In this document: piece by piece, positions 1 through 56,905 of the stretch
Layout of the letters: each line of letters begins with the position of its first letter
Position numbering within the stretch: the stretch's first letter is position 1
DNA from: Nitrospirota bacterium
Lineage (GTDB): Bacteria; Nitrospirota; JACRHL01
DNA: 56,905 nucleotides
Assembly (NCBI GenBank): GCA_029858285.1
Contig: JAOUFN010000016.1
Location: 1-56,905 of the forward strand
Direction of reading: 5' to 3'
Notes under the pieces: generated by a model
The model's input: only the letters and a program-made list of their open reading frames with translations
Database searches by the model: none
What the model was told of the DNA's origin: nothing
Position numbers and translations under genes: made by a program

Positions 1-330
1 CTTTCCCCCCCAATGGGGAGGAAAGGGGGGTGCTGTGCGCACGGCACGTGATGCGGAAAGTGACTGATCGGATTTGTCCCGCGTGGGACCGGCTGGAATA
101 GCCGTCACGTATAGTTTGTCGTCGAACGGTGGCACTGGCAGGGGGACGGAAAAAGCGGAAGAAAAAGGCGCGGTCTGTTTCGCGATGGACGGGGCCGTGA
201 CGGGGGTTTTACGCGAATACCGCCGGGGGGCGTCCCCCCCTGGGTTTTGCGCGAATACCGCTGCGGGCCGTGCCCGCTGCCCGCCGGGGCTCCCCGGCCC
301 GCCGGGGCTGGCGTAAACCTGAAATCCAAG
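1..330. repeat. Long mosaic repeat, copy A (may extend past the window start)
   Basis: This stretch matches 21946-22240 with only a handful of substitutions over about 290 bases. It consists of a leader of roughly 165 bases holding several short palindromes (GTGC..GCAC near 31-48, GTCCC-GCGT-GGGAC at 76-89, CGGCT-GGAAT-AGCCG at 90-104). The leader is followed by a unit with GATGGACGGGGCCGTGAC, then TTTTACGCGAATAC, then a G6/C6 hairpin. Two further hairpins follow (GCGGGC-CGT-GCCCGC and GCCGGGG-CT-CCCCGGC). No coding gene is supported here; the open frame at 74-316 is repeat sequence read through. The rest up to 395 is the leader of the next gene. Confidence 0.85.
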
Positions 331-395
331 ATATACATAAGTTGGGTGGCCCGTGGGGGGTGCCCCGGCGCGGGTGTTGATTCAAGGGGGGGGGA

Positions 396-1358
396 ATGCA
401 CCCGTTTGTCTTGCCGTGCCAGATTACCATTCGCCTGTGGCGCACGGCCATAGCGGCCCTGCCGGGCGTGTTCCTGCTGGCCGCAGCCGCTCTCCCGGGA
501 GGCTGTGGCCCGGTGGCGGACGGCGCCCACGCCGCGCCCTACGGCATTATCAGTCACAACCCGCCCCCCCCCGTTGAACTGCACATCGGCGTGTTGCCCG
601 ACCAGTTGCCGGCCGAACTCGCCGCGCGTTACGCCCCCCTGGTGGCCTATCTGGGCAGTACCCTGGGTATCCCCGCCACCCTGGTCCCGGCGCGGGATTA
701 TCAGCAACTGCTGGATCAACTGGGTGATGGCCGGGTGGACGTGGCCCTGCTGGGAGGTGTGACGTTCCTGATTGCCAGGCAGCGGGGCGCGATTTTGCCC
801 CTGGTGATGCGCCGCCGCGACACCCACTTTGCCAGCTATTTTCTGGTGCGCGGCGATCAGCCCGCCACTTCGCTGTCCGATCTGGGCGGCGCCCGGCTGG
901 CGTTCGGGTCGCGCCTGTCCACCTCTGGCCACATGATGCCGCGCCACTACCTGATGCAGGAGGGCATCGACGCGGAGCGATTCTTCGGCTCCGTGACCCA
1001 CTACGACACACACGACCTCACCATCCGCGCGCTGCTCGACGGCAACATCGACGTCGCCGCCGTGAATTCCGCTATCGCCGACCGGGTGCTGGCGGACCCC
1101 CGGATCGCCCCCGGAACGGTACGCGTGCTGGCCAAAACGCCCCCCTATCCGGATTATGTATGGGTGGCCCGCTCGGGCCTGCCGGACGAGTTTTCCAGCC
1201 GCGTGGCGGCGGCATTCCTGCGCCTGCGTGTCGATAACCCGGCTGACGCGGCGCTGTTGAAATCCCTGGACGCCAAACTTTATCTGCCCGCCCGCAACCG
1301 GGATTTTGCATCCCTGCGCGAGGTGATGCAGCAGATCCATCCGGAGCCCCTGCCGTGA
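396..1358 (+). CDS. PhnD-like periplasmic substrate-binding protein
   Basis: The 320-residue product begins with a basic/hydrophobic leader (about residues 12-37, ending near a PGGC sequence that is only a weak lipobox), so it is probably exported. The body has the PhnD/SsuA/transferrin-like binding fold of phosphonate/phosphite-type ABC receptors: an early IGVLP strand, a VDVALLGG segment, then a hinge and second lobe. No permease or ATPase gene is nearby. Its stop codon overlaps the GTG start of the downstream histidine kinase (GTGA), which points to translational coupling. It is more likely a ligand-sensing partner of that kinase than a transporter subunit; this role is inference. A purine-rich run of G residues just before the ATG serves as the ribosome binding site. 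The ligand cannot be read from the sequence. Confidence 0.85.
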   Translation: MHPFVLPCQITIRLWRTAIAALPGVFLLAAAALPGGCGPVADGAHAAPYGIISHNPPPPVELHIGVLPDQLPAELAARYAPLVAYLGSTLGIPATLVPARDYQQLLDQLGDGRVDVALLGGVTFLIARQRGAILPLVMRRRDTHFASYFLVRGDQPATSLSDLGGARLAFGSRLSTSGHMMPRHYLMQEGIDAERFFGSVTHYDTHDLTIRALLDGNIDVAAVNSAIADRVLADPRIAPGTVRVLAKTPPYPDYVWVARSGLPDEFSSRVAAAFLRLRVDNPADAALLKSLDAKLYLPARNRDFASLREVMQQIHPEPLP

Positions 1359-4030
1359 GCCTCGCCCCCGAAAACGAACAGCCATGGCAACGGCAGATCC
1401 GCCGCCAGACCGCCCTGCTGATCCTGCTGGTTGTCGCTCTGGTGACCACCGGGATCGGTTATGACCGCTGGTGGAACAATCGTCAGGAAATGCTCCGTCG
1501 GCAGATCGAGAAGGACCATCTGACGGCGGCGGTGCAGAGCGCCCAGGCCCTGTCCGAATTGCTCTCGGTGCGTCTTGATCTGATGCCTGCCATCTTGCCG
1601 GGCACCCCGGAGCCGGAACGGATTTCTGCCCGTAATTCCGTGGACAGCGTGCTGGACGCGGTGCATGGACACGTCATGCTGCTGGACCGCTTCAACCTGG
1701 CCGACCGCACCCCCGCCCTTACCACTCTTCTGGATATTGCCGTGCCGCAGTCCGGGCAGGTGTTGGCAAGCTGGAGGAATCTGGGGGTCGGTGATAACCC
1801 CAAACCCCTCACGGATGCGGTCAACCGCCTGGCCGATACCCTGGAACAACTGGAACGCCAGCACGTGTGGCAATACGAGCGTGAAAGCGAGTTGCTCATC
1901 GCCAGTGGCAAAACCCGTTTCGCGGAATTACTGGCGGTAGATGCCCTGCTGGCAGCGCTGGGGCTGCTGCTGACCTACGGCATTTTCCGCTCCATCAACC
2001 GGGCTATCCAGCGCCAGCAGTCGGTGGAGAATTCGCTTGCCAGAGCCCAGTCCATCGCCCACATCGGCCACTGGGAATGGGACATCGGCAGCGGCGCCCT
2101 GCTCTGGTCGGACGAGGTATACCGCATCTTTGGTCATGCCCCCAAGGCGTTTCCCGCCGACTATCGGTCGTTTTTGCAACAGGTGCATGAGGACGACCGC
2201 CAGGCGGTGGAAAGCGGCGTGGCGGCCGCCGTCGATCCGGCCCGGCGGATTCCTTACGCGGTGGAGCACCGCGTCCTGCGCCCCGACGGCGCCCTGCGCT
2301 GCGTGCAGGAGCGGGGCGAGGTGACCTTCGACCCCGCCAGCGGTCAACCCCTGCGCATGCTCGGCACGGTGCAGGACATCACCCGTTTCAAGGAGGTGGA
2401 GCAGGCCCTGCGTGACAGCAAGGCCGCCATGACCCAGGCCCAGCGCATCGGCCGCATGGGCCACTATCAACTGGACATAGAGCGTGGCCTGGCCTACCTG
2501 TCCGACGAGGCTTTCCGGGTCATCGGTCGTCCCCCCGCAGAGGACATGCCGCTGGACGAAATCCTCAATGGCGTGGTGGTCGAGGAGGACCGGGAACGCG
2601 TCAAGGCCGAGTTGGAGTCCGCCCTCCGGGGCGGCCAGTCCTTTATCACTTTTCACCGCGTGCGCCACCTGGACGGCAGCATCCACTGGGTGAACGTGGT
2701 GGGCGAGATCATTTTTCACTCCGGCACCGGCCAGCCACAGCGCATGGTGGGGGTATTGCGGGACATCACCGAGGAAAAGATCGCCCGCGACGAGATTCTG
2801 CGCCTGAACCACACCCTGGAGCAGCGGGTGCGGGAGCGCACCCGCGACCTGGAGCGGGAAAAACAGCGTCTGGCGGATTACCTGAACATCGCCGCCAACC
2901 TGATTGTGGCCCTGGATCACCAGGGCCGAGTTACCCTGCTCAACCGCAAGGCGTACCAGGTGTTGGGGTACCCGGAGGGCACGCTGGAGGGCCACGACTG
3001 GTTCGACCTGATCCTGCCGGAGCCGATCCGCGCCTCGGTACGCACCATGTTCGAAGTCTCCCTGCGCGACGCCACCCTGCCGGACCATTTCGAAAATCAG
3101 GTGCTCACCCGGGGCGGCACGCAACGGCTGGTGGAATGGCACAACGTGTTGCTGCGCGACGCCACCGGCGCGGTCATCGGCACCCTCAGCTCCGGGCTGG
3201 ACATCACCGATCAGCGCCGCGCCGAACTGGAGCTGCGCCGCGCCCAGCGCATGGAGGCACTGGGCAACCTGTCCGGGGGCATCGCCCACAGTCTCAACAA
3301 CCTGCTGCTGCCCATCAGCACACTGACCCAGATCACCTGCGACGATCTGCCCATGGACAGCAAACACCGGGGCAATCTGGAGCGGGTCATGCAGGCCAGC
3401 CAGCGGGCCGCAGACCTCACCCGGCGCATCCTTGCCTTCAGCCGCTGGGACGAGCCGCGCCTGGAAGTGGTGGACATGGCGCAACTGGTCAACGACACCC
3501 TGTCCCTGATCCTTCCCAGCACCCCCGCCAGCGCCAATCTGAACGCCAGCGTGGATGCGGATGTGGGCCGGGTGCTGGGCGATCCGGGGCAACTGGAGGG
3601 GGTGCTGATGAACATCGTCAGCAACGCGGTGGATGCGCTGGAGGGCAAGCCCGGCGATATCCGGGTGGAAGTGGCCAGCGGCGAAGGGCACCTGGGGCTG
3701 TTCCCCAACATGTTCCCCGACGGCGCGGTGCACATCCGCGTCAAGGACAGCGGCTGCGGCATGTCTCCGGAGGTGCGCGAGCGCATTTTCGACCCGTTTT
3801 TCACCACCAAGCCGGTGGGCAGGGGCACCGGCCTGGGCCTGTCCATGGCCCACGGCATCATTACCCGGCACGAGGGGGTGCTGGAAGTGGAAAGCAAACC
3901 GGGGCGGGGAACCCGTGTGGACATTTATCTGCCCCGCACCAGCCTGCCGTCCGGTACCCGGCTCCCGGAAACCGGGGCCCCGCAATCAACCGTCCTGGAG
4001 GAGAATCATGGCGCGCATTCTGGTGATTGA
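1355..4030 (+). CDS. Membrane PAS-domain sensor histidine kinase
   Basis: The 891-residue protein has a membrane span near residues 20-36, a periplasmic stretch of about 150 residues and a second span near 191-211. Three PAS/PAC domains follow (roughly 230-345, 360-475 and 505-625), then a HisKA segment and a HATPase domain. The phosphoacceptor is His645 in GGIAHSLNN. ATP-lid glycine boxes are visible as DSGCGMS and GRGTGLGLS. There is no receiver domain of its own; a single-domain response regulator overlaps its 3' end. The GTG start lies inside the stop of the upstream binding-protein gene, so the three genes form one coupled sensory operon. The periplasmic domain is a plausible docking site for the binding protein. 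The stimulus is unknown. Confidence 0.9.
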   Translation: MSLAPENEQPWQRQIRRQTALLILLVVALVTTGIGYDRWWNNRQEMLRRQIEKDHLTAAVQSAQALSELLSVRLDLMPAILPGTPEPERISARNSVDSVLDAVHGHVMLLDRFNLADRTPALTTLLDIAVPQSGQVLASWRNLGVGDNPKPLTDAVNRLADTLEQLERQHVWQYERESELLIASGKTRFAELLAVDALLAALGLLLTYGIFRSINRAIQRQQSVENSLARAQSIAHIGHWEWDIGSGALLWSDEVYRIFGHAPKAFPADYRSFLQQVHEDDRQAVESGVAAAVDPARRIPYAVEHRVLRPDGALRCVQERGEVTFDPASGQPLRMLGTVQDITRFKEVEQALRDSKAAMTQAQRIGRMGHYQLDIERGLAYLSDEAFRVIGRPPAEDMPLDEILNGVVVEEDRERVKAELESALRGGQSFITFHRVRHLDGSIHWVNVVGEIIFHSGTGQPQRMVGVLRDITEEKIARDEILRLNHTLEQRVRERTRDLEREKQRLADYLNIAANLIVALDHQGRVTLLNRKAYQVLGYPEGTLEGHDWFDLILPEPIRASVRTMFEVSLRDATLPDHFENQVLTRGGTQRLVEWHNVLLRDATGAVIGTLSSGLDITDQRRAELELRRAQRMEALGNLSGGIAHSLNNLLLPISTLTQITCDDLPMDSKHRGNLERVMQASQRAADLTRRILAFSRWDEPRLEVVDMAQLVNDTLSLILPSTPASANLNASVDADVGRVLGDPGQLEGVLMNIVSNAVDALEGKPGDIRVEVASGEGHLGLFPNMFPDGAVHIRVKDSGCGMSPEVRERIFDPFFTTKPVGRGTGLGLSMAHGIITRHEGVLEVESKPGRGTRVDIYLPRTSLPSGTRLPETGAPQSTVLEENHGAHSGD

Positions 4031-4379
4031 CGACGAAGACCTGGCCCGCTACGCGGTGCGTACCATTCTGGAGCGCGCCGGGCATCAGGTGGAGGAGGCC
4101 GAGGACGGCGCGCGTGGCGTGGCGCGGCAGCGGGAAGCGCCCTTCGATGTGGTGATCACCGACATCATCATGCCCAACCGGGAGGGTATCGAAACCATCA
4201 TGGACCTGCGTCGGGATTTTCCCCACACGCCGGTCATCGCCATTTCCGGCGGTGGGCGCGTGGGGCCGTCCGACTATCTGCGCATGAGCGTGCAACTGGG
4301 CGCCCGCGGCGCGCTGGCAAAACCGTTTACCCCGGAGGAACTGCTGGAGCAGGTCACCACCTGTCTGACCGCCATCTAG
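4008..4379 (+). CDS. Single-domain response regulator (CheY-like)
   Basis: This is a 123-residue stand-alone receiver domain. Acidic residues Asp8, Asp9 and Glu10 form the Mg-binding pocket, Asp52 in VITDIIMP is the phosphoacceptor, and Lys105 in LAKPF is the conserved lysine. There is no output domain, so it probably signals by protein interaction or acts in a phosphorelay. The start ATG follows a strong GGAGGAG ribosome binding site and lies 23 bases inside the end of the kinase gene, in another frame. Translation is therefore probably coupled and the two proteins are presumably cognate. After the stop, an eight-base inverted repeat (GGGGGGCC at 4379-4386 with GGCCCCCC at 4414-4421) could form a structure but has no U-tract. 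Confidence 0.92.
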   Translation: MARILVIDDEDLARYAVRTILERAGHQVEEAEDGARGVARQREAPFDVVITDIIMPNREGIETIMDLRRDFPHTPVIAISGGGRVGPSDYLRMSVQLGARGALAKPFTPEELLEQVTTCLTAI

Positions 4380-4492
4380 GGGGGCCTGGCGTCCACGGCG
4401 GCGGTCGGCATGTGGCCCCCCGTAGGTCAAGGCGCTCGATACCGGATAGTTTCCCTGCGGCACGTCGGGAAAAACCGATGATGGGCACGGCC

Positions 4493-4695
4493 GGTTTCGC
4501 GATGAAGCTGGCCGCGCCACGGGTTTTCCGCGGATACCGCCGGGGGGCGTCCCCCCCATGGTCTCCGGGGCTTCGACAGGCTCAACGTGAACGGGTTTTT
4601 TATATTTGGGATCAAGAGGGATGCGGCCGGTTTCGCGATGAAGCTGGCCGCGCCACGGGTTTTCCGTGAATACCGCCGGGGGGCGTCCCCCCCCG
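4493..4695. repeat. Two short mosaic repeat units flanking a REP-like sequence
   Basis: Two almost identical units lie at about 4493-4557 and 4630-4695. Each reads TTTCGCGATG, then AAGCTGGCCGCGCCACGGG, then TTTTCCG(C/T)G(A/G)ATACC, then a G6-CGT-C6 hairpin. They are the short form of the long repeats at 1-330 and 21946-22533. Between them, 4565-4592 contains CTTCGACAGGCTCA..GTGAACGG, which resembles a REP-type palindrome that I recall from many proteobacterial intergenic regions. The 344 bases between 4380 and 4723 hold these repeats and no supportable gene. Confidence 0.8.
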
Positions 4696-4723
4696 CTGGT
4701 GGTAGTGGGGTAGAATTCCGCCC

Positions 4724-6343
4724 ATGCTGCGCCTGACGGACATCAAACTGCCCCTGGACCACCCGGAAGACGCCATTCGGGCCGCAATCCTCAAGAAACT
4801 CGGCATCGGTCCTGCGGGGCTGCGCGGCTATACCATCGCCAAGCGCAGTCCCGATGCCCGCAAGCGCCACGCCATCAGTCTGGTCTACAGCCTGGACGTG
4901 GAGGTGGCCGACGAGGCCAATCTGCTGCGCCGTCTGGCCCGCGATCCCCACGTGCGGCCTGCCCCCGACACTACCTACCGCTTTGTCGCCCGCGCCGGGC
5001 AGCCGTTGCCGAACCGCCCGGTGGTGATCGGCAGCGGTCCGTGCGGGCTGTTCGCGGCGCTGATTCTGGCGCAGGCGGGGCTGCGGCCCATCATTCTGGA
5101 ACGCGGCAAGGCGGCGCGGGAGCGCACCGTGGATACCTTCGGTTTCTGGCGCGGCGGAGCGTTCGACCCCGAATCCAACGTGCAGTTTGGCGAGGGCGGC
5201 GCCGGAACCTTTTCCGACGGCAAGCTTTTTAGCCAGATCAAGGACCGCAGGCATCTGGGCCGCAAGGTGCTGGGCGAGTTCGTCCGGGCGGGCGCTCCGG
5301 AGGAAATTGCCTATGTCAGCAAGCCCCACATCGGCACCTACCGGCTGGTGAAGGTGGTGGAGAACATGCGTGCCGGTATCGAGGCGCTGGGGGGGGAGTA
5401 TCACTTCCGGTCGCGGGTGGACGATCTGCACATCGAAAACGGGCGGGTAACCGGGGTGTCCCTGGCCGACGGCGAGGGCATCGCCTGCGACCATGTGGTG
5501 CTGGCGGTGGGGCACAGTGCGCGGGACACCTTCCGCATGCTGTTCGAGCGCGGGGTACACATGGAGCCAAAGCCGTTTTCCATCGGCGTGCGCATCGAGC
5601 ACCCCCAGGCCCTCATCGACCGCTGCCGCTTCGGGCCGCAGGCGGGGCATCCGCGTCTGGGGGCGGCGGATTACAGCCTGGTGCATCACTGCGACAACGG
5701 CCGCTCGGTATACAGCTTCTGCATGTGCCCCGGCGGAACGGTGGTGGCGTCGTCCTCCGAGGTCGGCGGGGTGGTTACCAACGGCATGAGCCAGTATTCC
5801 CGCAACGAACACAACGCCAACAGCGCCATCGTGGTGGGGATCACGCCGGAGCAGGATTATCCGGGCTCGCCCCTGGCGGGCATCGATTTTCAGCGCTATT
5901 GGGAACAGCGGGCCTTCGAGGCCGGGGGGAGCGATTACCGGGCGCCCGGACAGCGGGTGGGGGATTTTCTGGCCGGGCGGCCGTCCACGGCGTTCGGCAG
6001 TGTGTTGCCGTCCTACACGCCGGGGGTGCGGCCCGGGGACGTGGGGCGGTGCCTGCCGGAGTTCGCGCGGGACGCGATCCGCGAGGCGCTGCCCGCCTTC
6101 GACCGGCAGATACGTGGCTTTGCCATGGAGGACGCGCTGCTGACGGCGGTGGAGACGCGCACCTCGTCGCCGCTGCGCATCACCCGCAACGACGCCTGCG
6201 AGAGCCTGAACGTGCGAGGGCTGTATCCGGCGGGCGAGGGGGCCGGGTACGCGGGGGGGATTTTGTCGTCCGCGGTGGACGGCATTCAGGTGGCGGAGGC
6301 GGTGTCGTTGAGTTTGCTGGGGGGCTTCGCCGCTGCGGGTTGA
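4724..6343 (+). CDS. FAD-dependent dehydrogenase (COG2509-type)
   Basis: The 539-residue protein has an N-terminal region of about 95 residues and then a Rossmann dinucleotide-binding motif, GSGPCG at residues 103-108, preceded by VVI. An ERG segment follows, as expected for the ribose-binding acidic residue. A GEGGAGTFSDGK segment and a C-terminal NVRGLYPAGEGAGYAGG segment are hallmarks of the uncharacterised FAD-dependent dehydrogenase family related to geranylgeranyl-reductase/HI0933-type flavoproteins. The length fits that family. The physiological substrate is not established for this family. The gene is monocistronic: repeats lie upstream and a convergent gene lies 12 bases downstream. 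The ATG is preceded by a poor purine-rich site, so the start is moderately certain. Confidence 0.88.
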   Translation: MLRLTDIKLPLDHPEDAIRAAILKKLGIGPAGLRGYTIAKRSPDARKRHAISLVYSLDVEVADEANLLRRLARDPHVRPAPDTTYRFVARAGQPLPNRPVVIGSGPCGLFAALILAQAGLRPIILERGKAARERTVDTFGFWRGGAFDPESNVQFGEGGAGTFSDGKLFSQIKDRRHLGRKVLGEFVRAGAPEEIAYVSKPHIGTYRLVKVVENMRAGIEALGGEYHFRSRVDDLHIENGRVTGVSLADGEGIACDHVVLAVGHSARDTFRMLFERGVHMEPKPFSIGVRIEHPQALIDRCRFGPQAGHPRLGAADYSLVHHCDNGRSVYSFCMCPGGTVVASSSEVGGVVTNGMSQYSRNEHNANSAIVVGITPEQDYPGSPLAGIDFQRYWEQRAFEAGGSDYRAPGQRVGDFLAGRPSTAFGSVLPSYTPGVRPGDVGRCLPEFARDAIREALPAFDRQIRGFAMEDALLTAVETRTSSPLRITRNDACESLNVRGLYPAGEGAGYAGGILSSAVDGIQVAEAVSLSLLGGFAAAG

Positions 6344-6355
6344 TGAAGGCCCTCT

Positions 6356-7189
6356 TCAGCGCACGGTATAGCCGCGCCCTTCCAGACAGGCGCCCAGGGC
6401 GCGCAGATAGGCGGCGCGGCCCGGTGAGCCGGGGGCGGCGTCCAGCGGGTCGTAGCCGGTTTCATCCACCGCCCATTCATAACATTCGTAGCGGTCGCGG
6501 CTGCGCTCCGCATCGCTCTGCCCTTCGGCGGGGTAGATGAACAGGTCGTCTGACACGCCGTCGCCCTGCGCCATGGCCCGGTCGGCGCCGCGGGGTTTTT
6601 GCACCACGATGTATTCGCGGGTGGGGGAATCCCACAGATAGAAGGTGTCGTTCACATAAAAATAGCGGCTGGGACCGAGGTAAAAACTGATGTACCCGGC
6701 GGGGAGGTAGCGCACCCGGGCGCCGACGGGGGCGGAAACCACCAGATACACGTCGTCCTGGGGGCGGAAGAACACGCCGTCCCAGAAGAAGAACAGGCTG
6801 CTGCCGATGGTGATGCGCAGGTGGTCTTCCGGAAGGGTGCGTGTGCGGTAGCCCCGACGGTAGAAGGTGGGGTGTTCGCGCTCGTAATGCCCTTCGTGGT
6901 ACTGCTGATAGAACTCGCGGCGCATTTGCTCGAACACGCGGCCCTGAGTGGCATCCAGCGTGCTTCGGGAACGGCGCATCTGGTCGTACACCATCCCCGG
7001 CGGCTGGCTGCGCTCCGTGCGCGTGTTCTGGCCGCCCTGGTCGCCCCGCTCGTTGTGATCGCGGTGGTTGCGCTGGTCGCGATTTTTGCCGCCCCGGTGG
7101 TCGTCATCGGCAAAGGTAGCGGACGGCAGCGCCCCTGTCAGGGGAATCAGCAGTAACAGAACCAACAGTCGGCGTGCGAGACGGGTCAT
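6356..7189 (-). CDS. Exported DUF6515-type protein
   Basis: This 277-residue protein has a clear signal peptide (residues 1 to about 27, ending SATFA before an acidic DDDH). A low-complexity charged stretch rich in Arg, Asp, Asn and Gln follows. The middle contains aromatic-rich repeats (WDGVFFRPQDDVYLVV, LPAGYISFYLGPSRYFYV, TFYLWDS) typical of the DUF6515 family. The C-terminus has the linked motif YPAEGQSDAERSRDRYEC and WAVDETGYDP, often seen in the same group of periplasmic or outer-surface proteins. Function is unknown; an envelope location is inferred. The gene is convergent with the flavoprotein gene and divergent from the phage remnant. It appears intact. Confidence 0.8.
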   Translation of the reverse strand: MTRLARRLLVLLLLIPLTGALPSATFADDDHRGGKNRDQRNHRDHNERGDQGGQNTRTERSQPPGMVYDQMRRSRSTLDATQGRVFEQMRREFYQQYHEGHYEREHPTFYRRGYRTRTLPEDHLRITIGSSLFFFWDGVFFRPQDDVYLVVSAPVGARVRYLPAGYISFYLGPSRYFYVNDTFYLWDSPTREYIVVQKPRGADRAMAQGDGVSDDLFIYPAEGQSDAERSRDRYECYEWAVDETGYDPLDAAPGSPGRAAYLRALGACLEGRGYTVR

Positions 7190-7201
7190 GGCGTCACCTC
7201 C

Positions 7202-7576
7202 GTGGACTCCATTAGAGCACCGGGAGCGTCAACTTGCCAGTGGGGGGATGATTTGGAGGCGGTCACCGCTGGCGACGTGGTTGCCCACCTGGGCAATCGG
7301 ACGGCGGTGTACCGCTCGCAGGACGGCACCGAACTGCGGGAGCTGAACGGCATCTTCCGGCGGTCCTACGTCGAGGTGCCCGGAGAGTTCGCGGGAACGG
7401 CGGTCCGGAAACCCACCTACACCACGGTGGCCGCCTACTGGCCGGAGATGTTCAAGCCGCAAGTGGGTGGAACGCTGGAGGTACAGGTGGATCCCGAGAC
7501 GGTCATCACCTACACGGTGCGCGGGGCGGAACCGGATGGGGCGGGGCTGGTGGTGCTGGTGTTGGAGGGGCCGTGA
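7202..7576 (+). pseudogene. Phage head-tail joining protein remnant
   Basis: The open frame gives 124 residues. Its C-terminal two thirds match the pattern of small phage head-tail joining proteins: an AVYRSQDGTELRELNGIFRR segment (beta strands), a central P-x-Y-T-T stretch, VGGTLEV, and the terminal ITYTVRGAEPDGAGLVVLVLE that is characteristic of this family. The first 20 or so residues do not look like the family's N-terminal helix, and the only start is a GTG without a good ribosome binding site. I therefore read it as a 5'-damaged remnant of a prophage morphogenesis gene. It lies beside other phage debris (8240-8503 tail gene and 8475-8912 integrase). Assignment is from family pattern memory, not a search. 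Confidence 0.5.
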
Positions 7577-7577
7577 A

Positions 7578-7904
7578 TCAGCCGCCGAGCAGACGGCGCT
7601 GCAGGAGTGATTGCATGTTCCTGCGCCCGTCCGCGATGACAACGACGAAGACGGCGTTGCCCTCGACGTAGTAGATCACCCGGTATGGCTTGAAGAACAC
7701 CTCGCGGAACTCGCGGATGCCGAACGCGGCGAGTTCCTTCGGGATCGTGCCCCGATCTGGAAGCTCGGACAGCCGGTTGAACACCGCTGCGATCTCGTCG
7801 AGCACGTACCCGGCCCGTTCCGGGGAATCGTGCTCGGCAATGTATTCGTGGATCTTGTGGAGATCCTGACCCGCGCGGCGGGTGAGGTTAACCGTGTACG
7901 CCAT
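7578..7904 (-). CDS. ParE/RelE-family toxin
   Basis: This 108-residue protein shows the RelE/ParE fold signature: an N-terminal YTVNLTRRAGQDL strand-helix, a helical HEYIAEHDSPERAGYVLDEI segment, then LPDRGTIPKEL and the beta-rich REVFFKPYRVIYYVEGNAVFVVVIADGRR core. PYRVIYYV followed by ..VVVIADGRR is typical of ParE-like toxins. Its ATG overlaps the stop of the upstream antitoxin gene (ATGA), the usual arrangement for such modules. The target is not evident: ParE members poison gyrase and RelE members cleave mRNA, and the similarity looks closer to ParE. The module sits inside the prophage scar, so it may have arrived with the phage or be a later insertion. Confidence 0.88.
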   Translation of the reverse strand: MAYTVNLTRRAGQDLHKIHEYIAEHDSPERAGYVLDEIAAVFNRLSELPDRGTIPKELAAFGIREFREVFFKPYRVIYYVEGNAVFVVVIADGRRNMQSLLQRRLLGG

Positions 7905-8170
7905 CAGCCTCGGGTCCGCAGCCGTGCAATGACGTCGGCGGCCGGTTCGAATTGGCCTTCCGCGACCTCCTGTTTTCCCAACGCCAGGATCTTGAGCAGG
8001 GCGAGCGCCTCCTGGGTCTCCTCATAGCTCTGGATGTCCTGCACGACCATCTTGGCCTCGCCGTTCTGGGTAATGACCAGCGGCTCGTGGGTTTCGCTCA
8101 GCTGGCGGACGATCTCCGCCGCGTTGGCCTTCAGGTAGCTGATGGGCTTGATCTGGGTGGCGAGGTTCAT
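7904..8170 (-). CDS. Phd/YefM-family antitoxin
   Basis: The 88-residue product has the N-terminal Phd/YefM fold: IKPISYLKANAAEIVRQL, then a THEPLVITQNGEAKMVVQDIQSYEE segment. This is the dimerising, DNA-binding part, and it is followed by a charged C-terminal tail that would neutralise the toxin. It is the first gene of a two-gene operon with the ParE/RelE-type toxin, overlapping it by one stop/start (ATGA). Autorepression at its own promoter, in the AT-rich 8171-8240 interval, is expected from the family. That interval contains the sequence CATATTCGGTC and looks like the operator region, but no exact operator could be defined. Confidence 0.9.
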   Translation of the reverse strand: MNLATQIKPISYLKANAAEIVRQLSETHEPLVITQNGEAKMVVQDIQSYEETQEALALLKILALGKQEVAEGQFEPAADVIARLRTRG

Positions 8171-8239
8171 GGCGATCCTTTCAATAAACGCAGCGACCTA
8201 AATATAGACCATATTCGGTCATAACTCAAGAAATCTGAA

Positions 8240-8503
8240 ATGCCCCACGTCCGAACCCAGATCAGAAACGCCGTGACCATGGCCCTTGCCGGCCTCGCCA
8301 GCACCGGCGCCAACGTCCATCCCTCCCGCGTCTGGATCTTGCAACAGACCGATCTGCCGGCGCTGCTGGTCTACGCGGTGAGCGACCAGGTGGACGAGGA
8401 ACAGCTGACCATCGGCCGGCCCCGGAAGCTGACCCGCGACCTGTCCCTGGTGGTGGAGGCACGGGCGGCGGGGATTACCCTCGGACCTTCACCGCATAGG
8501 TGA
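8240..8503 (+). pseudogene. Truncated phage tail gene remnant
   Basis: The open frame begins MPHVRTQIRNAV and continues with ALAGLASTGANVHPSRVW, LPALLVYAVSDQVDE and LTRDLSLVVEARAAG. This pattern resembles the small tail-completion or minor tail proteins encoded just after head-tail joining genes in lambda-like prophages. After EARAAG (about position 8472) the frame runs into the antisense of the truncated integrase gene, so the natural C-terminus is missing. A deletion probably joined this gene to the interior of the integrase gene. It lies on the same strand as the 7202-7576 remnant, consistent with one former late operon. The family call is from memory and modest. Confidence 0.45.
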
Positions 8504-8912
8504 AGGTGTGGGACAGGACTGCCAGAAAGCGATTTTTGCTGGGCGGGGCAATTTTGAGGGTGTCGAGGGCATCAACAATCAGAGCGGGGGTTACCTTCGC
8601 CAGGGCATAGTCGCCGAGCCGGTCCTTCCACCACCGGAGCTGGCGGGCCTGCCCCTTCTGGGTGCTGGCTGTCTTGTGGGGCAGCACATCAACCTCGTAG
8701 CGGTCGATCAGCTCGACCAGGGTACGGCGCCGTGTCTCGGCGCGGTTGAAGTGGCGGTTCTCCCGGATCGCTGCCTCGGTGGACTGGACCCACTTCTGGG
8801 CGTCGCCCTTGCGCTGGAAGGTAGCGATCTCCGGCGGGTGGCCCTTGATGCGGATCCGCGCCCGGTAGGTGACGTTGCCGTGGGTGCCGACGCGCTTCTC
8901 GATCAGTGCCAT
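8475..8912 (-). pseudogene. Tyrosine-type phage integrase, C-terminally truncated
   Basis: The 145-residue frame encodes only the N-terminal part of a tyrosine recombinase: an arm-type DNA-binding segment (MALIEKRVGTHGNVTYRARIRIKGHPPEIATFQRKGDAQKW) and the start of the core-binding SAM-like domain. It ends at YAVKVRG. The catalytic Arg-His-Arg-Tyr domain, normally about 170 further residues, is absent, so it cannot be an active integrase. Its start lies about 130 bases from the 3' end of tRNA-Leu, where phage integrases usually sit. The spacer contains two copies of TGTCCCAAA (near 8965 and 8975), which look like arm-type binding repeats. The truncation point coincides with the truncation of the tail gene on the other strand. 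Confidence 0.8.
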
Positions 8913-9039
8913 GGGTCCTCCTCCTGGGGGTCGGGACCCATCCTACCAGCCTTCTCCGGCACTGTCCCAAAAATGTCCCAAATGGCCGGGTCGGCCGAGG
9001 TGTGGCGGTGGCAGAATCGTCGTAACTACTTGAAATATT

Positions 9040-9127
9040 TGGTGCCGGAGCCGGGAGTCGAACCCGGATGGAAGTAACTTCCGAGGGATTTTAAGTCCCT
9101 TGCGTCTACCCGTTTCGCCACTCCGGC
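9040..9127 (-). tRNA. tRNA-Leu (anticodon UAA)
   Basis: On the minus strand the gene begins GCCGGAGTGG and ends with the pairing CTCCGGC, discriminator A and an encoded CCA (tgg at 9040-9042 on the plus strand). The anticodon loop is CTTAAAA, giving UAA. A long variable arm (TCGGAAGTTACTTCC) marks a class II tRNA. The T-loop GGTTCGACTCC is normal. The neighbouring truncated integrase suggests that the 3' half of this gene served as a phage attachment site. Confidence 0.97.
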
Positions 9128-9257
9128 GCACCTGGCTGGTATGGTACGGCATTTGGCCCCATACCGGCACAGTGCCCGGTGTCCGTGAAAATGGCTGAAG
9201 GGGGCAGGAGGAGGCTGGCCGGGGTGGCCCTGCGTCCGCAAATATGGCGGGGGGGGA

Positions 9258-9332
<75 letters not shown>

Positions 9333-9524
9333 GTAACCAGATTCTGTCGATCCCGCTTTACCCACCGGTTCGTCCGCGCCCGGTCACATGAAGCCCCCCG
9401 GTCCGCATTTCTGGCCACAGGGCCGGGGAAGGAGGGCGCATGCGCCGCGAGTGCGGGGAGGCGCAATTGTAGTGTCCGGGGTGGGGGCGGCGCAAGCCGG
9501 ATCGCCCCGAAGCGGGCCCGATAC
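9333..9524. other. Spacer between tRNA-Cys and purH promoter
   Basis: I see no gene here. The interval is GC-rich and separates two divergent transcription units. Long open frames across it on the minus strand are antisense shadows of purH. Confidence 0.5.
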
Positions 9525-9553
9525 AAGACATTTTCCGCCCCGATCCTTATAAT
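9525..9553 (+). promoter_or_regulatory. Sigma70-type promoter for purH
   Basis: AAGACA at 9525-9530 and a consensus TATAAT at 9548-9553 are separated by exactly 17 bases. The start of purH is 136 bases downstream. This leaves a leader of about 130 bases that contains a terminator-like hairpin. Confidence 0.65.
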
Positions 9554-9611
9554 CACGGGCCAACTGGTGACTTTCGTCGTGAGGCTCGCAGCGACGTGCG
9601 AGGCGGCTTGT

Positions 9612-9642
9612 GCAGCGGCCCCCGCCGCTGCCGGTTTTTTTT
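9612..9642 (+). terminator. Terminator-like hairpin inside the purH leader
   Basis: A perfect eight-base-pair stem (GCAGCGGC at 9612-9619, GCCGCTGC at 9624-9631, loop CCCC) is followed by CGG and eight T residues. It lies between the TATAAT box and the purH ribosome binding site, so it could terminate transcription before the gene. An upstream segment (CGTCG..CGACG near 9576-9597) could compete or form an earlier hairpin. I could not match it to a known purine or ZTP riboswitch. Confidence 0.7.
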
Positions 9643-9688
9643 GCAAACCCCCGGCGCCCCCGGCGGCCGGAACAGGGAGGTGTGGCAA

Positions 9689-11242
9689 ATGGGTGCGATC
9701 CGGCGCGCATTGGTGAGTGTGTCCGACAAAACCGGAGTGGTGGAGTTCTGCAAGGCCCTGGCCGCCATGCAGGTGCAGGTGCTGTCCACCGGCGGCACCG
9801 CCAAGGCCCTCCGCGACGCCAGCGTGGCGGTGACCGACGTGTCGGAATACACCGGCTTTCCGGAAATCATGGAAGGGCGGGTAAAAACCCTGCATCCCAA
9901 GGTGCATGGCGCCCTGCTGGCCCGGCGCAGTTCCAAAGAACACATGGAACAAGCCAGGGAACACGGCATCGAGCCCATCGACCTGGTGGTGGTCAACCTG
10001 TATCCCTTCGAGGCCGCCATCGCCAGGCCGAAGTGCAGCTACGAGGACGCCATCGAGAACATCGACATCGGCGGCCCCACCATGCTGCGCTCCGCCGCCA
10101 AGAACCACGAGGACGTGACCGTGGTGGTGGACCCGGAGGACTATGCGGTGGTACTGGAGGAAATGCGCCAGAAAAAGGCCGCCACCACGCTGGAAACCCG
10201 CAAGCGCCTGGCGCGCAAGGTGTATGAACACACCGCCCATTACGACGCGGTGATCTCGGCGTGGATGGCGGCGCAGGAGCCGGAGCAGGAGCGCTTCCCC
10301 AAGGTGCTGTCCCTCACCTATGACCGGGTGCAGACCCTGCGCTATGGCGAAAACCCGCACCAGAAGGGGGCGTTTTACCGCGACCCGATCCAGAACGAGG
10401 CCTCGGTGGGCACCGCCCGCCAGTTGCAGGGCAAGGAGATGTCGTTTAATAACTTTCTCGACGCCAACTCGGCGCTGGAGCTGGTCAAGGAGTTCAGCAA
10501 CACCACGGCGGTGATCGTCAAGCACAACAACCCGTGCGGGGTGGCCTCCGCCGACGCCCTGCTGGACGCCTACCGGCTGGCGCGGGACACCGACCCGATC
10601 TCCGCCTTCGGTGGCGTGCTCGCCTTCAACCGCGAGGTGGACGCCGCCACCGCCCGGGAGATTGCCTCCACCTTTGTCGAGGTGGTGATCGCCCCCGGCT
10701 ACAGCAAGGAGGCCCTGGGGGAACTGGCCACCAAGAAGAACGTGCGCCTGCTCAGCGTGGGCGACCTGACGCGCACCGTGGGCGGCATGGACCTCAAGCG
10801 CGTGGTGGGCGGACTGATCTATCAGGACCGGGATCTGGGCATGGTGCCGGACGTGCGGGCGCTGGAGGTGGTGTCGAACCGTGCCCCCACGGACGAGGAA
10901 TACCGGTCCATGGCTTTTGCCTGGAAGGTCTGCAAGCACGTCAAATCCAACGCCATCGTGTACGTCCGGGGCGAGCACGCGGTGGGCATCGGCGCCGGGC
11001 AGATGAGCCGGGTGGATTCGGCCAAGCTCGCGGTGCTCAAGGCCAATTTTCCGTTGCAGGGCACGGCCATGGCCTCGGACGCCTTTTTTCCGTTCCGCGA
11101 CGGCATCGACGCCGCCGCCGACGTGGGGGTGTCGGCGGTGATCCAGCCGGGGGGCAGCGTGCGCGACGAGGAGGTGATCCAGGCCGCCAACGACCACGGC
11201 ATGGCCATGGTGTTCACCGCCATGCGCCACTTCCGGCACTAG
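9689..11242 (+). CDS. purH: Bifunctional IMP biosynthesis protein PurH
   Basis: The 517-residue protein catalyses the last two steps of de novo IMP synthesis: formylation of AICAR using 10-formyltetrahydrofolate, then cyclisation by IMP cyclohydrolase. The N-terminal methylglyoxal-synthase-like IMPCH domain starts [14 protein letters not shown] and contains [10 protein letters not shown] and [16 protein letters not shown]. The C-terminal AICAR transformylase domain has [13 protein letters not shown], the catalytic KHNNPCG segment and the terminal [20 protein letters not shown] motif. Length is normal. The ATG at 9689 is chosen because AGGGAGGTG lies 7 bases upstream; the open frame extends further upstream without family similarity. 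No other pur genes adjoin it. A leader terminator suggests regulated read-through. Confidence 0.97.
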
Positions 11243-11258
11243 CGGAAGGAGCAAAGGC

Positions 11259-11765
11259 ATGGCCCTGCGCCGTTACAAGGACATTTTTCCCAAGGTGGAC
11301 GCCTCTGCCTATGTGGACGAGAGCGCCCAGGTGATCGGCGATGTAGTGATTGGCGCCGAGTCGGGCATCTGGCCGGGGGTGGTGGTGCGCGGCGATGTGA
11401 ATTACATCCGCATCGGCGCCCGCACCAACATTCAGGACAACAGCACACTGCACGTGACGCGCCGCACCCACCCGCTGGTGGTGGGGGACGACTGCACCGT
11501 GGGTCATGCGGTGATCCTGCACGGCTGCACACTGCGCGACCACGCCTTCATCGGCATGGGGGCGGTGGTGATGGACGGCGCCGAGGTGGGCGAGTTCGCC
11601 ATGGTGGGGGCCGGGGCGCTGGTGACCCAGGGCAAGCAGATTCCGCCCCGCTCGCTGGCGGTGGGCTCCCCGGCCAAGGTGGTGCGAGAGCTTACCGACG
11701 ACGAGGTGGAGCGCATCCGCCGTTCGGCGAAAAATTATGTGGAAGACCGCCTGAACTTCATGTGA
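11259..11765 (+). CDS. Gamma-class carbonic anhydrase-like protein
   Basis: The 168-residue protein is a left-handed beta-helix (hexapeptide repeat) protein of the gamma-carbonic anhydrase/PaaY/YrdA group. Repeating turns such as VIGDVVIGAESGIWPGVVVRGD and IRIGARTNIQDNSTLHV are visible. Candidate zinc-binding histidines occur in STLHV and in TVGHAVILHGC. A short C-terminal helix follows RSLAVGSPAKVVREL. Many members lack proven carbonic anhydrase activity, so the enzyme name is cautious. It starts 17 bases after purH with a GGAGCAAAGG site, so cotranscription with purH is likely. The functional link to purines is not obvious, although bicarbonate is a purine-pathway substrate at another step. 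Confidence 0.9.
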   Translation: MALRRYKDIFPKVDASAYVDESAQVIGDVVIGAESGIWPGVVVRGDVNYIRIGARTNIQDNSTLHVTRRTHPLVVGDDCTVGHAVILHGCTLRDHAFIGMGAVVMDGAEVGEFAMVGAGALVTQGKQIPPRSLAVGSPAKVVRELTDDEVERIRRSAKNYVEDRLNFM

Positions 11766-11786
11766 CGGGGGGCCTGGCAGGGCGCT

Positions 11787-11966
11787 TCAGCGCGCCGGTG
11801 GTGCGGGGGGGCGGTTCTGGTGGTCGGAGTCGTCCGGGTCGCCGGGGGTGTAGGGGATCACCCGTTCCCGCCAGCAATACACGCACAACTTGCGGTGCGG
11901 GTCACCAATGTAGCGGTGGCCGAGCAGAAAACACAGGCGCGCGCGGATGCCGTGCCACAGCTTCAC
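11787..11966 (-). CDS. Possible small basic Cys-containing protein
   Basis: This frame gives a 59-residue product reading VKLWHGIRARLCFLL, then GHRYIGDPHRKLCVYCWRERV, then an acidic and Pro-rich tail. The paired cysteines in CVYC together with nearby histidines could bind a metal, or the region could be a short zinc ribbon. It begins with GTG and lies downstream of the 94-residue gene on the same strand, between that gene and the convergent carbonic anhydrase gene. The codon content looks coding rather than random (few low-complexity residues until the tail). The ribosome binding site is weak (GGAACCACAG) and I recognise no family, so this is tentative. Confidence 0.4.
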   Translation of the reverse strand: MKLWHGIRARLCFLLGHRYIGDPHRKLCVYCWRERVIPYTPGDPDDSDHQNRPPAPPAR

Positions 11967-12047
11967 GCCTGTGGTTCCGGAGTTCGCATCGGCAGCGCCT
12001 GGTGCATCCGTCCGGCCCGTCCCCCGCGCGGGCGCGGGGTGGCGGCG

Positions 12048-12332
12048 CTAGAGCTCACGCTCCACGTAAGAGGAACCCTTTTTGCACCGGATGACGGCGC
12101 GGATCCCCTGGATGCGGTCGGGGTGGTTGTGGGCGGTGCTGGTGACGGGAACGTGACGATAGGTGGGGGGCACCTGCACCGGGGCGCTTTCGGCGCCGAG
12201 CTGGCCGTTGTTCCACAGCACCCGCAGGTACACGTCGCCGCCGTGGCCGCACTGACCGCTGACGGTCACGGTCAAACGGGTGGCCTGTTGCAGGGTGTCC
12301 GCGTCAACCCGGTCAATGGCGATCTGACACAT
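12048..12332 (-). CDS. Hypothetical protein, 94 residues
   Basis: The frame beginning at the ATG at 12332 encodes MCQIAIDRVDADTLQQA and then a beta-rich body: LTVTVSGQCGHGGDVYLRVLW and VQVPPTYRHVPVTSTAHNHP. A basic end with one Cys (VIRCKKGSSYVEREL) follows. AGGACC sits upstream of the ATG; the open frame continues further upstream but there it is low-complexity. The alternating polar/hydrophobic pattern suggests a small beta-sandwich. No signal peptide or membrane segment is seen. A weak promoter (TATATT at 12395-12400) is possible about 60 bases upstream. I recognise no family. A second small frame follows on the same strand. Confidence 0.55.
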   Translation of the reverse strand: MCQIAIDRVDADTLQQATRLTVTVSGQCGHGGDVYLRVLWNNGQLGAESAPVQVPPTYRHVPVTSTAHNHPDRIQGIRAVIRCKKGSSYVEREL

Positions 12333-12588
12333 GCTTCGGTCCTGTCTTCCTCGAGTAGTGGCGCGGTATCCGCCGATGTTTTTCCGAAGCCGGTAATATA
12401 CCAGCCCCTCGCGGCTTATTCCATTCCTGCGCTGGCGGCGATTTGCCAGTCCGGGTATCTGCCGGCACTGCCCGGTCGGCCCCGCCCCGCCGATTGCAGG
12501 TGGCCCCCCCCTTTTTTTGTCCACCCTCCAGCCCCGGTCTGGACCGCCGGACGATTTCGAACAGATTGGACAAAAATGTTATATCCAC
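12333..12588. other. Non-coding spacer before the flagellar regulator genes
   Basis: No gene is supported. The segment holds the upstream region of the minus-strand small gene and grades into an AT-rich tract near 12555-12615, unusual for this genome, which probably contains the promoter of the plus-strand flgM-like gene. Confidence 0.5.
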
Positions 12589-12616
12589 TTGAAAAATAAA
12601 GTTTTTTTTGGATAAA
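12589..12616 (+). promoter_or_regulatory. Candidate promoter for flgM-like gene
   Basis: TTGAAA at 12589-12594 and GATAAA at 12611-12616 are 16 bases apart within an AT-rich tract. A flagellar sigma28 signature (TAAA, 15 bases, GCCGATAA) is not satisfied, although TAAAGTTT does occur here. The leader would be about 130 bases long. Confidence 0.35.
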
Positions 12617-12752
12617 CCCCTCATGAGTCGAAAGCCGTTTCCCGAAACGTAGCATGGAGAGCAGAACTCGGATCCGGGCTGGCGTCGTGGGGGCCACCCG
12701 GGCGTCGTCCGGCGGGAACGATTCCCGCGCGGCGGCGGCAGACAGGAGTGTG

Positions 12753-13001
12753 ATGATGGATTCCAATGGCCGCAGACAGAGACCGACAGGGCATCGGGAG
12801 GATGACCGGCAACTGCCGCTTCGGGTAGCGGTGACGCACGCGGCACGGCGTGCCGTGATGGGGGCGCATCCGGAACGGCTGGAACTGGTGCAGGCGTTGT
12901 CCCAAAGGGTGCTGGAAGGCTCCTACGACGTGGACGCCGCCCGCGTGGCGCGCGCCATCGCCCGCAACCTTCCGGGAGGCGCGCACCACCCCGGTGGTTG
13001 A
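12753..13001 (+). CDS. flgM: FlgM-like anti-sigma28 factor
   Basis: The 82-residue product is basic and disordered-looking at the N-terminus. It ends with [29 protein letters not shown], which fits the C-terminal FlgM pattern (a helix with R-x-x-I/V, then G-x-Y-x-V-D, then a second helix ending in hydrophobics). In that family this part binds sigma28 (FliA). Neighbourhood supports the call, since csrA and fliW follow on the same strand, as in some other bacteria where flgM, fliW and csrA cluster. An AGGAG site precedes two in-frame ATGs (12753 and 12756). The longer frame from 12654 lacks a ribosome binding site. A strong terminator follows. Sequence divergence keeps the call below certainty. 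Confidence 0.7.
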
Positions 13002-13050
13002 GGGTCCGCAGTAAAGGTCCTGGGCGCGGGTGTGTGGTGATCGCCCACGG

Positions 13051-13087
13051 GCGCCGGAATCTTTCGGGATTCCGGCGCTTTTTTTTT
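13051..13087 (+). terminator. Rho-independent terminator after flgM-like gene
   Basis: The perfect 11-base-pair stem GCGCCGGAATC (13051-13061) with GATTCCGGCGC (13068-13078), a six-base loop and nine T residues is a textbook intrinsic terminator. It separates the flgM-like gene from csrA, which must then have its own promoter in 13088-13205. Confidence 0.93.
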
Positions 13088-13219
13088 CAGAAAAGTGGCC
13101 CAAGGCATCCAGATTTCCCTACCCACTTGCCGACAAGAGGGGGATGGGTGTGGGTCGGGCGCGGAATTGCCGCGTTACCGACCGGTAACGGCGCCAGGGC
13201 CGAGTGGAGTTTTTTTCAA

Positions 13220-13549
13220 ATGCTCATTCTGACACGGAAGTTGGGTGAGGGAATCGTCATCGGGCCCGACATCGTGGTCCGCGTGGTGGAGGTCAAGGGG
13301 GGGCAGGTGAAGCTGGGCATCGAGGCCCCGCGCAACACCTCGGTCCACCGCGAAGAGATTTTTCGCCGCATTCACGAGGAAAACGTGCGCGCCGCAGCGG
13401 GTACCCCCGACCAACTGGACCAGGTGGTACGCACCTTGCGTCCCGGTACTGGCGGCGGCAACAGTGGCGGCAGCAACAGTGGTGGTTCAGGGGGCGAGAC
13501 CCGGGGCGGTCCGCTGCGCGGTCGCAAGCCCCGCGGGGGAACGCCATGA
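13220..13549 (+). CDS. csrA: CsrA translational regulator with Gly-rich tail
   Basis: The 109-residue protein starts with the complete CsrA fold: [33 protein letters not shown] and [11 protein letters not shown], spanning about residues 1-55. Homologues are usually 60-75 residues. Here a further tail of about 45 residues is added, rich in Gly, Ser and Asn ([12 protein letters not shown]) and ending with basic [10 protein letters not shown]. CsrA dimers bind GGA-containing hairpins in mRNA leaders, and in flagellated bacteria FliW sequesters CsrA. The stop overlaps an ATG of the fliW frame (ATGA), so coupling is likely. GGAG lies 10 bases before the start. The tail is probably disordered; its effect on RNA or FliW binding is unknown. 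Confidence 0.96.
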
Positions 13550-13635
13550 AACACACCCCGCAGCAGGGCGCAAACCGGCCCCGGCGGAATACGCCGGGCG
13601 GTGCGACGGAAACCACGCCGCAAAAGAGAGGGAAC

Positions 13636-14100
13636 ATGAGCCAGAAGGCACAGATGCGGATCGCCACCAGCCGGTTTGGCCAGGTCCAGTGCGACGCGGA
13701 CGCGGTACTGAAATTTCCCCGCGGGCTGGTGGGTATTCCCGAACTTACCCATTTTGTACTGCTGGATGGCTCCGGCCCCCTGCGCTGGCTGCAGTCCGTG
13801 GATGAACCCGAGGCGGCCTTTGTGGTGGCGGATGCCGACCTGTTCGTGGACGCCGCGATCACCGCCGCCCACGACGACCTGCTGCTGATCGGCGCCGAGG
13901 CCTCGGTGGCCGCGGTGCAGGTGCTGGTGCTGCTGACCATCCCGGCGGACGATCCGAGCGCCGCCACCGCCAACCTGATGGCCCCGTTGCTGATCAACCA
14001 GGACAACCGGCGCGGCGTGCAGACGGTGTTGCCGGATCACTTTCCGGTACAGCATCCGGTGGCCAGCCGCTTCTGCCATCCGCTGCCGGCGATGGTGTAG
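13636..14100 (+). CDS. fliW: Flagellar assembly factor FliW
   Basis: The 154-residue protein (from the internal ATG at 13636, preceded by AGAGAGGG) matches FliW: TSRFGQVQCDADAVLKFPRGLVGIPELTHFVLLD, then LRWLQSVDEPEAAFVVADADLF, and a late NLMAPLLINQDNRRGVQ segment. FliW binds flagellin and CsrA antagonistically, so that flagellin secretion relieves CsrA repression. An alternative start at 13546 overlaps the csrA stop (ATGA) and would add 30 Pro/Arg-rich residues. The coupled start and the internal start could both be used; length favours the internal one. No flagellin gene is in the window. The protein ends with HPLPAMV. Confidence 0.95.
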   Translation: MSQKAQMRIATSRFGQVQCDADAVLKFPRGLVGIPELTHFVLLDGSGPLRWLQSVDEPEAAFVVADADLFVDAAITAAHDDLLLIGAEASVAAVQVLVLLTIPADDPSAATANLMAPLLINQDNRRGVQTVLPDHFPVQHPVASRFCHPLPAMV

Positions 14101-14430
14101 CCGGGCTTCTTCCGCGCCGCCAGCCGACCGCCGTAAAATCGCCAAATGATTGACGCATAGCGTCCGGGCGCGGTCATTCCGACTCCCGCCCGTGGACATG
14201 TGGTGCCGCTCCCAACGGGTGGCAGCCACCTCTCCTGCCGATCCGGGTGGCCGCTCACGGCCTTGGGTGCTGTGGCCCGCCTTGTCCCGGCGGTCCCCGC
14301 CGCGCCGGGCTGTCCCAAGGCCTGTGCCGGGGGGTGTTCTTCCAGGGGTTGGAGCGGAATCCGGGCCGGAAACCCCCGATGGTTCCGCCCGCCGGAATCC
14401 ACCAGAATGGCCGGGCCACTCCAGCCGGGG
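14101..14430. other. Non-coding interval between fliW and the hybrid kinase
   Basis: I see no gene. The interval is GC-rich, with short frames that are low-complexity on both strands. It ends at a candidate promoter for the downstream kinase. Confidence 0.5.
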
Positions 14431-14460
14431 TTGACGGATACGGCAACATTCCTGCATAAC
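14431..14460 (+). promoter_or_regulatory. Candidate promoter for hybrid histidine kinase
   Basis: TTGACG at 14431-14436 and CATAAC at 14455-14460 are 18 bases apart. The transcript would start about 45 bases before the GTG at 14514. Confidence 0.45.
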
Positions 14461-14513
14461 CCCCATTCGGGCTCCCCCCCATGCCGGGCAGCGGAGCGAC
14501 AGGATGGTGGATC

Positions 14514-16715
14514 GTGGCCAAGGCGAAATCGGCAGGCGGTCGGGAGACTCCGCATCCGGGAGGGGGGCGTGGCGCTGACGTGCGCCGCAAATCCGCCACA
14601 CCGCCCGCCGTCCGGGATGCCCCCCCATCGGCTCCCGCCACCGACATTTCCCAGGACATTCTGGCCAGCCTGGAGACCTTCGAGGAAATTGGCGAATCCC
14701 TGCGTGGCACCTCGGAGGTAGCGGAAATCTGCGACCGCGTGGTGCAGGTGCTGAAGGCGCGCATGGGGCTGGAAACCTGCTCCATCATGCTGGTCAACGG
14801 CGACGGGCGTCTGGTCAACGTGGCCGGCACCTCGCCCCGTGGCAAGGGAGCGGCGCCCACCGTGCATCGCAGCTTCCGCCTGGGGGAAGGTATTGCCGGG
14901 TCGGTGGCCGAGAGCGGCGAGGCCATTCTGCTGCCGGATGTGACCGAGGACCCGCGCTTTACCACCGGGCGCACCGCCCCCACCGTGCGTTCCCTGCTGT
15001 GCCTGCCGATCAAGGGCAAGGGGGAAGGGGCACACGGCTCTATCGGGGTGCTCAACCTGAGCCACGGCGAGCCGGGCTTTTTTTCCCATCACCACCGCAC
15101 CGTGTTCGGCATCCTTGCCACCCTCCTTGGCCGTTTGCTCACCGAGGCGCGGCTGGCCCAGGAACTGACCCGCTTCAACCGCGAACTGGAAGAGCAGGTG
15201 GCGGAACGCACCCGCGAGATTCAGGCCTCCCACGCCTATCTGGAACAGTTGCTGGAGCAGGCCACCGACGTGATCCTGACCGTGGACTGGCGCGGTCGGG
15301 TGACCTACGCCAACCCGTGCGTGCGGGTGCTTGGGTATGCGCGGGAAAACCTGATGGGGCAGCCGTTCTCGGTGCTGTGCCCGGCGGGTACCCTGCCGGT
15401 CCCCCTCAAGGACGCCCTGGCCGGGGTGGTTGGGCAGCATGTGGAAATTGTCCTGCAGGCGAAGGACGGCGCCCAGCTCGATACCTGGTGCAGTTTTTCC
15501 CCCCTGGAATCGCCGGACGCGGGGGGGCGCGGCGCGCTGGTGATGATCCGTGACGTGACCCGGGGCAAACGTCTGGAACTGCAGGTGCGACAGATGGAAA
15601 AACTCACCGCCATCGGCACCCTGGTGGCGGGCATCGCCCACGAGATCAACAACAAGCTGGTGCCGATCCTGGTCTACTCCGAACTGCTGCAGCGCGCCGA
15701 ACTGGGGGAACGGGAGATGAAGCTGGTGAAGACGGTGCACAAGTCCGCCGTCAACGCCCGGCACATCATGGATTCGCTGCTGCGCTTCTCGCGCCAGGAG
15801 GCACCGCGCAAGGAGTTGTGTTCCCTCAACGAGGTGGTGCAGGACGTCATCAACATGGTGCAGTTCCGCACCCGCAAGCAGGACGTCACCCTGACCTGCG
15901 AACCGGGGGAGGGAATTCCGCCCCTGTCGATGGACGCCCACCAGATCGCCCAGGTGGTGCTGAACATCGTCAACAACGCCTGCGACGCGGTGGAGGGCAT
16001 GTCCGGCACGGTGTCGGTGACCACGCGCATGGCCGGGGGCGAGGCGCGAATCCTGATTGCCGACAACGGCCCCGGCATCGACCCCAAGGTGCAGGCGCGC
16101 ATTTTTGATCCGTTTTTCACCACCAAGGAGGTGGGCAAGGGCACCGGGCTGGGTTTGTCACTGTGTTACGGCATCGTGCAGGAGCACGGCGGCGGCATCC
16201 GCGTGGAAAGCCGCCCCGGCGCCACGCGTTTCGAGGTCACCCTGCCGGTGGAAAGCGGGCAGGAGGTGGTGCGTGCGCCCCGGCGGGCGCCCGCCATCGC
16301 GGCGCGGCGCGGGCGCTGTCTGGTGGCGGATGGCGACCCCACCCTGCGCGAGGTGCTGGAGCATGTGCTGGCCGGTCACCACGAGGTGGTGCCGGAAACC
16401 ACCGGCAACGGTGTGATCGCCCGGCTGGCGGAGGGGAATTTTTTTGATGTATTGCTGCTGGATTTGAACCTGTCGGAGCGCCCCGGCGAGGAGGTGCTGG
16501 CGTGGATTCACCAACACCGGCCGGAACTGATGGCCCGGGTGGTGCTGATGACCAGTGGCGTGGACGATCTGGAGCGGCTGCGGCAGCGCAACCTGAAGGC
16601 CGGGTGCGTGGTCACCAAGCCGTTCCAGATGGAGGAGGTGCAGCAGGCGGTGGCGGGCATGCTCGCCAGCGGTGAACCGGGAGCGGGAACGCCGGAGGTG
16701 GCGGGGCCGATCTGA
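14514..16715 (+). CDS. Soluble GAF-PAS hybrid histidine kinase with receiver
   Basis: The 733-residue protein lacks membrane spans. After a disordered Pro/Ala-rich start it has a GAF domain (about residues 45-215, with SIMLVNGDGRLVNVAG and LGEGIAGSVAESGEAI) and a coiled segment (ELEEQVAERTREIQ). A PAS domain (about 240-355), HisKA with His376 in AGIAHEINN, and HATPase (VVLNIVNNACDAVEG, DNGPGID, GKGTGLGLS) follow. The C-terminal receiver carries a putative phosphoacceptor Asp650 in LLLDLNLSE and a Lys in VTKPF. The receiver's acidic pocket reads ADGDP, slightly atypical. GTG at 14514 is preferred because AGGATGG precedes it; ATG at 14481 has no ribosome binding site. A pseudoreceiver gene follows closely, so a multi-component relay is likely. 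Confidence 0.9.
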   Translation: MAKAKSAGGRETPHPGGGRGADVRRKSATPPAVRDAPPSAPATDISQDILASLETFEEIGESLRGTSEVAEICDRVVQVLKARMGLETCSIMLVNGDGRLVNVAGTSPRGKGAAPTVHRSFRLGEGIAGSVAESGEAILLPDVTEDPRFTTGRTAPTVRSLLCLPIKGKGEGAHGSIGVLNLSHGEPGFFSHHHRTVFGILATLLGRLLTEARLAQELTRFNRELEEQVAERTREIQASHAYLEQLLEQATDVILTVDWRGRVTYANPCVRVLGYARENLMGQPFSVLCPAGTLPVPLKDALAGVVGQHVEIVLQAKDGAQLDTWCSFSPLESPDAGGRGALVMIRDVTRGKRLELQVRQMEKLTAIGTLVAGIAHEINNKLVPILVYSELLQRAELGEREMKLVKTVHKSAVNARHIMDSLLRFSRQEAPRKELCSLNEVVQDVINMVQFRTRKQDVTLTCEPGEGIPPLSMDAHQIAQVVLNIVNNACDAVEGMSGTVSVTTRMAGGEARILIADNGPGIDPKVQARIFDPFFTTKEVGKGTGLGLSLCYGIVQEHGGGIRVESRPGATRFEVTLPVESGQEVVRAPRRAPAIAARRGRCLVADGDPTLREVLEHVLAGHHEVVPETTGNGVIARLAEGNFFDVLLLDLNLSERPGEEVLAWIHQHRPELMARVVLMTSGVDDLERLRQRNLKAGCVVTKPFQMEEVQQAVAGMLASGEPGAGTPEVAGPI

Positions 16716-16751
16716 GGCCTGGCCAACACGATGCCGTCTGAAGACCGTCGA

Positions 16752-16775
16752 AACGGGCAGTCGAAAGGGCAGTCA
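16752..16775. repeat. Two 12-bp tandem units
   Basis: AACGGGCAGTCG is followed directly by AAAGGGCAGTCA in the leader of the pseudoreceiver gene. It is the shortest of several 12-bp-period arrays in the window. Confidence 0.6.
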
Positions 16776-16793
16776 AGCTGGGGTGAACCGGAT

Positions 16794-17165
16794 ATGAGCA
16801 ATACGCGGGTAGATCGGATCTTGGCGTTGGGCGGCGGAGAGGTGCTGGACAAACTGTCCGCATGTCTGGCCGGTCAGGGCTATGCGGTGCTGCAAGTGGG
16901 CGATTCGTCCCAGGCGCGGCGCATGCTGGAGGCGGGCGACGTGGACGCGGTGGTGGCCACCGCCACCGCCCGCGCACTGCCGGACCTGCTGGCGGAGGAC
17001 GCCACGGGCCGACCGTGGATCGTGCTGGGCCACCCGGAGTCCGGCCCGGTGCCGGAGGGGCGGGTGACGGTGCTGGGCAGCGCTGTTTCCAGCACCCTGC
17101 TGTGCAAGGAACTGGCGCGGCTGCTGGCGGCGGCGCGCTCGCGGGAGCGCCATGCCCAGGTGTAA
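16794..17165 (+). CDS. Degenerate receiver-like protein
   Basis: The 123-residue product has the alternating strand-helix pattern of a CheY-like receiver: RVDRILALGGGEVLDKLSACLAGQGYAVLQVGDSSQARRML, then GDVDAVVATATARALPDLL, then WIVLGHPE. The position of the phosphoacceptor Asp is occupied by a VVATATA sequence with no acidic residue, and the N-terminal acidic pair is missing (ALGGGE). It is therefore probably a pseudoreceiver that works by protein contacts. It follows the hybrid kinase by about 80 bases on the same strand. An upstream in-frame ATG at 16731 would add 21 residues encoded partly by a 12-bp tandem repeat. Family assignment is by fold pattern only. Confidence 0.6.
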   Translation: MSNTRVDRILALGGGEVLDKLSACLAGQGYAVLQVGDSSQARRMLEAGDVDAVVATATARALPDLLAEDATGRPWIVLGHPESGPVPEGRVTVLGSAVSSTLLCKELARLLAAARSRERHAQV

Positions 17166-17286
17166 CGCACCAGGGTACGACGACCGTGCCCGCCACGCCG
17201 GTCGCATGTGCCAGTCCCGTGCGCCGGTTCTGACTGTTCGAAGCCGCTGCGCCGCGTCCGGTTTTCCCGGCGGTGGCCCGCCGCGC

Positions 17287-17736
17287 CTACGGTAATTCCC
17301 ACACAATGGTGAAGGGGATGCGCGCCTGAGCGGGTTCCTCCGCGCCGCGCCGCACCGATGCCAACACGGTCCACTCCCCACCCATGGAAAAATCAACCTC
17401 TGCGGTGTAACTCCCCTTGCCGTCACCGGCGGCGGGAATCCACAGCTCGTCGGTGTTCATGGGCATGCCGTCCATGAAGGCGCGCAGTTTGACCTCGCCG
17501 CCGCTCAGGAGCCGGTCACCGTCCTGCACGCGGAGGGTCAGACGGGTGGGGCCGAGGGCCGCGGGGGACGGATCGCTGCGCACCTCGATGCGGAACGGAC
17601 CCGCCGCCGCGGTCTTGTCCGGCGCCCGGCTACACCCCGGCGCAAGCGCCACCGCCAGCGTTACCACCAGCGCCACCGCCAGCAGTGGGAGAAAAACCCC
17701 GCCCGGCTTACTGGAAGAACGGTTTTGGCGCGGCAC
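17287..17736 (-). CDS. FixH/YtkA-like exported protein
   Basis: The 149-residue protein has one N-terminal hydrophobic segment (VFLPLLAVALVVTLAVALAPGC) that could be a signal anchor or a poor lipoprotein signal. It then has a beta-sandwich domain: PFRIEVRSDPSPAALGPTRLTLRVQDGD, MPMNTDELW and GSYTAEVDFSMGGEWTVLASVRR. The MPM and FSMGGEW signatures are typical of YtkA-like/FixH-like copper-handling domains. The GTG at 17736 is chosen because GGAGGGAA stands 8 bases before it; this start lies 29 bases inside the upstream gene. It is the last gene of a five-gene periplasmic redox operon. A role in metal or cytochrome handling is inferred. Confidence 0.75.
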   Translation of the reverse strand: MPRQNRSSSKPGGVFLPLLAVALVVTLAVALAPGCSRAPDKTAAAGPFRIEVRSDPSPAALGPTRLTLRVQDGDRLLSGGEVKLRAFMDGMPMNTDELWIPAAGDGKGSYTAEVDFSMGGEWTVLASVRRGAEEPAQARIPFTIVWELP

Positions 17737-18559
17737 TGGAGGTTCCCTCCGGCAGGGTGGGTGACGGTTCCGCCTTCTCCGACTCCTCTTCCGGGGGCGC
17801 CGGTGGCGGGGTGGTGTACAGCACCGGCAGCAGGGATTCGATCTGCTCTGCGGACAGCGGTCCGCCCTGTGCCTTGCCGAAGCCGGGCATCTCGGTGCCA
17901 AGGCGTCCGCTGGTGATCATGTCGCGCAGGAACCCGGCGGATTCCGGCGGATAGGCGCCCAGGGCCGGGGCGGTCTTGCCCTGACGCTGGCGACCGTGAC
18001 AGAACCAGCAGGAAGCGTCGTACAGCTCCTGCCCCAGCTTGCCCACGGTGGGGTCCACGTGGCACTCGGCGCATTTGGGGCCGAACAAGGTCTCGCCGAC
18101 CTTGAAGCCCTCGTGCATCGAGGCGTCCACCTGGGCCACCACCTTCAGCTCCAGTTCCGGCTCCTCGCTGTCGTTGGAATGCACGGTGATGACACGGGTC
18201 ACCTCGCCGCTGCGGGCGGCGGAGTCGTAGCTGACGTCGATGAAGCTCTGGCCCCCCGGCGGGATGACGTCCTGGCCCGCCAGCACCGCCGTGCAGCCGC
18301 AGGGGGTGGTGACTTCCGAGATGGCCAGGTCCGCGTCTCCAACGTTGGTGAAATAGAAGCGGTAATCCATCACCTTGCCCTGCACCACGCGCCCGAAGTG
18401 GTGCTCCCGCTCCTGAAATTCCATGCGCGGTCCCGCCCAGGCGGTGGCGGTGGTCAACCAAAGCACACCCCAAAGCACACCGCAAAGTACGCCGCAAAGT
18501 GCGGCGGCGGGCAGCCGCCGCATCGGTTGGCGCGGCTGTAGACTCGCCTGTGGACTCAT
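17708..18559 (-). CDS. DUF1573 / cytochrome c fusion protein
   Basis: The 283-residue protein begins with a signal peptide made unusual by a repeated LCGVLCGVLWGVLW core (residues 21-34), with likely cleavage after TAWA. Residues about 45-145 form a DUF1573 immunoglobulin-like domain (HHFGRVVQGKVMDYRFYFTNVGDADLAI, then TTPCGCT). A C-terminal cytochrome domain has two CxxCH haem motifs, CAECH at 163-167 and CWFCH at 184-188, plus Met residues such as GTEMPGFG that may act as distal ligands. A Pro/Glu-rich tail follows. Its ATG overlaps the stop of the DsbA-like gene (TAATG), so the two are coupled. The fusion of DUF1573 to a cytochrome is notable; the electron partners are unknown. Confidence 0.85.
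   Translation of the reverse strand: MSPQASLQPRQPMRRLPAAALCGVLCGVLWGVLWLTTATAWAGPRMEFQEREHHFGRVVQGKVMDYRFYFTNVGDADLAISEVTTPCGCTAVLAGQDVIPPGGQSFIDVSYDSAARSGEVTRVITVHSNDSEEPELELKVVAQVDASMHEGFKVGETLFGPKCAECHVDPTVGKLGQELYDASCWFCHGRQRQGKTAPALGAYPPESAGFLRDMITSGRLGTEMPGFGKAQGGPLSAEQIESLLPVLYTTPPPAPPEEESEKAEPSPTLPEGTSSAAPKPFFQ
18459..18506. repeat. Four 12-bp tandem units in a signal-peptide coding region
   Basis: Successive units CAAAGCACACCC, CAAAGCACACCG, CAAAGTACGCCG and CAAAGTGCGGCG encode, on the minus strand, the hydrophobic core LCGVLCGVLWGVLW. Changes in copy number would lengthen the signal peptide in steps of four residues. Confidence 0.85.
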
Positions 18560-19281
18560 TAACGGTCCGCCTTCATGGATTCGGCAATGGTCGCCTCGAC
18601 ATTGAGCAGGGAGTAGTCACGGGCGCGGATGTAGTTGTCGAGGACCACGGTGGGGGTGCCGGTGACGCCGCTGGCCTTGGCCTCGCGCTTGCCGTCCTCC
18701 AGTCGCTGGCCCATGGCGTTGTTGTTGTAGTCGCGCTTGAAGACCTCGATGTCCAGCCCCACCTGTTTGGCGATGCCCAGCAAGATGTCGGGCCGCGACA
18801 CGTCCAGGCGGTGCTCCCAGATGGCGGAAAACAGGGCGTCGCGCATGGCGTCGCCCTTGCCCTGCGCGTCGGCCAGATAATAGGCCAGGATCGGCACCGG
18901 CGAGGCCTGGGCGTCCACGATCGGGTATCCCACATAGTTGATGTGCAGCTTGTCGCCGTATTCCTTGCGCAACACCGGCACGATGGTGCTTTCGAACTGG
19001 TGGCAGTGGCTGCAGAAGAAGTCGAAATAGACCGTCATCTGGATGGTGCCCTTCTGGTGGGTGCTCTTGCGCCCCTCCAGCTTGATGTAGGGCGACAGAT
19101 TGGGGTCGGGCTTGGCGATGGCCGCCGGAGGGGTCGCCGGTGTGGAGGTGGCGGCGGGCTTGGCGGGCTTGGCCGGGGCGGGGGAGGGGTCTGCGGCCCA
19201 CACGGCGGCGGGGAACAGGATGCACAGGGCCGCGACGGTTGCAAGGGAACGGGCGAGGGTTCGGGTGACTCGGTTCAGCAT
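18559..19281 (-). CDS. DsbA-like periplasmic thiol-disulfide protein
   Basis: The 240-residue protein has a signal peptide (residues 1-29, ending AVWA) and then an Ala/Pro/Lys-rich linker of about 30 residues (PAPAKPAKPAATS). A thioredoxin-fold domain with an alpha-helical insert follows. The active site is Cys90-Ser-His-Cys93 in FDFFCSHCHQFE, and the cis-proline loop is GVTGTPTVV. This resembles the DsbA/DSBA-thioredoxin and 27-kDa outer-membrane-type family. It likely oxidises or isomerises disulfides, or keeps haem-binding cysteines in order, in the periplasm. It lies 27 bases after the TlpA-like gene and is coupled to the DUF1573-cytochrome gene. Partner proteins such as DsbB are not present in the window. 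Confidence 0.9.
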   Translation of the reverse strand: MLNRVTRTLARSLATVAALCILFPAAVWAADPSPAPAKPAKPAATSTPATPPAAIAKPDPNLSPYIKLEGRKSTHQKGTIQMTVYFDFFCSHCHQFESTIVPVLRKEYGDKLHINYVGYPIVDAQASPVPILAYYLADAQGKGDAMRDALFSAIWEHRLDVSRPDILLGIAKQVGLDIEVFKRDYNNNAMGQRLEDGKREAKASGVTGTPTVVLDNYIRARDYSLLNVEATIAESMKADR

Positions 19282-19308
19282 GGAAAGAGGTCTCCTGTGG
19301 TCGGGGGT

Positions 19309-19929
19309 CTACATGGGGGAGGCGGAAGCGGTGGCTTCCGATGCCAGCAGGGCATTGAACAGGGCCAGGGGTGCGGCACCGTCCCACTCGTGGGCGCCAA
19401 CGGCGCGGCCCAGAATCATGCCATCGGGGCCGATCAGAAAGGTCGAGGGCATGCCGGATACCAGATAGGCGTCTCCTGCGCTGGCCTCGGGGTCGAGCAG
19501 CACCGGCAGCTTCCAGCCGTAGCCCTCGACAAACATGGATACGTGGGCGGCGGGGTCGCGGTCCAGGGAGATTGCCAGCACCACCAGGTTGCGCCCCTGC
19601 ATGTGGTTCGACAGGCGCTCCAGCGAGGGCATCTCCTTGATGCACGGGCGGCACCAGGTGGCCCAGAAATTCAGCACCACCAGCTTGCCGCGATAGTCGG
19701 ACAGGCGCACCAGGCTGCCGTTCAGGGCGGGCAGGGAAAACTCCGGCGCGTCACGGGGCTTGTCCGAAGGGGTCATCCCCGCGGCGGTGTAGAGCTGCCC
19801 GGACACTCCCGGCGCGGCCGCGGCCCAGGCCGGGCCTTCCCCCAGAGGGGTTGCCGCCGCCAGGGCGCCCGCCAGCAGCAGGGTGCCGGCCAGAAGTCGG
19901 CGCAGGCTAGCGGGCATCGGCTTTGGCAT
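19309..19929 (-). CDS. TlpA/ResA-type thioredoxin
   Basis: The 206-residue protein has an N-terminal signal sequence or anchor (RRLLAGTLLLAGALAAATPLG). A redoxin domain follows with the APEFSLPALNGSLVRLSDYRGKLVVLNFWATWC pattern and the active site Cys93-Arg-Pro-Cys96. GMPSTFLIGPDG supplies the cis-proline loop. Such proteins usually reduce apocytochrome c or copper-site cysteines in the periplasm. The start is ambiguous: ATGs at 19929 and 19917 both lie near the stop of the upstream cytochrome gene, with weak ribosome sites. Length and arrangement suggest coupling to that gene. Together with the DsbA-like and cytochrome proteins it forms a coherent periplasmic redox set. Confidence 0.9.
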   Translation of the reverse strand: MPKPMPASLRRLLAGTLLLAGALAAATPLGEGPAWAAAAPGVSGQLYTAAGMTPSDKPRDAPEFSLPALNGSLVRLSDYRGKLVVLNFWATWCRPCIKEMPSLERLSNHMQGRNLVVLAISLDRDPAAHVSMFVEGYGWKLPVLLDPEASAGDAYLVSGMPSTFLIGPDGMILGRAVGAHEWDGAAPLALFNALLASEATASASPM

Positions 19930-20242
19930 GACGTTGCAGGTAGCGGAGGATCTGCTGGTATTCATCGTCGGGAACCTGGGGCACGTTCTGGGAACGGATG
20001 TTCTGCGCCATGCGGCCCACCACCGCCACCCACTGGCCGTAGGTCATGCGCGCCGGGTCCGGCAGGGCGTGACACAGGCTGCAACGGCGCACGTACAACT
20101 GGGCGTCGGCGCTGGTGGCCTCCGGAACCTCAAACGGCTCCATGCAACCCGCCAGCAGCGCCAGGGGCAGGGCGGACAAAAGCCCGAACAGCAGCCGTAT
20201 GGGCCTATCGGACCGCATCATCGCCGGGAGATTATACTGCAT
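19907..20242 (-). CDS. Small lipoprotein cytochrome c
   Basis: The 111-residue product has a hydrophobic stretch ending in the lipobox LLAGC (Cys33), so it is probably membrane-attached. A single haem c motif, Cys54-Ser-Leu-Cys57-His58, follows in YVRRCSLCHALPDPARMTYGQW. Downstream Met residues (for example GRMAQNI) may provide the sixth ligand. It resembles the short cytochromes annotated as diheme-like or sulfite:cytochrome subunits, but no specific partner is clear. It is the first gene of the minus-strand redox operon. A TATAAT box (20231-20236) overlaps the first codons, so the true start may instead be the ATG at 20221, giving a nearly leaderless message. Confidence 0.85.
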   Translation of the reverse strand: MQYNLPAMMRSDRPIRLLFGLLSALPLALLAGCMEPFEVPEATSADAQLYVRRCSLCHALPDPARMTYGQWVAVVGRMAQNIRSQNVPQVPDDEYQQILRYLQRHAKADAR

Positions 20243-20381
20243 CGGGAGGCCATTCGCCCACCCGCAACGGAGACACCGCTTCGGCCGGGGGGTGAACAGC
20301 GCGCCAATCTGTTGACGTGAGGGGCATAAAGTCCCTATCCTGTCAGACCTTTTTGCGGTGGCATTTGACGAGGAGTTTGCC

Positions 20382-21656
20382 GTGTCCGAACGGTCCCAGG
20401 ACGATGTGCAGCCGACACCGCCAGTTCAGCCGGTGCAGGCGGTGCGGGGCGTCAAGGATGTGCTGCCCGACGAGGCCCCCAACTGGCAGTTTTTGGAAAA
20501 AACCTGCCGGGAGTGGTTCGCCCGCTACGGCTTCGACGAAATCCGGGTGCCTATTTTTGAGGCCACCGGGCTGTTCGCCCGCTCCATCGGCGAAGACACC
20601 GATATCGTCGGCAAGGAAATGTACACTTTCGACGACAAGAGCGGGCAGTCCCTGTCCCTGCGTCCCGAAGGCACCGCCGGGGTGATCCGCGCCTACATCC
20701 AGTCGGGCCTGCAGCGGGAGGCGCTGGTGCGCCTGTATTACCAGGGGCCGATGTTCCGGCACGAGCGTCCCCAGGCCGGGCGGTTGCGCCAGTTTCATCA
20801 GATCGGTGCCGAGGTGCTGGGTTCCGAAAGCCCCCTGGCGGACGCCGAGGTACTGGTGCTTACCGCCGACCTGTTCCAGGCCTTGGGCCTCGACGGCCTG
20901 CAACTGGAAATCAACTCCATCGGCTGCCGGGAGTGCCGCCCCCGTTACACGGTGGCCCTGCGCGGTTTTCTGGAGGGGCGTGCCGCCGACCTGTGCGAGA
21001 ACTGCGTGCGGCGTACCGCCACCAACCCGCTGCGGGTACTGGACTGCAAGGTGGAAACCTGCCGCACCCACACCGCCGCCGCCCCGTTCATCCCCGATCA
21101 CCTGTGCGCGGCCTGCGCCGACCACTTTGCGGTAGTGCGCGGCCAGTTGGAGGCCGCCGGGGTGGGGTTTGTGGTGAATCCGCGCATGGTGCGGGGACTG
21201 GATTACTACACCCGGACCGCCTTCGAATGGACCTCCGACCGCCTCGGGGCGCAAAGCACCGTGGCTGCCGGTGGGCGTTACGACCGGCTGGTGGAACAGC
21301 TTGGCGGTCAGGCGCGCCCCGGCATTGGCTTCGCCCTTGGCGTGGAGCGACTGCTGTTGCTGATGGAGACCCGCCCGGCCACGCCGCCGGACCTGTTTGT
21401 GGTGCTGGCGGGGGAGGGTGCGGAAGCTGCCCTTGCCCCGGTGTTACGGGCGGTGCGGGGCGCGGGGCTGAAGGTGGACCGCGCCTACGGCGGGTCGATG
21501 AAAAGCCAGATGAAGCGAGCCGGCAAGAGCGGCGCCCCCCGGTGCCTGATCGCCGGAGACGACGAACTGGCGCGCGGCACGGCGGTGCTGCGCGACATGG
21601 TCGCGCACAGCCAAAGGGAAGTTCCCCTCGCCGAGGTGGTCGCCGCGTTGAAGTAG
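20382..21656 (+). CDS. hisS: Histidine-tRNA ligase
   Basis: The 424-residue class II synthetase charges tRNA-His. Visible features include the N-terminal VRGVKDVLPDEAPNW, motif 1 around YGFDEIRVPIFEATGLFARSIGEDTDIVGKEMYTF, and motif 2 with PEGTAGVIRAY and GPMFRHERPQAGRLRQFHQIG. The HisA histidine-specific motifs appear as RGLDYYTRTAFE and AAGGRYD, and motif 3 as GIGFALGVERL. The C-terminal anticodon-binding domain includes YGGSMKSQMKRA. The GTG at 20382 is chosen because AGGAG lies 6 bases upstream; a GTG at 20358 is also in frame. The gene is divergent from the redox operon and is followed by a long repeat cluster. Confidence 0.96.
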   Translation: MSERSQDDVQPTPPVQPVQAVRGVKDVLPDEAPNWQFLEKTCREWFARYGFDEIRVPIFEATGLFARSIGEDTDIVGKEMYTFDDKSGQSLSLRPEGTAGVIRAYIQSGLQREALVRLYYQGPMFRHERPQAGRLRQFHQIGAEVLGSESPLADAEVLVLTADLFQALGLDGLQLEINSIGCRECRPRYTVALRGFLEGRAADLCENCVRRTATNPLRVLDCKVETCRTHTAAAPFIPDHLCAACADHFAVVRGQLEAAGVGFVVNPRMVRGLDYYTRTAFEWTSDRLGAQSTVAAGGRYDRLVEQLGGQARPGIGFALGVERLLLLMETRPATPPDLFVVLAGEGAEAALAPVLRAVRGAGLKVDRAYGGSMKSQMKRAGKSGAPRCLIAGDDELARGTAVLRDMVAHSQREVPLAEVVAALK

Positions 21657-21734
21657 CCGAGGGGTAACGTGCGCCCCCCGCCCCCACCGCATTGGCGAAG
21701 GCCCTGTCAAGGGCGCAGAAGCGGCGTTCAGCCC

Positions 21735-21880
21735 CTTGCGTTGCCCTTGCGGGGGGCGGAAGAAAAGGCGCGGTCTGGTTCGCGATGAAGCTGGCCGCGC
21801 CATATGTTTTACGCGAATACGCCCGCCGGGGCTCCCCGGCCGCGATGGACGGGGCCGTGACAGGGGGCGCAGAAGGGGCG
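21735..21880. repeat. Short mosaic repeat unit with swapped hairpin
   Basis: This unit reads GCGCGGTCTGGTTCGCGATG, then the AAGCTGGCCGCGCCA module, then TTTTACGCGAATAC. In place of the G6/C6 hairpin it carries GCCGGGG-CT-CCCCGGC, and it is followed by the alternative module GCGATGGACGGGGCCGTGAC. It shows that leader, linker and hairpin modules recombine independently. The remaining bases back to the hisS stop contain no gene. Confidence 0.75.
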
Positions 21881-21945
21881 GCGCCCCCGCACCCCCACGT
21901 CCGGGTTTTCTCCCACGTCGATTCCGGCCCCCCCTATCCCCAGCC

Positions 21946-22300
21946 CTTTCCCCCCCAATGGGGAGGAAAGGGGGGTGCTGTGCGCACGGCACGTGATGCG
22001 GAAAGTGACTGATCGGATTTGTCCCGCGTGGGACCGGCTGGAATAGCCGTCACGTATAGTTTGTCGTCGAACAGTGACACTGGCAGGGGGACGGAAAAAG
22101 CGGAAGAAAAAGGCGCGGTCTGTTTCGCGATGGACGGGGCCGTGACGGGGGTTTTACGCGAATATCGCCGGGGGGCGTCCCCCCCTGGGTTTTACGCGAA
22201 TACCGCTGCGGGCCGTGCCCGCTGCCTGCCGGGGCTCCCCGGTCGCGATGAAGCTGGCCGCGCCACGGGTTTTGCGCGAATACCGCTGCGGGCCGTGCCC
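21946..22300. repeat. Long mosaic repeat, copy B
   Basis: This copy matches window positions 1 to about 297 with roughly five substitutions, for example GGTGGC to AGTGAC near 22073. It then continues with an extra AAGCTGGCCGCGCCACGGG module and a second GCGGGC-CGT-GCCCGC hairpin before running into copy C. The open frame 22019-22348 is repeat sequence and is not supported as a gene. Confidence 0.88.
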
Positions 22301-22533
22301 GCCCCCCCAACGGGGAGGAAAGGGAGGTGCTGTGCGCACGGCACGTGATGCGGAAAGTGACTGATCGGATTTGTCTCGCGTGAGACCGGCTGGAATAGCC
22401 GTCACGTATGGTTTGTCGTCGAACGGTGACACTGGCAGGGGGACAAAAACCGAGGAAAAGACGCGGCCGGATTCGCGATGGACGGGGCCGTGACAGGGGT
22501 TTTACGCGAATATCGCAGCGGGCCGTGCCCGGC
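22301..22533. repeat. Long mosaic repeat, copy C (abuts ihfB stop)
   Basis: This third, more diverged copy lacks the initial CTTTC. It has GTCTC-GCGT-GAGAC where copies A and B have GTCCC-GCGT-GGGAC, a compensatory change in a stem. It ends with the TTTTACGCGAATATCG linker and a GCGGGC-CGT-GCCCGG hairpin directly at the end of ihfB, where it could act as the 3' structure of that transcript on the minus strand. Confidence 0.85.
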
Positions 22534-22812
22534 CTAGGCGTCGACGACTTCCTTGAGTTCCTTGCCGGCCTTGAAAAAGGGGACGCGCTTGGCGGGGACG
22601 GTGACTAGTTCGCCGGTTTTGGGGTTGCGTCCCTCGCGGGCGGCGCGGTCGCGCAGGCGGAAACTGCCGAAGCCGCGAATCTCCACCTTGTCGCCCACTG
22701 CCAGGGCGTCCTTGATGCTGGCGAACATGGTCCCTACCAACACGTCCACCTGGGCGCGGGTGAGTCCATCCACCTTGCGTGCGATGCTGTCTACCAGTTC
22801 AGCCTTGGTCAT
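22534..22812 (-). CDS. ihfB: Integration host factor beta / HU-family protein
   Basis: The 93-residue protein is a DNABII histone-like protein: MTKAELVDSIARKV, then the VEIRGFGSFRLRDRAAREGRNPKTGE beta-arm region with the intercalating Pro context, and KRVPFFKAGKELKE at the end. Length and sequence fit IHF-beta better than HU, and its position after sppA and rpsA is the order common in alphaproteobacteria. It bends DNA during transcription regulation, recombination and replication. The stop is followed immediately by repeat copy C. The gap to sppA is 37 bases, so it is probably the last gene of an rpsA-sppA-ihfB transcript. Confidence 0.9.
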   Translation of the reverse strand: MTKAELVDSIARKVDGLTRAQVDVLVGTMFASIKDALAVGDKVEIRGFGSFRLRDRAAREGRNPKTGELVTVPAKRVPFFKAGKELKEVVDA

Positions 22813-22849
22813 AACAAATCCTCAACGTCTCGGGGGACACACTTTCCCA

Positions 22850-23743
22850 TTATAACGACAACATATACAGGATTCGAGAGTTCTGGCCGGCAGGCATGCT
22901 GCCAAACAGGGCAGACACCCAGGAAAGGTGGCTTTTGGTTTCGCCCAGCAGCTCGTCGATGCGGCTGGGGCGGTCCTCGACCACGGCGGGGCGGCCCTCG
23001 ATTCCGACCAGGGAACCGGCCTTGCGGATGGCGGTTTCCAGATTGCCCAGTTCATCCACCAGCCCGGCCTCCAGGGCCTGCTGTCCGCTGAAGATGCGGC
23101 CATCGGCCAGGGCTCGAATCTCCTTCACGTCGCGTCCCCGGCCCTCGGCCACGGCCTTGATGAACTGGCCGTGCATGTCGTCCATCACCGCCTGCAACAG
23201 GGCCCGCTCGGCATCGGTCATGGGGCGGAACGGCGAGGCGATGTCCTTGTTGAGCCCGGCCTTGATGGTGACGCTCTGCACGCCGATTTTTTCCAAAAGC
23301 CCCTGCACGTTGACGGTGGTCATGATGACACCGATGCTGCCGGTGATGGTGCCGGGGTTGGCGACGATGGTGGTGGCGGGGGCCGAAACGTAATAGCCGC
23401 CGGAGGCGGCCAGGGTGCCCATGGAGGCGACCACGGGTTTGCCGCTGTCGCGGAAGGCGCGTACCGCGTCGTGAATCTCCTGCGAGGCGACCACGCCGCC
23501 GCCGGGGCTGTCCACGCGCAGCACCATGGCGCGCACCATGGGGTCGCGCTGATAGCGCTGAATCTGCTTGATGATGTGGCGGGATTCGAAGATCTCGCCT
23601 TCGACGCGCACCAGAGCCACCTGGCCGTGGCCGCTGCTCTGTGCGTGATGAACGGCGATGTAGCTGGCAAGGAACACCAGCAGGGCGACGGCGGCAAAGA
23701 TGCCGAAACCGGATTTCAGGGCCTTTACGGACGGAATCCGCAT
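22850..23743 (-). CDS. sppA: Signal peptide peptidase SppA (short, 36K type)
   Basis: The 297-residue protein has one N-terminal membrane anchor (FGIFAAVALLVFLASYIAV) and a single protease domain of the ClpP/crotonase fold. LRVDSPGGGVVASQEI forms an oxyanion-type glycine loop, GTLAASGGYYVSAPA contains the nucleophilic Ser, and the NKDIASPF region carries the probable catalytic Lys. TITGSIGVI is the usual intervening motif. It degrades cleaved signal peptides at the membrane. The ATG at 23743 is preceded by AGGGAGG. It lies between rpsA and ihfB; a large hairpin lies in the rpsA-sppA gap. Confidence 0.95.
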   Translation of the reverse strand: MRIPSVKALKSGFGIFAAVALLVFLASYIAVHHAQSSGHGQVALVRVEGEIFESRHIIKQIQRYQRDPMVRAMVLRVDSPGGGVVASQEIHDAVRAFRDSGKPVVASMGTLAASGGYYVSAPATTIVANPGTITGSIGVIMTTVNVQGLLEKIGVQSVTIKAGLNKDIASPFRPMTDAERALLQAVMDDMHGQFIKAVAEGRGRDVKEIRALADGRIFSGQQALEAGLVDELGNLETAIRKAGSLVGIEGRPAVVEDRPSRIDELLGETKSHLSWVSALFGSMPAGQNSRILYMLSL

Positions 23744-23830
23744 GGTCGCCGCCTCCCTACGGCATATCCGGTCGGTCCGCAGTGCGCGATGCACACGCGG
23801 CCCACACGGCCACGGTCAACCGGGGGCAGT

Positions 23831-23866
23831 CCCGGACTGCCGGAAAAAATCTTCCGGCAGTCCGGG
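23831..23866. repeat. Perfect 15-bp inverted repeat between rpsA and sppA
   Basis: CCCGGACTGCCGGAA (23831-23845) pairs with TTCCGGCAGTCCGGG (23852-23866) across a six-base loop. There is no U-tract on either strand after the stem. It may slow or stabilise the 3' end of the rpsA message rather than end transcription. Confidence 0.85.
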
Positions 23867-23886
23867 GGATGCCCGGCTGTACAGGT

Positions 23887-25587
23887 CTAGCGGTCCTTTT
23901 TGGCCTGATCCTTCATCTGATCCTGAATCAGGCTGCCCAGGGTGGTGCTGCTCGGCTCCTTGCGGGAACCGACATAGTCGGCCACGTCGCCAGCGGCGGA
24001 GTCCTCGGTCATGGCGCGGATGGAGAGGGCAATTTTCTGCTCCTCGGCATCCAGGCGGATGATCTTGGCCTGCACTTCCTGGCCGACGGTGACCACATCG
24101 CTCATGCGCTTGCCTTCCTCGGTGGGAATCTCGCTGGCCGGGATAAGGGCCTCGATGCCCTCTTCCAGCTCGGCGAACACGCCGAAGTCGGCAATCTTGA
24201 CCACCTTGGCGGTGTGCACGCTGCCCACCGGGTAGGTATCGGGGATGCGGGTCTCCCACGGGTCACCGGCAAGCTGCTTGTAGCCCAGGGAGATGCGCTC
24301 CTTGGCGCGGTCCACCTTGAGCACCACGGCCTCCACTTCCTGGCCCTTCTGGAACAGGTCGGAGGGGTGCTTGATGTGCTTGGTGTAGGAGATGTCCGAC
24401 ACGTGGATGAGGCCGTCGATGCCCTCCGGCAGGCCGACAAAGGCGCCGAAGTCGGTGAGGTTGCGCACCACACCCTTGATGCGCTGGCCGACCACGTAGT
24501 TCTGCTCCACCAGATCCCACGGGTTGGGCTGGGTCTGTTTCATGCCCAGAGAGATCTTGCGGGTCTCGGGGTTGATGGACAGCACCACCACTTCCACGGC
24601 GTCGCCCACGGTGACCACCTTGGAGGGGTGTTTGACGTCGGCGGCCCAGGACATTTCGGACACGTGGCACAGGCCTTCGATGCCCTTCTCCAGCTCGATG
24701 AACGCGCCGTAGTCGGTCAGGCTGACCACCTTGCCGGAAATGCGCGAGGTCATCGGGTACTTGTCGGCGGCGGTGGTCCAGGGGTCCGGGCTCTTCTGCT
24801 TCAGGCCCAGGGAGACGCGCTGGCTCTCGCGGTCGAAGCGCAGCACCACCACCTGCAGGCGATCGCCCACGCGCAGCACCTCGGAGGGGTGGTTGATGCG
24901 GCCCCAGGAGATGTCGGTGATGTGCAGCAGGCCGTCGATGCCGCCCAGGTCCACAAACGCGCCGTAATCGGTGATGTTCTTCACCACGCCGTCGATGAGC
25001 AGCCCCGGCTCCAGGTTGGACAGCGTGTTCTCGCGCAGCTTGTCGCGCTCGCCCTCCAGCAGCACGCGGCGGGACAGAACGATGTTGTTGCGGCGGCGGT
25101 TGATCTTGATCACCTGCATGGCCAGGTCCTGGCCGATGAGGGCGTCGAGATCGCGCACCGGGCGCAGGTCGATCTGGGAGCCGGGCAGGAAGCCCTTGAC
25201 GCCGCCCACATCGACAATGAGACCGCCCTTGATGCGGGACAGGATGGTGCCTTCGACCGGGGTCTGGTTGTCGTGGGCGTCCTTGAGAGCCTCCCACACC
25301 TTCATCCGGTCGGCCTTCTCCTTGGAGAGGACCATGCGTCCGTCCCGGTTCTCCGGGTTCTCGATAAAGACTTGAAGGGTGGAACCGTCATCCAGCGCGT
25401 CCCATTCGTCGCTGCTGAACTCGCCACGGGCGATCACGGCTTCCATCTTGTAACCAATGTCCACCAGCACGCCGTCCGGCTGCTTGGTGACCACGGTTCC
25501 CTCGACGACCTCCCCCTCCTGAAAGTTGCGGAAGGTCTCGGTGCACATTTCGAGCATTTGCTCAGTGCTGATTTGTTCTGTTGCCAA
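23887..25587 (-). CDS. rpsA: 30S ribosomal protein S1
   Basis: The 566-residue protein contains six S1 RNA-binding repeats. The first two are divergent (EGEVVEGTVVTKQPDGVLVDIG and PVEGTILSRIKGGLIVDVGG). Four canonical ones follow with the G-x-V-x-x-I/L-T-D-Y/F-G-A-F pattern, ending near EEGIEALIPASEIP. S1 helps mRNA bind the 30S subunit. The open frame extends to 25653, but I prefer a TTG start at 25587 (LATEQISTEQML) because GGAG lies 9 bases upstream and family members start near TEQ. The start remains uncertain. An AT-rich T8 tract and a CGCCGG..CCGGCG hairpin enclosing GGAGG lie about 170 bases upstream and may be part of autoregulation. Confidence 0.95.
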   Translation of the reverse strand: MATEQISTEQMLEMCTETFRNFQEGEVVEGTVVTKQPDGVLVDIGYKMEAVIARGEFSSDEWDALDDGSTLQVFIENPENRDGRMVLSKEKADRMKVWEALKDAHDNQTPVEGTILSRIKGGLIVDVGGVKGFLPGSQIDLRPVRDLDALIGQDLAMQVIKINRRRNNIVLSRRVLLEGERDKLRENTLSNLEPGLLIDGVVKNITDYGAFVDLGGIDGLLHITDISWGRINHPSEVLRVGDRLQVVVLRFDRESQRVSLGLKQKSPDPWTTAADKYPMTSRISGKVVSLTDYGAFIELEKGIEGLCHVSEMSWAADVKHPSKVVTVGDAVEVVVLSINPETRKISLGMKQTQPNPWDLVEQNYVVGQRIKGVVRNLTDFGAFVGLPEGIDGLIHVSDISYTKHIKHPSDLFQKGQEVEAVVLKVDRAKERISLGYKQLAGDPWETRIPDTYPVGSVHTAKVVKIADFGVFAELEEGIEALIPASEIPTEEGKRMSDVVTVGQEVQAKIIRLDAEEQKIALSIRAMTEDSAAGDVADYVGSRKEPSSTTLGSLIQDQMKDQAKKDR

Positions 25588-25653
25588 TGTCCTGCACTCC
25601 ACTCCGCCAGTCGTGTTCGGGATGCGCCCCACTGAATGTCGCCACGGGACCAT

Positions 25654-25838
25654 CCTCGGCGGAATTGCCGATTACCCATGGACGGACGAGCACAACCCCC
25701 GGAGGCAGCCGGAACGCGAGGGGCGGAGCCCCGCCGGACGATCCGCCGGCACCTCCTCCGGCGAAAAAAAAGGAAGTATAGACCATTTGGTGTCCGCAAC
25801 GCCAGCACTGCCCCCGCAAGGGGGGCGGGGCGCGTGGG
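25654..25838. other. rpsA upstream region
   Basis: No gene is supported. On the minus strand it holds a possible TATACT box followed by eight T residues and a CGCCGG-AGGAGGTG-CCGGCG hairpin near 25743-25762. It lies between the terminator of the microprotein operon and rpsA, so it should contain the rpsA promoter. Confidence 0.4.
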
Positions 25839-25870
25839 AAAAAAGAGGGGGGCGGCGGTGGCCGCCCCCC
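25839..25870 (-). terminator. Rho-independent terminator of the GAF/microprotein operon
   Basis: On the minus strand GGGGGGCGGC-CACC-GCCGCCCCCC is followed by TCTTTTTT. The stem is ten base pairs and perfect. It lies about 110 bases past the end of the second microprotein gene and before the rpsA promoter region. Confidence 0.9.
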
Positions 25871-25887
25871 GGGGGGTGAAGTGGAGA

Positions 25888-25945
25888 CACGCGGAGCGGC
25901 CCGCACCTGGGTGTGGGGTGGAGGAATCGGGTGGCGCTCCGCGTG
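25888..25945. repeat. 11-bp inverted repeat downstream of the microprotein genes
   Basis: CACGCGGAGCG (25888-25898) and CGCTCCGCGTG (25935-25945) are perfect complements separated by 36 bases. On the plus strand CCTTTTTG follows. It may be an RNA structure in the 3' region of the minus-strand operon. Confidence 0.6.
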
Positions 25946-25982
25946 CCTTTTTGTGCAGCCGTCCGTGGCCGCGAACAGAGCG

Positions 25983-26126
25983 TTACGCAGCCCGCTTCAA
26001 TCCGGCCACCGGCGCGCAGGTGGTGGTGCTGGTGGGCTTTTGGCGGGTCATGCGAACCCCCAGGGCAAGGAACAGGCCCGAGCCGATGGCGGTGGTGACG
26101 ATGCAGGCGTAGATGAGCGTGAACAT
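25983..26126 (-). CDS. Single-span microprotein B (47 residues)
   Basis: This short gene encodes 47 residues: MFTLIYACIVTTAIGSG, then LFLALGVRMTRQK, then a polar tail ending KRAA. Residues 3-24 form one strong transmembrane helix with small-residue motifs (AIGSG, ALG), followed by positive charges that would stay in the cytoplasm. An AGGAGAGG ribosome site stands 8 bases before the ATG. It is paralogous to the gene just upstream (26175-26315): both begin MF-x-L-x-Y and share IV-x-T and a Gly/Ala-rich second half. It is below normal size cut-offs for gene calling. A membrane adaptor role for the upstream GAF protein is inference; no known family is recognised. Confidence 0.75.
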   Translation of the reverse strand: MFTLIYACIVTTAIGSGLFLALGVRMTRQKPTSTTTCAPVAGLKRAA

Positions 26127-26174
26127 GGGTTTTCCTCTCCTGTACGGTGTGGTGGGACGGTCGGGGGTTGGGGC

Positions 26175-26315
26175 TTACGCGGCCTTCCGCGCTGCTCCGG
26201 CCGTTGCGTTGCCGGTGCCCGGGTCGCGCCGCCGGGCCGGGCGAACGACCCCGGCGCGCAGCAGAATGGCCCCGGAAACGGTGGCCACGATGGTGGTGTA
26301 GACGAGTGCGAACAT
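26175..26315 (-). CDS. Single-span microprotein A (46 residues)
   Basis: This encodes 46 residues: MFALVYTTIVATVSGAILL, then RAGVVRPARRRD, then a Gly/Ala-rich tail ending ARKAA. Residues 2-19 form a transmembrane helix, followed by a cluster of five Arg that fixes the C-terminus inside. The AGGAG site overlaps the TAG stop of the GAF gene (TAGGAG), 12 bases before this ATG, so translation is almost certainly coupled to it. A similar microprotein follows after 48 bases. The pair looks like an old tandem duplication, with conserved N-terminal halves and diverged tails. No database family can be named from memory. Confidence 0.75.
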   Translation of the reverse strand: MFALVYTTIVATVSGAILLRAGVVRPARRRDPGTGNATAGAARKAA

Positions 26316-26327
26316 GGTCGGGATCTC

Positions 26328-27461
26328 CTATGCGGTAGCGGACGTGGGGGCGGATACGGGTTCGGTCGGCGTATAAGGGGCATCCATAAGGCCCGCCGGG
26401 TCGGCCATCAGGTGGGGTGCCGCCACCCGCGCCAACCCCTCCGCCAGCTTCCGGTCGGCGGGGTCGAAGTGGCCGGGGCCGTGGGGTGCCGACTTGTCGA
26501 GGAATGACAGTGTGCCCACGATGCGGTTGCCACCGGTTGCCGTGGCCATCCATACCGGCACGCACAGCACGCTGGACGACACGGCCGGGACCGCCTTCAG
26601 GCTGGAAGCGAGGGTGCGGTAATCGTTGATGCACACCCCCTCGCCGCTGGCCAAAACCGTTCCCGCGATGCCTTCGCCGGGGGCCAAGGGAGACAGCCCT
26701 TGATCCGCCAGGTCGCCACCCGCGGCGCAAACCACCTCAAGCCTGCCGCTGTCGGGCTGCCAGCGGCGCAGTACGGCGCCGGTGGCGAACAGGGCGCGGC
26801 GGCTGCGGGCCAGCAAATGGGGCAAAAAATCGCCAGTGGGCGCCGCGTCCCGGGCGCCCGCCCACAGCAGCACGTCGATGGCCGCTTCCTGGCGCGCGGT
26901 GCGCTGCTCCAGCAGGGCCGCCCGCACCATGGCGCCGACCTTGTAGCCGACGGCACCCACCAGCAGCCGCTCGTACTCGCTGAACGGGTGCACGCTGCGG
27001 TGCTGCACGTTGATGACGCCGACAAAGGAACGGTCCGCGACCACCGGCACGGAAAGCAGGGAGCGGAAACGCTCCTCGTGGGTTTCTGGCAGGTACTTGA
27101 AGCGTGGATCGTCGTGGGCGTCCGCGAGGGCCACCGCCTCCATGTGTTCCGCCACCCAGCCGGTCACGCCCTCGCCGAGGCGCAGGCGGGCGTGCCCAAC
27201 CGCCTCCGGCGCCAGTCCGGAGCTGGCCTCCAGCACCAGCCACTCGTTTTCGGCGTCGAGCAGGTAGACAGAGCAGACGTCGCACCCCAGCTTGAGGCGG
27301 ATGACCTGGGTGACCGCGTTCAGGCGGGCGGGGAGCTCCAGCACCGAATCGGCGATGCAGTCCAGCGCGTAGTGCAGTTCCGCCAGGCGGGTGCGGTGAC
27401 GGGAAAAGGCCTCTTCCAGCTTGCGAACAGCGGTTTCGGCAAATGTGGGTGTGGCTGACAT
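26328..27461 (-). CDS. Tandem GAF-domain sensor protein
   Basis: The 377-residue soluble protein has a short coiled N-terminus (TAVRKLEEAFSRHRTRLAELHYAL). A GAF domain at about 40-180 contains CDVCSVYLLDAENEWLVLEASSG and LRLGEGVTGWVAEHMEAVAL, followed by RSLLSVPVV and GVINVQHR, similar to the GAF domain of PtsP. A second, more diverged GAF-like domain covers about 200-355 (APGEGIAGTVLASGEGVCI and GTLSFLDKS). No kinase, cyclase, EAL or other output domain is present. The ATG at 27461 has AGGGAG 7 bases upstream. Two microprotein genes follow immediately, so signal output may pass through them; this is inference. Possible ligands are small molecules or cyclic nucleotides, not determinable here. 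Confidence 0.85.
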   Translation of the reverse strand: MSATPTFAETAVRKLEEAFSRHRTRLAELHYALDCIADSVLELPARLNAVTQVIRLKLGCDVCSVYLLDAENEWLVLEASSGLAPEAVGHARLRLGEGVTGWVAEHMEAVALADAHDDPRFKYLPETHEERFRSLLSVPVVADRSFVGVINVQHRSVHPFSEYERLLVGAVGYKVGAMVRAALLEQRTARQEAAIDVLLWAGARDAAPTGDFLPHLLARSRRALFATGAVLRRWQPDSGRLEVVCAAGGDLADQGLSPLAPGEGIAGTVLASGEGVCINDYRTLASSLKAVPAVSSSVLCVPVWMATATGGNRIVGTLSFLDKSAPHGPGHFDPADRKLAEGLARVAAPHLMADPAGLMDAPYTPTEPVSAPTSATA

Positions 27462-27784
27462 GACAATCTCCCTGCGTTCAATGCCCGGTGGGTTCCGGGT
27501 ACACAGGCGGATACAACAAAAGCCGTGCCACAAGGCGACATTCCGCACCGTAGAGAGGCCACAACCAATTGAAAAAATTAATTAATAAATTATAAAACCC
27601 ACACGTTGCGGGGGGGGGATGGCGGCGTGGGGCCGGGCTGGGAGGCGGCGAATCAGGGTCGGGAATGTAGGGAGTCAGACAATTTGGTTGCAGGCCCCCA
27701 GAGGCCGATCACGGCGGGGGACTTCAGCCGGGGCGGTGTGGACCGCCCGTTCCGACGCGGTGACATGGACGGGGGTATTTTGAG
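27462..27784. other. Intergenic region with AT-rich island
   Basis: No gene is supported. Positions 27569-27597 form an AT-rich tract (GAAAAAATTAATTAATAAATTATAAAA split over two runs) in an otherwise very GC-rich genome. On the minus strand it contains TATAAT and probably acts as promoter/UP-element or protein-binding site for the GAF gene. Confidence 0.5.
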
Positions 27785-28516
27785 TCAGTCGTTGGGGTTG
27801 GCGGTGGTTTCCACAAGCTGCGCCAGCGCCCGTCTGGCGGCGTTGCGTTCCGCCTCGCGCTTGCTGTGGGCGCTGCCCTGGGCCAGTTCCTCGCCCTTGA
27901 GCAGCACCGCCACGGTGTAATGGCGGGCGTGGTCGGGGCCTTCGGTGCCCAGCATGCGATAGACCGGCAGCCCCAGCCCGGCGGCCTGGGTCCACTCCTG
28001 CAGGGCGGTCTTGAAGTCGCCACGGGGGGCGCTGCGGGTGGACACGGTGGCGATCTCGCGGCGGAAAATGCGCAGCACCGCCTGCTCGGCGGCGGCCAGC
28101 CCGCCGTCCAGAAACAGGGCGCCCAGCACCGCCTCCAGGGCGTCGGCGAGGATGGACGGTTTTTCGCGCCCCTGGGTTTCGTTTTCGCCGCGTCCCAGCA
28201 GCAGGTGCCGGCCTAGGTCCAGGTTGCGGGCGATGTCCGCAAGTGCCGCCTCGCTCACCAGGGTGGCCTTGAAGCGGGTAAGCTCCCCCTCGGGGGATTC
28301 GGGAAAGCGCTCGAACAGGGTGTGGGCGACGACCAGATCCAGCACGGCATCACCCAAAAATTCCAGGCGCTCGTTGGACTCCGGGCACAGTTCGCGGCGC
28401 TCGTTGGGGGCGGAGCGGTGGACCAGCGCGGTGCGCAGCAGCTCGGCATCGGCAAAGCGATAGCCGAGGGAATTTTGCAACCCTTCCAGATCGGGTTCCA
28501 GCGCGTCTTCAGGCAC
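27785..28516 (-). CDS. rnc: Ribonuclease III
   Basis: The 243-residue enzyme cleaves double-stranded RNA and processes rRNA precursors. The signature [16 protein letters not shown] is present with its catalytic acidic residues, preceded by TALVHRSAP. The second acidic site is [21 protein letters not shown]. The C-terminal double-stranded RNA-binding domain contains [36 protein letters not shown] and [14 protein letters not shown]. Its start overlaps the end of proS by eight bases, so the two genes are coupled. Era, its common neighbour elsewhere, is absent. Given the leader hairpins of pnp and other genes in this window, it may be their regulator, as known for pnp in Escherichia coli. Confidence 0.97.
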
Positions 28517-30272
28517 GGCTGGTCAGGGCCTCCCGCACCCGCGCCGCCACCCGCGCGGCGGTGTCCGCCAGAGGGGTCTCGGTGACGTCGCCGCTGCGCC
28601 GCTCCTTGACCTCCACCACGCCGCGCTCCAGCCCCCGGTCGCCCATTACCAGAAGCAGGGGGATGCCCAGCAATTCGGCGTCGGTGAGCTTGACCCCGGC
28701 GCGCTCCGGGCGGTTGTCGTAAAGTACCTCGATCCCCTGCGCTTCCAACTCGGTATAGAGTTTTTCGGCGGCCTCCACCAGGGGGGTGGATTTCATGTTC
28801 ATGCACAGCAACAGTACCTGCGCCGGAGCGATGGCCATGGGCCAGATGATGCCCCGGGCGTCGTGGTTCTGCTCGATGGCGGCGGCGGCGGTGCGCCCCA
28901 CGCCGATGCCGTAACAGCCCATGACAAACGGTTTCTTTTTGCCCTCCGGGTCGAGGAAGGTGGCGTTCATGGCCTGGCTGTATTTGGTGCCGAGCTTGAA
29001 AATGTGGCCCACCTCGATACCGCGCTGCACGGTGAGGGTGCCGTCGCAGCGCGGGCAGCCGTCTCCGGCGCGGGCGGTGTCCAGGTCCACCGTGTCGGCC
29101 AGGGGAAAATCGCGTCCCGGCTGCACGTGGACGTGGTGCCGGTCCTGGTGGTTGGCGCCGCTGACCGCATCGGTCAGGGCCTTTACGGAGTGGTCGGCGA
29201 CGATTCGCACGCCCTTCAGCCCCACCGGGCCGGAAAAACCCACTGGGCCACCGGTGAGGCGGGCGATCTCGCCATCGGTGGCCAGGCGCGCGGCGGTTAC
29301 CTTGAGGTGGTTCACCAGCTTGACCTCGTTGACCTCGCGGTCGCCCCGAATCAGCACCGCCACGAAGCGGTCGGCCTCCTGCTTTCGGGCGGCAGCGGGG
29401 TCGTCGGCTTCCGGGTCGGCGGTGTCGAAGATCAGGGTCTTGATGAGGCGGTCGGGGGAGGTTTTCAAGAACACCGCCACCTCTTCCACGCTGTGCACGG
29501 CGGGGGTTTCCACGCTCTCCAGGGGCGGGGTGGGGCGGGATTCCGGGGCGGCTACCCGGCTGGTGGCCTTCTCGCTGTTGGCGGCGTAGGAGCAGGCGGT
29601 GCACGACACCACGTCGTCCTCGCCGGTGTCGGCCAGCACCATGAACTCGTGGGAAAAGCTGCCGCCGATCTGGCCGGAGTCGGCCTCCACGGCGCGGAAG
29701 TCCAGTCCCATGCGCGAGAAGATGCGCCGATAGGCCTCTTCCATGCGCCGGTAGGTGGCCTCGGCGCCGGGCTCGTCGGCGTCGAAGCTGTAGCCGTCCT
29801 TCATGATGAATTCGCGGCCGCGCATCAGGCCAAAACGGGGGCGGATCTCGTCGCGGAACTTGGTCTGCATCTGATACAGGTTGAGAGGGAGCTGTTTGTA
29901 GGAGCGCACCTCGCCGCGTACCAGATCGGTGATGACCTCCTCGTGGGTGGGGCCGATGCAGAACTGCCGGTCGTGGCGGTCGTTGACGCGCAGCAACTCC
30001 TTGCCGTACACCCCCCAGCGGCCGCTCTCCCGCCACAACTCGGCGGGCTGCACGGCGGGCATGCGCAGTTCCTGGGCACCGCCGCGGGTCATCTCCTCGC
30101 GCACGATCTGCTCCACCTTGCCGATCACCCGCCACCCCAGGGGCAGGTAGGTGTAGATGCCGGCGGCCACCTTGCGGATCATGCCCGCGCGGGTCATCAG
30201 TTTGTGGCTGACGACCTCGGCATCGGCGGGGTCGTCGCGCAGGGTGGGGATGAAGGTCTCCGAATAGCGCAT
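28509..30272 (-). CDS. proS: Proline-tRNA ligase
   Basis: The 587-residue bacterial-type class II synthetase charges tRNA-Pro. Motif 1 lies in [36 protein letters not shown]. Motif 2 covers [32 protein letters not shown], and motif 3 is near [17 protein letters not shown]. The large INS editing domain between motifs 2 and 3 is present (about residues 230-400), including [13 protein letters not shown] and the YxxxK-type [13 protein letters not shown] region. The C-terminal anticodon-binding domain contains LLLCMNMKS and [27 protein letters not shown]. It is followed without a gap by rnc. Length is normal for the editing-competent type. Confidence 0.97.
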
Positions 30273-30341
30273 GAATGTCCTTTTCGCGGTCTCTCTGTTG
30301 TGTGGCCCCGCCCGGCCCGGAGGGGGCGGAAATGATGCGTG

Positions 30342-31457
30342 TCAGGCCCCGGCGGAGCGCAGCACGCGCAGGGGCGACCCGGCCTGCTCGCGGCGGGCGG
30401 CGGCCATGGCCTCGGCCTCGGTGACCAGCAGGTCGATGAGCTCCGCCTCGGCCACCTTGCGCACCAGACGGCCGTCCTTGAACAGGATGCCGTGGTCGCG
30501 CCCCCCCGCCACGCCGATGTCGGCGTCCTTGCCCTCGCCGATGCCGTTCACCACGCAGCCGAGGATGGCCACGTCCAGAGGCTCGCGGATATGGGCCAGG
30601 CGGGTTTCCACCTCGCGGGCGATCTTGACCACGTCGATTTCCAGCCGCCCGCAGGTGGGGCAGGCGATGACATTCACCCCCCGGTGACGCAGGCCCAGGC
30701 TCTTGAGAATTTCGAAACCCACCCGCACCTCCTGAACCGGGTCGGCGGCCAGGGACACGCGCAGGGTGTCGCCGATGCCCTCGGCCAGCAGCACCCCCAT
30801 GGCCACAGCGCTCTTGACCGAGCCGGTCTCCAGGGTGCCCGCCTCGGTCACGCCCAGATGCTGGGGATAATCGAATTCGGCGGCGAACAGGCGGCAGGCG
30901 TCCACCATCAGGGTCGGGTGGGAAGCCTTGAGGGACACCTTGATGTCACAAAAATCCAGGTCCTCGAGGATGCGGATGTGGCGCCGGGCCGACTCCACCA
31001 TGGCCTCCGCCGTGGGGTAGCCGTACTGCTCCAGCAGGTCGCGCTCGAGGGAGCCGGCGTTGACGCCGATGCGGATCGGTACCCGGCGCTCCCGGCAGGC
31101 CGCGACCACTTCGCGCACCTTGTCGGCGCTGCCGATGTTGCCGGGGTTCAGGCGCAGGCAGTCAATACCGGAATTCACCGCCGCCAGCGCCAGGCGGTGG
31201 TCAAAGTGGATGTCGGCGATGAGCGGAATCGGGCTGGCGGCGCGGATGCGTCCCAGACAGGCGGCGGCATGGGCATCCACCACCGCCACGCGCACCAGTT
31301 CGCAACCGGCCTCCGCCAGGCGGCGGATTTCGGCGTTGGTGGCCTCTACGTCGCGGGTGTCGGAGACGGTCATGGACTGGACGCTGATGGGCGCGCCGCC
31401 GCCGATCTTCACCCCGCCCACGTCCAGTTGCCGGGTCTGTCTGCGCTGGATTTGCAT
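30342..31457 (-). CDS. ispG: 4-hydroxy-3-methylbut-2-en-1-yl diphosphate synthase
   Basis: The 371-residue iron-sulfur enzyme (GcpE) converts MEcPP to HMBPP in the MEP isoprenoid pathway. The N-terminal TIM-barrel part includes RQTRQLDVGGVKIGGGAPISVQSM, ADIHFDHRLAL and RLNPGNIG. The C-terminal cluster-binding part has VIACPTCGR with two cysteines and AILGCVVNGIGE with the third and the conserved Glu. The ATG at 31457 gives a standard length; the open frame upstream is Pro/Cys-rich repeat sequence. It lies 69 bases upstream of proS on the same strand. ispF and ispD lie 3-5 kb further along, so three MEP-pathway genes fall in this window. Confidence 0.96.
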   Translation of the reverse strand: MQIQRRQTRQLDVGGVKIGGGAPISVQSMTVSDTRDVEATNAEIRRLAEAGCELVRVAVVDAHAAACLGRIRAASPIPLIADIHFDHRLALAAVNSGIDCLRLNPGNIGSADKVREVVAACRERRVPIRIGVNAGSLERDLLEQYGYPTAEAMVESARRHIRILEDLDFCDIKVSLKASHPTLMVDACRLFAAEFDYPQHLGVTEAGTLETGSVKSAVAMGVLLAEGIGDTLRVSLAADPVQEVRVGFEILKSLGLRHRGVNVIACPTCGRLEIDVVKIAREVETRLAHIREPLDVAILGCVVNGIGEGKDADIGVAGGRDHGILFKDGRLVRKVAEAELIDLLVTEAEAMAAARREQAGSPLRVLRSAGA

Positions 31458-31512
31458 GGGGCGGTATTTTACACCACCCCCCCCCGCCACCGATAGCGCC
31501 GGGCCGGGACAA

Positions 31513-31548
31513 GGTGGGCGGCATGGGGGGCGGCATGGGGGCTGGCAA
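31513..31548. repeat. Three 12-bp tandem units, intergenic
   Basis: GGTGGGCGGCAT, GGGGGGCGGCAT and GGGGGCTGGCAA follow one another in the spacer between ispG and the malic enzyme gene. Because this array is non-coding, the 12-bp period is not explained by protein selection. Confidence 0.7.
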
Positions 31549-31654
31549 GGGAAACAGATTGTTCCGGTGGCCGGGAGTTTGGGGAAAAATGCAGTATCAT
31601 GAACAGGTTGCCACGGGGGCGGGGTAACCGAGGGGGGCGAGGAGCAAGGCGTTA

Positions 31655-33067
31655 ATGGCACCAGTATCCACAGGCAGTCACATCATCACCGTGCGGGTCA
31701 GCTTCCGCAACCGCCCGGGTTTTCTGGGCGAGATTCTGGAGGCCATTGGCGATTCCGGCGCCACCGTGCTGGGCATGGATCTGGTATCGGTGCAGGACGA
31801 CCGGGTGACCCGCGACATCACCGTGGAGACCGAGGACGCCAACCACGCCGAGCGGGTGCTGGAGCGTCTGGGGGGGCTGGACTACCTGCGCGTGCTGTAC
31901 GTTTCCGACCCCACCTTCCTGATGCACCTGGGGGGCAAGATCGAGGTCACCAACAAGGTGCCCCTGAAGACCCGCGAAGACCTGTCCCGCGCCTACACAC
32001 CGGGGGTGGCCCGCATCTGCGAGGCCATTCACAAGAACCCCGACGAGGTGTATGCCCTCACCATCAAGCGCAACACCGTGGCGGTGGTCACCGATGGCAC
32101 CGCCGTGCTGGGGCTGGGCGACATCGGCCCGCGTGCCGCGATGCCGGTGATGGAAGGCAAGGCCATGCTGTTCAAGGAGTTCGCCGGGGTGGACGCTTTC
32201 CCCATCTGCCTCGACACCACGGATGTGGACGAGGTGGTGCGCACCGTAAAAGCCATCGCGCCGGGGTTTGGCGGCATCAATCTGGAGGACATCTCCTCGC
32301 CGCGCTGCTTCGAGATCGAGCGGCGCCTGCGGCAGGAACTGGATATTCCGGTGTTTCACGACGACCAGCACGGCACCGCCGTGGTGGTGCTGGCGGCGCT
32401 GTTCAATGCCCTCAAGGTGGTGCCCAAGCCCATCTCCCGCCTGCGCGTGGTGGTGAGCGGCATCGGCGCCGCCGGGGTGGCGTGCACCCGCATGCTGATG
32501 CTGGCGGGGGTGGAGAATTTTGTCGGGGTGGACCGCACCGGCATCCTCTATCGGGGGCGCCGCGAGGGCATGAACGACCTCAAGGAGTGGTACGCCAGCA
32601 ACACCAATCCGGAGCGCCAGCGCGGCACTCTGGCCGACGCCCTGGAGGGAGCCGACCTGTTTCTGGGGGTTTCCGCCGCCGGATTGCTTACCCCGGAGAT
32701 GCTGGAGCGCATGGCGCCGGATCCGATCGTCTTTGCCCTGGCCAACCCGGTGCCGGAGATCATGCCGGACCTGGTCAGCGGGCGCGTGCGCATCATCGCT
32801 ACCGGCCGTTCCGACTACCCCAACCAGATCAACAACGTGCTGTGTTTTCCCGGCATGTTCCGGGGGGCGCTGGACTGCCGCGCCAGCGAGATCAACGAGG
32901 CCATGAAGCTGGCCGCCGCCCGCGCCATTGCGGACGTGATTCCGGAGGCGGAAGTTTCGGAAGATTACATCATTCCCAGCACCTTCAACCGCCAGGTGGC
33001 GCCCGCCGTGGCGGACGCCGTGGTGGCCGCCGCCCGGCGCAGCGGGGTGGCGCGAAGGGATCGTTAG
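31655..33067 (+). CDS. ACT-domain malic enzyme
   Basis: The 470-residue protein has an N-terminal ACT domain (about residues 9-85: ITVRVSFRNRPGFLGEILEAIGDSGATVLGMDLV). A malic enzyme follows: SRAYTPGVARICEAI, TVAVVTDGTAVLGLGDIGP with the substrate region, PVMEGKAMLFKEFAGVDAFPI, and the metal-binding segment VFHDDQHGTA. The Rossmann motif GIGAAGVAC and the end GRSDYPNQINNVLCFPGMFRGALD are also present. It decarboxylates malate to pyruvate, producing NAD(P)H. ACT domains usually bind amino acids, so allosteric control is likely. The phosphotransacetylase-like C-terminal domain of the long proteobacterial form is absent. With pckA nearby it belongs to the C4/C3 anaplerotic node. Confidence 0.93.
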   Translation: MAPVSTGSHIITVRVSFRNRPGFLGEILEAIGDSGATVLGMDLVSVQDDRVTRDITVETEDANHAERVLERLGGLDYLRVLYVSDPTFLMHLGGKIEVTNKVPLKTREDLSRAYTPGVARICEAIHKNPDEVYALTIKRNTVAVVTDGTAVLGLGDIGPRAAMPVMEGKAMLFKEFAGVDAFPICLDTTDVDEVVRTVKAIAPGFGGINLEDISSPRCFEIERRLRQELDIPVFHDDQHGTAVVVLAALFNALKVVPKPISRLRVVVSGIGAAGVACTRMLMLAGVENFVGVDRTGILYRGRREGMNDLKEWYASNTNPERQRGTLADALEGADLFLGVSAAGLLTPEMLERMAPDPIVFALANPVPEIMPDLVSGRVRIIATGRSDYPNQINNVLCFPGMFRGALDCRASEINEAMKLAAARAIADVIPEAEVSEDYIIPSTFNRQVAPAVADAVVAAARRSGVARRDR

Positions 33068-33084
33068 CGTGTAGGGTGTTGCGA

Positions 33085-33663
33085 ATGAGGATCAGAACAT
33101 TGCGTTGTTTGTGGCCACTTTCCGGTCACACCGGCTGCCCGACCGGGCCGCGCTCCAGCCGCGCCGTGGGCATGAGCCTGACCGCCGTGGTGGTCACGGC
33201 GCTGCTGACGCTGCCCGGCTGCGCCGCCCTGCAGGGGATGCAGCATCGCCACGGGGTGGCCCCCGCGAGCGCCACCCCGGCCACACCGCGCCCGGCCGAT
33301 ACTCCCGCAACCAGCGTGGAGGGCGCTCGGGCGCTGGTGGCCAAGGGGCGTCATCAGGAGGCCCTGGCGGCGCTGGACCGGGCGTTGTCCCAGCATAAGG
33401 GACAGGAAGACGCGGTGTTGATGGAAAAGGCGGTGATTCTGGCCTCCGCCGAGGTGGCTGATTACCCCCACGCCCAGGAGGCGCTGGACCTGTTGCTGCG
33501 CAAACACCCGCGTTCCACCTACGGCCCCCTGGCGGCGACACTGGCGGATGTGCTGGCTAGGCTGCGCAAGTCGGCCCAGGACAACGAGGCGCTGCGTCAG
33601 GACCTCAAGCAGATTCTGGACATTGACATGGAAGCGGAGCGCCGCCGCCGCAGCGGCAGCTAG
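33085..33663 (+). CDS. Probable lipoprotein with TPR-like repeat
   Basis: The 192-residue product has a hydrophobic segment ending in a lipobox-like TLPGC (Cys46), after an unusually long N-terminal region. An alternative ATG at 33172 would place the lipobox about 16 residues from the start. A Pro/Ala/Thr-rich linker follows. A helical part (VEGARALVAKGRHQEALAALDRALSQHKGQEDAVLMEKAVILAS, then YPHAQEALDLLLRKHPRSTYGPLAATLADVLARL) resembles tetratricopeptide repeats. The C-terminus is a charged coiled segment. It begins 17 bases after the malic enzyme gene, so cotranscription is possible. An envelope scaffold role is inferred. The start codon is uncertain. Confidence 0.75.
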   Translation: MRIRTLRCLWPLSGHTGCPTGPRSSRAVGMSLTAVVVTALLTLPGCAALQGMQHRHGVAPASATPATPRPADTPATSVEGARALVAKGRHQEALAALDRALSQHKGQEDAVLMEKAVILASAEVADYPHAQEALDLLLRKHPRSTYGPLAATLADVLARLRKSAQDNEALRQDLKQILDIDMEAERRRRSGS

Positions 33664-33708
33664 CGCGGTGGAACGGGCGGACGCCCGGCGCCGGTGGGGG
33701 ACCGGGGC

Positions 33709-34560
33709 CTAGTCGCCGCCGGTGCCGCCGGGGTTTTTTTTTGGGGAAGACTTTTTCCCGCCGCCCCTGGCCGCTGTCTGTGGCCGTCCTTTCCCTGCAC
33801 CGTCGGCTTGCGCTTTCCCCGAGTGGTCGGCTTGCGCTTTCCCCGAGTGGTCGGCTTGCGCTTTCCCCGAATGGTCGGCTTGCGCCTCCAGGCTATGGAT
33901 GGATTCCATGGCTACGCGGCAGGATTCGTGAAATTCGTCCCGCAGCGCCTCCACCTCCTCGTACAGGGAGCGGATGCGCTCCATGGTGGGGTCGGGAAGT
34001 TCGGTGTGGTCCAGCGTCTGTTCCGGGAACGCCCCCAACTGGCGGTGGATGATGCGACCGGGGATGCCCACCACCGTGCAGTTGTCGGGCACCGGCTTGA
34101 GCACCACGGAGTTGGCGCCGATCTTGACGTTGTCGCCGATGGTGATGGCCCCCAGCACCTTGGCTCCCGCCCCCACCACAACATGGTTGCCCAAGGTCGG
34201 GTGGCGCTTGCCGCGCTGCTTGCCGGTGCCGCCCACGGTCACTCCCTGATAGAGGGTGACGTGGTGGCCGATCTCGGCGGTCTCGCCGATCACCACCCCC
34301 ATGCCGTGGTCGATGAAGAAGGCCGGGCCGATGGTGGCGCCGGGGTGGATTTCGATGCCGGTGAGCAGGCGGGCAAACTGGGACAGCAGCCGTGGCAGCA
34401 CCGGCACACCGGCCCGGCGCAGGGTGTGCGCGATGCGGTGCGACAGGATGGCGTGCCAGCCACTGTAGGACAGCCACACCTCCAGGCGGCTGACGGCGGC
34501 GGGGTCGCGCTCGAATACGGCGGCGAAATCCTGCCTGAGGTTTTCCAGCATTCCACTCAT
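33709..34560 (-). CDS. cysE: Serine O-acetyltransferase with repetitive tail
   Basis: The 283-residue protein acetylates serine for cysteine synthesis. The N-terminal helical domain ([37 protein letters not shown]) leads into the left-handed beta-helix: [55 protein letters not shown]. The catalytic His/Asp pair is in FIDHGMG. After the helix there is an abnormal tail: residues about 224-252 hold three copies of AQADHSGK. A Lys/Gly-rich segment follows ([23 protein letters not shown]). In many bacteria the CysE C-terminus ends in Ile and docks into CysK; here it ends GGD, so that contact is unlikely. ispF and ispD lie upstream. Confidence 0.92.
33804..33889. repeat. Three and a half 24-bp tandem units in cysE
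   Basis: The unit CGGCTTGCGCTTTCC plus CCGAGTGGT occurs at 33804-33827, 33828-33851 and 33852-33875 (one base changed in the third), with a partial fourth at 33876-33889. It encodes the repeated octapeptide AQADHSGK on the minus strand. Near identity of the units suggests recent expansion. Confidence 0.93.
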
Positions 34561-34676
34561 GACTGCCTGTAACGTGACGGCTCCGGCAACGGATCGGTGG
34601 TCCATGGACCCGGTGCAGTCTGCAACACAACCGGACTCTGCACAACCGTTCGCGGCCCGACGGTGTGCCGCATGGC

Positions 34677-35189
34677 CTACGAGTCGCGTCCCCGCACCCG
34701 CTGGCTGGCCCTCTTCTCGGTCAACAGGCACACGGCCTGAACCGCGATGCCCTCCTGACGCCCCAGGGTGCCCAGTTTTTCGTGGGTGGTGGCCTTGACG
34801 TTGACGCGCTGCACCGGGCAGCCGAGCACCCGGGCCAGATTGGCCTGCATGGCGTCCCGGTGGGGCGCAAGCTTGGGCGCCTCGGCGATGATGACCGTGT
34901 CCACGTTGCTCACCCGGTACCCGGCATCGCGCATCATCCCGACCACTTTTTCCAGCAGGCGCAGGCTGTCGGCGCCCTTCCAAGCGGGGTCGGTGTCGGA
35001 AAAGTGCTGGCCGATGTCACCCATTCCCAGGGCGCCCAGGAGCGCGTCGCTCACCGCGTGCGCCAGGGCGTCGGCGTCGGAGTGCCCGGCCAGTCCCCTG
35101 GTGTGGGGGATGGTGACGCCACCGAGGATCAGGGGGCGTCCCTCTACCAGCGGGTGGATATCGTAGCCGATGCCGATCTTTACGGGCAT
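34677..35189 (-). CDS. ispF: 2-C-methyl-D-erythritol 2,4-cyclodiphosphate synthase
   Basis: The 170-residue trimeric zinc enzyme cyclises CDP-ME 2-phosphate in the MEP pathway. It begins [43 protein letters not shown] with the conserved Asp-x-His metal pair (YDIH) and the SDAD motif. The middle contains [18 protein letters not shown], and [25 protein letters not shown] closes the fold. The ATG overlaps the 3' end of ispD by ten bases, giving a coupled ispD-ispF pair rather than the fused IspDF found in many alphaproteobacteria. A short basic tail ([11 protein letters not shown]) follows the normal end. Confidence 0.97.
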
Positions 35190-35890
35190 TCTGCCTCCAG
35201 CCAGGCCCGCGCGGTGATCAGGTCGCGGGGTGTGGTTACCTTCAGGGATTCGCCGCTGCCTTCAATCATCTCTACCGGCTGGCCGTGCCATTCCGCAAGT
35301 TGCGCGTCGTCGGTCGCCACCGCGTCCGGCGGGGCGGCCAGGTAGGCGGCGCGGATCATCTTAGCCGGAAATACCTGGGGGGTGAAGGCCTGCCACAGGG
35401 TGCCGCGGGCGGGGGTCTCCAGCACCCGTCCGGTCGCGTCCACGCGTTTGATGGTGTCGCTGGCGGGGCGCCCCACCACCACCCCCACGCCCTGGTGGGC
35501 GCGGCGAATGGCACGCTCCAGCACCACCGGGTCGGGGAACGGCCGCACCGCGTCGTGGATCGCGATCACATCGGCCCCGGCGGAGACCGCCTGCATGCCG
35601 TTGCGGACCGACTCCAGCCGGGTTTTTCCTCCCGCCAGCGGACCACTGACCTGTTCCAGCGCGTGGTCCTTCAGCAACCGCCGGGTGAAATCCAGTTCGG
35701 CGGTGGGCACCACCAGCACCACCTGGCACACCAGAGGGCAACGCCACAGGGCACGCAGGGTGTGAATCAGCAGGGGCGCTCCGCCCAGATCCAGAAACTG
35801 TTTGGCGATGGCTGTACCCATGCGCACCCCGCGCCCCCCGGCGGGGACGACCACCGCAGCGGTGGGGCTGGCACTGGATTCCGGGACCAT
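35180..35890 (-). CDS. ispD: 2-C-methyl-D-erythritol 4-phosphate cytidylyltransferase
   Basis: The 236-residue enzyme makes CDP-ME from MEP and CTP. The nucleotide-binding loop is [35 protein letters not shown], and [30 protein letters not shown] and [16 protein letters not shown] follow. The [32 protein letters not shown] end is typical. The ATG at 35890 gives the standard length, with GGAAGGG upstream. The frame remains open for another 68 codons, encoding a Pro/Glu/Leu-rich repeat with no family match; that part is regarded as leader. It overlaps ispF, so both are expressed together. Confidence 0.96.
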
Positions 35891-35941
35891 GAAGAACAAC
35901 CCTTCCTTGCACGCAACGGGCCCGTGGCAATCAGTCAGCGG

Positions 35942-35989
35942 CTCATCCGGCAACTCATCCGGCAGCTTTTCCGGCAGCTTTTCCGGCGG
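35942..35989. repeat. Four 12-bp tandem units upstream of ispD
   Basis: CTCATCCGGCAA, CTCATCCGGCAG, CTTTTCCGGCAG and CTTTTCCGGCGG lie end to end, 52 bases before the ispD start on its coding strand. Read in the open ispD frame they would encode a KLPEKLPDELPDE-type run. The flanking 35990-36148 contains no gene I can support. Confidence 0.85.
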
Positions 35990-36148
35990 TTCGGGTCCCG
36001 ACGGCGACAGCCACCCAAAAACCGTTGCCGAAACAGTGGAGAAAACCGTCCACAGCGTGGGCTCCAGCATACCGGAACAGCCGCTCTTTCGCATGTGATA
36101 TGCCTGTAATCCGCCGTTTCCAGCGCCGTCCGCGGCGGGGAATATGAC

Positions 36149-36178
36149 TTGACAATGGCCTTGTTTCGGACCTATCGT
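36149..36178 (+). promoter_or_regulatory. Sigma70-type promoter for pckA
   Basis: A consensus TTGACA at 36149-36154 and TATCGT at 36173-36178 are 18 bases apart. The predicted start of transcription gives a leader of about 130 bases before the pckA ATG. Confidence 0.7.
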
Positions 36179-36312
36179 GCTGGCTCACAGGGATTAATTG
36201 GGGCGTCGACGGATGTTGTGTCCGGACGGCGTGTATCGATAGTGTTCCGGATCGTCCCGGCACGGAGTTGGGCAGCCGGCAGCCGGGGTGGCGTTTCTTC
36301 TGGGGAGACGTG

Positions 36313-37899
36313 ATGGACAGGGCGAAACAACTGGAGGTTCTGGGGCTTCGCGGATTGGGGGAGGTCCACTGGAACCTCTCGCCCGCCGTGCTCTACGAGG
36401 AGGCCGTGCGCCGTGGGGAGGGCAACGTCGCATCCGGCGGCCCTCTGGTGGTTCACACCGGCAACTTTACCGGCCGCGCCGCCAACGACAAATTTATCGT
36501 GGACGAACCCGGCAGCCGTGACCATGTCGCCTGGGGGGAGGTCAACAAGCCGGTTTCCGAGGCGGCCTTCGACAACCTGCTGCGCAAGGTCTGCGCCTAC
36601 TTTCAGAAGCGCGACGTGTTCGTGCAGGACCTGTACGCGGGGCAGGACGACCGCTTCCGCATGCCGATCCGCGTCATCACCCAGAGCGCCTGGCACAGCC
36701 TGTTCGCCAACAACCTGTTCGTACGCCCCGGTGCCGAGGAACGAGCTAGCCACGCGCCGGAGTTCACCGTGCTCCACGCCCCGGGTTTCGAGGCCGATCC
36801 CAAACAGGACGGCACCCGATCCGGGGCGTTCGTGTTTTTGCACCTGGGCCGCAAGCTGGTGCTGATCGGCGGCACCCACTACGCGGGCGAAATCAAGAAA
36901 TCCATTTTCTCGTCCCTCAATTACCTGCTGCCGCTGCAGGGCGTCATGTCCATGCACTGCTCGGCGAACATCGGTGCGGACGGCAATACGGCGCTGTTCT
37001 TCGGCCTTTCCGGCACCGGCAAAACCACGCTTTCCGCCGACCCGGAGCGGGGCCTGATCGGTGACGACGAGCACGGCTGGTCGGACAGCGGGGTGTTCAA
37101 CTACGAGGGCGGCTGTTACGCCAAGGTGATCAACCTCTCACCCCGCGCGGAGCCGGAAATCTTTGCCTGCACCCGCCGCTTCGGCACGGTGCTGGAGAAC
37201 GTGGTGATGGACCCCTCCAGCCGCGAGCTGGACCTGGACGCCGGCCACATCACCGAGAACACCCGCGCCGCCTACCCCATCGACTACATTCCCAATGCGG
37301 TACCGGAGGGGCGTGGCGGGCACCCGCGCAACGTCATTTTCCTTACCTGCGATGCCTTTGGCGTGATGCCGCCCATTGCGCGCCTCACCCCGGATCAGGC
37401 CATGTACCACTTCCTGTCCGGCTACACCGCCAAGGTGGCCGGCACCGAGGCGGGCATCAAGGAGCCCCGGGCCACGTTTTCCACCTGCTTTGGCGCCCCC
37501 TTCATGCCCCTGCATCCGGGGGTTTACGCCAAACTGCTGGGGGAGAAAATCCAGCGCCACGACGCCGACTGCTGGCTGATCAATACCGGCTGGACCGGCG
37601 GCGGCTACGGCGTGGGCAGCCGCATGTCCATTTCCCACACCCGCGCCATGGTGCATGCCGCCCTGGATGGCGCCCTCCGGGAGGTCGAAATGGTCCCCGA
37701 TCCGGTTTTTGGCTTGGCCATCCCCAAAAAGGTGAAGGGGGTTGCGGGCGATGTGCTGCAGCCGCGCAACACCTGGGTGGACGGCACCGCCTATGACGCC
37801 AAGGCCAAGGAACTGGCACGCCTGTTCCACGCCAATTTTGCCCAGTATGCTTCCGGGGTCTCCGAGGCCATCCGCAACGCCGGTCCGCTGGTCGGCTGA
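36313..37899 (+). CDS. pckA: ATP-dependent phosphoenolpyruvate carboxykinase
   Basis: The 528-residue enzyme converts oxaloacetate and ATP to phosphoenolpyruvate, CO2 and ADP, the first committed step of gluconeogenesis. The ATP-type family is shown by the P-loop GLSGTGKTTLSADPERGLIGDDEHGWSD with kinase-1a and kinase-2 motifs. The substrate arginine region HTGNFTGRAANDKFIVDEP, the metal-binding LIGGTHYAGEIKKSIF and the late TGWTGGGYGVGSRMSI also fit. The ATG at 36313 is chosen because GGGGAGA lies 6 bases upstream. A strong promoter precedes it. With the malic enzyme gene 4 kb away it links C4 and C3 metabolism. There is no obvious operon partner downstream. Confidence 0.97.
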   Translation: MDRAKQLEVLGLRGLGEVHWNLSPAVLYEEAVRRGEGNVASGGPLVVHTGNFTGRAANDKFIVDEPGSRDHVAWGEVNKPVSEAAFDNLLRKVCAYFQKRDVFVQDLYAGQDDRFRMPIRVITQSAWHSLFANNLFVRPGAEERASHAPEFTVLHAPGFEADPKQDGTRSGAFVFLHLGRKLVLIGGTHYAGEIKKSIFSSLNYLLPLQGVMSMHCSANIGADGNTALFFGLSGTGKTTLSADPERGLIGDDEHGWSDSGVFNYEGGCYAKVINLSPRAEPEIFACTRRFGTVLENVVMDPSSRELDLDAGHITENTRAAYPIDYIPNAVPEGRGGHPRNVIFLTCDAFGVMPPIARLTPDQAMYHFLSGYTAKVAGTEAGIKEPRATFSTCFGAPFMPLHPGVYAKLLGEKIQRHDADCWLINTGWTGGGYGVGSRMSISHTRAMVHAALDGALREVEMVPDPVFGLAIPKKVKGVAGDVLQPRNTWVDGTAYDAKAKELARLFHANFAQYASGVSEAIRNAGPLVG

Positions 37900-38010
37900 A
37901 GCGGTCGGGGGGGGCTGGCAGTCCGTGGCGTTCGGGGAAAGCGGGTGACCAGCAGGCGGGGGGGCGGAATCCGAACGTCCTCCGCTAGACATGCTGTGAC
38001 AGGGGGGCAG

Positions 38011-38481
38011 GTGGCCCGGCGCTACTGGCTGATGAAATCCGAGCCCGACGTCTTCGGCATCCACGACCTGGAGCGCCGCCCCGGTGGTACCGAGCCGTGG
38101 GACGGGGTGCGCAACTACCAGGCCCGCAATTTCATGCGTGACGACATGCAGCCCGGCGACGGCGTGCTGTTTTACCACAGCAACTCCGACCCCCCCGGCG
38201 TGGCGGGGCTGGCCGAGGTGGTGCGGGCGGGCTACCCCGATCCCACCGCCTTCGACCCCGCCCATATCCACTACGACGCTAAATCCGACCCCGCCAGTCC
38301 ACGCTGGTTCATGGTGGACGTTCGCCACCTGCACACCTTTGCGCGCCTGATCCCTCTGGAAGAACTGCGCCGCACGCCAGGGCTGGAAGACATGGCGGTG
38401 GTGCGCAAGGGGCAGCGTCTGTCGGTGCAGCCGGTGACTGCCGCCGAGTGGGAAATCGTGCGGGCACTAGGGGAGCGCTAG
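38011..38481 (+). CDS. EVE-domain protein
   Basis: The 156-residue protein is a complete EVE domain (PUA-like fold, formerly DUF55). Features are RRYWLMKSEPDVFGIHDLER, WDGVRNYQARNFMRDDMQPGDGVLFYHSNSDPPGVAGLAEVV, and SPRWFMVDVRHLHTF..IPLEELR. The aromatic cage that reads modified bases in DNA or RNA is expected from this family, and the SEP and VRNYQARN motifs are intact. A GTG at 38011 is chosen because AGGGGGGCAG precedes it; the frame is open upstream without similarity. Solo EVE proteins are common in Proteobacteria; the biological target is unresolved. It is followed within a few bases by a membrane protein gene. Confidence 0.93.
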   Translation: MARRYWLMKSEPDVFGIHDLERRPGGTEPWDGVRNYQARNFMRDDMQPGDGVLFYHSNSDPPGVAGLAEVVRAGYPDPTAFDPAHIHYDAKSDPASPRWFMVDVRHLHTFARLIPLEELRRTPGLEDMAVVRKGQRLSVQPVTAAEWEIVRALGER

Positions 38482-38488
38482 GGTGCGG

Positions 38489-39670
38489 ATGGTGTCCTCC
38501 GAGCCTTTTTTCCCGGTAACTGCCGGGCGGCGCATTCTGGCCCTGTTGCGCTTGCGCCGCGCCGCCGGATGGCGCCGACTGCAGGCCCAGGCCCTGCCGT
38601 TGCTGGTGCTGGGGCCGCTGATCGGCGGTACCGCGCTGCTGTTTCTTGGGCGGCTGGGCCGCGATGCGCGGGTGATGACCGGCACGGCGGCTCTGGAACC
38701 GCTGGGCTGGATCGGAGTGCTGTTTCTGGCGATGATTGCCGTGCGGCGAGCCCCGGTCGCCCAGCGGCCGGATCTGGTGGCCCTGCACCCTTTGGGGGGC
38801 GCGCGGCGGGTGGATGCCTGGCTGGCGGCGTTGGGGCGGGTGGCGCCCCTGTGTCTGGTGGTGGCGGTGATTGTGGCGGTGACCGGCGGCGGTGGCACCC
38901 GTTGGGTGGCGGTGGCGGTGTTGCTGCTGGCGGCTCCCCTGCTGGCGCCGACTCCGGCCCCCGCCCGGACATCCGGTTCCGCCGCCCGCCGAGCGACCTC
39001 TGTGGGGCCCTGGCCAAGGCGTCTGGCGCGGCTGCCGGAAAGACTCCCGGAAAGACTGGTGGAGGCGCCGCTGCGGCCCCATCTCCGGCGGGATCTGCTG
39101 CTGCTGTTGCGGGGTGCGGTGCCAGGGGCCGGGGTATCGGTGGCGGGTTGTGCCTTGTCGTTGCTGGTGGTATGCGCCTGCAGCGGATTTTTTTCCGGCG
39201 CGCCGCGTCCGCGTCTGGCGCTCCTGGCCGGGGCTCTGGCCGGGTGGGGGTTGGCCACGGCGGTGTTTCCCCTCACCCGCAGCCGCTGGCGGCGCACCTG
39301 GGTGGAGGCCGCCGCAGGGGTTCCTCCACGGATCATCTGGCGTTCCAGGGTGGCCCTGGGTGGGGTGCTGGGGGGGCTGGCCGGGTGTGTCGGTGGCCTG
39401 GTGTGGCTGGGGGTGGACCCGGTTCAGGCGTGGCGCTTTCCCCTGTTCGGCCTGGCAGCCGGAATCCTTACCGGCGCGGCGGTGATGGAGGGCGACGGGC
39501 GACCCCTGCTGGCGGCCGTGGTGGCCTTGATTCCAACCCTGTTGATCGCCGCTCTGGGAGTAATTCATCCACTGGGGTTGCTGGCTGTTTTTTTGGTGGT
39601 AGGCTATCTTGAAAAATTGGCGGAACCGCGTATCGTGCGACGCTTGGGGGAGCCCGCAGCGTGGGAGTAA
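38489..39670 (+). CDS. Unknown polytopic membrane protein
   Basis: The 393-residue protein is very hydrophobic, with roughly ten candidate membrane segments in two groups. The N-terminal half includes LPLLVLGPLIGGTALLFLG, LGWIGVLFLAMIAV and PLCLVVAVIVAV; the C-terminal half includes LSLLVVCACSGFF, LALLAGALAGWGLATAV, GGVLGGLAGCVGGLVWLG and LLAVFLVVGYLEKL. Between them is a basic, repetitive loop RRLARLPERLPERLVEAPLRPHLRRDL, encoded partly by 12-bp units. I recognise no family; the topology is reminiscent of ABC-2 type permeases, but no ATPase neighbours it. The ATG at 38489 follows the EVE stop closely, so it is probably in the same transcript. Confidence 0.75.
   Translation: MVSSEPFFPVTAGRRILALLRLRRAAGWRRLQAQALPLLVLGPLIGGTALLFLGRLGRDARVMTGTAALEPLGWIGVLFLAMIAVRRAPVAQRPDLVALHPLGGARRVDAWLAALGRVAPLCLVVAVIVAVTGGGGTRWVAVAVLLLAAPLLAPTPAPARTSGSAARRATSVGPWPRRLARLPERLPERLVEAPLRPHLRRDLLLLLRGAVPGAGVSVAGCALSLLVVCACSGFFSGAPRPRLALLAGALAGWGLATAVFPLTRSRWRRTWVEAAAGVPPRIIWRSRVALGGVLGGLAGCVGGLVWLGVDPVQAWRFPLFGLAAGILTGAAVMEGDGRPLLAAVVALIPTLLIAALGVIHPLGLLAVFLVVGYLEKLAEPRIVRRLGEPAAWE
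39032..39055. repeat. Two 12-bp tandem units in the membrane-protein gene
   Basis: CTGCCGGAAAGA is followed by CTCCCGGAAAGA, encoding the LPERLPER segment of the cytoplasmic loop. A third degenerate unit (CTGGTGGAGGCG) follows. Confidence 0.65.
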
Positions 39671-39746
39671 TATGCTCCCTGTCCGTCGGGGTTGTCCGGC
39701 GGGGGCCGGGCCGCCCGCCCGAATCTGAGTAGTTAGAGGAGTTCCG

Positions 39747-42371
39747 GTGCATCAGAAGATCGAGGTTCGCCCGTCATTGCCCGAGCGCATTGGCCGGCTG
39801 GAGGAACTGTCGCGCAACCTGTGGTTCTCATGGAACGCGGACGCGCGCTCGCTGTTTTTCCGGCTGGACCGCCAGTTGTGGCGCCGGGTCGGGCACAACC
39901 CCATTTTGTTCCTGCGCTGTATCAGCCAGAAAAAGCTGACGGCGGCCGCCCGTGACCGTACCTATCTGGAGCATTACAACCGGGTGATCGCGGCGTATGA
40001 CGTGTACGCCTCCGATCAGCACACCTGGTACTCGCGGGAGTGCGGCGATGAGTCGCGCGGTCCGATCGCCTATTTTTCCGCCGAATTCGGCATTCACGAG
40101 AGCCTGCCGATTTTTTCCGGTGGGCTTGGGGTGCTTGCCGGAGACCATCTCAAATCCGCCTCCGACATGGGCTTGCCGCTGGTGGCGGTGGGGCTGTTGT
40201 ACCGCAAGGGATATTTCGTCCAGCACATCGATAGCGCCGGTCGCCAGCACGATGTGTACGAGGACCACGATTTTGGCGAGATGCCGGTGCGTGAGGTGTC
40301 CGACGCCGACGGCCGCCCCCTGGTGGTGGACGTGGCCATGGCCCACCGTACCGTCCACGTGAAGGTGTGGGAAGCCCGCGTGGGACGTAACCCCCTGTAC
40401 CTGCTGGATGCGGACATTTCCGAAAACACTTTTCCCGACCGTCTCATCACCCACCAGTTGTACGGTGGCGACATGGAGATGCGCATTTGTCAGGAGATCG
40501 TTCTTGGCATGGGCGGGGTGCTGGCGTTGCAGGCGATGGGAATTCAGCCCGCCGTGTGGCACATGAACGAGGGCCATTCGGTGTTTCTGGGGCTGGAGCG
40601 CATCCGCAAGCTGGTCAAGCAGGAGGGGATGAAGTTTTATGAGGCTCTGGAGGCGGTGCGCGCCACCACCGTGTTCACCACCCACACTCCGGTGGCTGCC
40701 GGACACGACGCCTTTCCCCTCGACCTCAAGGACAAGTATTTCAAGACCTACTGGGAGGACATGGGCCTGTCACGCCAGGAATTCATGGCGCTGGGGCTGA
40801 GTTCCGCGGCCACGGGCCAGCACCAGGTATTTTCCCTCACGGTGCTGGCACTCAACATTTCCGGCTGGTGCAACGGGGTGAGCCGGTTGCACGGCAAGGT
40901 GTCTAGCGAAATGTGGGAGGAGATGTGGCCCGGCACCCCGCCGGAGGACAACCCCATCACCTATGTCACCAACGGCGTGCACGGCATGTCGTGGCTGGCC
41001 CCGGAGATGATGGACCTGTTCGACCAGCATCTGGGCGAGGAGTGGCGTGCCAACCTGACCAATGCCGAATTCTGGCAGCGCGTGGACGACATCCCCGACC
41101 ACCTGCTGTGGGGAGTGCACCAGTCCCTCAAGCGGCGCATGATCGGGCGAGTGCGGGAACGGGTGGCGGCACAGATGCTGCGCAACGGCGAAGGCGCCGC
41201 AGAGCTGCATGACCTGGAGCGGGTGCTCGATCCCGAGGCTCTGACCATCGGCTTTGCCCGCCGTTTTGCCACCTACAAGCGCGCCACTCTGCTGTTTCAG
41301 GACATCGAACGGCTGGGAAACATCGTCTCCAGGGCGGAGCGCCCGGTGCAGATGCTGTTTGCCGGCAAGGCCCACCCCGCCGACGTGCCGGGGCAGGAGT
41401 TGCTGCGCACCATCCACCAGATCAGCAAGCGCTGGCCGTTCCGGGGCCGGTTGGTGCTGGTGGAGGGCTACGACATTGCCATCGCCCGCTATCTGGTTTC
41501 CGGCGTGGACGTGTGGCTGAACACCCCGCGTCGCCCCTTCGAGGCCAGTGGTACCAGCGGCATGAAGGCGGCCATGAACGGTGCCGTCAATTTCAGCGTG
41601 CTGGACGGCTGGTGGTGCGAGGCGGCGGAACAGGGGGTGAATGGCTGGTCCATCGGCAACGAACGCGATGTGGAAGACAGCGACCGTCAGGCCGAACAGG
41701 ACGCCCGCAGCCTTTATCAGCAACTCGAGGAAGTGATCATCCCCAGCTACTATCAGCGTACCAGTGGCGGCATTCCCGACCAGTGGCTGAAGGTGATGAA
41801 GGCCTCCATCCGCACCATGGCACCGGTATTCAACACCGATCGCATGGTGGGGGAGTACGCCCGCCGCTTTTATTTTCCCGCCGCTTCCAAGGGGCGCTGC
41901 CACGCCCGCGACGGATACCGGACGGCCCGCGACCTGTCCGCCTGGAAGCAGTTTGTGCGCACCCACTGGAGCCAGGTCAGCATTCGTTGGGAGCAGGCGG
42001 ACTCCATTCCCGGCGTGGTGCGCTACGGCGACGAGTTCGAGGTGCGCGCCCGCGTGCGGTTTGGCAACATTGCGGTGGAACACCTGCTGGTGGAGGCGTG
42101 TGTCACCGATACCTGGCACGAGGCCGGTGAGGCTCAGGATTTTTGCATCCGCCTGCAACCGGGCGAGCAGAACGCCGACGGCATTCTGTTTTCAGGGACT
42201 TTTGTGCCGCCTGACAGCGGTCGGTATACAATTACGGTCCGGGCGACTCCGTACCATCCGGAGTTGATCCATCCGCGGGAAACAGGGCTCGTCACCTGGC
42301 TTGCCGACGGCTCCGGAGGCACCAATGGGGTGTATTCGGCACACAACGGCGAGGCCAGTTCAAGGGTTTGA
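39747..42371 (+). CDS. glgP: Alpha-glucan phosphorylase (DUF3417-containing)
   Basis: The 874-residue enzyme releases glucose 1-phosphate from alpha-glucans. The N-terminal DUF3417 segment (RIGRLEELSRNLWFSWNADARSLFFRLDRQLW) is typical of the short bacterial and archaeal phosphorylase group. The catalytic region includes AYFSAEFGIHESLPIFSGGLGVLAGDHLKSASD, WHMNEGHSVFLGLERI, and the pyridoxal-phosphate lysine in EASGTSGMKAAMNGAVNFS. The tail carries an extra beta-rich domain (VRYGDEFEVRARVRFGNIAVEHLLVEACV, then SGTFVPPDSGRYTITVRATPYHPEL). The GTG start has GAGGAG 6 bases upstream. It is followed after three bases by a PilZ gene. No glgA, glgB or glgC lies in the window. Confidence 0.94.
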   Translation: MHQKIEVRPSLPERIGRLEELSRNLWFSWNADARSLFFRLDRQLWRRVGHNPILFLRCISQKKLTAAARDRTYLEHYNRVIAAYDVYASDQHTWYSRECGDESRGPIAYFSAEFGIHESLPIFSGGLGVLAGDHLKSASDMGLPLVAVGLLYRKGYFVQHIDSAGRQHDVYEDHDFGEMPVREVSDADGRPLVVDVAMAHRTVHVKVWEARVGRNPLYLLDADISENTFPDRLITHQLYGGDMEMRICQEIVLGMGGVLALQAMGIQPAVWHMNEGHSVFLGLERIRKLVKQEGMKFYEALEAVRATTVFTTHTPVAAGHDAFPLDLKDKYFKTYWEDMGLSRQEFMALGLSSAATGQHQVFSLTVLALNISGWCNGVSRLHGKVSSEMWEEMWPGTPPEDNPITYVTNGVHGMSWLAPEMMDLFDQHLGEEWRANLTNAEFWQRVDDIPDHLLWGVHQSLKRRMIGRVRERVAAQMLRNGEGAAELHDLERVLDPEALTIGFARRFATYKRATLLFQDIERLGNIVSRAERPVQMLFAGKAHPADVPGQELLRTIHQISKRWPFRGRLVLVEGYDIAIARYLVSGVDVWLNTPRRPFEASGTSGMKAAMNGAVNFSVLDGWWCEAAEQGVNGWSIGNERDVEDSDRQAEQDARSLYQQLEEVIIPSYYQRTSGGIPDQWLKVMKASIRTMAPVFNTDRMVGEYARRFYFPAASKGRCHARDGYRTARDLSAWKQFVRTHWSQVSIRWEQADSIPGVVRYGDEFEVRARVRFGNIAVEHLLVEACVTDTWHEAGEAQDFCIRLQPGEQNADGILFSGTFVPPDSGRYTITVRATPYHPELIHPRETGLVTWLADGSGGTNGVYSAHNGEASSRV

Positions 42372-42374
42372 CGC

Positions 42375-42734
42375 ATGAAGGAACGGCGCAAATTCAGGCG
42401 CGAAAGTCTGGCCCCCTACACCGAGATTTTCCCCGCCGATGGCGGTGAGCCGGTGGGCGGATATCCCATCGACATGAGCCGGGGTGGCCTGGCCCTGGAG
42501 ACCGAAACGTCCCTGCCCCTGGGCAGCAACGTCACCGTGGCGGTGCATTTCGATCCGGTGGTGGATGACGAGCAGTCGGAGGACGCGGGGGATGCTCCGG
42601 TGGAGTTCATTCAGGCCACCGTCAAGCGCATTGCCCCGGCAGGCAAGCTCAACAAAATTAGTGTCGAATTTATCGGTCTGAGCGAAACCGAACACCCCAT
42701 TCTGGTGGGTGTGCTCAGTTTTATCGACAGTTGA
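42375..42734 (+). CDS. PilZ-domain c-di-GMP receptor
   Basis: The 119-residue single-domain protein has both c-di-GMP motifs of PilZ: R-x-x-x-R in ERRKFRRESLAPY and D/N-x-S-x-x-G in IDMSRGGLALETE. Strands VTVAVHFDP and FIQATVKRIAPAGKLNKISVEFIGL complete the barrel. It begins three bases after the glucan phosphorylase stop, so it is coupled to that gene. Control of glycogen use by c-di-GMP is an attractive but unproven idea. A bidirectional terminator follows. An acidic insert (DDEQSEDAGDAP) in the middle distinguishes it from minimal PilZ domains. Confidence 0.9.
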   Translation: MKERRKFRRESLAPYTEIFPADGGEPVGGYPIDMSRGGLALETETSLPLGSNVTVAVHFDPVVDDEQSEDAGDAPVEFIQATVKRIAPAGKLNKISVEFIGLSETEHPILVGVLSFIDS

Positions 42735-42834
42735 GGCGGCTGCGGTCGCACGCCCCGGCAGGTGCCGGAGAGGATTTTCGTCCTTTACCAGCCCCCCCTG
42801 CGGGATATGCGGGGGTTGTGATTTCTGAATCAAA

Positions 42835-42879
42835 AAAGGGGGGATGAGCGTGATGCTCATCCCCCCTTTCCGGTTTTTT
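42835..42879. terminator. Bidirectional intrinsic terminator
   Basis: AAAGGGGGGATGAGC (42835-42849) pairs with GCTCATCCCCCCTTT (42855-42869) across the loop GTGAT. A T-run follows on the plus strand (42873-42880) and A residues precede (42832-42837), so it serves both convergent genes, PilZ and SH3. Confidence 0.93.
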
Positions 42880-42903
42880 TGCCCCTGGTGGCGGCTGGCG
42901 GCC

Positions 42904-43467
42904 CTAGTAAAAGGCCTTGGCCCAACTGTCGTTGCCATTGACGATGTTGACCTCAATGCCGGATTCGCCGGTGGTCATCAGGGAATAGGTACGCGCCAGC
43001 GCCTCGGCGCGCTGGATCAGGGCCTCGCGGTCGCGGTATTCCTTCCAGTGAAAGCGCACCAGAATGCCGGTCTGGCGTGGCACCTCGACGTGCAACAGGG
43101 TGCTGTCCGCTGCCCGAGCCGCCTTGATAAAGGCCTCGCGCATGTCCTCATAGGACGGCTTGGTGGTGATGCTGCCTTCCGGCAGCCGCAGGGACCCCAC
43201 GGCCACATAGGCCTTGGCGCTCCAGGCCAGGGTTGCCCAGCCATCGGCAACCTTCTTCACGGGCACCATGTCTCCCTTGCGCAGCTTGGTCAGTACCTCG
43301 CCGTTGCTTGCGGCGGTGGCGAACACCACGGTGTTGTCGCCGGTCACCGTGGCGTAGGTGGGGGGTGGTCCGTTTTCCGTTACAAACTGCTGCGCCGTCG
43401 CAACAAGGGGCAGTGCCAGCAGCGAAAGAACCGGGAACAGGACGGATATGGACCTTGTGATGCGCAT
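42904..43467 (-). CDS. Exported SH3-like domain protein
   Basis: The 187-residue protein has a signal peptide (RITRSISVLFPVLSLLALPLVATAQ). An SH3_3-like module follows (YATVTGDNTVVFATAASNGEVLTKLRKGDMVPVKKVADGWATLAWSAKAYVAVGSL). The second half is an alpha/beta segment (SYEDMREAFIKAARAADSTLLHVEVPRQTGILVRFHWKEYRDREALIQRAEALARTYS) of unrecognised family, resembling short periplasmic ligand-binding or cofactor domains. Bacterial SH3 domains often bind peptidoglycan, so an envelope role is inferred. The ATG at 43467 lacks a strong ribosome site. It is monocistronic, separated from clpC by about 230 bases. Confidence 0.8.
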   Translation of the reverse strand: MRITRSISVLFPVLSLLALPLVATAQQFVTENGPPPTYATVTGDNTVVFATAASNGEVLTKLRKGDMVPVKKVADGWATLAWSAKAYVAVGSLRLPEGSITTKPSYEDMREAFIKAARAADSTLLHVEVPRQTGILVRFHWKEYRDREALIQRAEALARTYSLMTTGESGIEVNIVNGNDSWAKAFY

Positions 43468-43635
43468 TTTCGCGGGTACTCCACAAACTGGGCCATGCCA
43501 CGGGCCGGCAGACCATTTCAGAGGAAAATCAAAACCGACAAACGGTAACGATGATAAAAGTTTGCTGATCGTAAGAAATACCAGCCATCCAGTCAAGGGG
43601 TACGGGCACGCCACTGTGGGGGGGGGGCAACGCAC

Positions 43636-43668
43636 GCGGCCCGCGCCAGGGGGACTGACGCGGGCCGC
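43636..43668. repeat. 10-bp inverted repeat after clpC
   Basis: GCGGCCCGCG (43636-43645) pairs with CGCGGGCCGC (43659-43668). It lies just past the clpC stop on the minus strand, without a T-run, and may be a weak 3' structure. Confidence 0.6.
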
Positions 43669-43698
43669 AGGATGGCTCCGGATGGGGTGGGAAAGGGG

Positions 43699-46131
43699 CT
43701 ACACGCCCGCCATGGCGGGCTCTTCCTTGAAGGAAATGATCCCTTCCTTGTCCACGTACACCCGCACCCGCTCCGCGGCACCGAAGGTGCCTTTGATGAT
43801 TTCGTCGGACAGGGGGGCTTCGATGTACTTCTGGATGGTGCGCCGCATCGGACGGGCGCCGTAAGCGGGATCGTAGCCCTTTTCGGTGATCCACTCGCGC
43901 ACCGTGTCGTCGAACACCAGGTCCAGCCCCTGCTCCTTGACGCGCTTGCCCAGGCGCCCGAGCTGGATGTCCACGATCTGGATCAGGTGCTCCTTCTCCA
44001 GCGGGTGGAAGGTGACGATCTCGTCGATGCGGTTGAGAAACTCCGGGTTGAAGGTACGCTTGAGCTCGCCTGACACGTCCTCCTGGATGCGCTTGTACAC
44101 CTCGCCGGCGGTCTTGCGCTTGAAGCCCACATGGGTGTCGCCGTCGATCTGGCGGGCACCCACATTGGAGGTCATGATGATGATGGTGTTGCGGAAGTCC
44201 ACCTTGCGGCCCAGGCCGTCGGTGAGTTGCCCGTCATCCAGCACCTGCAACAACATGTTGAACATGTCCGGGTGGGCCTTTTCGATTTCGTCGAAGAGGA
44301 TCACCGAGTAGGGGCGGCGGCGGATCTTTTCGGTGAGCTGGCCGCCCTCCTCGTAACCCACATAGCCGGGAGGGGCGCCGGTCAGGCGGCTGCCCGAAAA
44401 ACGCTCCATATACTCCGACATGTCGATGCGCACCAGCGACTCGTCGTCGTCAAAGAGGAACTCCGCCAGGCCTCGCGCCAGCTCGGTCTTGCCCACGCCG
44501 GTGGGGCCCAGGAAGATGAAGGTGCCGATGGGCTTGTTGGCGTCCTTCAGCCCCGCGCGGGAGCGGCGGATTGCCTGGCTTACCGCCTCGATGGCTTCGT
44601 CCTGGCCGACGATGCGCTTGTGCAGCTCGTCCGCCATGCGGATCAGTTTGTGGGTCTCGGCCTCTTCCATCTTGTACAGCGGGATGCCGGTCATCTTGGA
44701 GATCACATAGGCGACCTCCTCCTTGCCGATCACCGGTTTTCTCTCTTCCTGCTGGCGCTTCCAGGTGGCCTTTTCGTCGTCCAGCAGCTTTTTCAGGCGC
44801 TCTTCTTCCTCGCGGAAGCGCACCGCCTGCTCGAAGTTCTGCAGGGTGATGGCCATTTCCTTTTCCTTGGAGACGCGCTTCAGCTCCGTCTTCATGGATT
44901 TGAGGCTCTCGGGCAGGGAGTAATACTCCAGCTTGGCGCGGGAACCGGCCTCGTCGATCACGTCGATGGCCTTGTCCGGCAGGAAGCGGTCGGTGATGTA
45001 ACGCGCCGACAGGCGCACTGCCTCGGAGATGGCGTCGTCGCTGATCTCCACACGGTGGTGCTCCTCGTAGCGCTCGCGCAGGGAGCCGATGATCTGGATG
45101 GTGTCGTCGATCGAGGGCGGTGCCACGTGAATGGTCTGGAAACGGCGCTTGAGGGCGCCGTCCTTCTCGATGTGCTTGTGATACTCGTCCAGGGTGGTGG
45201 CGCCGATGCACTGGATTTCGCCCCGCGACAGGGCCGGCTTGAGCATGTTGGAGGCGTCGATGGAGCCCTCCGCCGCGCCCGCGCCCACCAGGGTGTGCAA
45301 CTCGTCGATAAAGATGATGACGTTGCCCGCCTGGGTGATCTCCTTCATGATCACCTTGAGGCGCTCCTCGAACTGGCCGCGGTATTTGGTGCCCGCCACC
45401 AGGGAGCCCAGATCGAGGGCGATCACGCGGCGGTTGAGCAGGTTGTCGGGCACTTCACTGGCCACGATACGCTGCGCCAGCCCTTCGACGATGGCGGTCT
45501 TGCCGACGCCGGATTCCCCCACCAGCACCGGGTTGTTCTTGGAGCGGCGGGAGAGAATCTGCAGCAGGCGCTCGATTTCGTCCTCGCGGCCGATGACCGG
45601 GTCAAGGATCCCCTCGCTGGCCATCTGGGTGAGGTCGCGACCGAACTCGTCCAGGGCCGGGGTGTTGCTCTTCTTCTCTTTTTCGCGGTTGGCGGCCTTG
45701 CGCAAAAAACTCACGGTGAGCTGGCGGGCGGTGAGCAGGTTGGCGCCCAGGGAGCGCAGAATCTTGCCGCCGATGCCCTCTTCCTCGCGCAGCACGCCAA
45801 GCAAAAGATGCTCGCTGCCGATGTAGTTGTGGCCCAGCAGACGCGCTTCCTCGATGGCGTACTCGATGACTTTCTTCACCCGCGGGGTGAAGGGGATCTC
45901 GCCAAAGGTCACGCTCTGGCCGCCGGAGGGCAGGTTGCGCTCCACCTCCAGCTTGATGTGGTCCGCCGACAGGCCCATCTTCTTGAGGATGGCCAGGGCG
46001 ATGCCGTCGCTTTCGCGGAGAAACGCCAGCACCAGGTGTTCGGTGCCCAGGTAATCGTTGTGGTGCTTTTCCGACTCTTCGCGGGCAAGAATGATGATCT
46101 TCCGCCCCCGGTCGGTAAACCGTTCGAACAT
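43699..46131 (-). CDS. clpC: ATP-dependent Clp protease ATPase subunit ClpC
   Basis: The 810-residue AAA+ unfoldase has two N-terminal Clp repeats ([39 protein letters not shown] and [38 protein letters not shown]). Two ATPase modules follow, with Walker [10 protein letters not shown] and GPTGVGKTE. Between them lies a coiled M domain with a UVR motif ([24 protein letters not shown]). This layout is ClpC (Gram-positive/cyanobacterial type) rather than ClpA or ClpB. It should feed substrates to ClpP; the C-terminal module contains a typical loop region. A TTGACA/TATTCT promoter lies about 110 bases upstream. The neighbouring M16 peptidase is transcribed in the same direction but from a separate unit. 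Confidence 0.96.
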
Positions 46132-46240
46132 TTGACCTCCGTCCGCCGGGACGACCCGGCTTTCTGGTTGTGCGGACCTTCAACCCTCATCCGGCACCAT
46201 TACGGACGAGTGGCTCGCAGATCTTCCATCCCCCCGTTCA

Positions 46241-46270
46241 AGAATAGGGCCAGTTTCGAAAACCTGTCAA
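46241..46270 (-). promoter_or_regulatory. Sigma70-type promoter for clpC
   Basis: On the minus strand a perfect TTGACA (46265-46270) and TATTCT (46241-46246) are 18 bases apart, giving a leader of about 100 bases before clpC. Confidence 0.7.
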
Positions 46271-46364
46271 GAAAGCGGGGAGATTCGGCTGCCCGGTGCG
46301 GCGCTCGCGGCGCGGGCCGGAACGTGTATTTCATACGCCAATGGAGGGGCTTTTTGCCCCGTCG

Positions 46365-47705
46365 TCACCGATTCGGGAGGGCCGAGGCCGTCCCTTGGGG
46401 GATTTTGCGCAGGGAACCCAGGGTGGTGATGCAGCGGCCGGATGGCTCGAAGGCGTGGCGCGCCATGGTCAGAATTTGTTCCGGGGTGACCTGATCGATG
46501 CCGCGCAGAATCACGTCCAGCTCCTGGGGCGCGCCCCACAAAACCTGGTCCTGCGCCAGACGGCTCATGCGGTTGAAGGTGCTTTCCATGCCCAGCATCA
46601 GGGAGCCCTTCAAATGTCCCCGGGTGCGGGCCAGTTCCTCGGCCCCCACGGGTTCGTCGCACAGGCGGTCGAGTTCGGTGCCGATCAGCCCCAGCACCTG
46701 GGCCGCTGATTCCGGGCCGCACCCGGCATAAATGGTGACCTCGCCACAGTCGCGGTAGGCGGCGTGGCTGGAATAGACCGTATAGGCCAGTCCGCGCAAC
46801 TCGCGGATCTCCTGGAACAGTCGGGAACTGCCGCCACCCCCCAGCAGGTCGTTGAGGACGTAGAGCACGAAGCGGTCGGGGTGACCGGCGGGCAACCCCT
46901 GGCCGCCGACGCACAGATGAACCTGCTCCAGGGGCCGGAAGTGGGCGTGGGGCAGGGCGGCAGTGCGCTCGGGAGGGTTTGCGGACACGGCGCCGGAAGG
47001 GGCTCCGGAGACGTGGGCTCCGGCATTTCCGGATGTGCCGTGGCCCCCCGCCGGAAGCTGTCCCAGTGTGGCGTTGGCCATGCGGTAGAGGTGTTCCGGG
47101 TCCAGATTTCCCGCAGCACTGACCACGATGTTGCCGGGGGTGTAGCGGCGCGCCAGATAGGAGTGGATGGCGGTGCCGTCCATGCGTCCCACCGAGGCCT
47201 CGCTGCCCAGAATGGTGCGCCCCAGGGGGGCATCGTCACCCCACATGCTGCCGGCGTGCAGGTCGTGGATCCACTCCTCCGGGTCGTCCTCCACCATGCG
47301 GATCTCTTCCACCACCACCTGGCGCTCGCGGACCAGTTCGTCCTCGGGGAAGGTGGGGCGGGTGAACACGTCGAACAGCAGGTCGGCGGCCTCGGGCAGG
47401 GTATCGGACAGGGATTTGATGTAGAACGCGGTCTGTTCCCGCGAGGTAAAGGCGTTCAGGTCGCCACCCAGGGCGTCCACCTGCTCGGCGATGTCGCGGG
47501 CGGAGCGGCTGGTGGTGCCTTTGAAAAAAGTGTGCTCCAGAAAGTGCGAGATGCCGTGTTCGGCGGGGTGTTCGTCGCGGGAGCCGGTCTGCACCCACAC
47601 GCCCAGGGAGGCGGAGCGCAGGTGCGGGATGTGCTCGGTCAGCAGGGGGATGCCGTTGTCCAGGTAACGGGTCTGGATCGGGGCGGGGGTTTTGTCGTCG
47701 GGCAT
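46365..47705 (-). CDS. M16-family zinc peptidase
   Basis: The 446-residue protein is a processing-peptidase-like M16 peptidase. The inverted zinc motif HxxEH is His54-Phe-Leu-Glu57-His58 in GISHFLEHTFFKGT, and a downstream Glu lies in VVEEIRMVEDDPEEW. The C-terminal half-domain contains GSSRLFQEIRELRGLAYTVYSS and the terminal SRLAQDQVLWG. A Gly/Ser/Ala-rich, low-complexity insert (GGHGTSGNAGAHVSGAPSGAVSANPPER) joins the two halves. There is no signal peptide. It sits directly after pnp, an arrangement seen in several proteobacteria. Its GGAGAG site lies immediately after the T-run of the pnp terminator, so expression may depend on read-through. The substrate is unknown. Confidence 0.93.
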   Translation of the reverse strand: MPDDKTPAPIQTRYLDNGIPLLTEHIPHLRSASLGVWVQTGSRDEHPAEHGISHFLEHTFFKGTTSRSARDIAEQVDALGGDLNAFTSREQTAFYIKSLSDTLPEAADLLFDVFTRPTFPEDELVRERQVVVEEIRMVEDDPEEWIHDLHAGSMWGDDAPLGRTILGSEASVGRMDGTAIHSYLARRYTPGNIVVSAAGNLDPEHLYRMANATLGQLPAGGHGTSGNAGAHVSGAPSGAVSANPPERTAALPHAHFRPLEQVHLCVGGQGLPAGHPDRFVLYVLNDLLGGGGSSRLFQEIRELRGLAYTVYSSHAAYRDCGEVTIYAGCGPESAAQVLGLIGTELDRLCDEPVGAEELARTRGHLKGSLMLGMESTFNRMSRLAQDQVLWGAPQELDVILRGIDQVTPEQILTMARHAFEPSGRCITTLGSLRKIPQGTASALPNR

Positions 47706-47714
47706 CGGCTCTCC

Positions 47715-47746
47715 AAAAAAAGGGCCCGGGCGGGTGGCCCGGGCCC
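47715..47746 (-). terminator. Intrinsic terminator between pnp and the M16 gene
   Basis: On the minus strand GGGCCCGGGC and GCCCGGGCCC pair around a five-base loop, followed by seven T residues (A7 at 47715-47721 on the plus strand). The M16 ribosome binding site GGAGAG begins two bases later, leaving no space for a promoter between them. Confidence 0.93.
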
Positions 47747-47797
47747 TCACTGGTACAGGACTGCCGTATCGGCCGGTATGCCGACAGGATCCGGGGT

Positions 47798-49924
47798 TTA
47801 GCCCCGACCGGCCCCGGCCTGCTCCGCAGCGCCGCCGGCACGCTCGGCATCGGCCTCACGCTTGGACAGGCGCACCTTGCCCTGGCGGTCGACTTCCAGC
47901 ACCTTCACGAAGATGCGGTCGCCTTCCTTGACCACGTCGGTGACCTGGGCCACGCGGTGGTCGGCCAACTGGGAGATGTGCACCAACCCGTCCTTGCCGG
48001 GCAGGAACTCCACAAAGGCGCCGAAGTCCATGATCTTGCGGACGGTGCCCTCGTAGATGGTGCCCACTTCCGGCTCCGAGACGATGGAGCGGATCATGTT
48101 GATCGCCTTCTCGGCTGCGGTGCCGACGGTGGCGGCCACGTGGATGGTGCCGTCGTCCTCGATGTCGATCTTCACACCGCACTCCTCGACGATGGCACGC
48201 ACCACCTTGCCGCCGGAGCCGATGACTTCGCGCACCTTGTCGGACGGCACCTTGATGGTGGTGATGCGCGGGGCGTGGGGGGCCAGCGCTTCGCGCGGGC
48301 GGGCCAGCGCCTCGTTCATCTTCTCCAGGATGTGCATGCGGCCCTGGCGGGCCTGCTCCAGCGCCTCACCCATCAGTTCACGGGTGATGCCGGTGATCTT
48401 GATGTCCATCTGCAGGGCGGTGATGCCCTTCTCGGTACCGCACACCTTGAAGTCCATGTCGCCGAGGTGGTCTTCCACCCCGAGGATGTCGGACAGCACG
48501 GCGGAGCGGTCGCCCTCCTTGATGAGGCCCATGGCGATGCCCGCCACCGGCCGCTGCATGGGTACCCCGGCGTCCATCAGCGCCAGGGAGCCGCCGCACA
48601 CCGAAGCCATGGACGAAGAGCCGTTGGATTCGAGGATGTCCGACACCAGGCGAATGGTGTAGGGGAACTTGTCGTGGGGCGGGATCAGCGGCTCCAGCGC
48701 GCGCTGCGCCAGCGCCCCGTGACCGATTTCGCGGCGACCGGGGGGACGGCCGGGGCGGGCCTCACCCACCGAGAACGGCGGAAAATTGTAGTGCAGCATG
48801 AAATTGCGCACCGTGTTGCCCTCCAGCGCGTCAATGCGCTGGTTGTCTTCCTTGGTGCCCAGGGTGGTGACCACCAGTGCCTGGGTTTCGCCACGGGTGA
48901 ACAGCACCGAGCCGTGGGCACGCGGCAGCAGCGCCACGTCGATGGCGATGGGACGCACCGTCCTGGTGTCGCGGCCGTCGGCGCGCACGCCCTTGGACAG
49001 CACCATGTCGCGCATCACGTCGGACTCGAGGTCGTGCATCAGCTCCTTGGCGTGGCCGATCTGCTCCGCTTCGAGACCCAGCGCGGTCAGGGTTTCGGAG
49101 CCGACACGACTCACGGCTTCGGCGCGTGCCATCTTCTCTTTCACCTGCACGGCGGCGGCCATCTTGTCCTTGGCCAGCCCGGCAATGCGCGCCTTCAGCA
49201 CCTGGTCGGCGGAGTTGTCGGGCACCGGGCGCTTGGTCTGACCGGCCTTGTTCACCAATTCCGTCTGGGCGGAAAGGCCCAGCTTGATCTGGTCATGGGC
49301 GAAGGCCAGCGCCTCGATCATGGCGGCTTCCGGCACCTCGCTGGCGCCGCCTTCCACCATCATGATGGCGTCGGCGGTGCCGGCCACGGTCAACTGGATG
49401 TCGCTGTCGGCCATCTGGGCCTGGGTGGGGTTGGCAATCAATTGACCCCCGATGCGCCCCACCCGCACGCCACCCACCGGACCGGCGAACGGGATGTCGG
49501 AGATGCTCAGGGCGGCGGACGCGGCGCACATCGAAATCACATCGGCCAGCCCCGAATCGTCGGCGGAAATGGTGTTGATGGTGACGATGGTCTCGTTCTG
49601 GTAGCCCTTCGGAAACAGGGGCCGGATGGGACGGTCAATCAGGCGGCAGGTGAGGGTCTCGCGCTCCGTGGGGCGCCCCTCGCGCTTGAAGAAGCCGCCG
49701 GGGATCTTGCCTGCGGCGTAGTATTTTTCGCGGTAGTCCACCATCAGCGGGAAAAAATCCGCGCCCGCCTTGGGGGAGTAGTCGGAAACCACGGTGGCCA
49801 GCACCATGATGTCGCCATAGGTGGCCAGCACGGAGCCGTGGGCCTGCTTGGCCATGCGGCCGGTTTCAAGGATCAGTTGCCTGCTCCCGTAGGAGACGGT
49901 GGCGGTCTGGATGTCCATTTTCAT
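47798..49924 (-). CDS. pnp: Polynucleotide phosphorylase
   Basis: The 708-residue enzyme degrades RNA 3' to 5' using phosphate. Two RNase PH-like domains are present (the first from SYGSRQLILETGRMAKQAHGSVLATYGDIMVLATVV, the second from DGRDTRTVRPIAIDVALLPRAHGSVLFTRGETQALVV). They are joined by a helical linker and followed by KH (ITTIKVPSDKVREVIGSGGKVVRAIVEECGVKIDIEDDG) and S1 (VGTIYEGTVRKIMDFGAFVEFLPGKDGLVHISQL) domains. The ATG at 49924 has GAGAGA upstream; a second in-frame ATG at 49942 is possible. The message has a structured leader (49943-50009). It is the last gene of the rimP-to-pnp cluster, ending at a strong terminator. Ala/Gly-rich residues end the protein. Confidence 0.97.
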   Translation of the reverse strand: MKMDIQTATVSYGSRQLILETGRMAKQAHGSVLATYGDIMVLATVVSDYSPKAGADFFPLMVDYREKYYAAGKIPGGFFKREGRPTERETLTCRLIDRPIRPLFPKGYQNETIVTINTISADDSGLADVISMCAASAALSISDIPFAGPVGGVRVGRIGGQLIANPTQAQMADSDIQLTVAGTADAIMMVEGGASEVPEAAMIEALAFAHDQIKLGLSAQTELVNKAGQTKRPVPDNSADQVLKARIAGLAKDKMAAAVQVKEKMARAEAVSRVGSETLTALGLEAEQIGHAKELMHDLESDVMRDMVLSKGVRADGRDTRTVRPIAIDVALLPRAHGSVLFTRGETQALVVTTLGTKEDNQRIDALEGNTVRNFMLHYNFPPFSVGEARPGRPPGRREIGHGALAQRALEPLIPPHDKFPYTIRLVSDILESNGSSSMASVCGGSLALMDAGVPMQRPVAGIAMGLIKEGDRSAVLSDILGVEDHLGDMDFKVCGTEKGITALQMDIKITGITRELMGEALEQARQGRMHILEKMNEALARPREALAPHAPRITTIKVPSDKVREVIGSGGKVVRAIVEECGVKIDIEDDGTIHVAATVGTAAEKAINMIRSIVSEPEVGTIYEGTVRKIMDFGAFVEFLPGKDGLVHISQLADHRVAQVTDVVKEGDRIFVKVLEVDRQGKVRLSKREADAERAGGAAEQAGAGRG

Positions 49925-49942
49925 GGGTCGAATCTCTCTCAT

Positions 49943-50009
49943 CTGTGGTCGCTGGCGGAAGCCGCCAGCTGGGGTCGTTGGCGGGTGCGCCGGCCAAAGA
50001 TGACCACAG
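49943..50009 (-). promoter_or_regulatory. Structured pnp leader (three-way junction)
   Basis: CTGTGGTC (49943-49950) pairs with GACCACAG (50002-50009) and encloses two further stems. One is GCTGGCGG/CCGCCAGC (49951-49958 with 49962-49969); the other is TTGGC/GCCAA (49978-49982 with 49993-49997). It lies next to the pnp ribosome site. In Escherichia coli a pnp leader hairpin is cut by RNase III and mediates autoregulation; a comparable role here is inference. Confidence 0.65.
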
Positions 50010-50121
50010 GAAAGAGAACCCGGCCCCCACGGGGCGGCCCCCTGTCATGTGTCCACCTTATGACCGGTGCATCCGGACGCCATCCGGAGAACCACCGGGG
50101 CTCCCCGGAGGGCGTTCTGGG

Positions 50122-50391
50122 TTAGCGGCGGATGCCCAGGTCGCCGATCAGCTTGCGATAGGCACCGTCGTTGTTGCTCTTCAGGTAGTCCAGCAGCTTG
50201 CGGCGCAGGGCGACCATTTTCAACAGCCCGCGGCGCGAGTGGTTGTCCTTCTTGTGGGTGCGGAAGTGCTCGGTCAGGTGGGTGATGCGGCTGGTGAGCA
50301 GCGCCACCTGGACCTCCGGGGACCCGGTGTCCTTGTCGTGGTGCCGGTATGTCGCGATGACTGCGGCCTTGTTTTCTGGGTTGGTCGGCAT
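50122..50391 (-). CDS. rpsO: 30S ribosomal protein S15
   Basis: The 89-residue protein is a standard S15: [67 protein letters not shown], then [12 protein letters not shown]. It binds the 16S rRNA central domain and helps bridge the subunits. The N-terminal Met start and length are typical, with the truB stop 18 bases upstream. The rpsO-pnp adjacency is conserved across bacteria. The 197 bases before pnp contain the structured pnp leader. Confidence 0.98.
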
Positions 50392-50409
50392 GTGAATTGA
50401 TTCCTCCGG

Positions 50410-51390
50410 TCAGTTGGCTGGTACTTTGATGATACGGCGGATGCGCACCGGGCGCACCGGGTCGTCCTGGATTTCGGCCAGGGCAAAAAAGCCCCGGTCC
50501 TCCCCGTACACACGACACGGGGTTCCCGGAGCCACGGTGCGGGCCAGGCGCCCGCCTTCTCCGTTTGCAAAACGGCACTCCGAAACATGGGGGGCAATGC
50601 CCTGGATCATGCGGCGGCAGGTGAACTCGCTGACGTGGAGCACCGGCTGGTCGGCCAGCAGGTAGTCTTCCACATGCAGCACATCCCCCAGACGGTCGGC
50701 GTCCGCCGCGTCCGCCAGTTGCTCCAGGGTGATGGCCTCGGTGATGCGGACAGGGCCGCAGGCCACACGGCGCAAAGCCGTCATATGGGCGCCCAGCCCC
50801 AGGACCGCGCCCAGATCGGCGGCCACGGTGCGGACATAGGTGCCCTTGCTGCAGTGCAGGGTGAACCCTACCTCCGGCAGCTCCACCACCACGTCGGTGA
50901 TGGCGTGGATAATAATGTGGCGCGCCTGGCGCTCCACGGTCTCGCCCCGGCGGGCCTTTTTGTACAGCGGCTCGCCGTCCATCTTGATGGCGGCGTACAT
51001 GGGCGGCGTCTGCCACGCGTCGCCGGGAATTTCCGCCAGGGCGTCGCGCACCCGCTGTTCCCAGTCCACGCCCTCGGCAAGGGGGGTGGTGGCGATCACC
51101 TGCCCGGTGCTGTCCTGGGTGTCGGTGGAGACCCCCAGTCGCAGACGGACCTGATACACCTTGTCCGCGACCTGGGCGTAGCCCGCAACTTTGGTGGCGT
51201 CGCCCACGCACACCGGCAGCACGCCGGTGCCCAGGGGATCCAGGGTGCCGGTGTGCCCGACCTTGCGGGTACCGAGCAGCCGCCGCACGCGGGCCACCAC
51301 GTCGTGGCTGGTCCAGCCCAGCGGCTTGTCGATGATCAGCACGCCGCTGGGGGCGGTGATGAGGGTGGGAGTGGCGGTCACGGCGCTCAT
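50410..51390 (-). CDS. truB: tRNA pseudouridine(55) synthase
   Basis: The 326-residue enzyme makes pseudouridine 55 in the T-loop of tRNAs. The catalytic Asp lies in KVGHTGTLDPLGTGVLPVCVGDATKVAGY, preceded by GVLIIDKPLGWTSHDVVARVRRLLGTRK. Further motifs include TQDSTGQVI, TPPMYAAIKMDGEPLYKKARRGE and the conserved LHCSKGTYVRTVAADLGAVLG. A C-terminal PUA-like part closes the protein (VYGEDRGFFALAEIQDDPVRPVRIRRIIK). The gene overlaps the end of rbfA by four bases (ATGA) and sits in the rimP-nusA-infB-rbfA-truB-rpsO-pnp order. Confidence 0.97.
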   Translation of the reverse strand: MSAVTATPTLITAPSGVLIIDKPLGWTSHDVVARVRRLLGTRKVGHTGTLDPLGTGVLPVCVGDATKVAGYAQVADKVYQVRLRLGVSTDTQDSTGQVIATTPLAEGVDWEQRVRDALAEIPGDAWQTPPMYAAIKMDGEPLYKKARRGETVERQARHIIIHAITDVVVELPEVGFTLHCSKGTYVRTVAADLGAVLGLGAHMTALRRVACGPVRITEAITLEQLADAADADRLGDVLHVEDYLLADQPVLHVSEFTCRRMIQGIAPHVSECRFANGEGGRLARTVAPGTPCRVYGEDRGFFALAEIQDDPVRPVRIRRIIKVPAN

Positions 51391-51788
51391 GCCTGACCCT
51401 CCGGATTATCACTGCTGGTCAACAGGCGACTGATGCGGTCCGCTCGCTCCGGGGTGGCGTCGCCGAAAAAGGTGATGCGCGGGGTCTGCTTCATGCGCAG
51501 GGAACGGGCGATTTCCCGCTGCAACACGGGGGCCGCGGCGTTCAGCACCTCCAGCGCGCCGTCGATCGGGGCGCCCAGCACGCTCACCAGCACGCGCGCG
51601 GTTTTCAGATCCGGGGCGGCGTCCACGGCGGTGACGGTGACCAGGCCCAGACGGCGATCGTCGACGTAGCGCTCAATGGCCATGGCGATCACCTCACGCA
51701 GGGCTTCGCCCACGCGCGCATGGCGGCGGAAGCCCTTCTTGTGCAGCCGGTCTGAGCTGTGTTCGGATGTCATTGCAAGACTGCCCAT
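51387..51788 (-). CDS. rbfA: Ribosome-binding factor A
   Basis: The 133-residue protein aids 30S maturation and cold adaptation by binding near the 5' end of 16S rRNA. The KH-like fold shows HARVGEALREVIAMAIERYVDDRRLGLVTVTAVDAAPDLKTARVLVSVLGA, then LQREIARSLRMKQTPRITFFGDATPERADRISRLL. Its stop overlaps the truB start. The start may be ATG at 51788 or a GTG two codons earlier, because the spacing to infB is very short. The conserved operon context supports the assignment. Confidence 0.94.
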   Translation of the reverse strand: MGSLAMTSEHSSDRLHKKGFRRHARVGEALREVIAMAIERYVDDRRLGLVTVTAVDAAPDLKTARVLVSVLGAPIDGALEVLNAAAPVLQREIARSLRMKQTPRITFFGDATPERADRISRLLTSSDNPEGQA

Positions 51789-51800
51789 TGTCACCCGCCG

Positions 51801-54635
51801 CTACATCTTTGCGGCGACTTCATCCATGGCGTACGCCTCGATGACGTCGCCCACCTTGATGTCGCTGAAGCGTTCGAAGGAGATGCCGCACTCGTAGCCT
51901 TGACGAACCTCCTTGACGTCCTCCTTGAAGCGCCGCAACTGGCTCAGCTTGCCCTCGTGTACCACCACGTTGTCGCGGATCACGCGCAGACCTGCACAGG
52001 CGCGCAGGATGGTGCCATCCACCACCGAACAGCCGGCGACAGCACCCACCTTGGGAACCTGGAACACCTCGCGCACTTCGGCGCGGCCCAGGGTCCGCTC
52101 CTTGTACTCGGGGGCGAGCAGGCCCTGCATGGCGGCCTTCACGTCGTCCAGCAGGTTATAGATGATGCTGTAGAGGCGAATGTCCACGCCTTCCTGTTCC
52201 GCCAGTCGCGCCGCCTTCGGCTCCGGCCGCACGGAGAAGCCGATGACGACCGCCTTGGAGGCGCTGGCCAGCATCACGTCGGTCTCGGTGATGCCGCCCA
52301 CACCGGTGTGCAGCACCTTGACCTTGACGCGGTCGGTGGACAGTTTTTCCAACCCTTCGCGGATCGCTTCCACGCTGCCTTGCACGTCGCCACGCAGCAC
52401 CACCGCCAGTTCCATGACCTCCTGCTGCTGCATGCGCTTGAACAGGTCGTCGAGGGACATTTTCTTTTCGCGCGCCAGTTCGCGGCTGCGCTCGCTGGCG
52501 CGGCGGGTATTGGCCACATCCTTGGCGGAGCGCTCGTTGGTGACGGCGTTGAACGGGTCCCCCGCGCTGGGAACCCCTTCCAGACCGATGATCTCTACCG
52601 GAATCGCCGGCCCCGCACTGTCCATGCGGATACCCAGGTCGTCATGCATGGCGCGCACGCGGCCGGTGTGTTGACCGACCACGAAGAAGTCGCCGACCCG
52701 CAGGGTGCCGGCCTGAACCAGAACGGTGGCCACCGGGCCGCGACCACGGTCCAGTCGTGCCTCGACCACGTGGCCGGTTGCCGGCTTGTCCGGGTTCGCC
52801 TGCAGTTCCAGTACCTCGGCCTGCAGGAGAATTTTGGCCAGCAGTTCGTCAAGCCCCTGCCGGGTGTGTGCGGAAACGCGGGCAAACTGCACGTCGCCGC
52901 CCCACTCCTCGGGCACCAGGTTGTACTCGGTCATCTGCTGAGTGACGCGCTCGGGGTTGGCGTCCGGCTTGTCCACCTTGGTGATGGCCACAATGATCGG
53001 CACGCCGGCCTCGCGGGCGTGGGCGATGGCTTCCGCGGTCTGCGGCATGATGCCGTCGTCGGCGGCCACCACCAGCACCACGATGTCGGTCACCTGGGCG
53101 CCGCGGGCACGCATGGCGGTGAACGCCTCGTGGCCCGGCGTATCCAGGAACACGATCTGGCCCTGAGAGGTTTCCACCAGATAAGCGCCGATGTGCTGGG
53201 TGATGCCACCGGCCTCGCCAGCCACCACGCGGCTGGCGCGAATGGCGTCCAGCAACGAGGTTTTGCCGTGGTCCACGTGGCCCATGATGGTGACCACCGG
53301 GGGGCGGGACTTGAGCTGCTCGGGGGTGTCCTGGAGCACCTGGAGGAGTTCGTCCTCGGTCTTGTCCAGCACCACCTCCATGTTGACCCCCAGGTCGGAG
53401 GCGATCAATTGCGCCGCGTCCAGGTCCACCGGATCGTTGAGGGTGGCCAGGGCGCCCATCTTGAGCAGTTCGCCGATCACCGAACCCACCTTGATGCCCA
53501 GGGCATCGGCGAATTCCTTGACGGTGACCCCCTCCTGAATGCGGATGGCGCGCACCCGCGGACGGGAGGTCTCGCTGGCAAAATTCTTGCGCTCCGGGCG
53601 GGAAAACTGCTCGTCAAAGTCGTCGCGGCCGCGGCCCTTGCCCTTCTTGCCCTTGAAACTCTGCCATTTGCGCTTGTGGGCGTCCGCTGCTCCGCGTCCC
53701 GGCTCTGCGGCCGGGGTGGTGGTGGCGGCCGGGGTGGCGGCACCGGTCTCGCGCTTCTTGCGCTCGCGTTTTTCCGGTTTGGCGCGGGTGGCGGGCGGCG
53801 CCGGCGAGGGCAGGTCGATGACCACGCGCTCCCGCTGCGGCTGGCTGCTCATGTCGAGGTGCGGGGTAAGGCCGTGGGGGGTGGCAATGTCGCCGGTACG
53901 GGCGGTACGCACCCGGTCACCCGCCGACGGCAGCGCGGTGGGGCGGCGGGGCGCGGCGATCTCTGCCGGTTCGGCCTCGGGGGCCGCCGGCTCTTCGACG
54001 GGGGCGACTACCTTGTCCGCCCTGGCGGGTTTACGCGGCTTGTGGGCCTCCAGGTCGATGACCACACGCTGGCGCTGCGGGGTATTCTGCATCTCTTCGG
54101 CGGACAGGTGGGGCGTCAGGCCAGGCGGGGTGGGAGAGTCCTGGCGGCTGCCGACCCCCTTCTTCAGAATTCCGCCACCCCTGGTCTCGGGGCCCTTGCG
54201 GGCCTGGGTACGGGGGGGGGCCGGTTCCGCTTCGGGGGTGACCTGGGTGGGCGTGTCGGCGTGGACATCCGCCGGGGCGTCGTCGGCGTGCCCGGACGGG
54301 TGGGTCTCCGGGGCGTGAGCGGCTGCGGCGGCTTCCTGCGCCACGTCGGCCTCCGCGCCCTGTCCGGCGCGACGGCGCTTGACCAGAACGCGGACCCTGG
54401 GCTCGGCGGGTGACTCCTGAGGCGGTGCCGGGGGCTGACTGGCGGCCTTGCTCCGGGATTTGCGCTGGGGTTTGGGGGCGGCAACGGCCTTGCCCAGTTT
54501 CTGGCGCACCCTGGCGACGTCCTCGTCGGACAAGCGGGAGGCGTGGTCTTCGACCGATACGCCCATTTTTCCCAGGACGGCCAACAGTTCCCGGCTGGTT
54601 ACTTCCAGGTCCCGCGCCAGTTCAAAAACCCTCAT
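51801..54635 (-). CDS. infB: Translation initiation factor IF-2
   Basis: The 944-residue GTPase places initiator tRNA on the 30S subunit. The N-terminus is the IF2_N module ([23 protein letters not shown]). It is followed by a disordered, Ala/Pro/Glu/Arg-rich linker of about 300 residues in which GLTPHL..QRVVIDL occurs twice. A second IF2_N-like fold lies near [27 protein letters not shown]. The G domain begins [19 protein letters not shown] and has DTPGHEAF and TKVDKPDA. Domains II, III and IV follow ([66 protein letters not shown]). It lies 151 bases after nusA with no ylxR homologue between. Confidence 0.97.
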
Positions 54636-54786
54636 GTGTGTTTCCCTGCACTCCTTGTGCGCCTCGTGTTCATCCGCATTTTTTTTCGGGTGGAATTATA
54701 ACCCGTGTGGCACCTGTAAGGACATTCCTGCCCGTCGTACCCGTCTATTTTGTGTTCGCCTTGTGCAACGTCGGCGCCGTGAGTAC

Positions 54787-56151
54787 CTACGGCCTGGTAC
54801 CCTTGGCCTCCTCCTTGTCCGCCTCCACCTCCGCCTTGGCATCGGTTTCGGTTTCGTCATCAGTCCGGGTGTTCTGGGCCTCGGCGCTGGCCGCACCTGC
54901 GTCCGACCCCGCCTCGGCCTGGGCTTCGGCGGCCGCCTTTGCGGGGCGGGAGCCCAGCATGGGGGCGGCTGCGGCGGCATCCGCCTCGTCGTCGTCCAGG
55001 GGCTTGTCGGGCAGTCCGGAGAACAGGGCGTCGGCATCGGTCAAGCCCTGGGCCTTGGAGCGGGCATGCACCAGCAGCGCGGCCTCCAGTTCCTCGTCCT
55101 TGCCTTCGAAGGCGTCTTCGCGATACTCGCTCTCGGACAGGATGTCCAGGTTCCAGCCGGTAAGCCGGGAGGCCAGGCGCACGTTCTGACCCTTCTTGCC
55201 GATGGCCAGGGAAAGCTGATCGTTACGCACGATGACAATGGCGGAGCGCTCTTCCTCGGTGATGCCCACGCGGTCGATTTCGGCCGGGCTGAGGGCTTCG
55301 GCAATGAAGCGCTGCGGATCTTCGGTCCAGGCGATGATGTCGATCTTTTCGCCGTGCAGTTCGCGCACCACGGCCTGCACGCGGGAGCCTTTCATGCCCA
55401 CGCAGGCGCCCACCGGGTCCACTCCGCGCTCACGGGATGCCACCGCCATCTTGGTGCGGTCGCCCGCGTCGCGGGCGATGGCCTGCACGGTGACAATGCC
55501 TTCGGCGATTTCCGGCACTTCCATCTCGAACAGTCTCTGCACAAAGGCCGGGTTATTGCGCGACAGGATCAGTTGCGGGCCACGCGGGGTGGAGCGCACC
55601 TCCAGCAACAGGGCGCGGACACGGTCGCCGCGCCGGTAGGTTTCGCGCGGGATCTGCTCCGAATAGGGCAACAGTGCCTCGGTGCGGCCCAGCTCCACAA
55701 TGTAGTTGCGGCGCTCCTGGCCAAGGATCATGCCGGTGACCAGGTGTCCCTCGCGGCCGGTGTACTCGCCGTAGATGGCGTCCCACTCGGCGGCGCGCAC
55801 CTGCTGGAAAATTACCTGCTTGGCGGCCTGGGCGGCGATGCGGCCGAAGCCTTCCATCTCCAGCAAAAAGCCCACTTCGTCGCCGATTTCGGCGTCCGGG
55901 TCGGCCTCGCGGGCGTCGTCGAGGATGATCTCCAGGGTCGGGTCCGCAACCTCATCCACCACCACCTTGAACGACACGATCTCGGCCTCACCGGTTTCGG
56001 TGTCGATGCTGGCCTGGATGTTGCCCTCGTTGGGGTAGCGTTTGTGCGCGGCGGTTGCGAGCGCCGTCTCCACGGCGGAAACGATCTTGCTCTGCTCGAT
56101 ACCCTTCTCGCGGCTGATCTGCTCGATGGCGGACAGCATTTCGCGGCTCAT
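54787..56151 (-). CDS. nusA: Transcription termination/antitermination protein NusA
   Basis: The 454-residue protein binds RNA polymerase and modulates pausing and termination. It begins EMLSAIEQISREKGIEQSKIVSAVETALATAAHKRY and continues with an S1 domain (YGEYTGREGHLVTGMILGQERRNYIVELGRTEALLP). Two KH domains follow (GACVGMKGSRVQAVVRELHGEKIDIIAW and AIVIVRNDQLSLAIGKKGQNVRLASRLTGWNLDI). The usual C-terminal acidic repeats or helix-hairpin-helix domains are replaced by a low-complexity Ala/Glu/Asp tail (about residues 360-454). It is the second gene of the rimP operon. Length is slightly short for Proteobacteria because of that C-terminal difference. Confidence 0.96.
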   Translation of the reverse strand: MSREMLSAIEQISREKGIEQSKIVSAVETALATAAHKRYPNEGNIQASIDTETGEAEIVSFKVVVDEVADPTLEIILDDAREADPDAEIGDEVGFLLEMEGFGRIAAQAAKQVIFQQVRAAEWDAIYGEYTGREGHLVTGMILGQERRNYIVELGRTEALLPYSEQIPRETYRRGDRVRALLLEVRSTPRGPQLILSRNNPAFVQRLFEMEVPEIAEGIVTVQAIARDAGDRTKMAVASRERGVDPVGACVGMKGSRVQAVVRELHGEKIDIIAWTEDPQRFIAEALSPAEIDRVGITEEERSAIVIVRNDQLSLAIGKKGQNVRLASRLTGWNLDILSESEYREDAFEGKDEELEAALLVHARSKAQGLTDADALFSGLPDKPLDDDEADAAAAAPMLGSRPAKAAAEAQAEAGSDAGAASAEAQNTRTDDETETDAKAEVEADKEEAKGTRP

Positions 56152-56199
56152 TGTCGTGAACTCCAGATGAGGTTTACTACGGTTCCGGCGGCGGGTGGA

Positions 56200-56661
56200 C
56201 TAGAATTCCACTTCCAGCCGCGCGCTGGCCATGTCTTCGTACGCAACGTCCTGGTGTTCCCCGCTGGCGAGTTCCAGGCAAACCTTGTGTTCGTCCGCGC
56301 CCCGGATGTGACCCACGGCCAGGTAGTTGCCGCCCGCGGGCCGCAGCAGCTTGACGCGGCAAAGCTGCCCGGAGAAGCGCCTGAATTCCCCGGGGTTGCG
56401 CAACGGCCGGTCCATGCCGGGGGAGGAGACCTCCAGGCGATAGGAGCCGGGAATCGGATCGTCCACGTCCAGCGCGTGGGACAGGAACAGGCTTACCGCA
56501 GCGCAGTCGTCGATACCCACCGTGCCGTCCAGCCGATCCAGGATCACCCGCAGAGCGGAACCGGCCCGCTCAATGTCGAACACCTCCAGCCCCCGCTCCG
56601 CGAGAATCGGGGCGAGCATTTCGAGGAGCCGGGTTTTCAGGGCCTCGGTCACACCGGGCAT
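56200..56661 (-). CDS. rimP: Ribosome maturation factor RimP
   Basis: The 153-residue protein assists 30S subunit assembly. The N-terminal domain shows ALKTRLLEMLAPILAERGLEVFDIERAGSALRVILDRLDGTVGIDDCAAVSLFLSHALDVDDPIPGSYRLEVSSPGMDRPL, with the hallmark LEVSSPGxDRPL. The C-terminal Sm-like part includes FSGQLCRVKLLRPAGG and LASGEHQDVAYEDMASARLEVEF. The ATG at 56661 gives the family length; a GTG two codons upstream is also possible. It is the first gene of the operon and is preceded by a good promoter. tRNA-Phe lies divergently upstream. Confidence 0.96.
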   Translation of the reverse strand: MPGVTEALKTRLLEMLAPILAERGLEVFDIERAGSALRVILDRLDGTVGIDDCAAVSLFLSHALDVDDPIPGSYRLEVSSPGMDRPLRNPGEFRRFSGQLCRVKLLRPAGGNYLAVGHIRGADEHKVCLELASGEHQDVAYEDMASARLEVEF

Positions 56662-56735
56662 GGTCACCACAAATGACGACGGCGGGCTCCATCGCCCGCC
56701 GCATCCTAAATAAAGCGCAGACAAATTATCCGGAC

Positions 56736-56764
56736 ATGATAACCACGACGGGTGTGCTTTGCAA
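56736..56764 (-). promoter_or_regulatory. Sigma70-type promoter for the rimP-nusA-infB operon
   Basis: On the minus strand TTGCAA (56759-56764) and TATCAT (56736-56741) are 17 bases apart. The leader to the rimP start would be about 70 bases. Confidence 0.7.
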
Positions 56765-56783
56765 GAGGCCCGGTGCGAAAAGG

Positions 56784-56813
56784 TTGACACGAGGCCGCTT
56801 CAGGCGGTAGTTT
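56784..56813 (+). promoter_or_regulatory. Promoter for tRNA-Phe
   Basis: A perfect TTGACA at 56784-56789 and TAGTTT at 56808-56813 are 18 bases apart, ending 12 bases before the tRNA. The divergent rimP promoter ends only 19 bases away, so the two may interfere. Confidence 0.7.
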
Positions 56814-56825
56814 GTTACCCCTCGC

Positions 56826-56901
56826 GCCGAGATAGCTCAGTCGGTAGAGCAGAGGCCTGAAAAGCCTCGTGTCCACAGTTCGATTCTGTGTCTCGGCACC
56901 A
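56826..56901 (+). tRNA. tRNA-Phe (anticodon GAA)
   Basis: The gene begins GCCGAGATAGCTCAG and ends with TCTCGGC, discriminator A and an encoded CCA. The anticodon loop CTGAAAA gives GAA. The D-arm GCTCAGTCGGTAGAGC and T-arm CACAGTTCGATTCTGTG are complete. It is divergent from rimP. Confidence 0.97.
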
Positions 56902-56905
56902 TTTC

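Follow-up and report, generated by a model that had tools for sequence, protein, structure and literature searches.

The window analysed here, a 56,905-nucleotide stretch from the genome of a Nitrospirota bacterium (G000), carries on its reverse strand a tandem-GAF gene followed by two short genes for predicted membrane microproteins. The following features were located in this part of the window.

27560..27605, minus strand: AT-rich stretch upstream of the -24 element (read by eye, weak)
27515..27530, minus strand: sigma-54-type promoter TGGCACGGCTTTTGTT (-24/-12), upstream of the GAF gene
26328..27461, minus strand: tandem-GAF gene, 377 aa, without output domain
26325..26329, minus strand: ribosome site AGGAG of microprotein 1, overlapping the GAF stop codon TAG (26330-26328)
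26175..26315, minus strand: microprotein 1 gene, 46 aa, MFALVYTTIVATVSGAILLRAGVVRPARRRDPGTGNATAGAARKAA
26137..26141, minus strand: ribosome site AGGAG of microprotein 2, read from the sequence
25983..26126, minus strand: microprotein 2 gene, 47 aa, MFTLIYACIVTTAIGSGLFLALGVRMTRQKPTSTTTCAPVAGLKRAA
25847..25870, minus strand: intrinsic terminator hairpin of 10 G-C pairs, then TCTTTTTT

An earlier note on this DNA had described two short genes after the tandem-GAF gene, each with a strong ribosome site, and we verified both the coordinates and the AGGAG sites. The overlap it reported between the first ribosome site and the GAF stop codon is also present, as the TAG forms part of TAGGAG. The unit of GAF and microprotein genes is closed, as proposed, by a strong terminator with an all-GC stem and a T-run after it. 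Adjacency, the ribosome sites, and the common terminator support a three-gene operon, and the window pair appears to be co-transcribed with the GAF gene. An inverted repeat with 14-nt arms around a 36-nt loop (25885..25948) lies between the microprotein 2 gene and the terminator. In the GAF protein, Pfam detected two GAF matches (PF01590, E 1.3e-27, and PF13185, E 3.5e-25, with two stretches each) and no domain beyond these, in line with the suggested lack of an output domain.

The microproteins form a previously unnamed family that is absent from Pfam and NCBIfam: searches of both collections gave no family above the curated cut-offs, and the earlier note had recognised none. The family has ten members of 45 to 48 aa in three genera. 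All ten begin with MF or MY, and their last two residues are Ala-Ala, in most cases preceded by K or R (KKAA or KRAA); none of the 86 long open frames of the window has this Ala-Ala ending. In each member, a single hydrophobic stretch spans about 19 residues; four to seven basic residues follow it and none precede it. The MF-x-L-x-Y start, single helix, and basic tail noted earlier are present in both window microproteins. The two tails had been said to differ; the tail is indeed variable, but both C-termini end in a basic-Ala-Ala pattern (K-R-A-A and R-K-A-A) that was overlooked. AlphaFold predicted a helix at residues 2 to 29 with high confidence and a tail with low confidence. By hydropathy and predicted helix, the microproteins share with two-component-regulated small membrane proteins a single membrane helix and a length of no more than about 50 aa.

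Three paralogues of microprotein 2 are encoded elsewhere in the genome (E 4e-15, 2e-13, and 3e-8), and it is 70% identical to one of the copies on contig C38 (E 4.4e-15). Microprotein 1 shares 33% identity with the C38 reference copy; it matches the family profile with an E value of 2.7e-16, although its own sequence belongs to that profile. Among close copies, pN/pS was 0.36 to 0.59 (0.40 to 0.59 for microprotein 2 versus the C38 copies), so the close copies are probably translated. Together with the three paralogues, these low ratios argue that the window reading frames are not due to chance. For microprotein 1 versus other copies, pN/pS was about 1, a value that is uninformative for distant pairs. 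Because of this ratio and its divergence, microprotein 1 could be decaying or neofunctionalised.

We compared the window genome with two sister genera (G001 and G003) and a fourth genus (G002). G000 contains three more copies in tandem (C38:43943-44457, spaced at 187 bp), G001 has four (three at C22 and the fourth at C23), and G003 has one; no family members were found in G002 (540 contigs, 91% complete). In two heavily overlapping 396-genome samples of the phylum, strong profile matches were confined to the bacterial family, with none in about 390 further genomes outside it. Weak matches outside the bacterial family (E 3e-4 to 1e-3) fell inside frames of 361 to 477 aa and were discarded as membrane-helix noise. 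A tblastn search of the microproteins against phage and plasmid collections gave no match.

The C38 array is syntenic with the G003 copy: in both, the order is a glmM-like (phosphoglucosamine-mutase-like) gene, a CXXCH cytochrome gene, and the microprotein. Since the microproteins hold the same position in both genomes, the site after these two genes is taken as the ancestral one. The window pair probably derives from C38 through a duplication that landed in the GAF operon, given the 70% identity of microprotein 2 and the nearly equal unit spacing (189 bp in the window versus 187 bp at C38).

The closest relatives of the first, N-terminal GAF domain are the GAF domains of PtsP (EI-Ntr) and the N terminus of NifA, the likeness to PtsP coming from structures. 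Unlike these proteins, the GAF protein consists of two GAF domains only and lacks a phosphotransferase or AAA+ domain; it is probably either a bystander or a partner that binds a ligand in the cytosol. Orthologues are 69% identical in G003, where the gene adjoins an rnc-like gene as in G000, and 58% identical in G001. In a scan of named genomes, the protein matched only two distant Deltaproteobacteria MAGs. A sigma-54-type promoter is kept upstream of all three orthologues (TGGCACGGCTTTTGTT, TGGCACAGACCTTGTT, and TGGCACGGTCATTGCT), which implies that transcription from an enhancer-dependent promoter should extend through the window pair. The pattern TGGCAC-N5-TTG[CT]T occurs 14, 10, and 10 times per genome versus 2, 4, and 2 times for the reversed control. 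Compared with the published sigma-54 consensus tGGcacg/tTGCt (PMC4641369), the -24 element fits in all three, whereas the -12 element is TTGT in G000 and G003 and TTGC only in G001. A single IHF-like site with one mismatch (about 27574-27562) was seen within the AT-rich stretch of the window; it is weak and was read by eye.

A different signal precedes most of the other copies. The pattern TTCA-N7-TTCAG-N10-TA comprises two directly repeated pentamers with six bases between them and, ten bases on, a -10-like element. It has 4, 4, 4, and 5 sites in the four genomes, and the reversed pattern has 0. This putative response-regulator operator lies upstream of four of the six microprotein transcription units (the C38 array, both C22 units of G001, and the G003 gene), 80 to 100 bp before the starts, but not near the window pair; within the window, pentamer pairs with one mismatch occur only at 18144 and 28497. 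In G002, the putative operator precedes an operon of PepSY, OmpR-family regulator, and histidine kinase genes, and in G000, a one-mismatch version precedes an operon encoding cytochrome b561-DUF1924, a diheme cytochrome, PepSY, and an OmpR-type regulator. Its position before the regulator's own operon in two genomes, suggestive of autoregulation, points to a PepSY-linked OmpR-type response regulator as the protein acting at the putative operator. The regulator is predicted to bind there, and the place of the microproteins in its regulon is indicated by operator and synteny. Further operator sites precede genes for a group of related secreted proteins (YfdX-like, sub-threshold), MsrB, and AMMECR1-like proteins. 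The YfdX identity is weakened, as PF10938 matched only one of six members, and that one below its cut-off (19.0 bits versus 26.6), and no YfdX structure match was obtained for these neighbours. At L162:8398-14159 (G000:C7), the operator, b561/DUF1924, diheme cytochrome, PepSY, regulator, and a kinase-like frame make up one apparent operon.

Similar regulatory modules are known. DbfQRS-like PepSY-regulator-kinase modules are described as widespread (PMC12714742), and the operator of Pseudomonas BqsR is given as TTAAG-N6-TTAAG (PMC4682146). BqsRS/DbfQRS and the regulon described here both combine a PepSY protein, an OmpR-type regulator, and a kinase in one operon, and the operators have the same layout with a different pentamer (TTCAG-N6-TTCAG here). 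The regulon here takes in new microproteins, which were not found in the excerpts of either source. Small DUF1127 proteins, which bind PhoR (PMC12501420), are likewise below 50 aa and present in several copies per genome and set a precedent for microprotein control of kinases, although the window microproteins have no DUF1127 Pfam match. MgrB, a 47-aa inhibitor of PhoQ, is made under PhoP (PMC8404706, PMC10576120). The family resembles MgrB in size, in its one membrane helix, and in belonging to an OmpR-family two-component regulon, but there is no sequence match at Pfam and NCBIfam cut-offs. The functional region of MgrB is periplasmic, whereas the conserved tail here is predicted to be cytoplasmic; the copies here also stand in tandem, and an interaction with a kinase is putative.

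We therefore favour, with a probability of about one-half, a reading in which the family comprises lineage-specific membrane microproteins of a stress regulon that probably act as MgrB-like modulators, one duplicated pair having been captured by a sigma-54/GAF operon. The microproteins would be single-pass inner-membrane proteins of 45 to 48 residues, and most copies in the bacterial family would be expressed within a stress regulon under a PepSY-linked OmpR/QseB/BqsR-type two-component system. The window pair, lying behind the GAF gene, would be co-transcribed from the sigma-54-type promoter, its two copies having exchanged the two-component system for enhancer-dependent control. Judged by charge bias, the N-terminus would face outwards and the basic tail would be cytoplasmic. 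Beyond the regulon context, the modulator partner and the turnover are guesses: the helix may pack on a larger membrane protein, as MgrB does on PhoQ, most plausibly a sensor kinase or other envelope protein of the same regulon, and the C-terminal Ala-Ala, which resembles ClpXP C-degrons (ssrA-like ALAA or MuA-like RRKKAI; PMC8138137), may keep the microprotein short-lived. Both the cytosolic tail and the degron are predictions from the sequence.

The main rival to a modulator role is that the microproteins serve as small accessory subunits in a respiratory or redox complex of the envelope, as CydX does for its oxidase. A CXXCH cytochrome gene stands directly before the C38 and G003 copies, and the operator is common to MsrB and the b561/DUF1924/diheme cytochrome operon. 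Nevertheless, the operator stands between the cytochrome gene and the microprotein, there is no likeness to any Pfam or NCBIfam subunit family, and tandem amplification, dispersed sites, and a variable tail would be unusual for a stoichiometric subunit, which leaves this role unlikely.

The earlier note had instead proposed a dedicated module in which ligand sensing by the GAF protein would be passed on through both membrane microproteins, and had suggested searching for the pair beside GAF proteins, naming a lack of conservation in genomes that keep this gene as evidence to the contrary. The sister genera come close to that outcome: no microprotein genes directly follow the GAF orthologues of G001 and G003, microproteins without an adjoining GAF gene occur in three genera, and, of the six microprotein transcription units, five have no GAF gene beside them. 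The tight adjacency in the window, with its stop-overlapping ribosome site and common terminator, still speaks for such a module, as does the C23 family member of G001, which is 4.7 kb from the GAF gene with oppositely oriented genes between. We consider the module improbable, and possible for the window genus only; the link seems to be a local rewiring of recent date, not a conserved machine. Since GAF orthologues and microproteins coexist in G001 and G003, the two may be functionally linked without being neighbours. Similarly doubtful is a reading in which the GAF operon carries along a duplicate pair that has lost its function or is decaying. In its favour, the other GAF loci lack the pair, and microprotein 1 has diverged, its pN/pS being about 1. 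Against it, neither frame is interrupted, both genes have strong ribosome sites and keep the AA end, and the ratios for microprotein 2 versus the C38 copies are low. More speculative still is an extension of the modulator reading, in which short-lived, cytoplasm-facing, tandem-amplified microproteins would carry the two-component stress signal to other membrane targets and the window pair, rewired to GAF/sigma-54, would physically join the two systems.

The favoured modulator reading adds a microprotein group, specific to one bacterial family, with a defined promoter context. It illustrates how small membrane proteins can multiply and change regulator inside a single bacterial family, the change for one pair being unusual, and it offers a concrete, testable link between a regulator and microproteins, where such proteins are usually orphans.

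Two further observations concern the sister genera. Within 6 kb at L072:1109-6939 (G001:C23), the GAF orthologue shares its neighbourhood with a microprotein, a pentapeptide-repeat protein, and two YfdX-like genes driven by the operator. G003 carries a noncoding repeat, at least 500 bp long (L133:1840-2600 and L071:6850-7700), with 32 matches in its own genome and 0 in the three sister genomes; Rfam gave no match in L069, L071, or L133. One copy of this repeat lies behind the GAF gene and another behind the microprotein gene.
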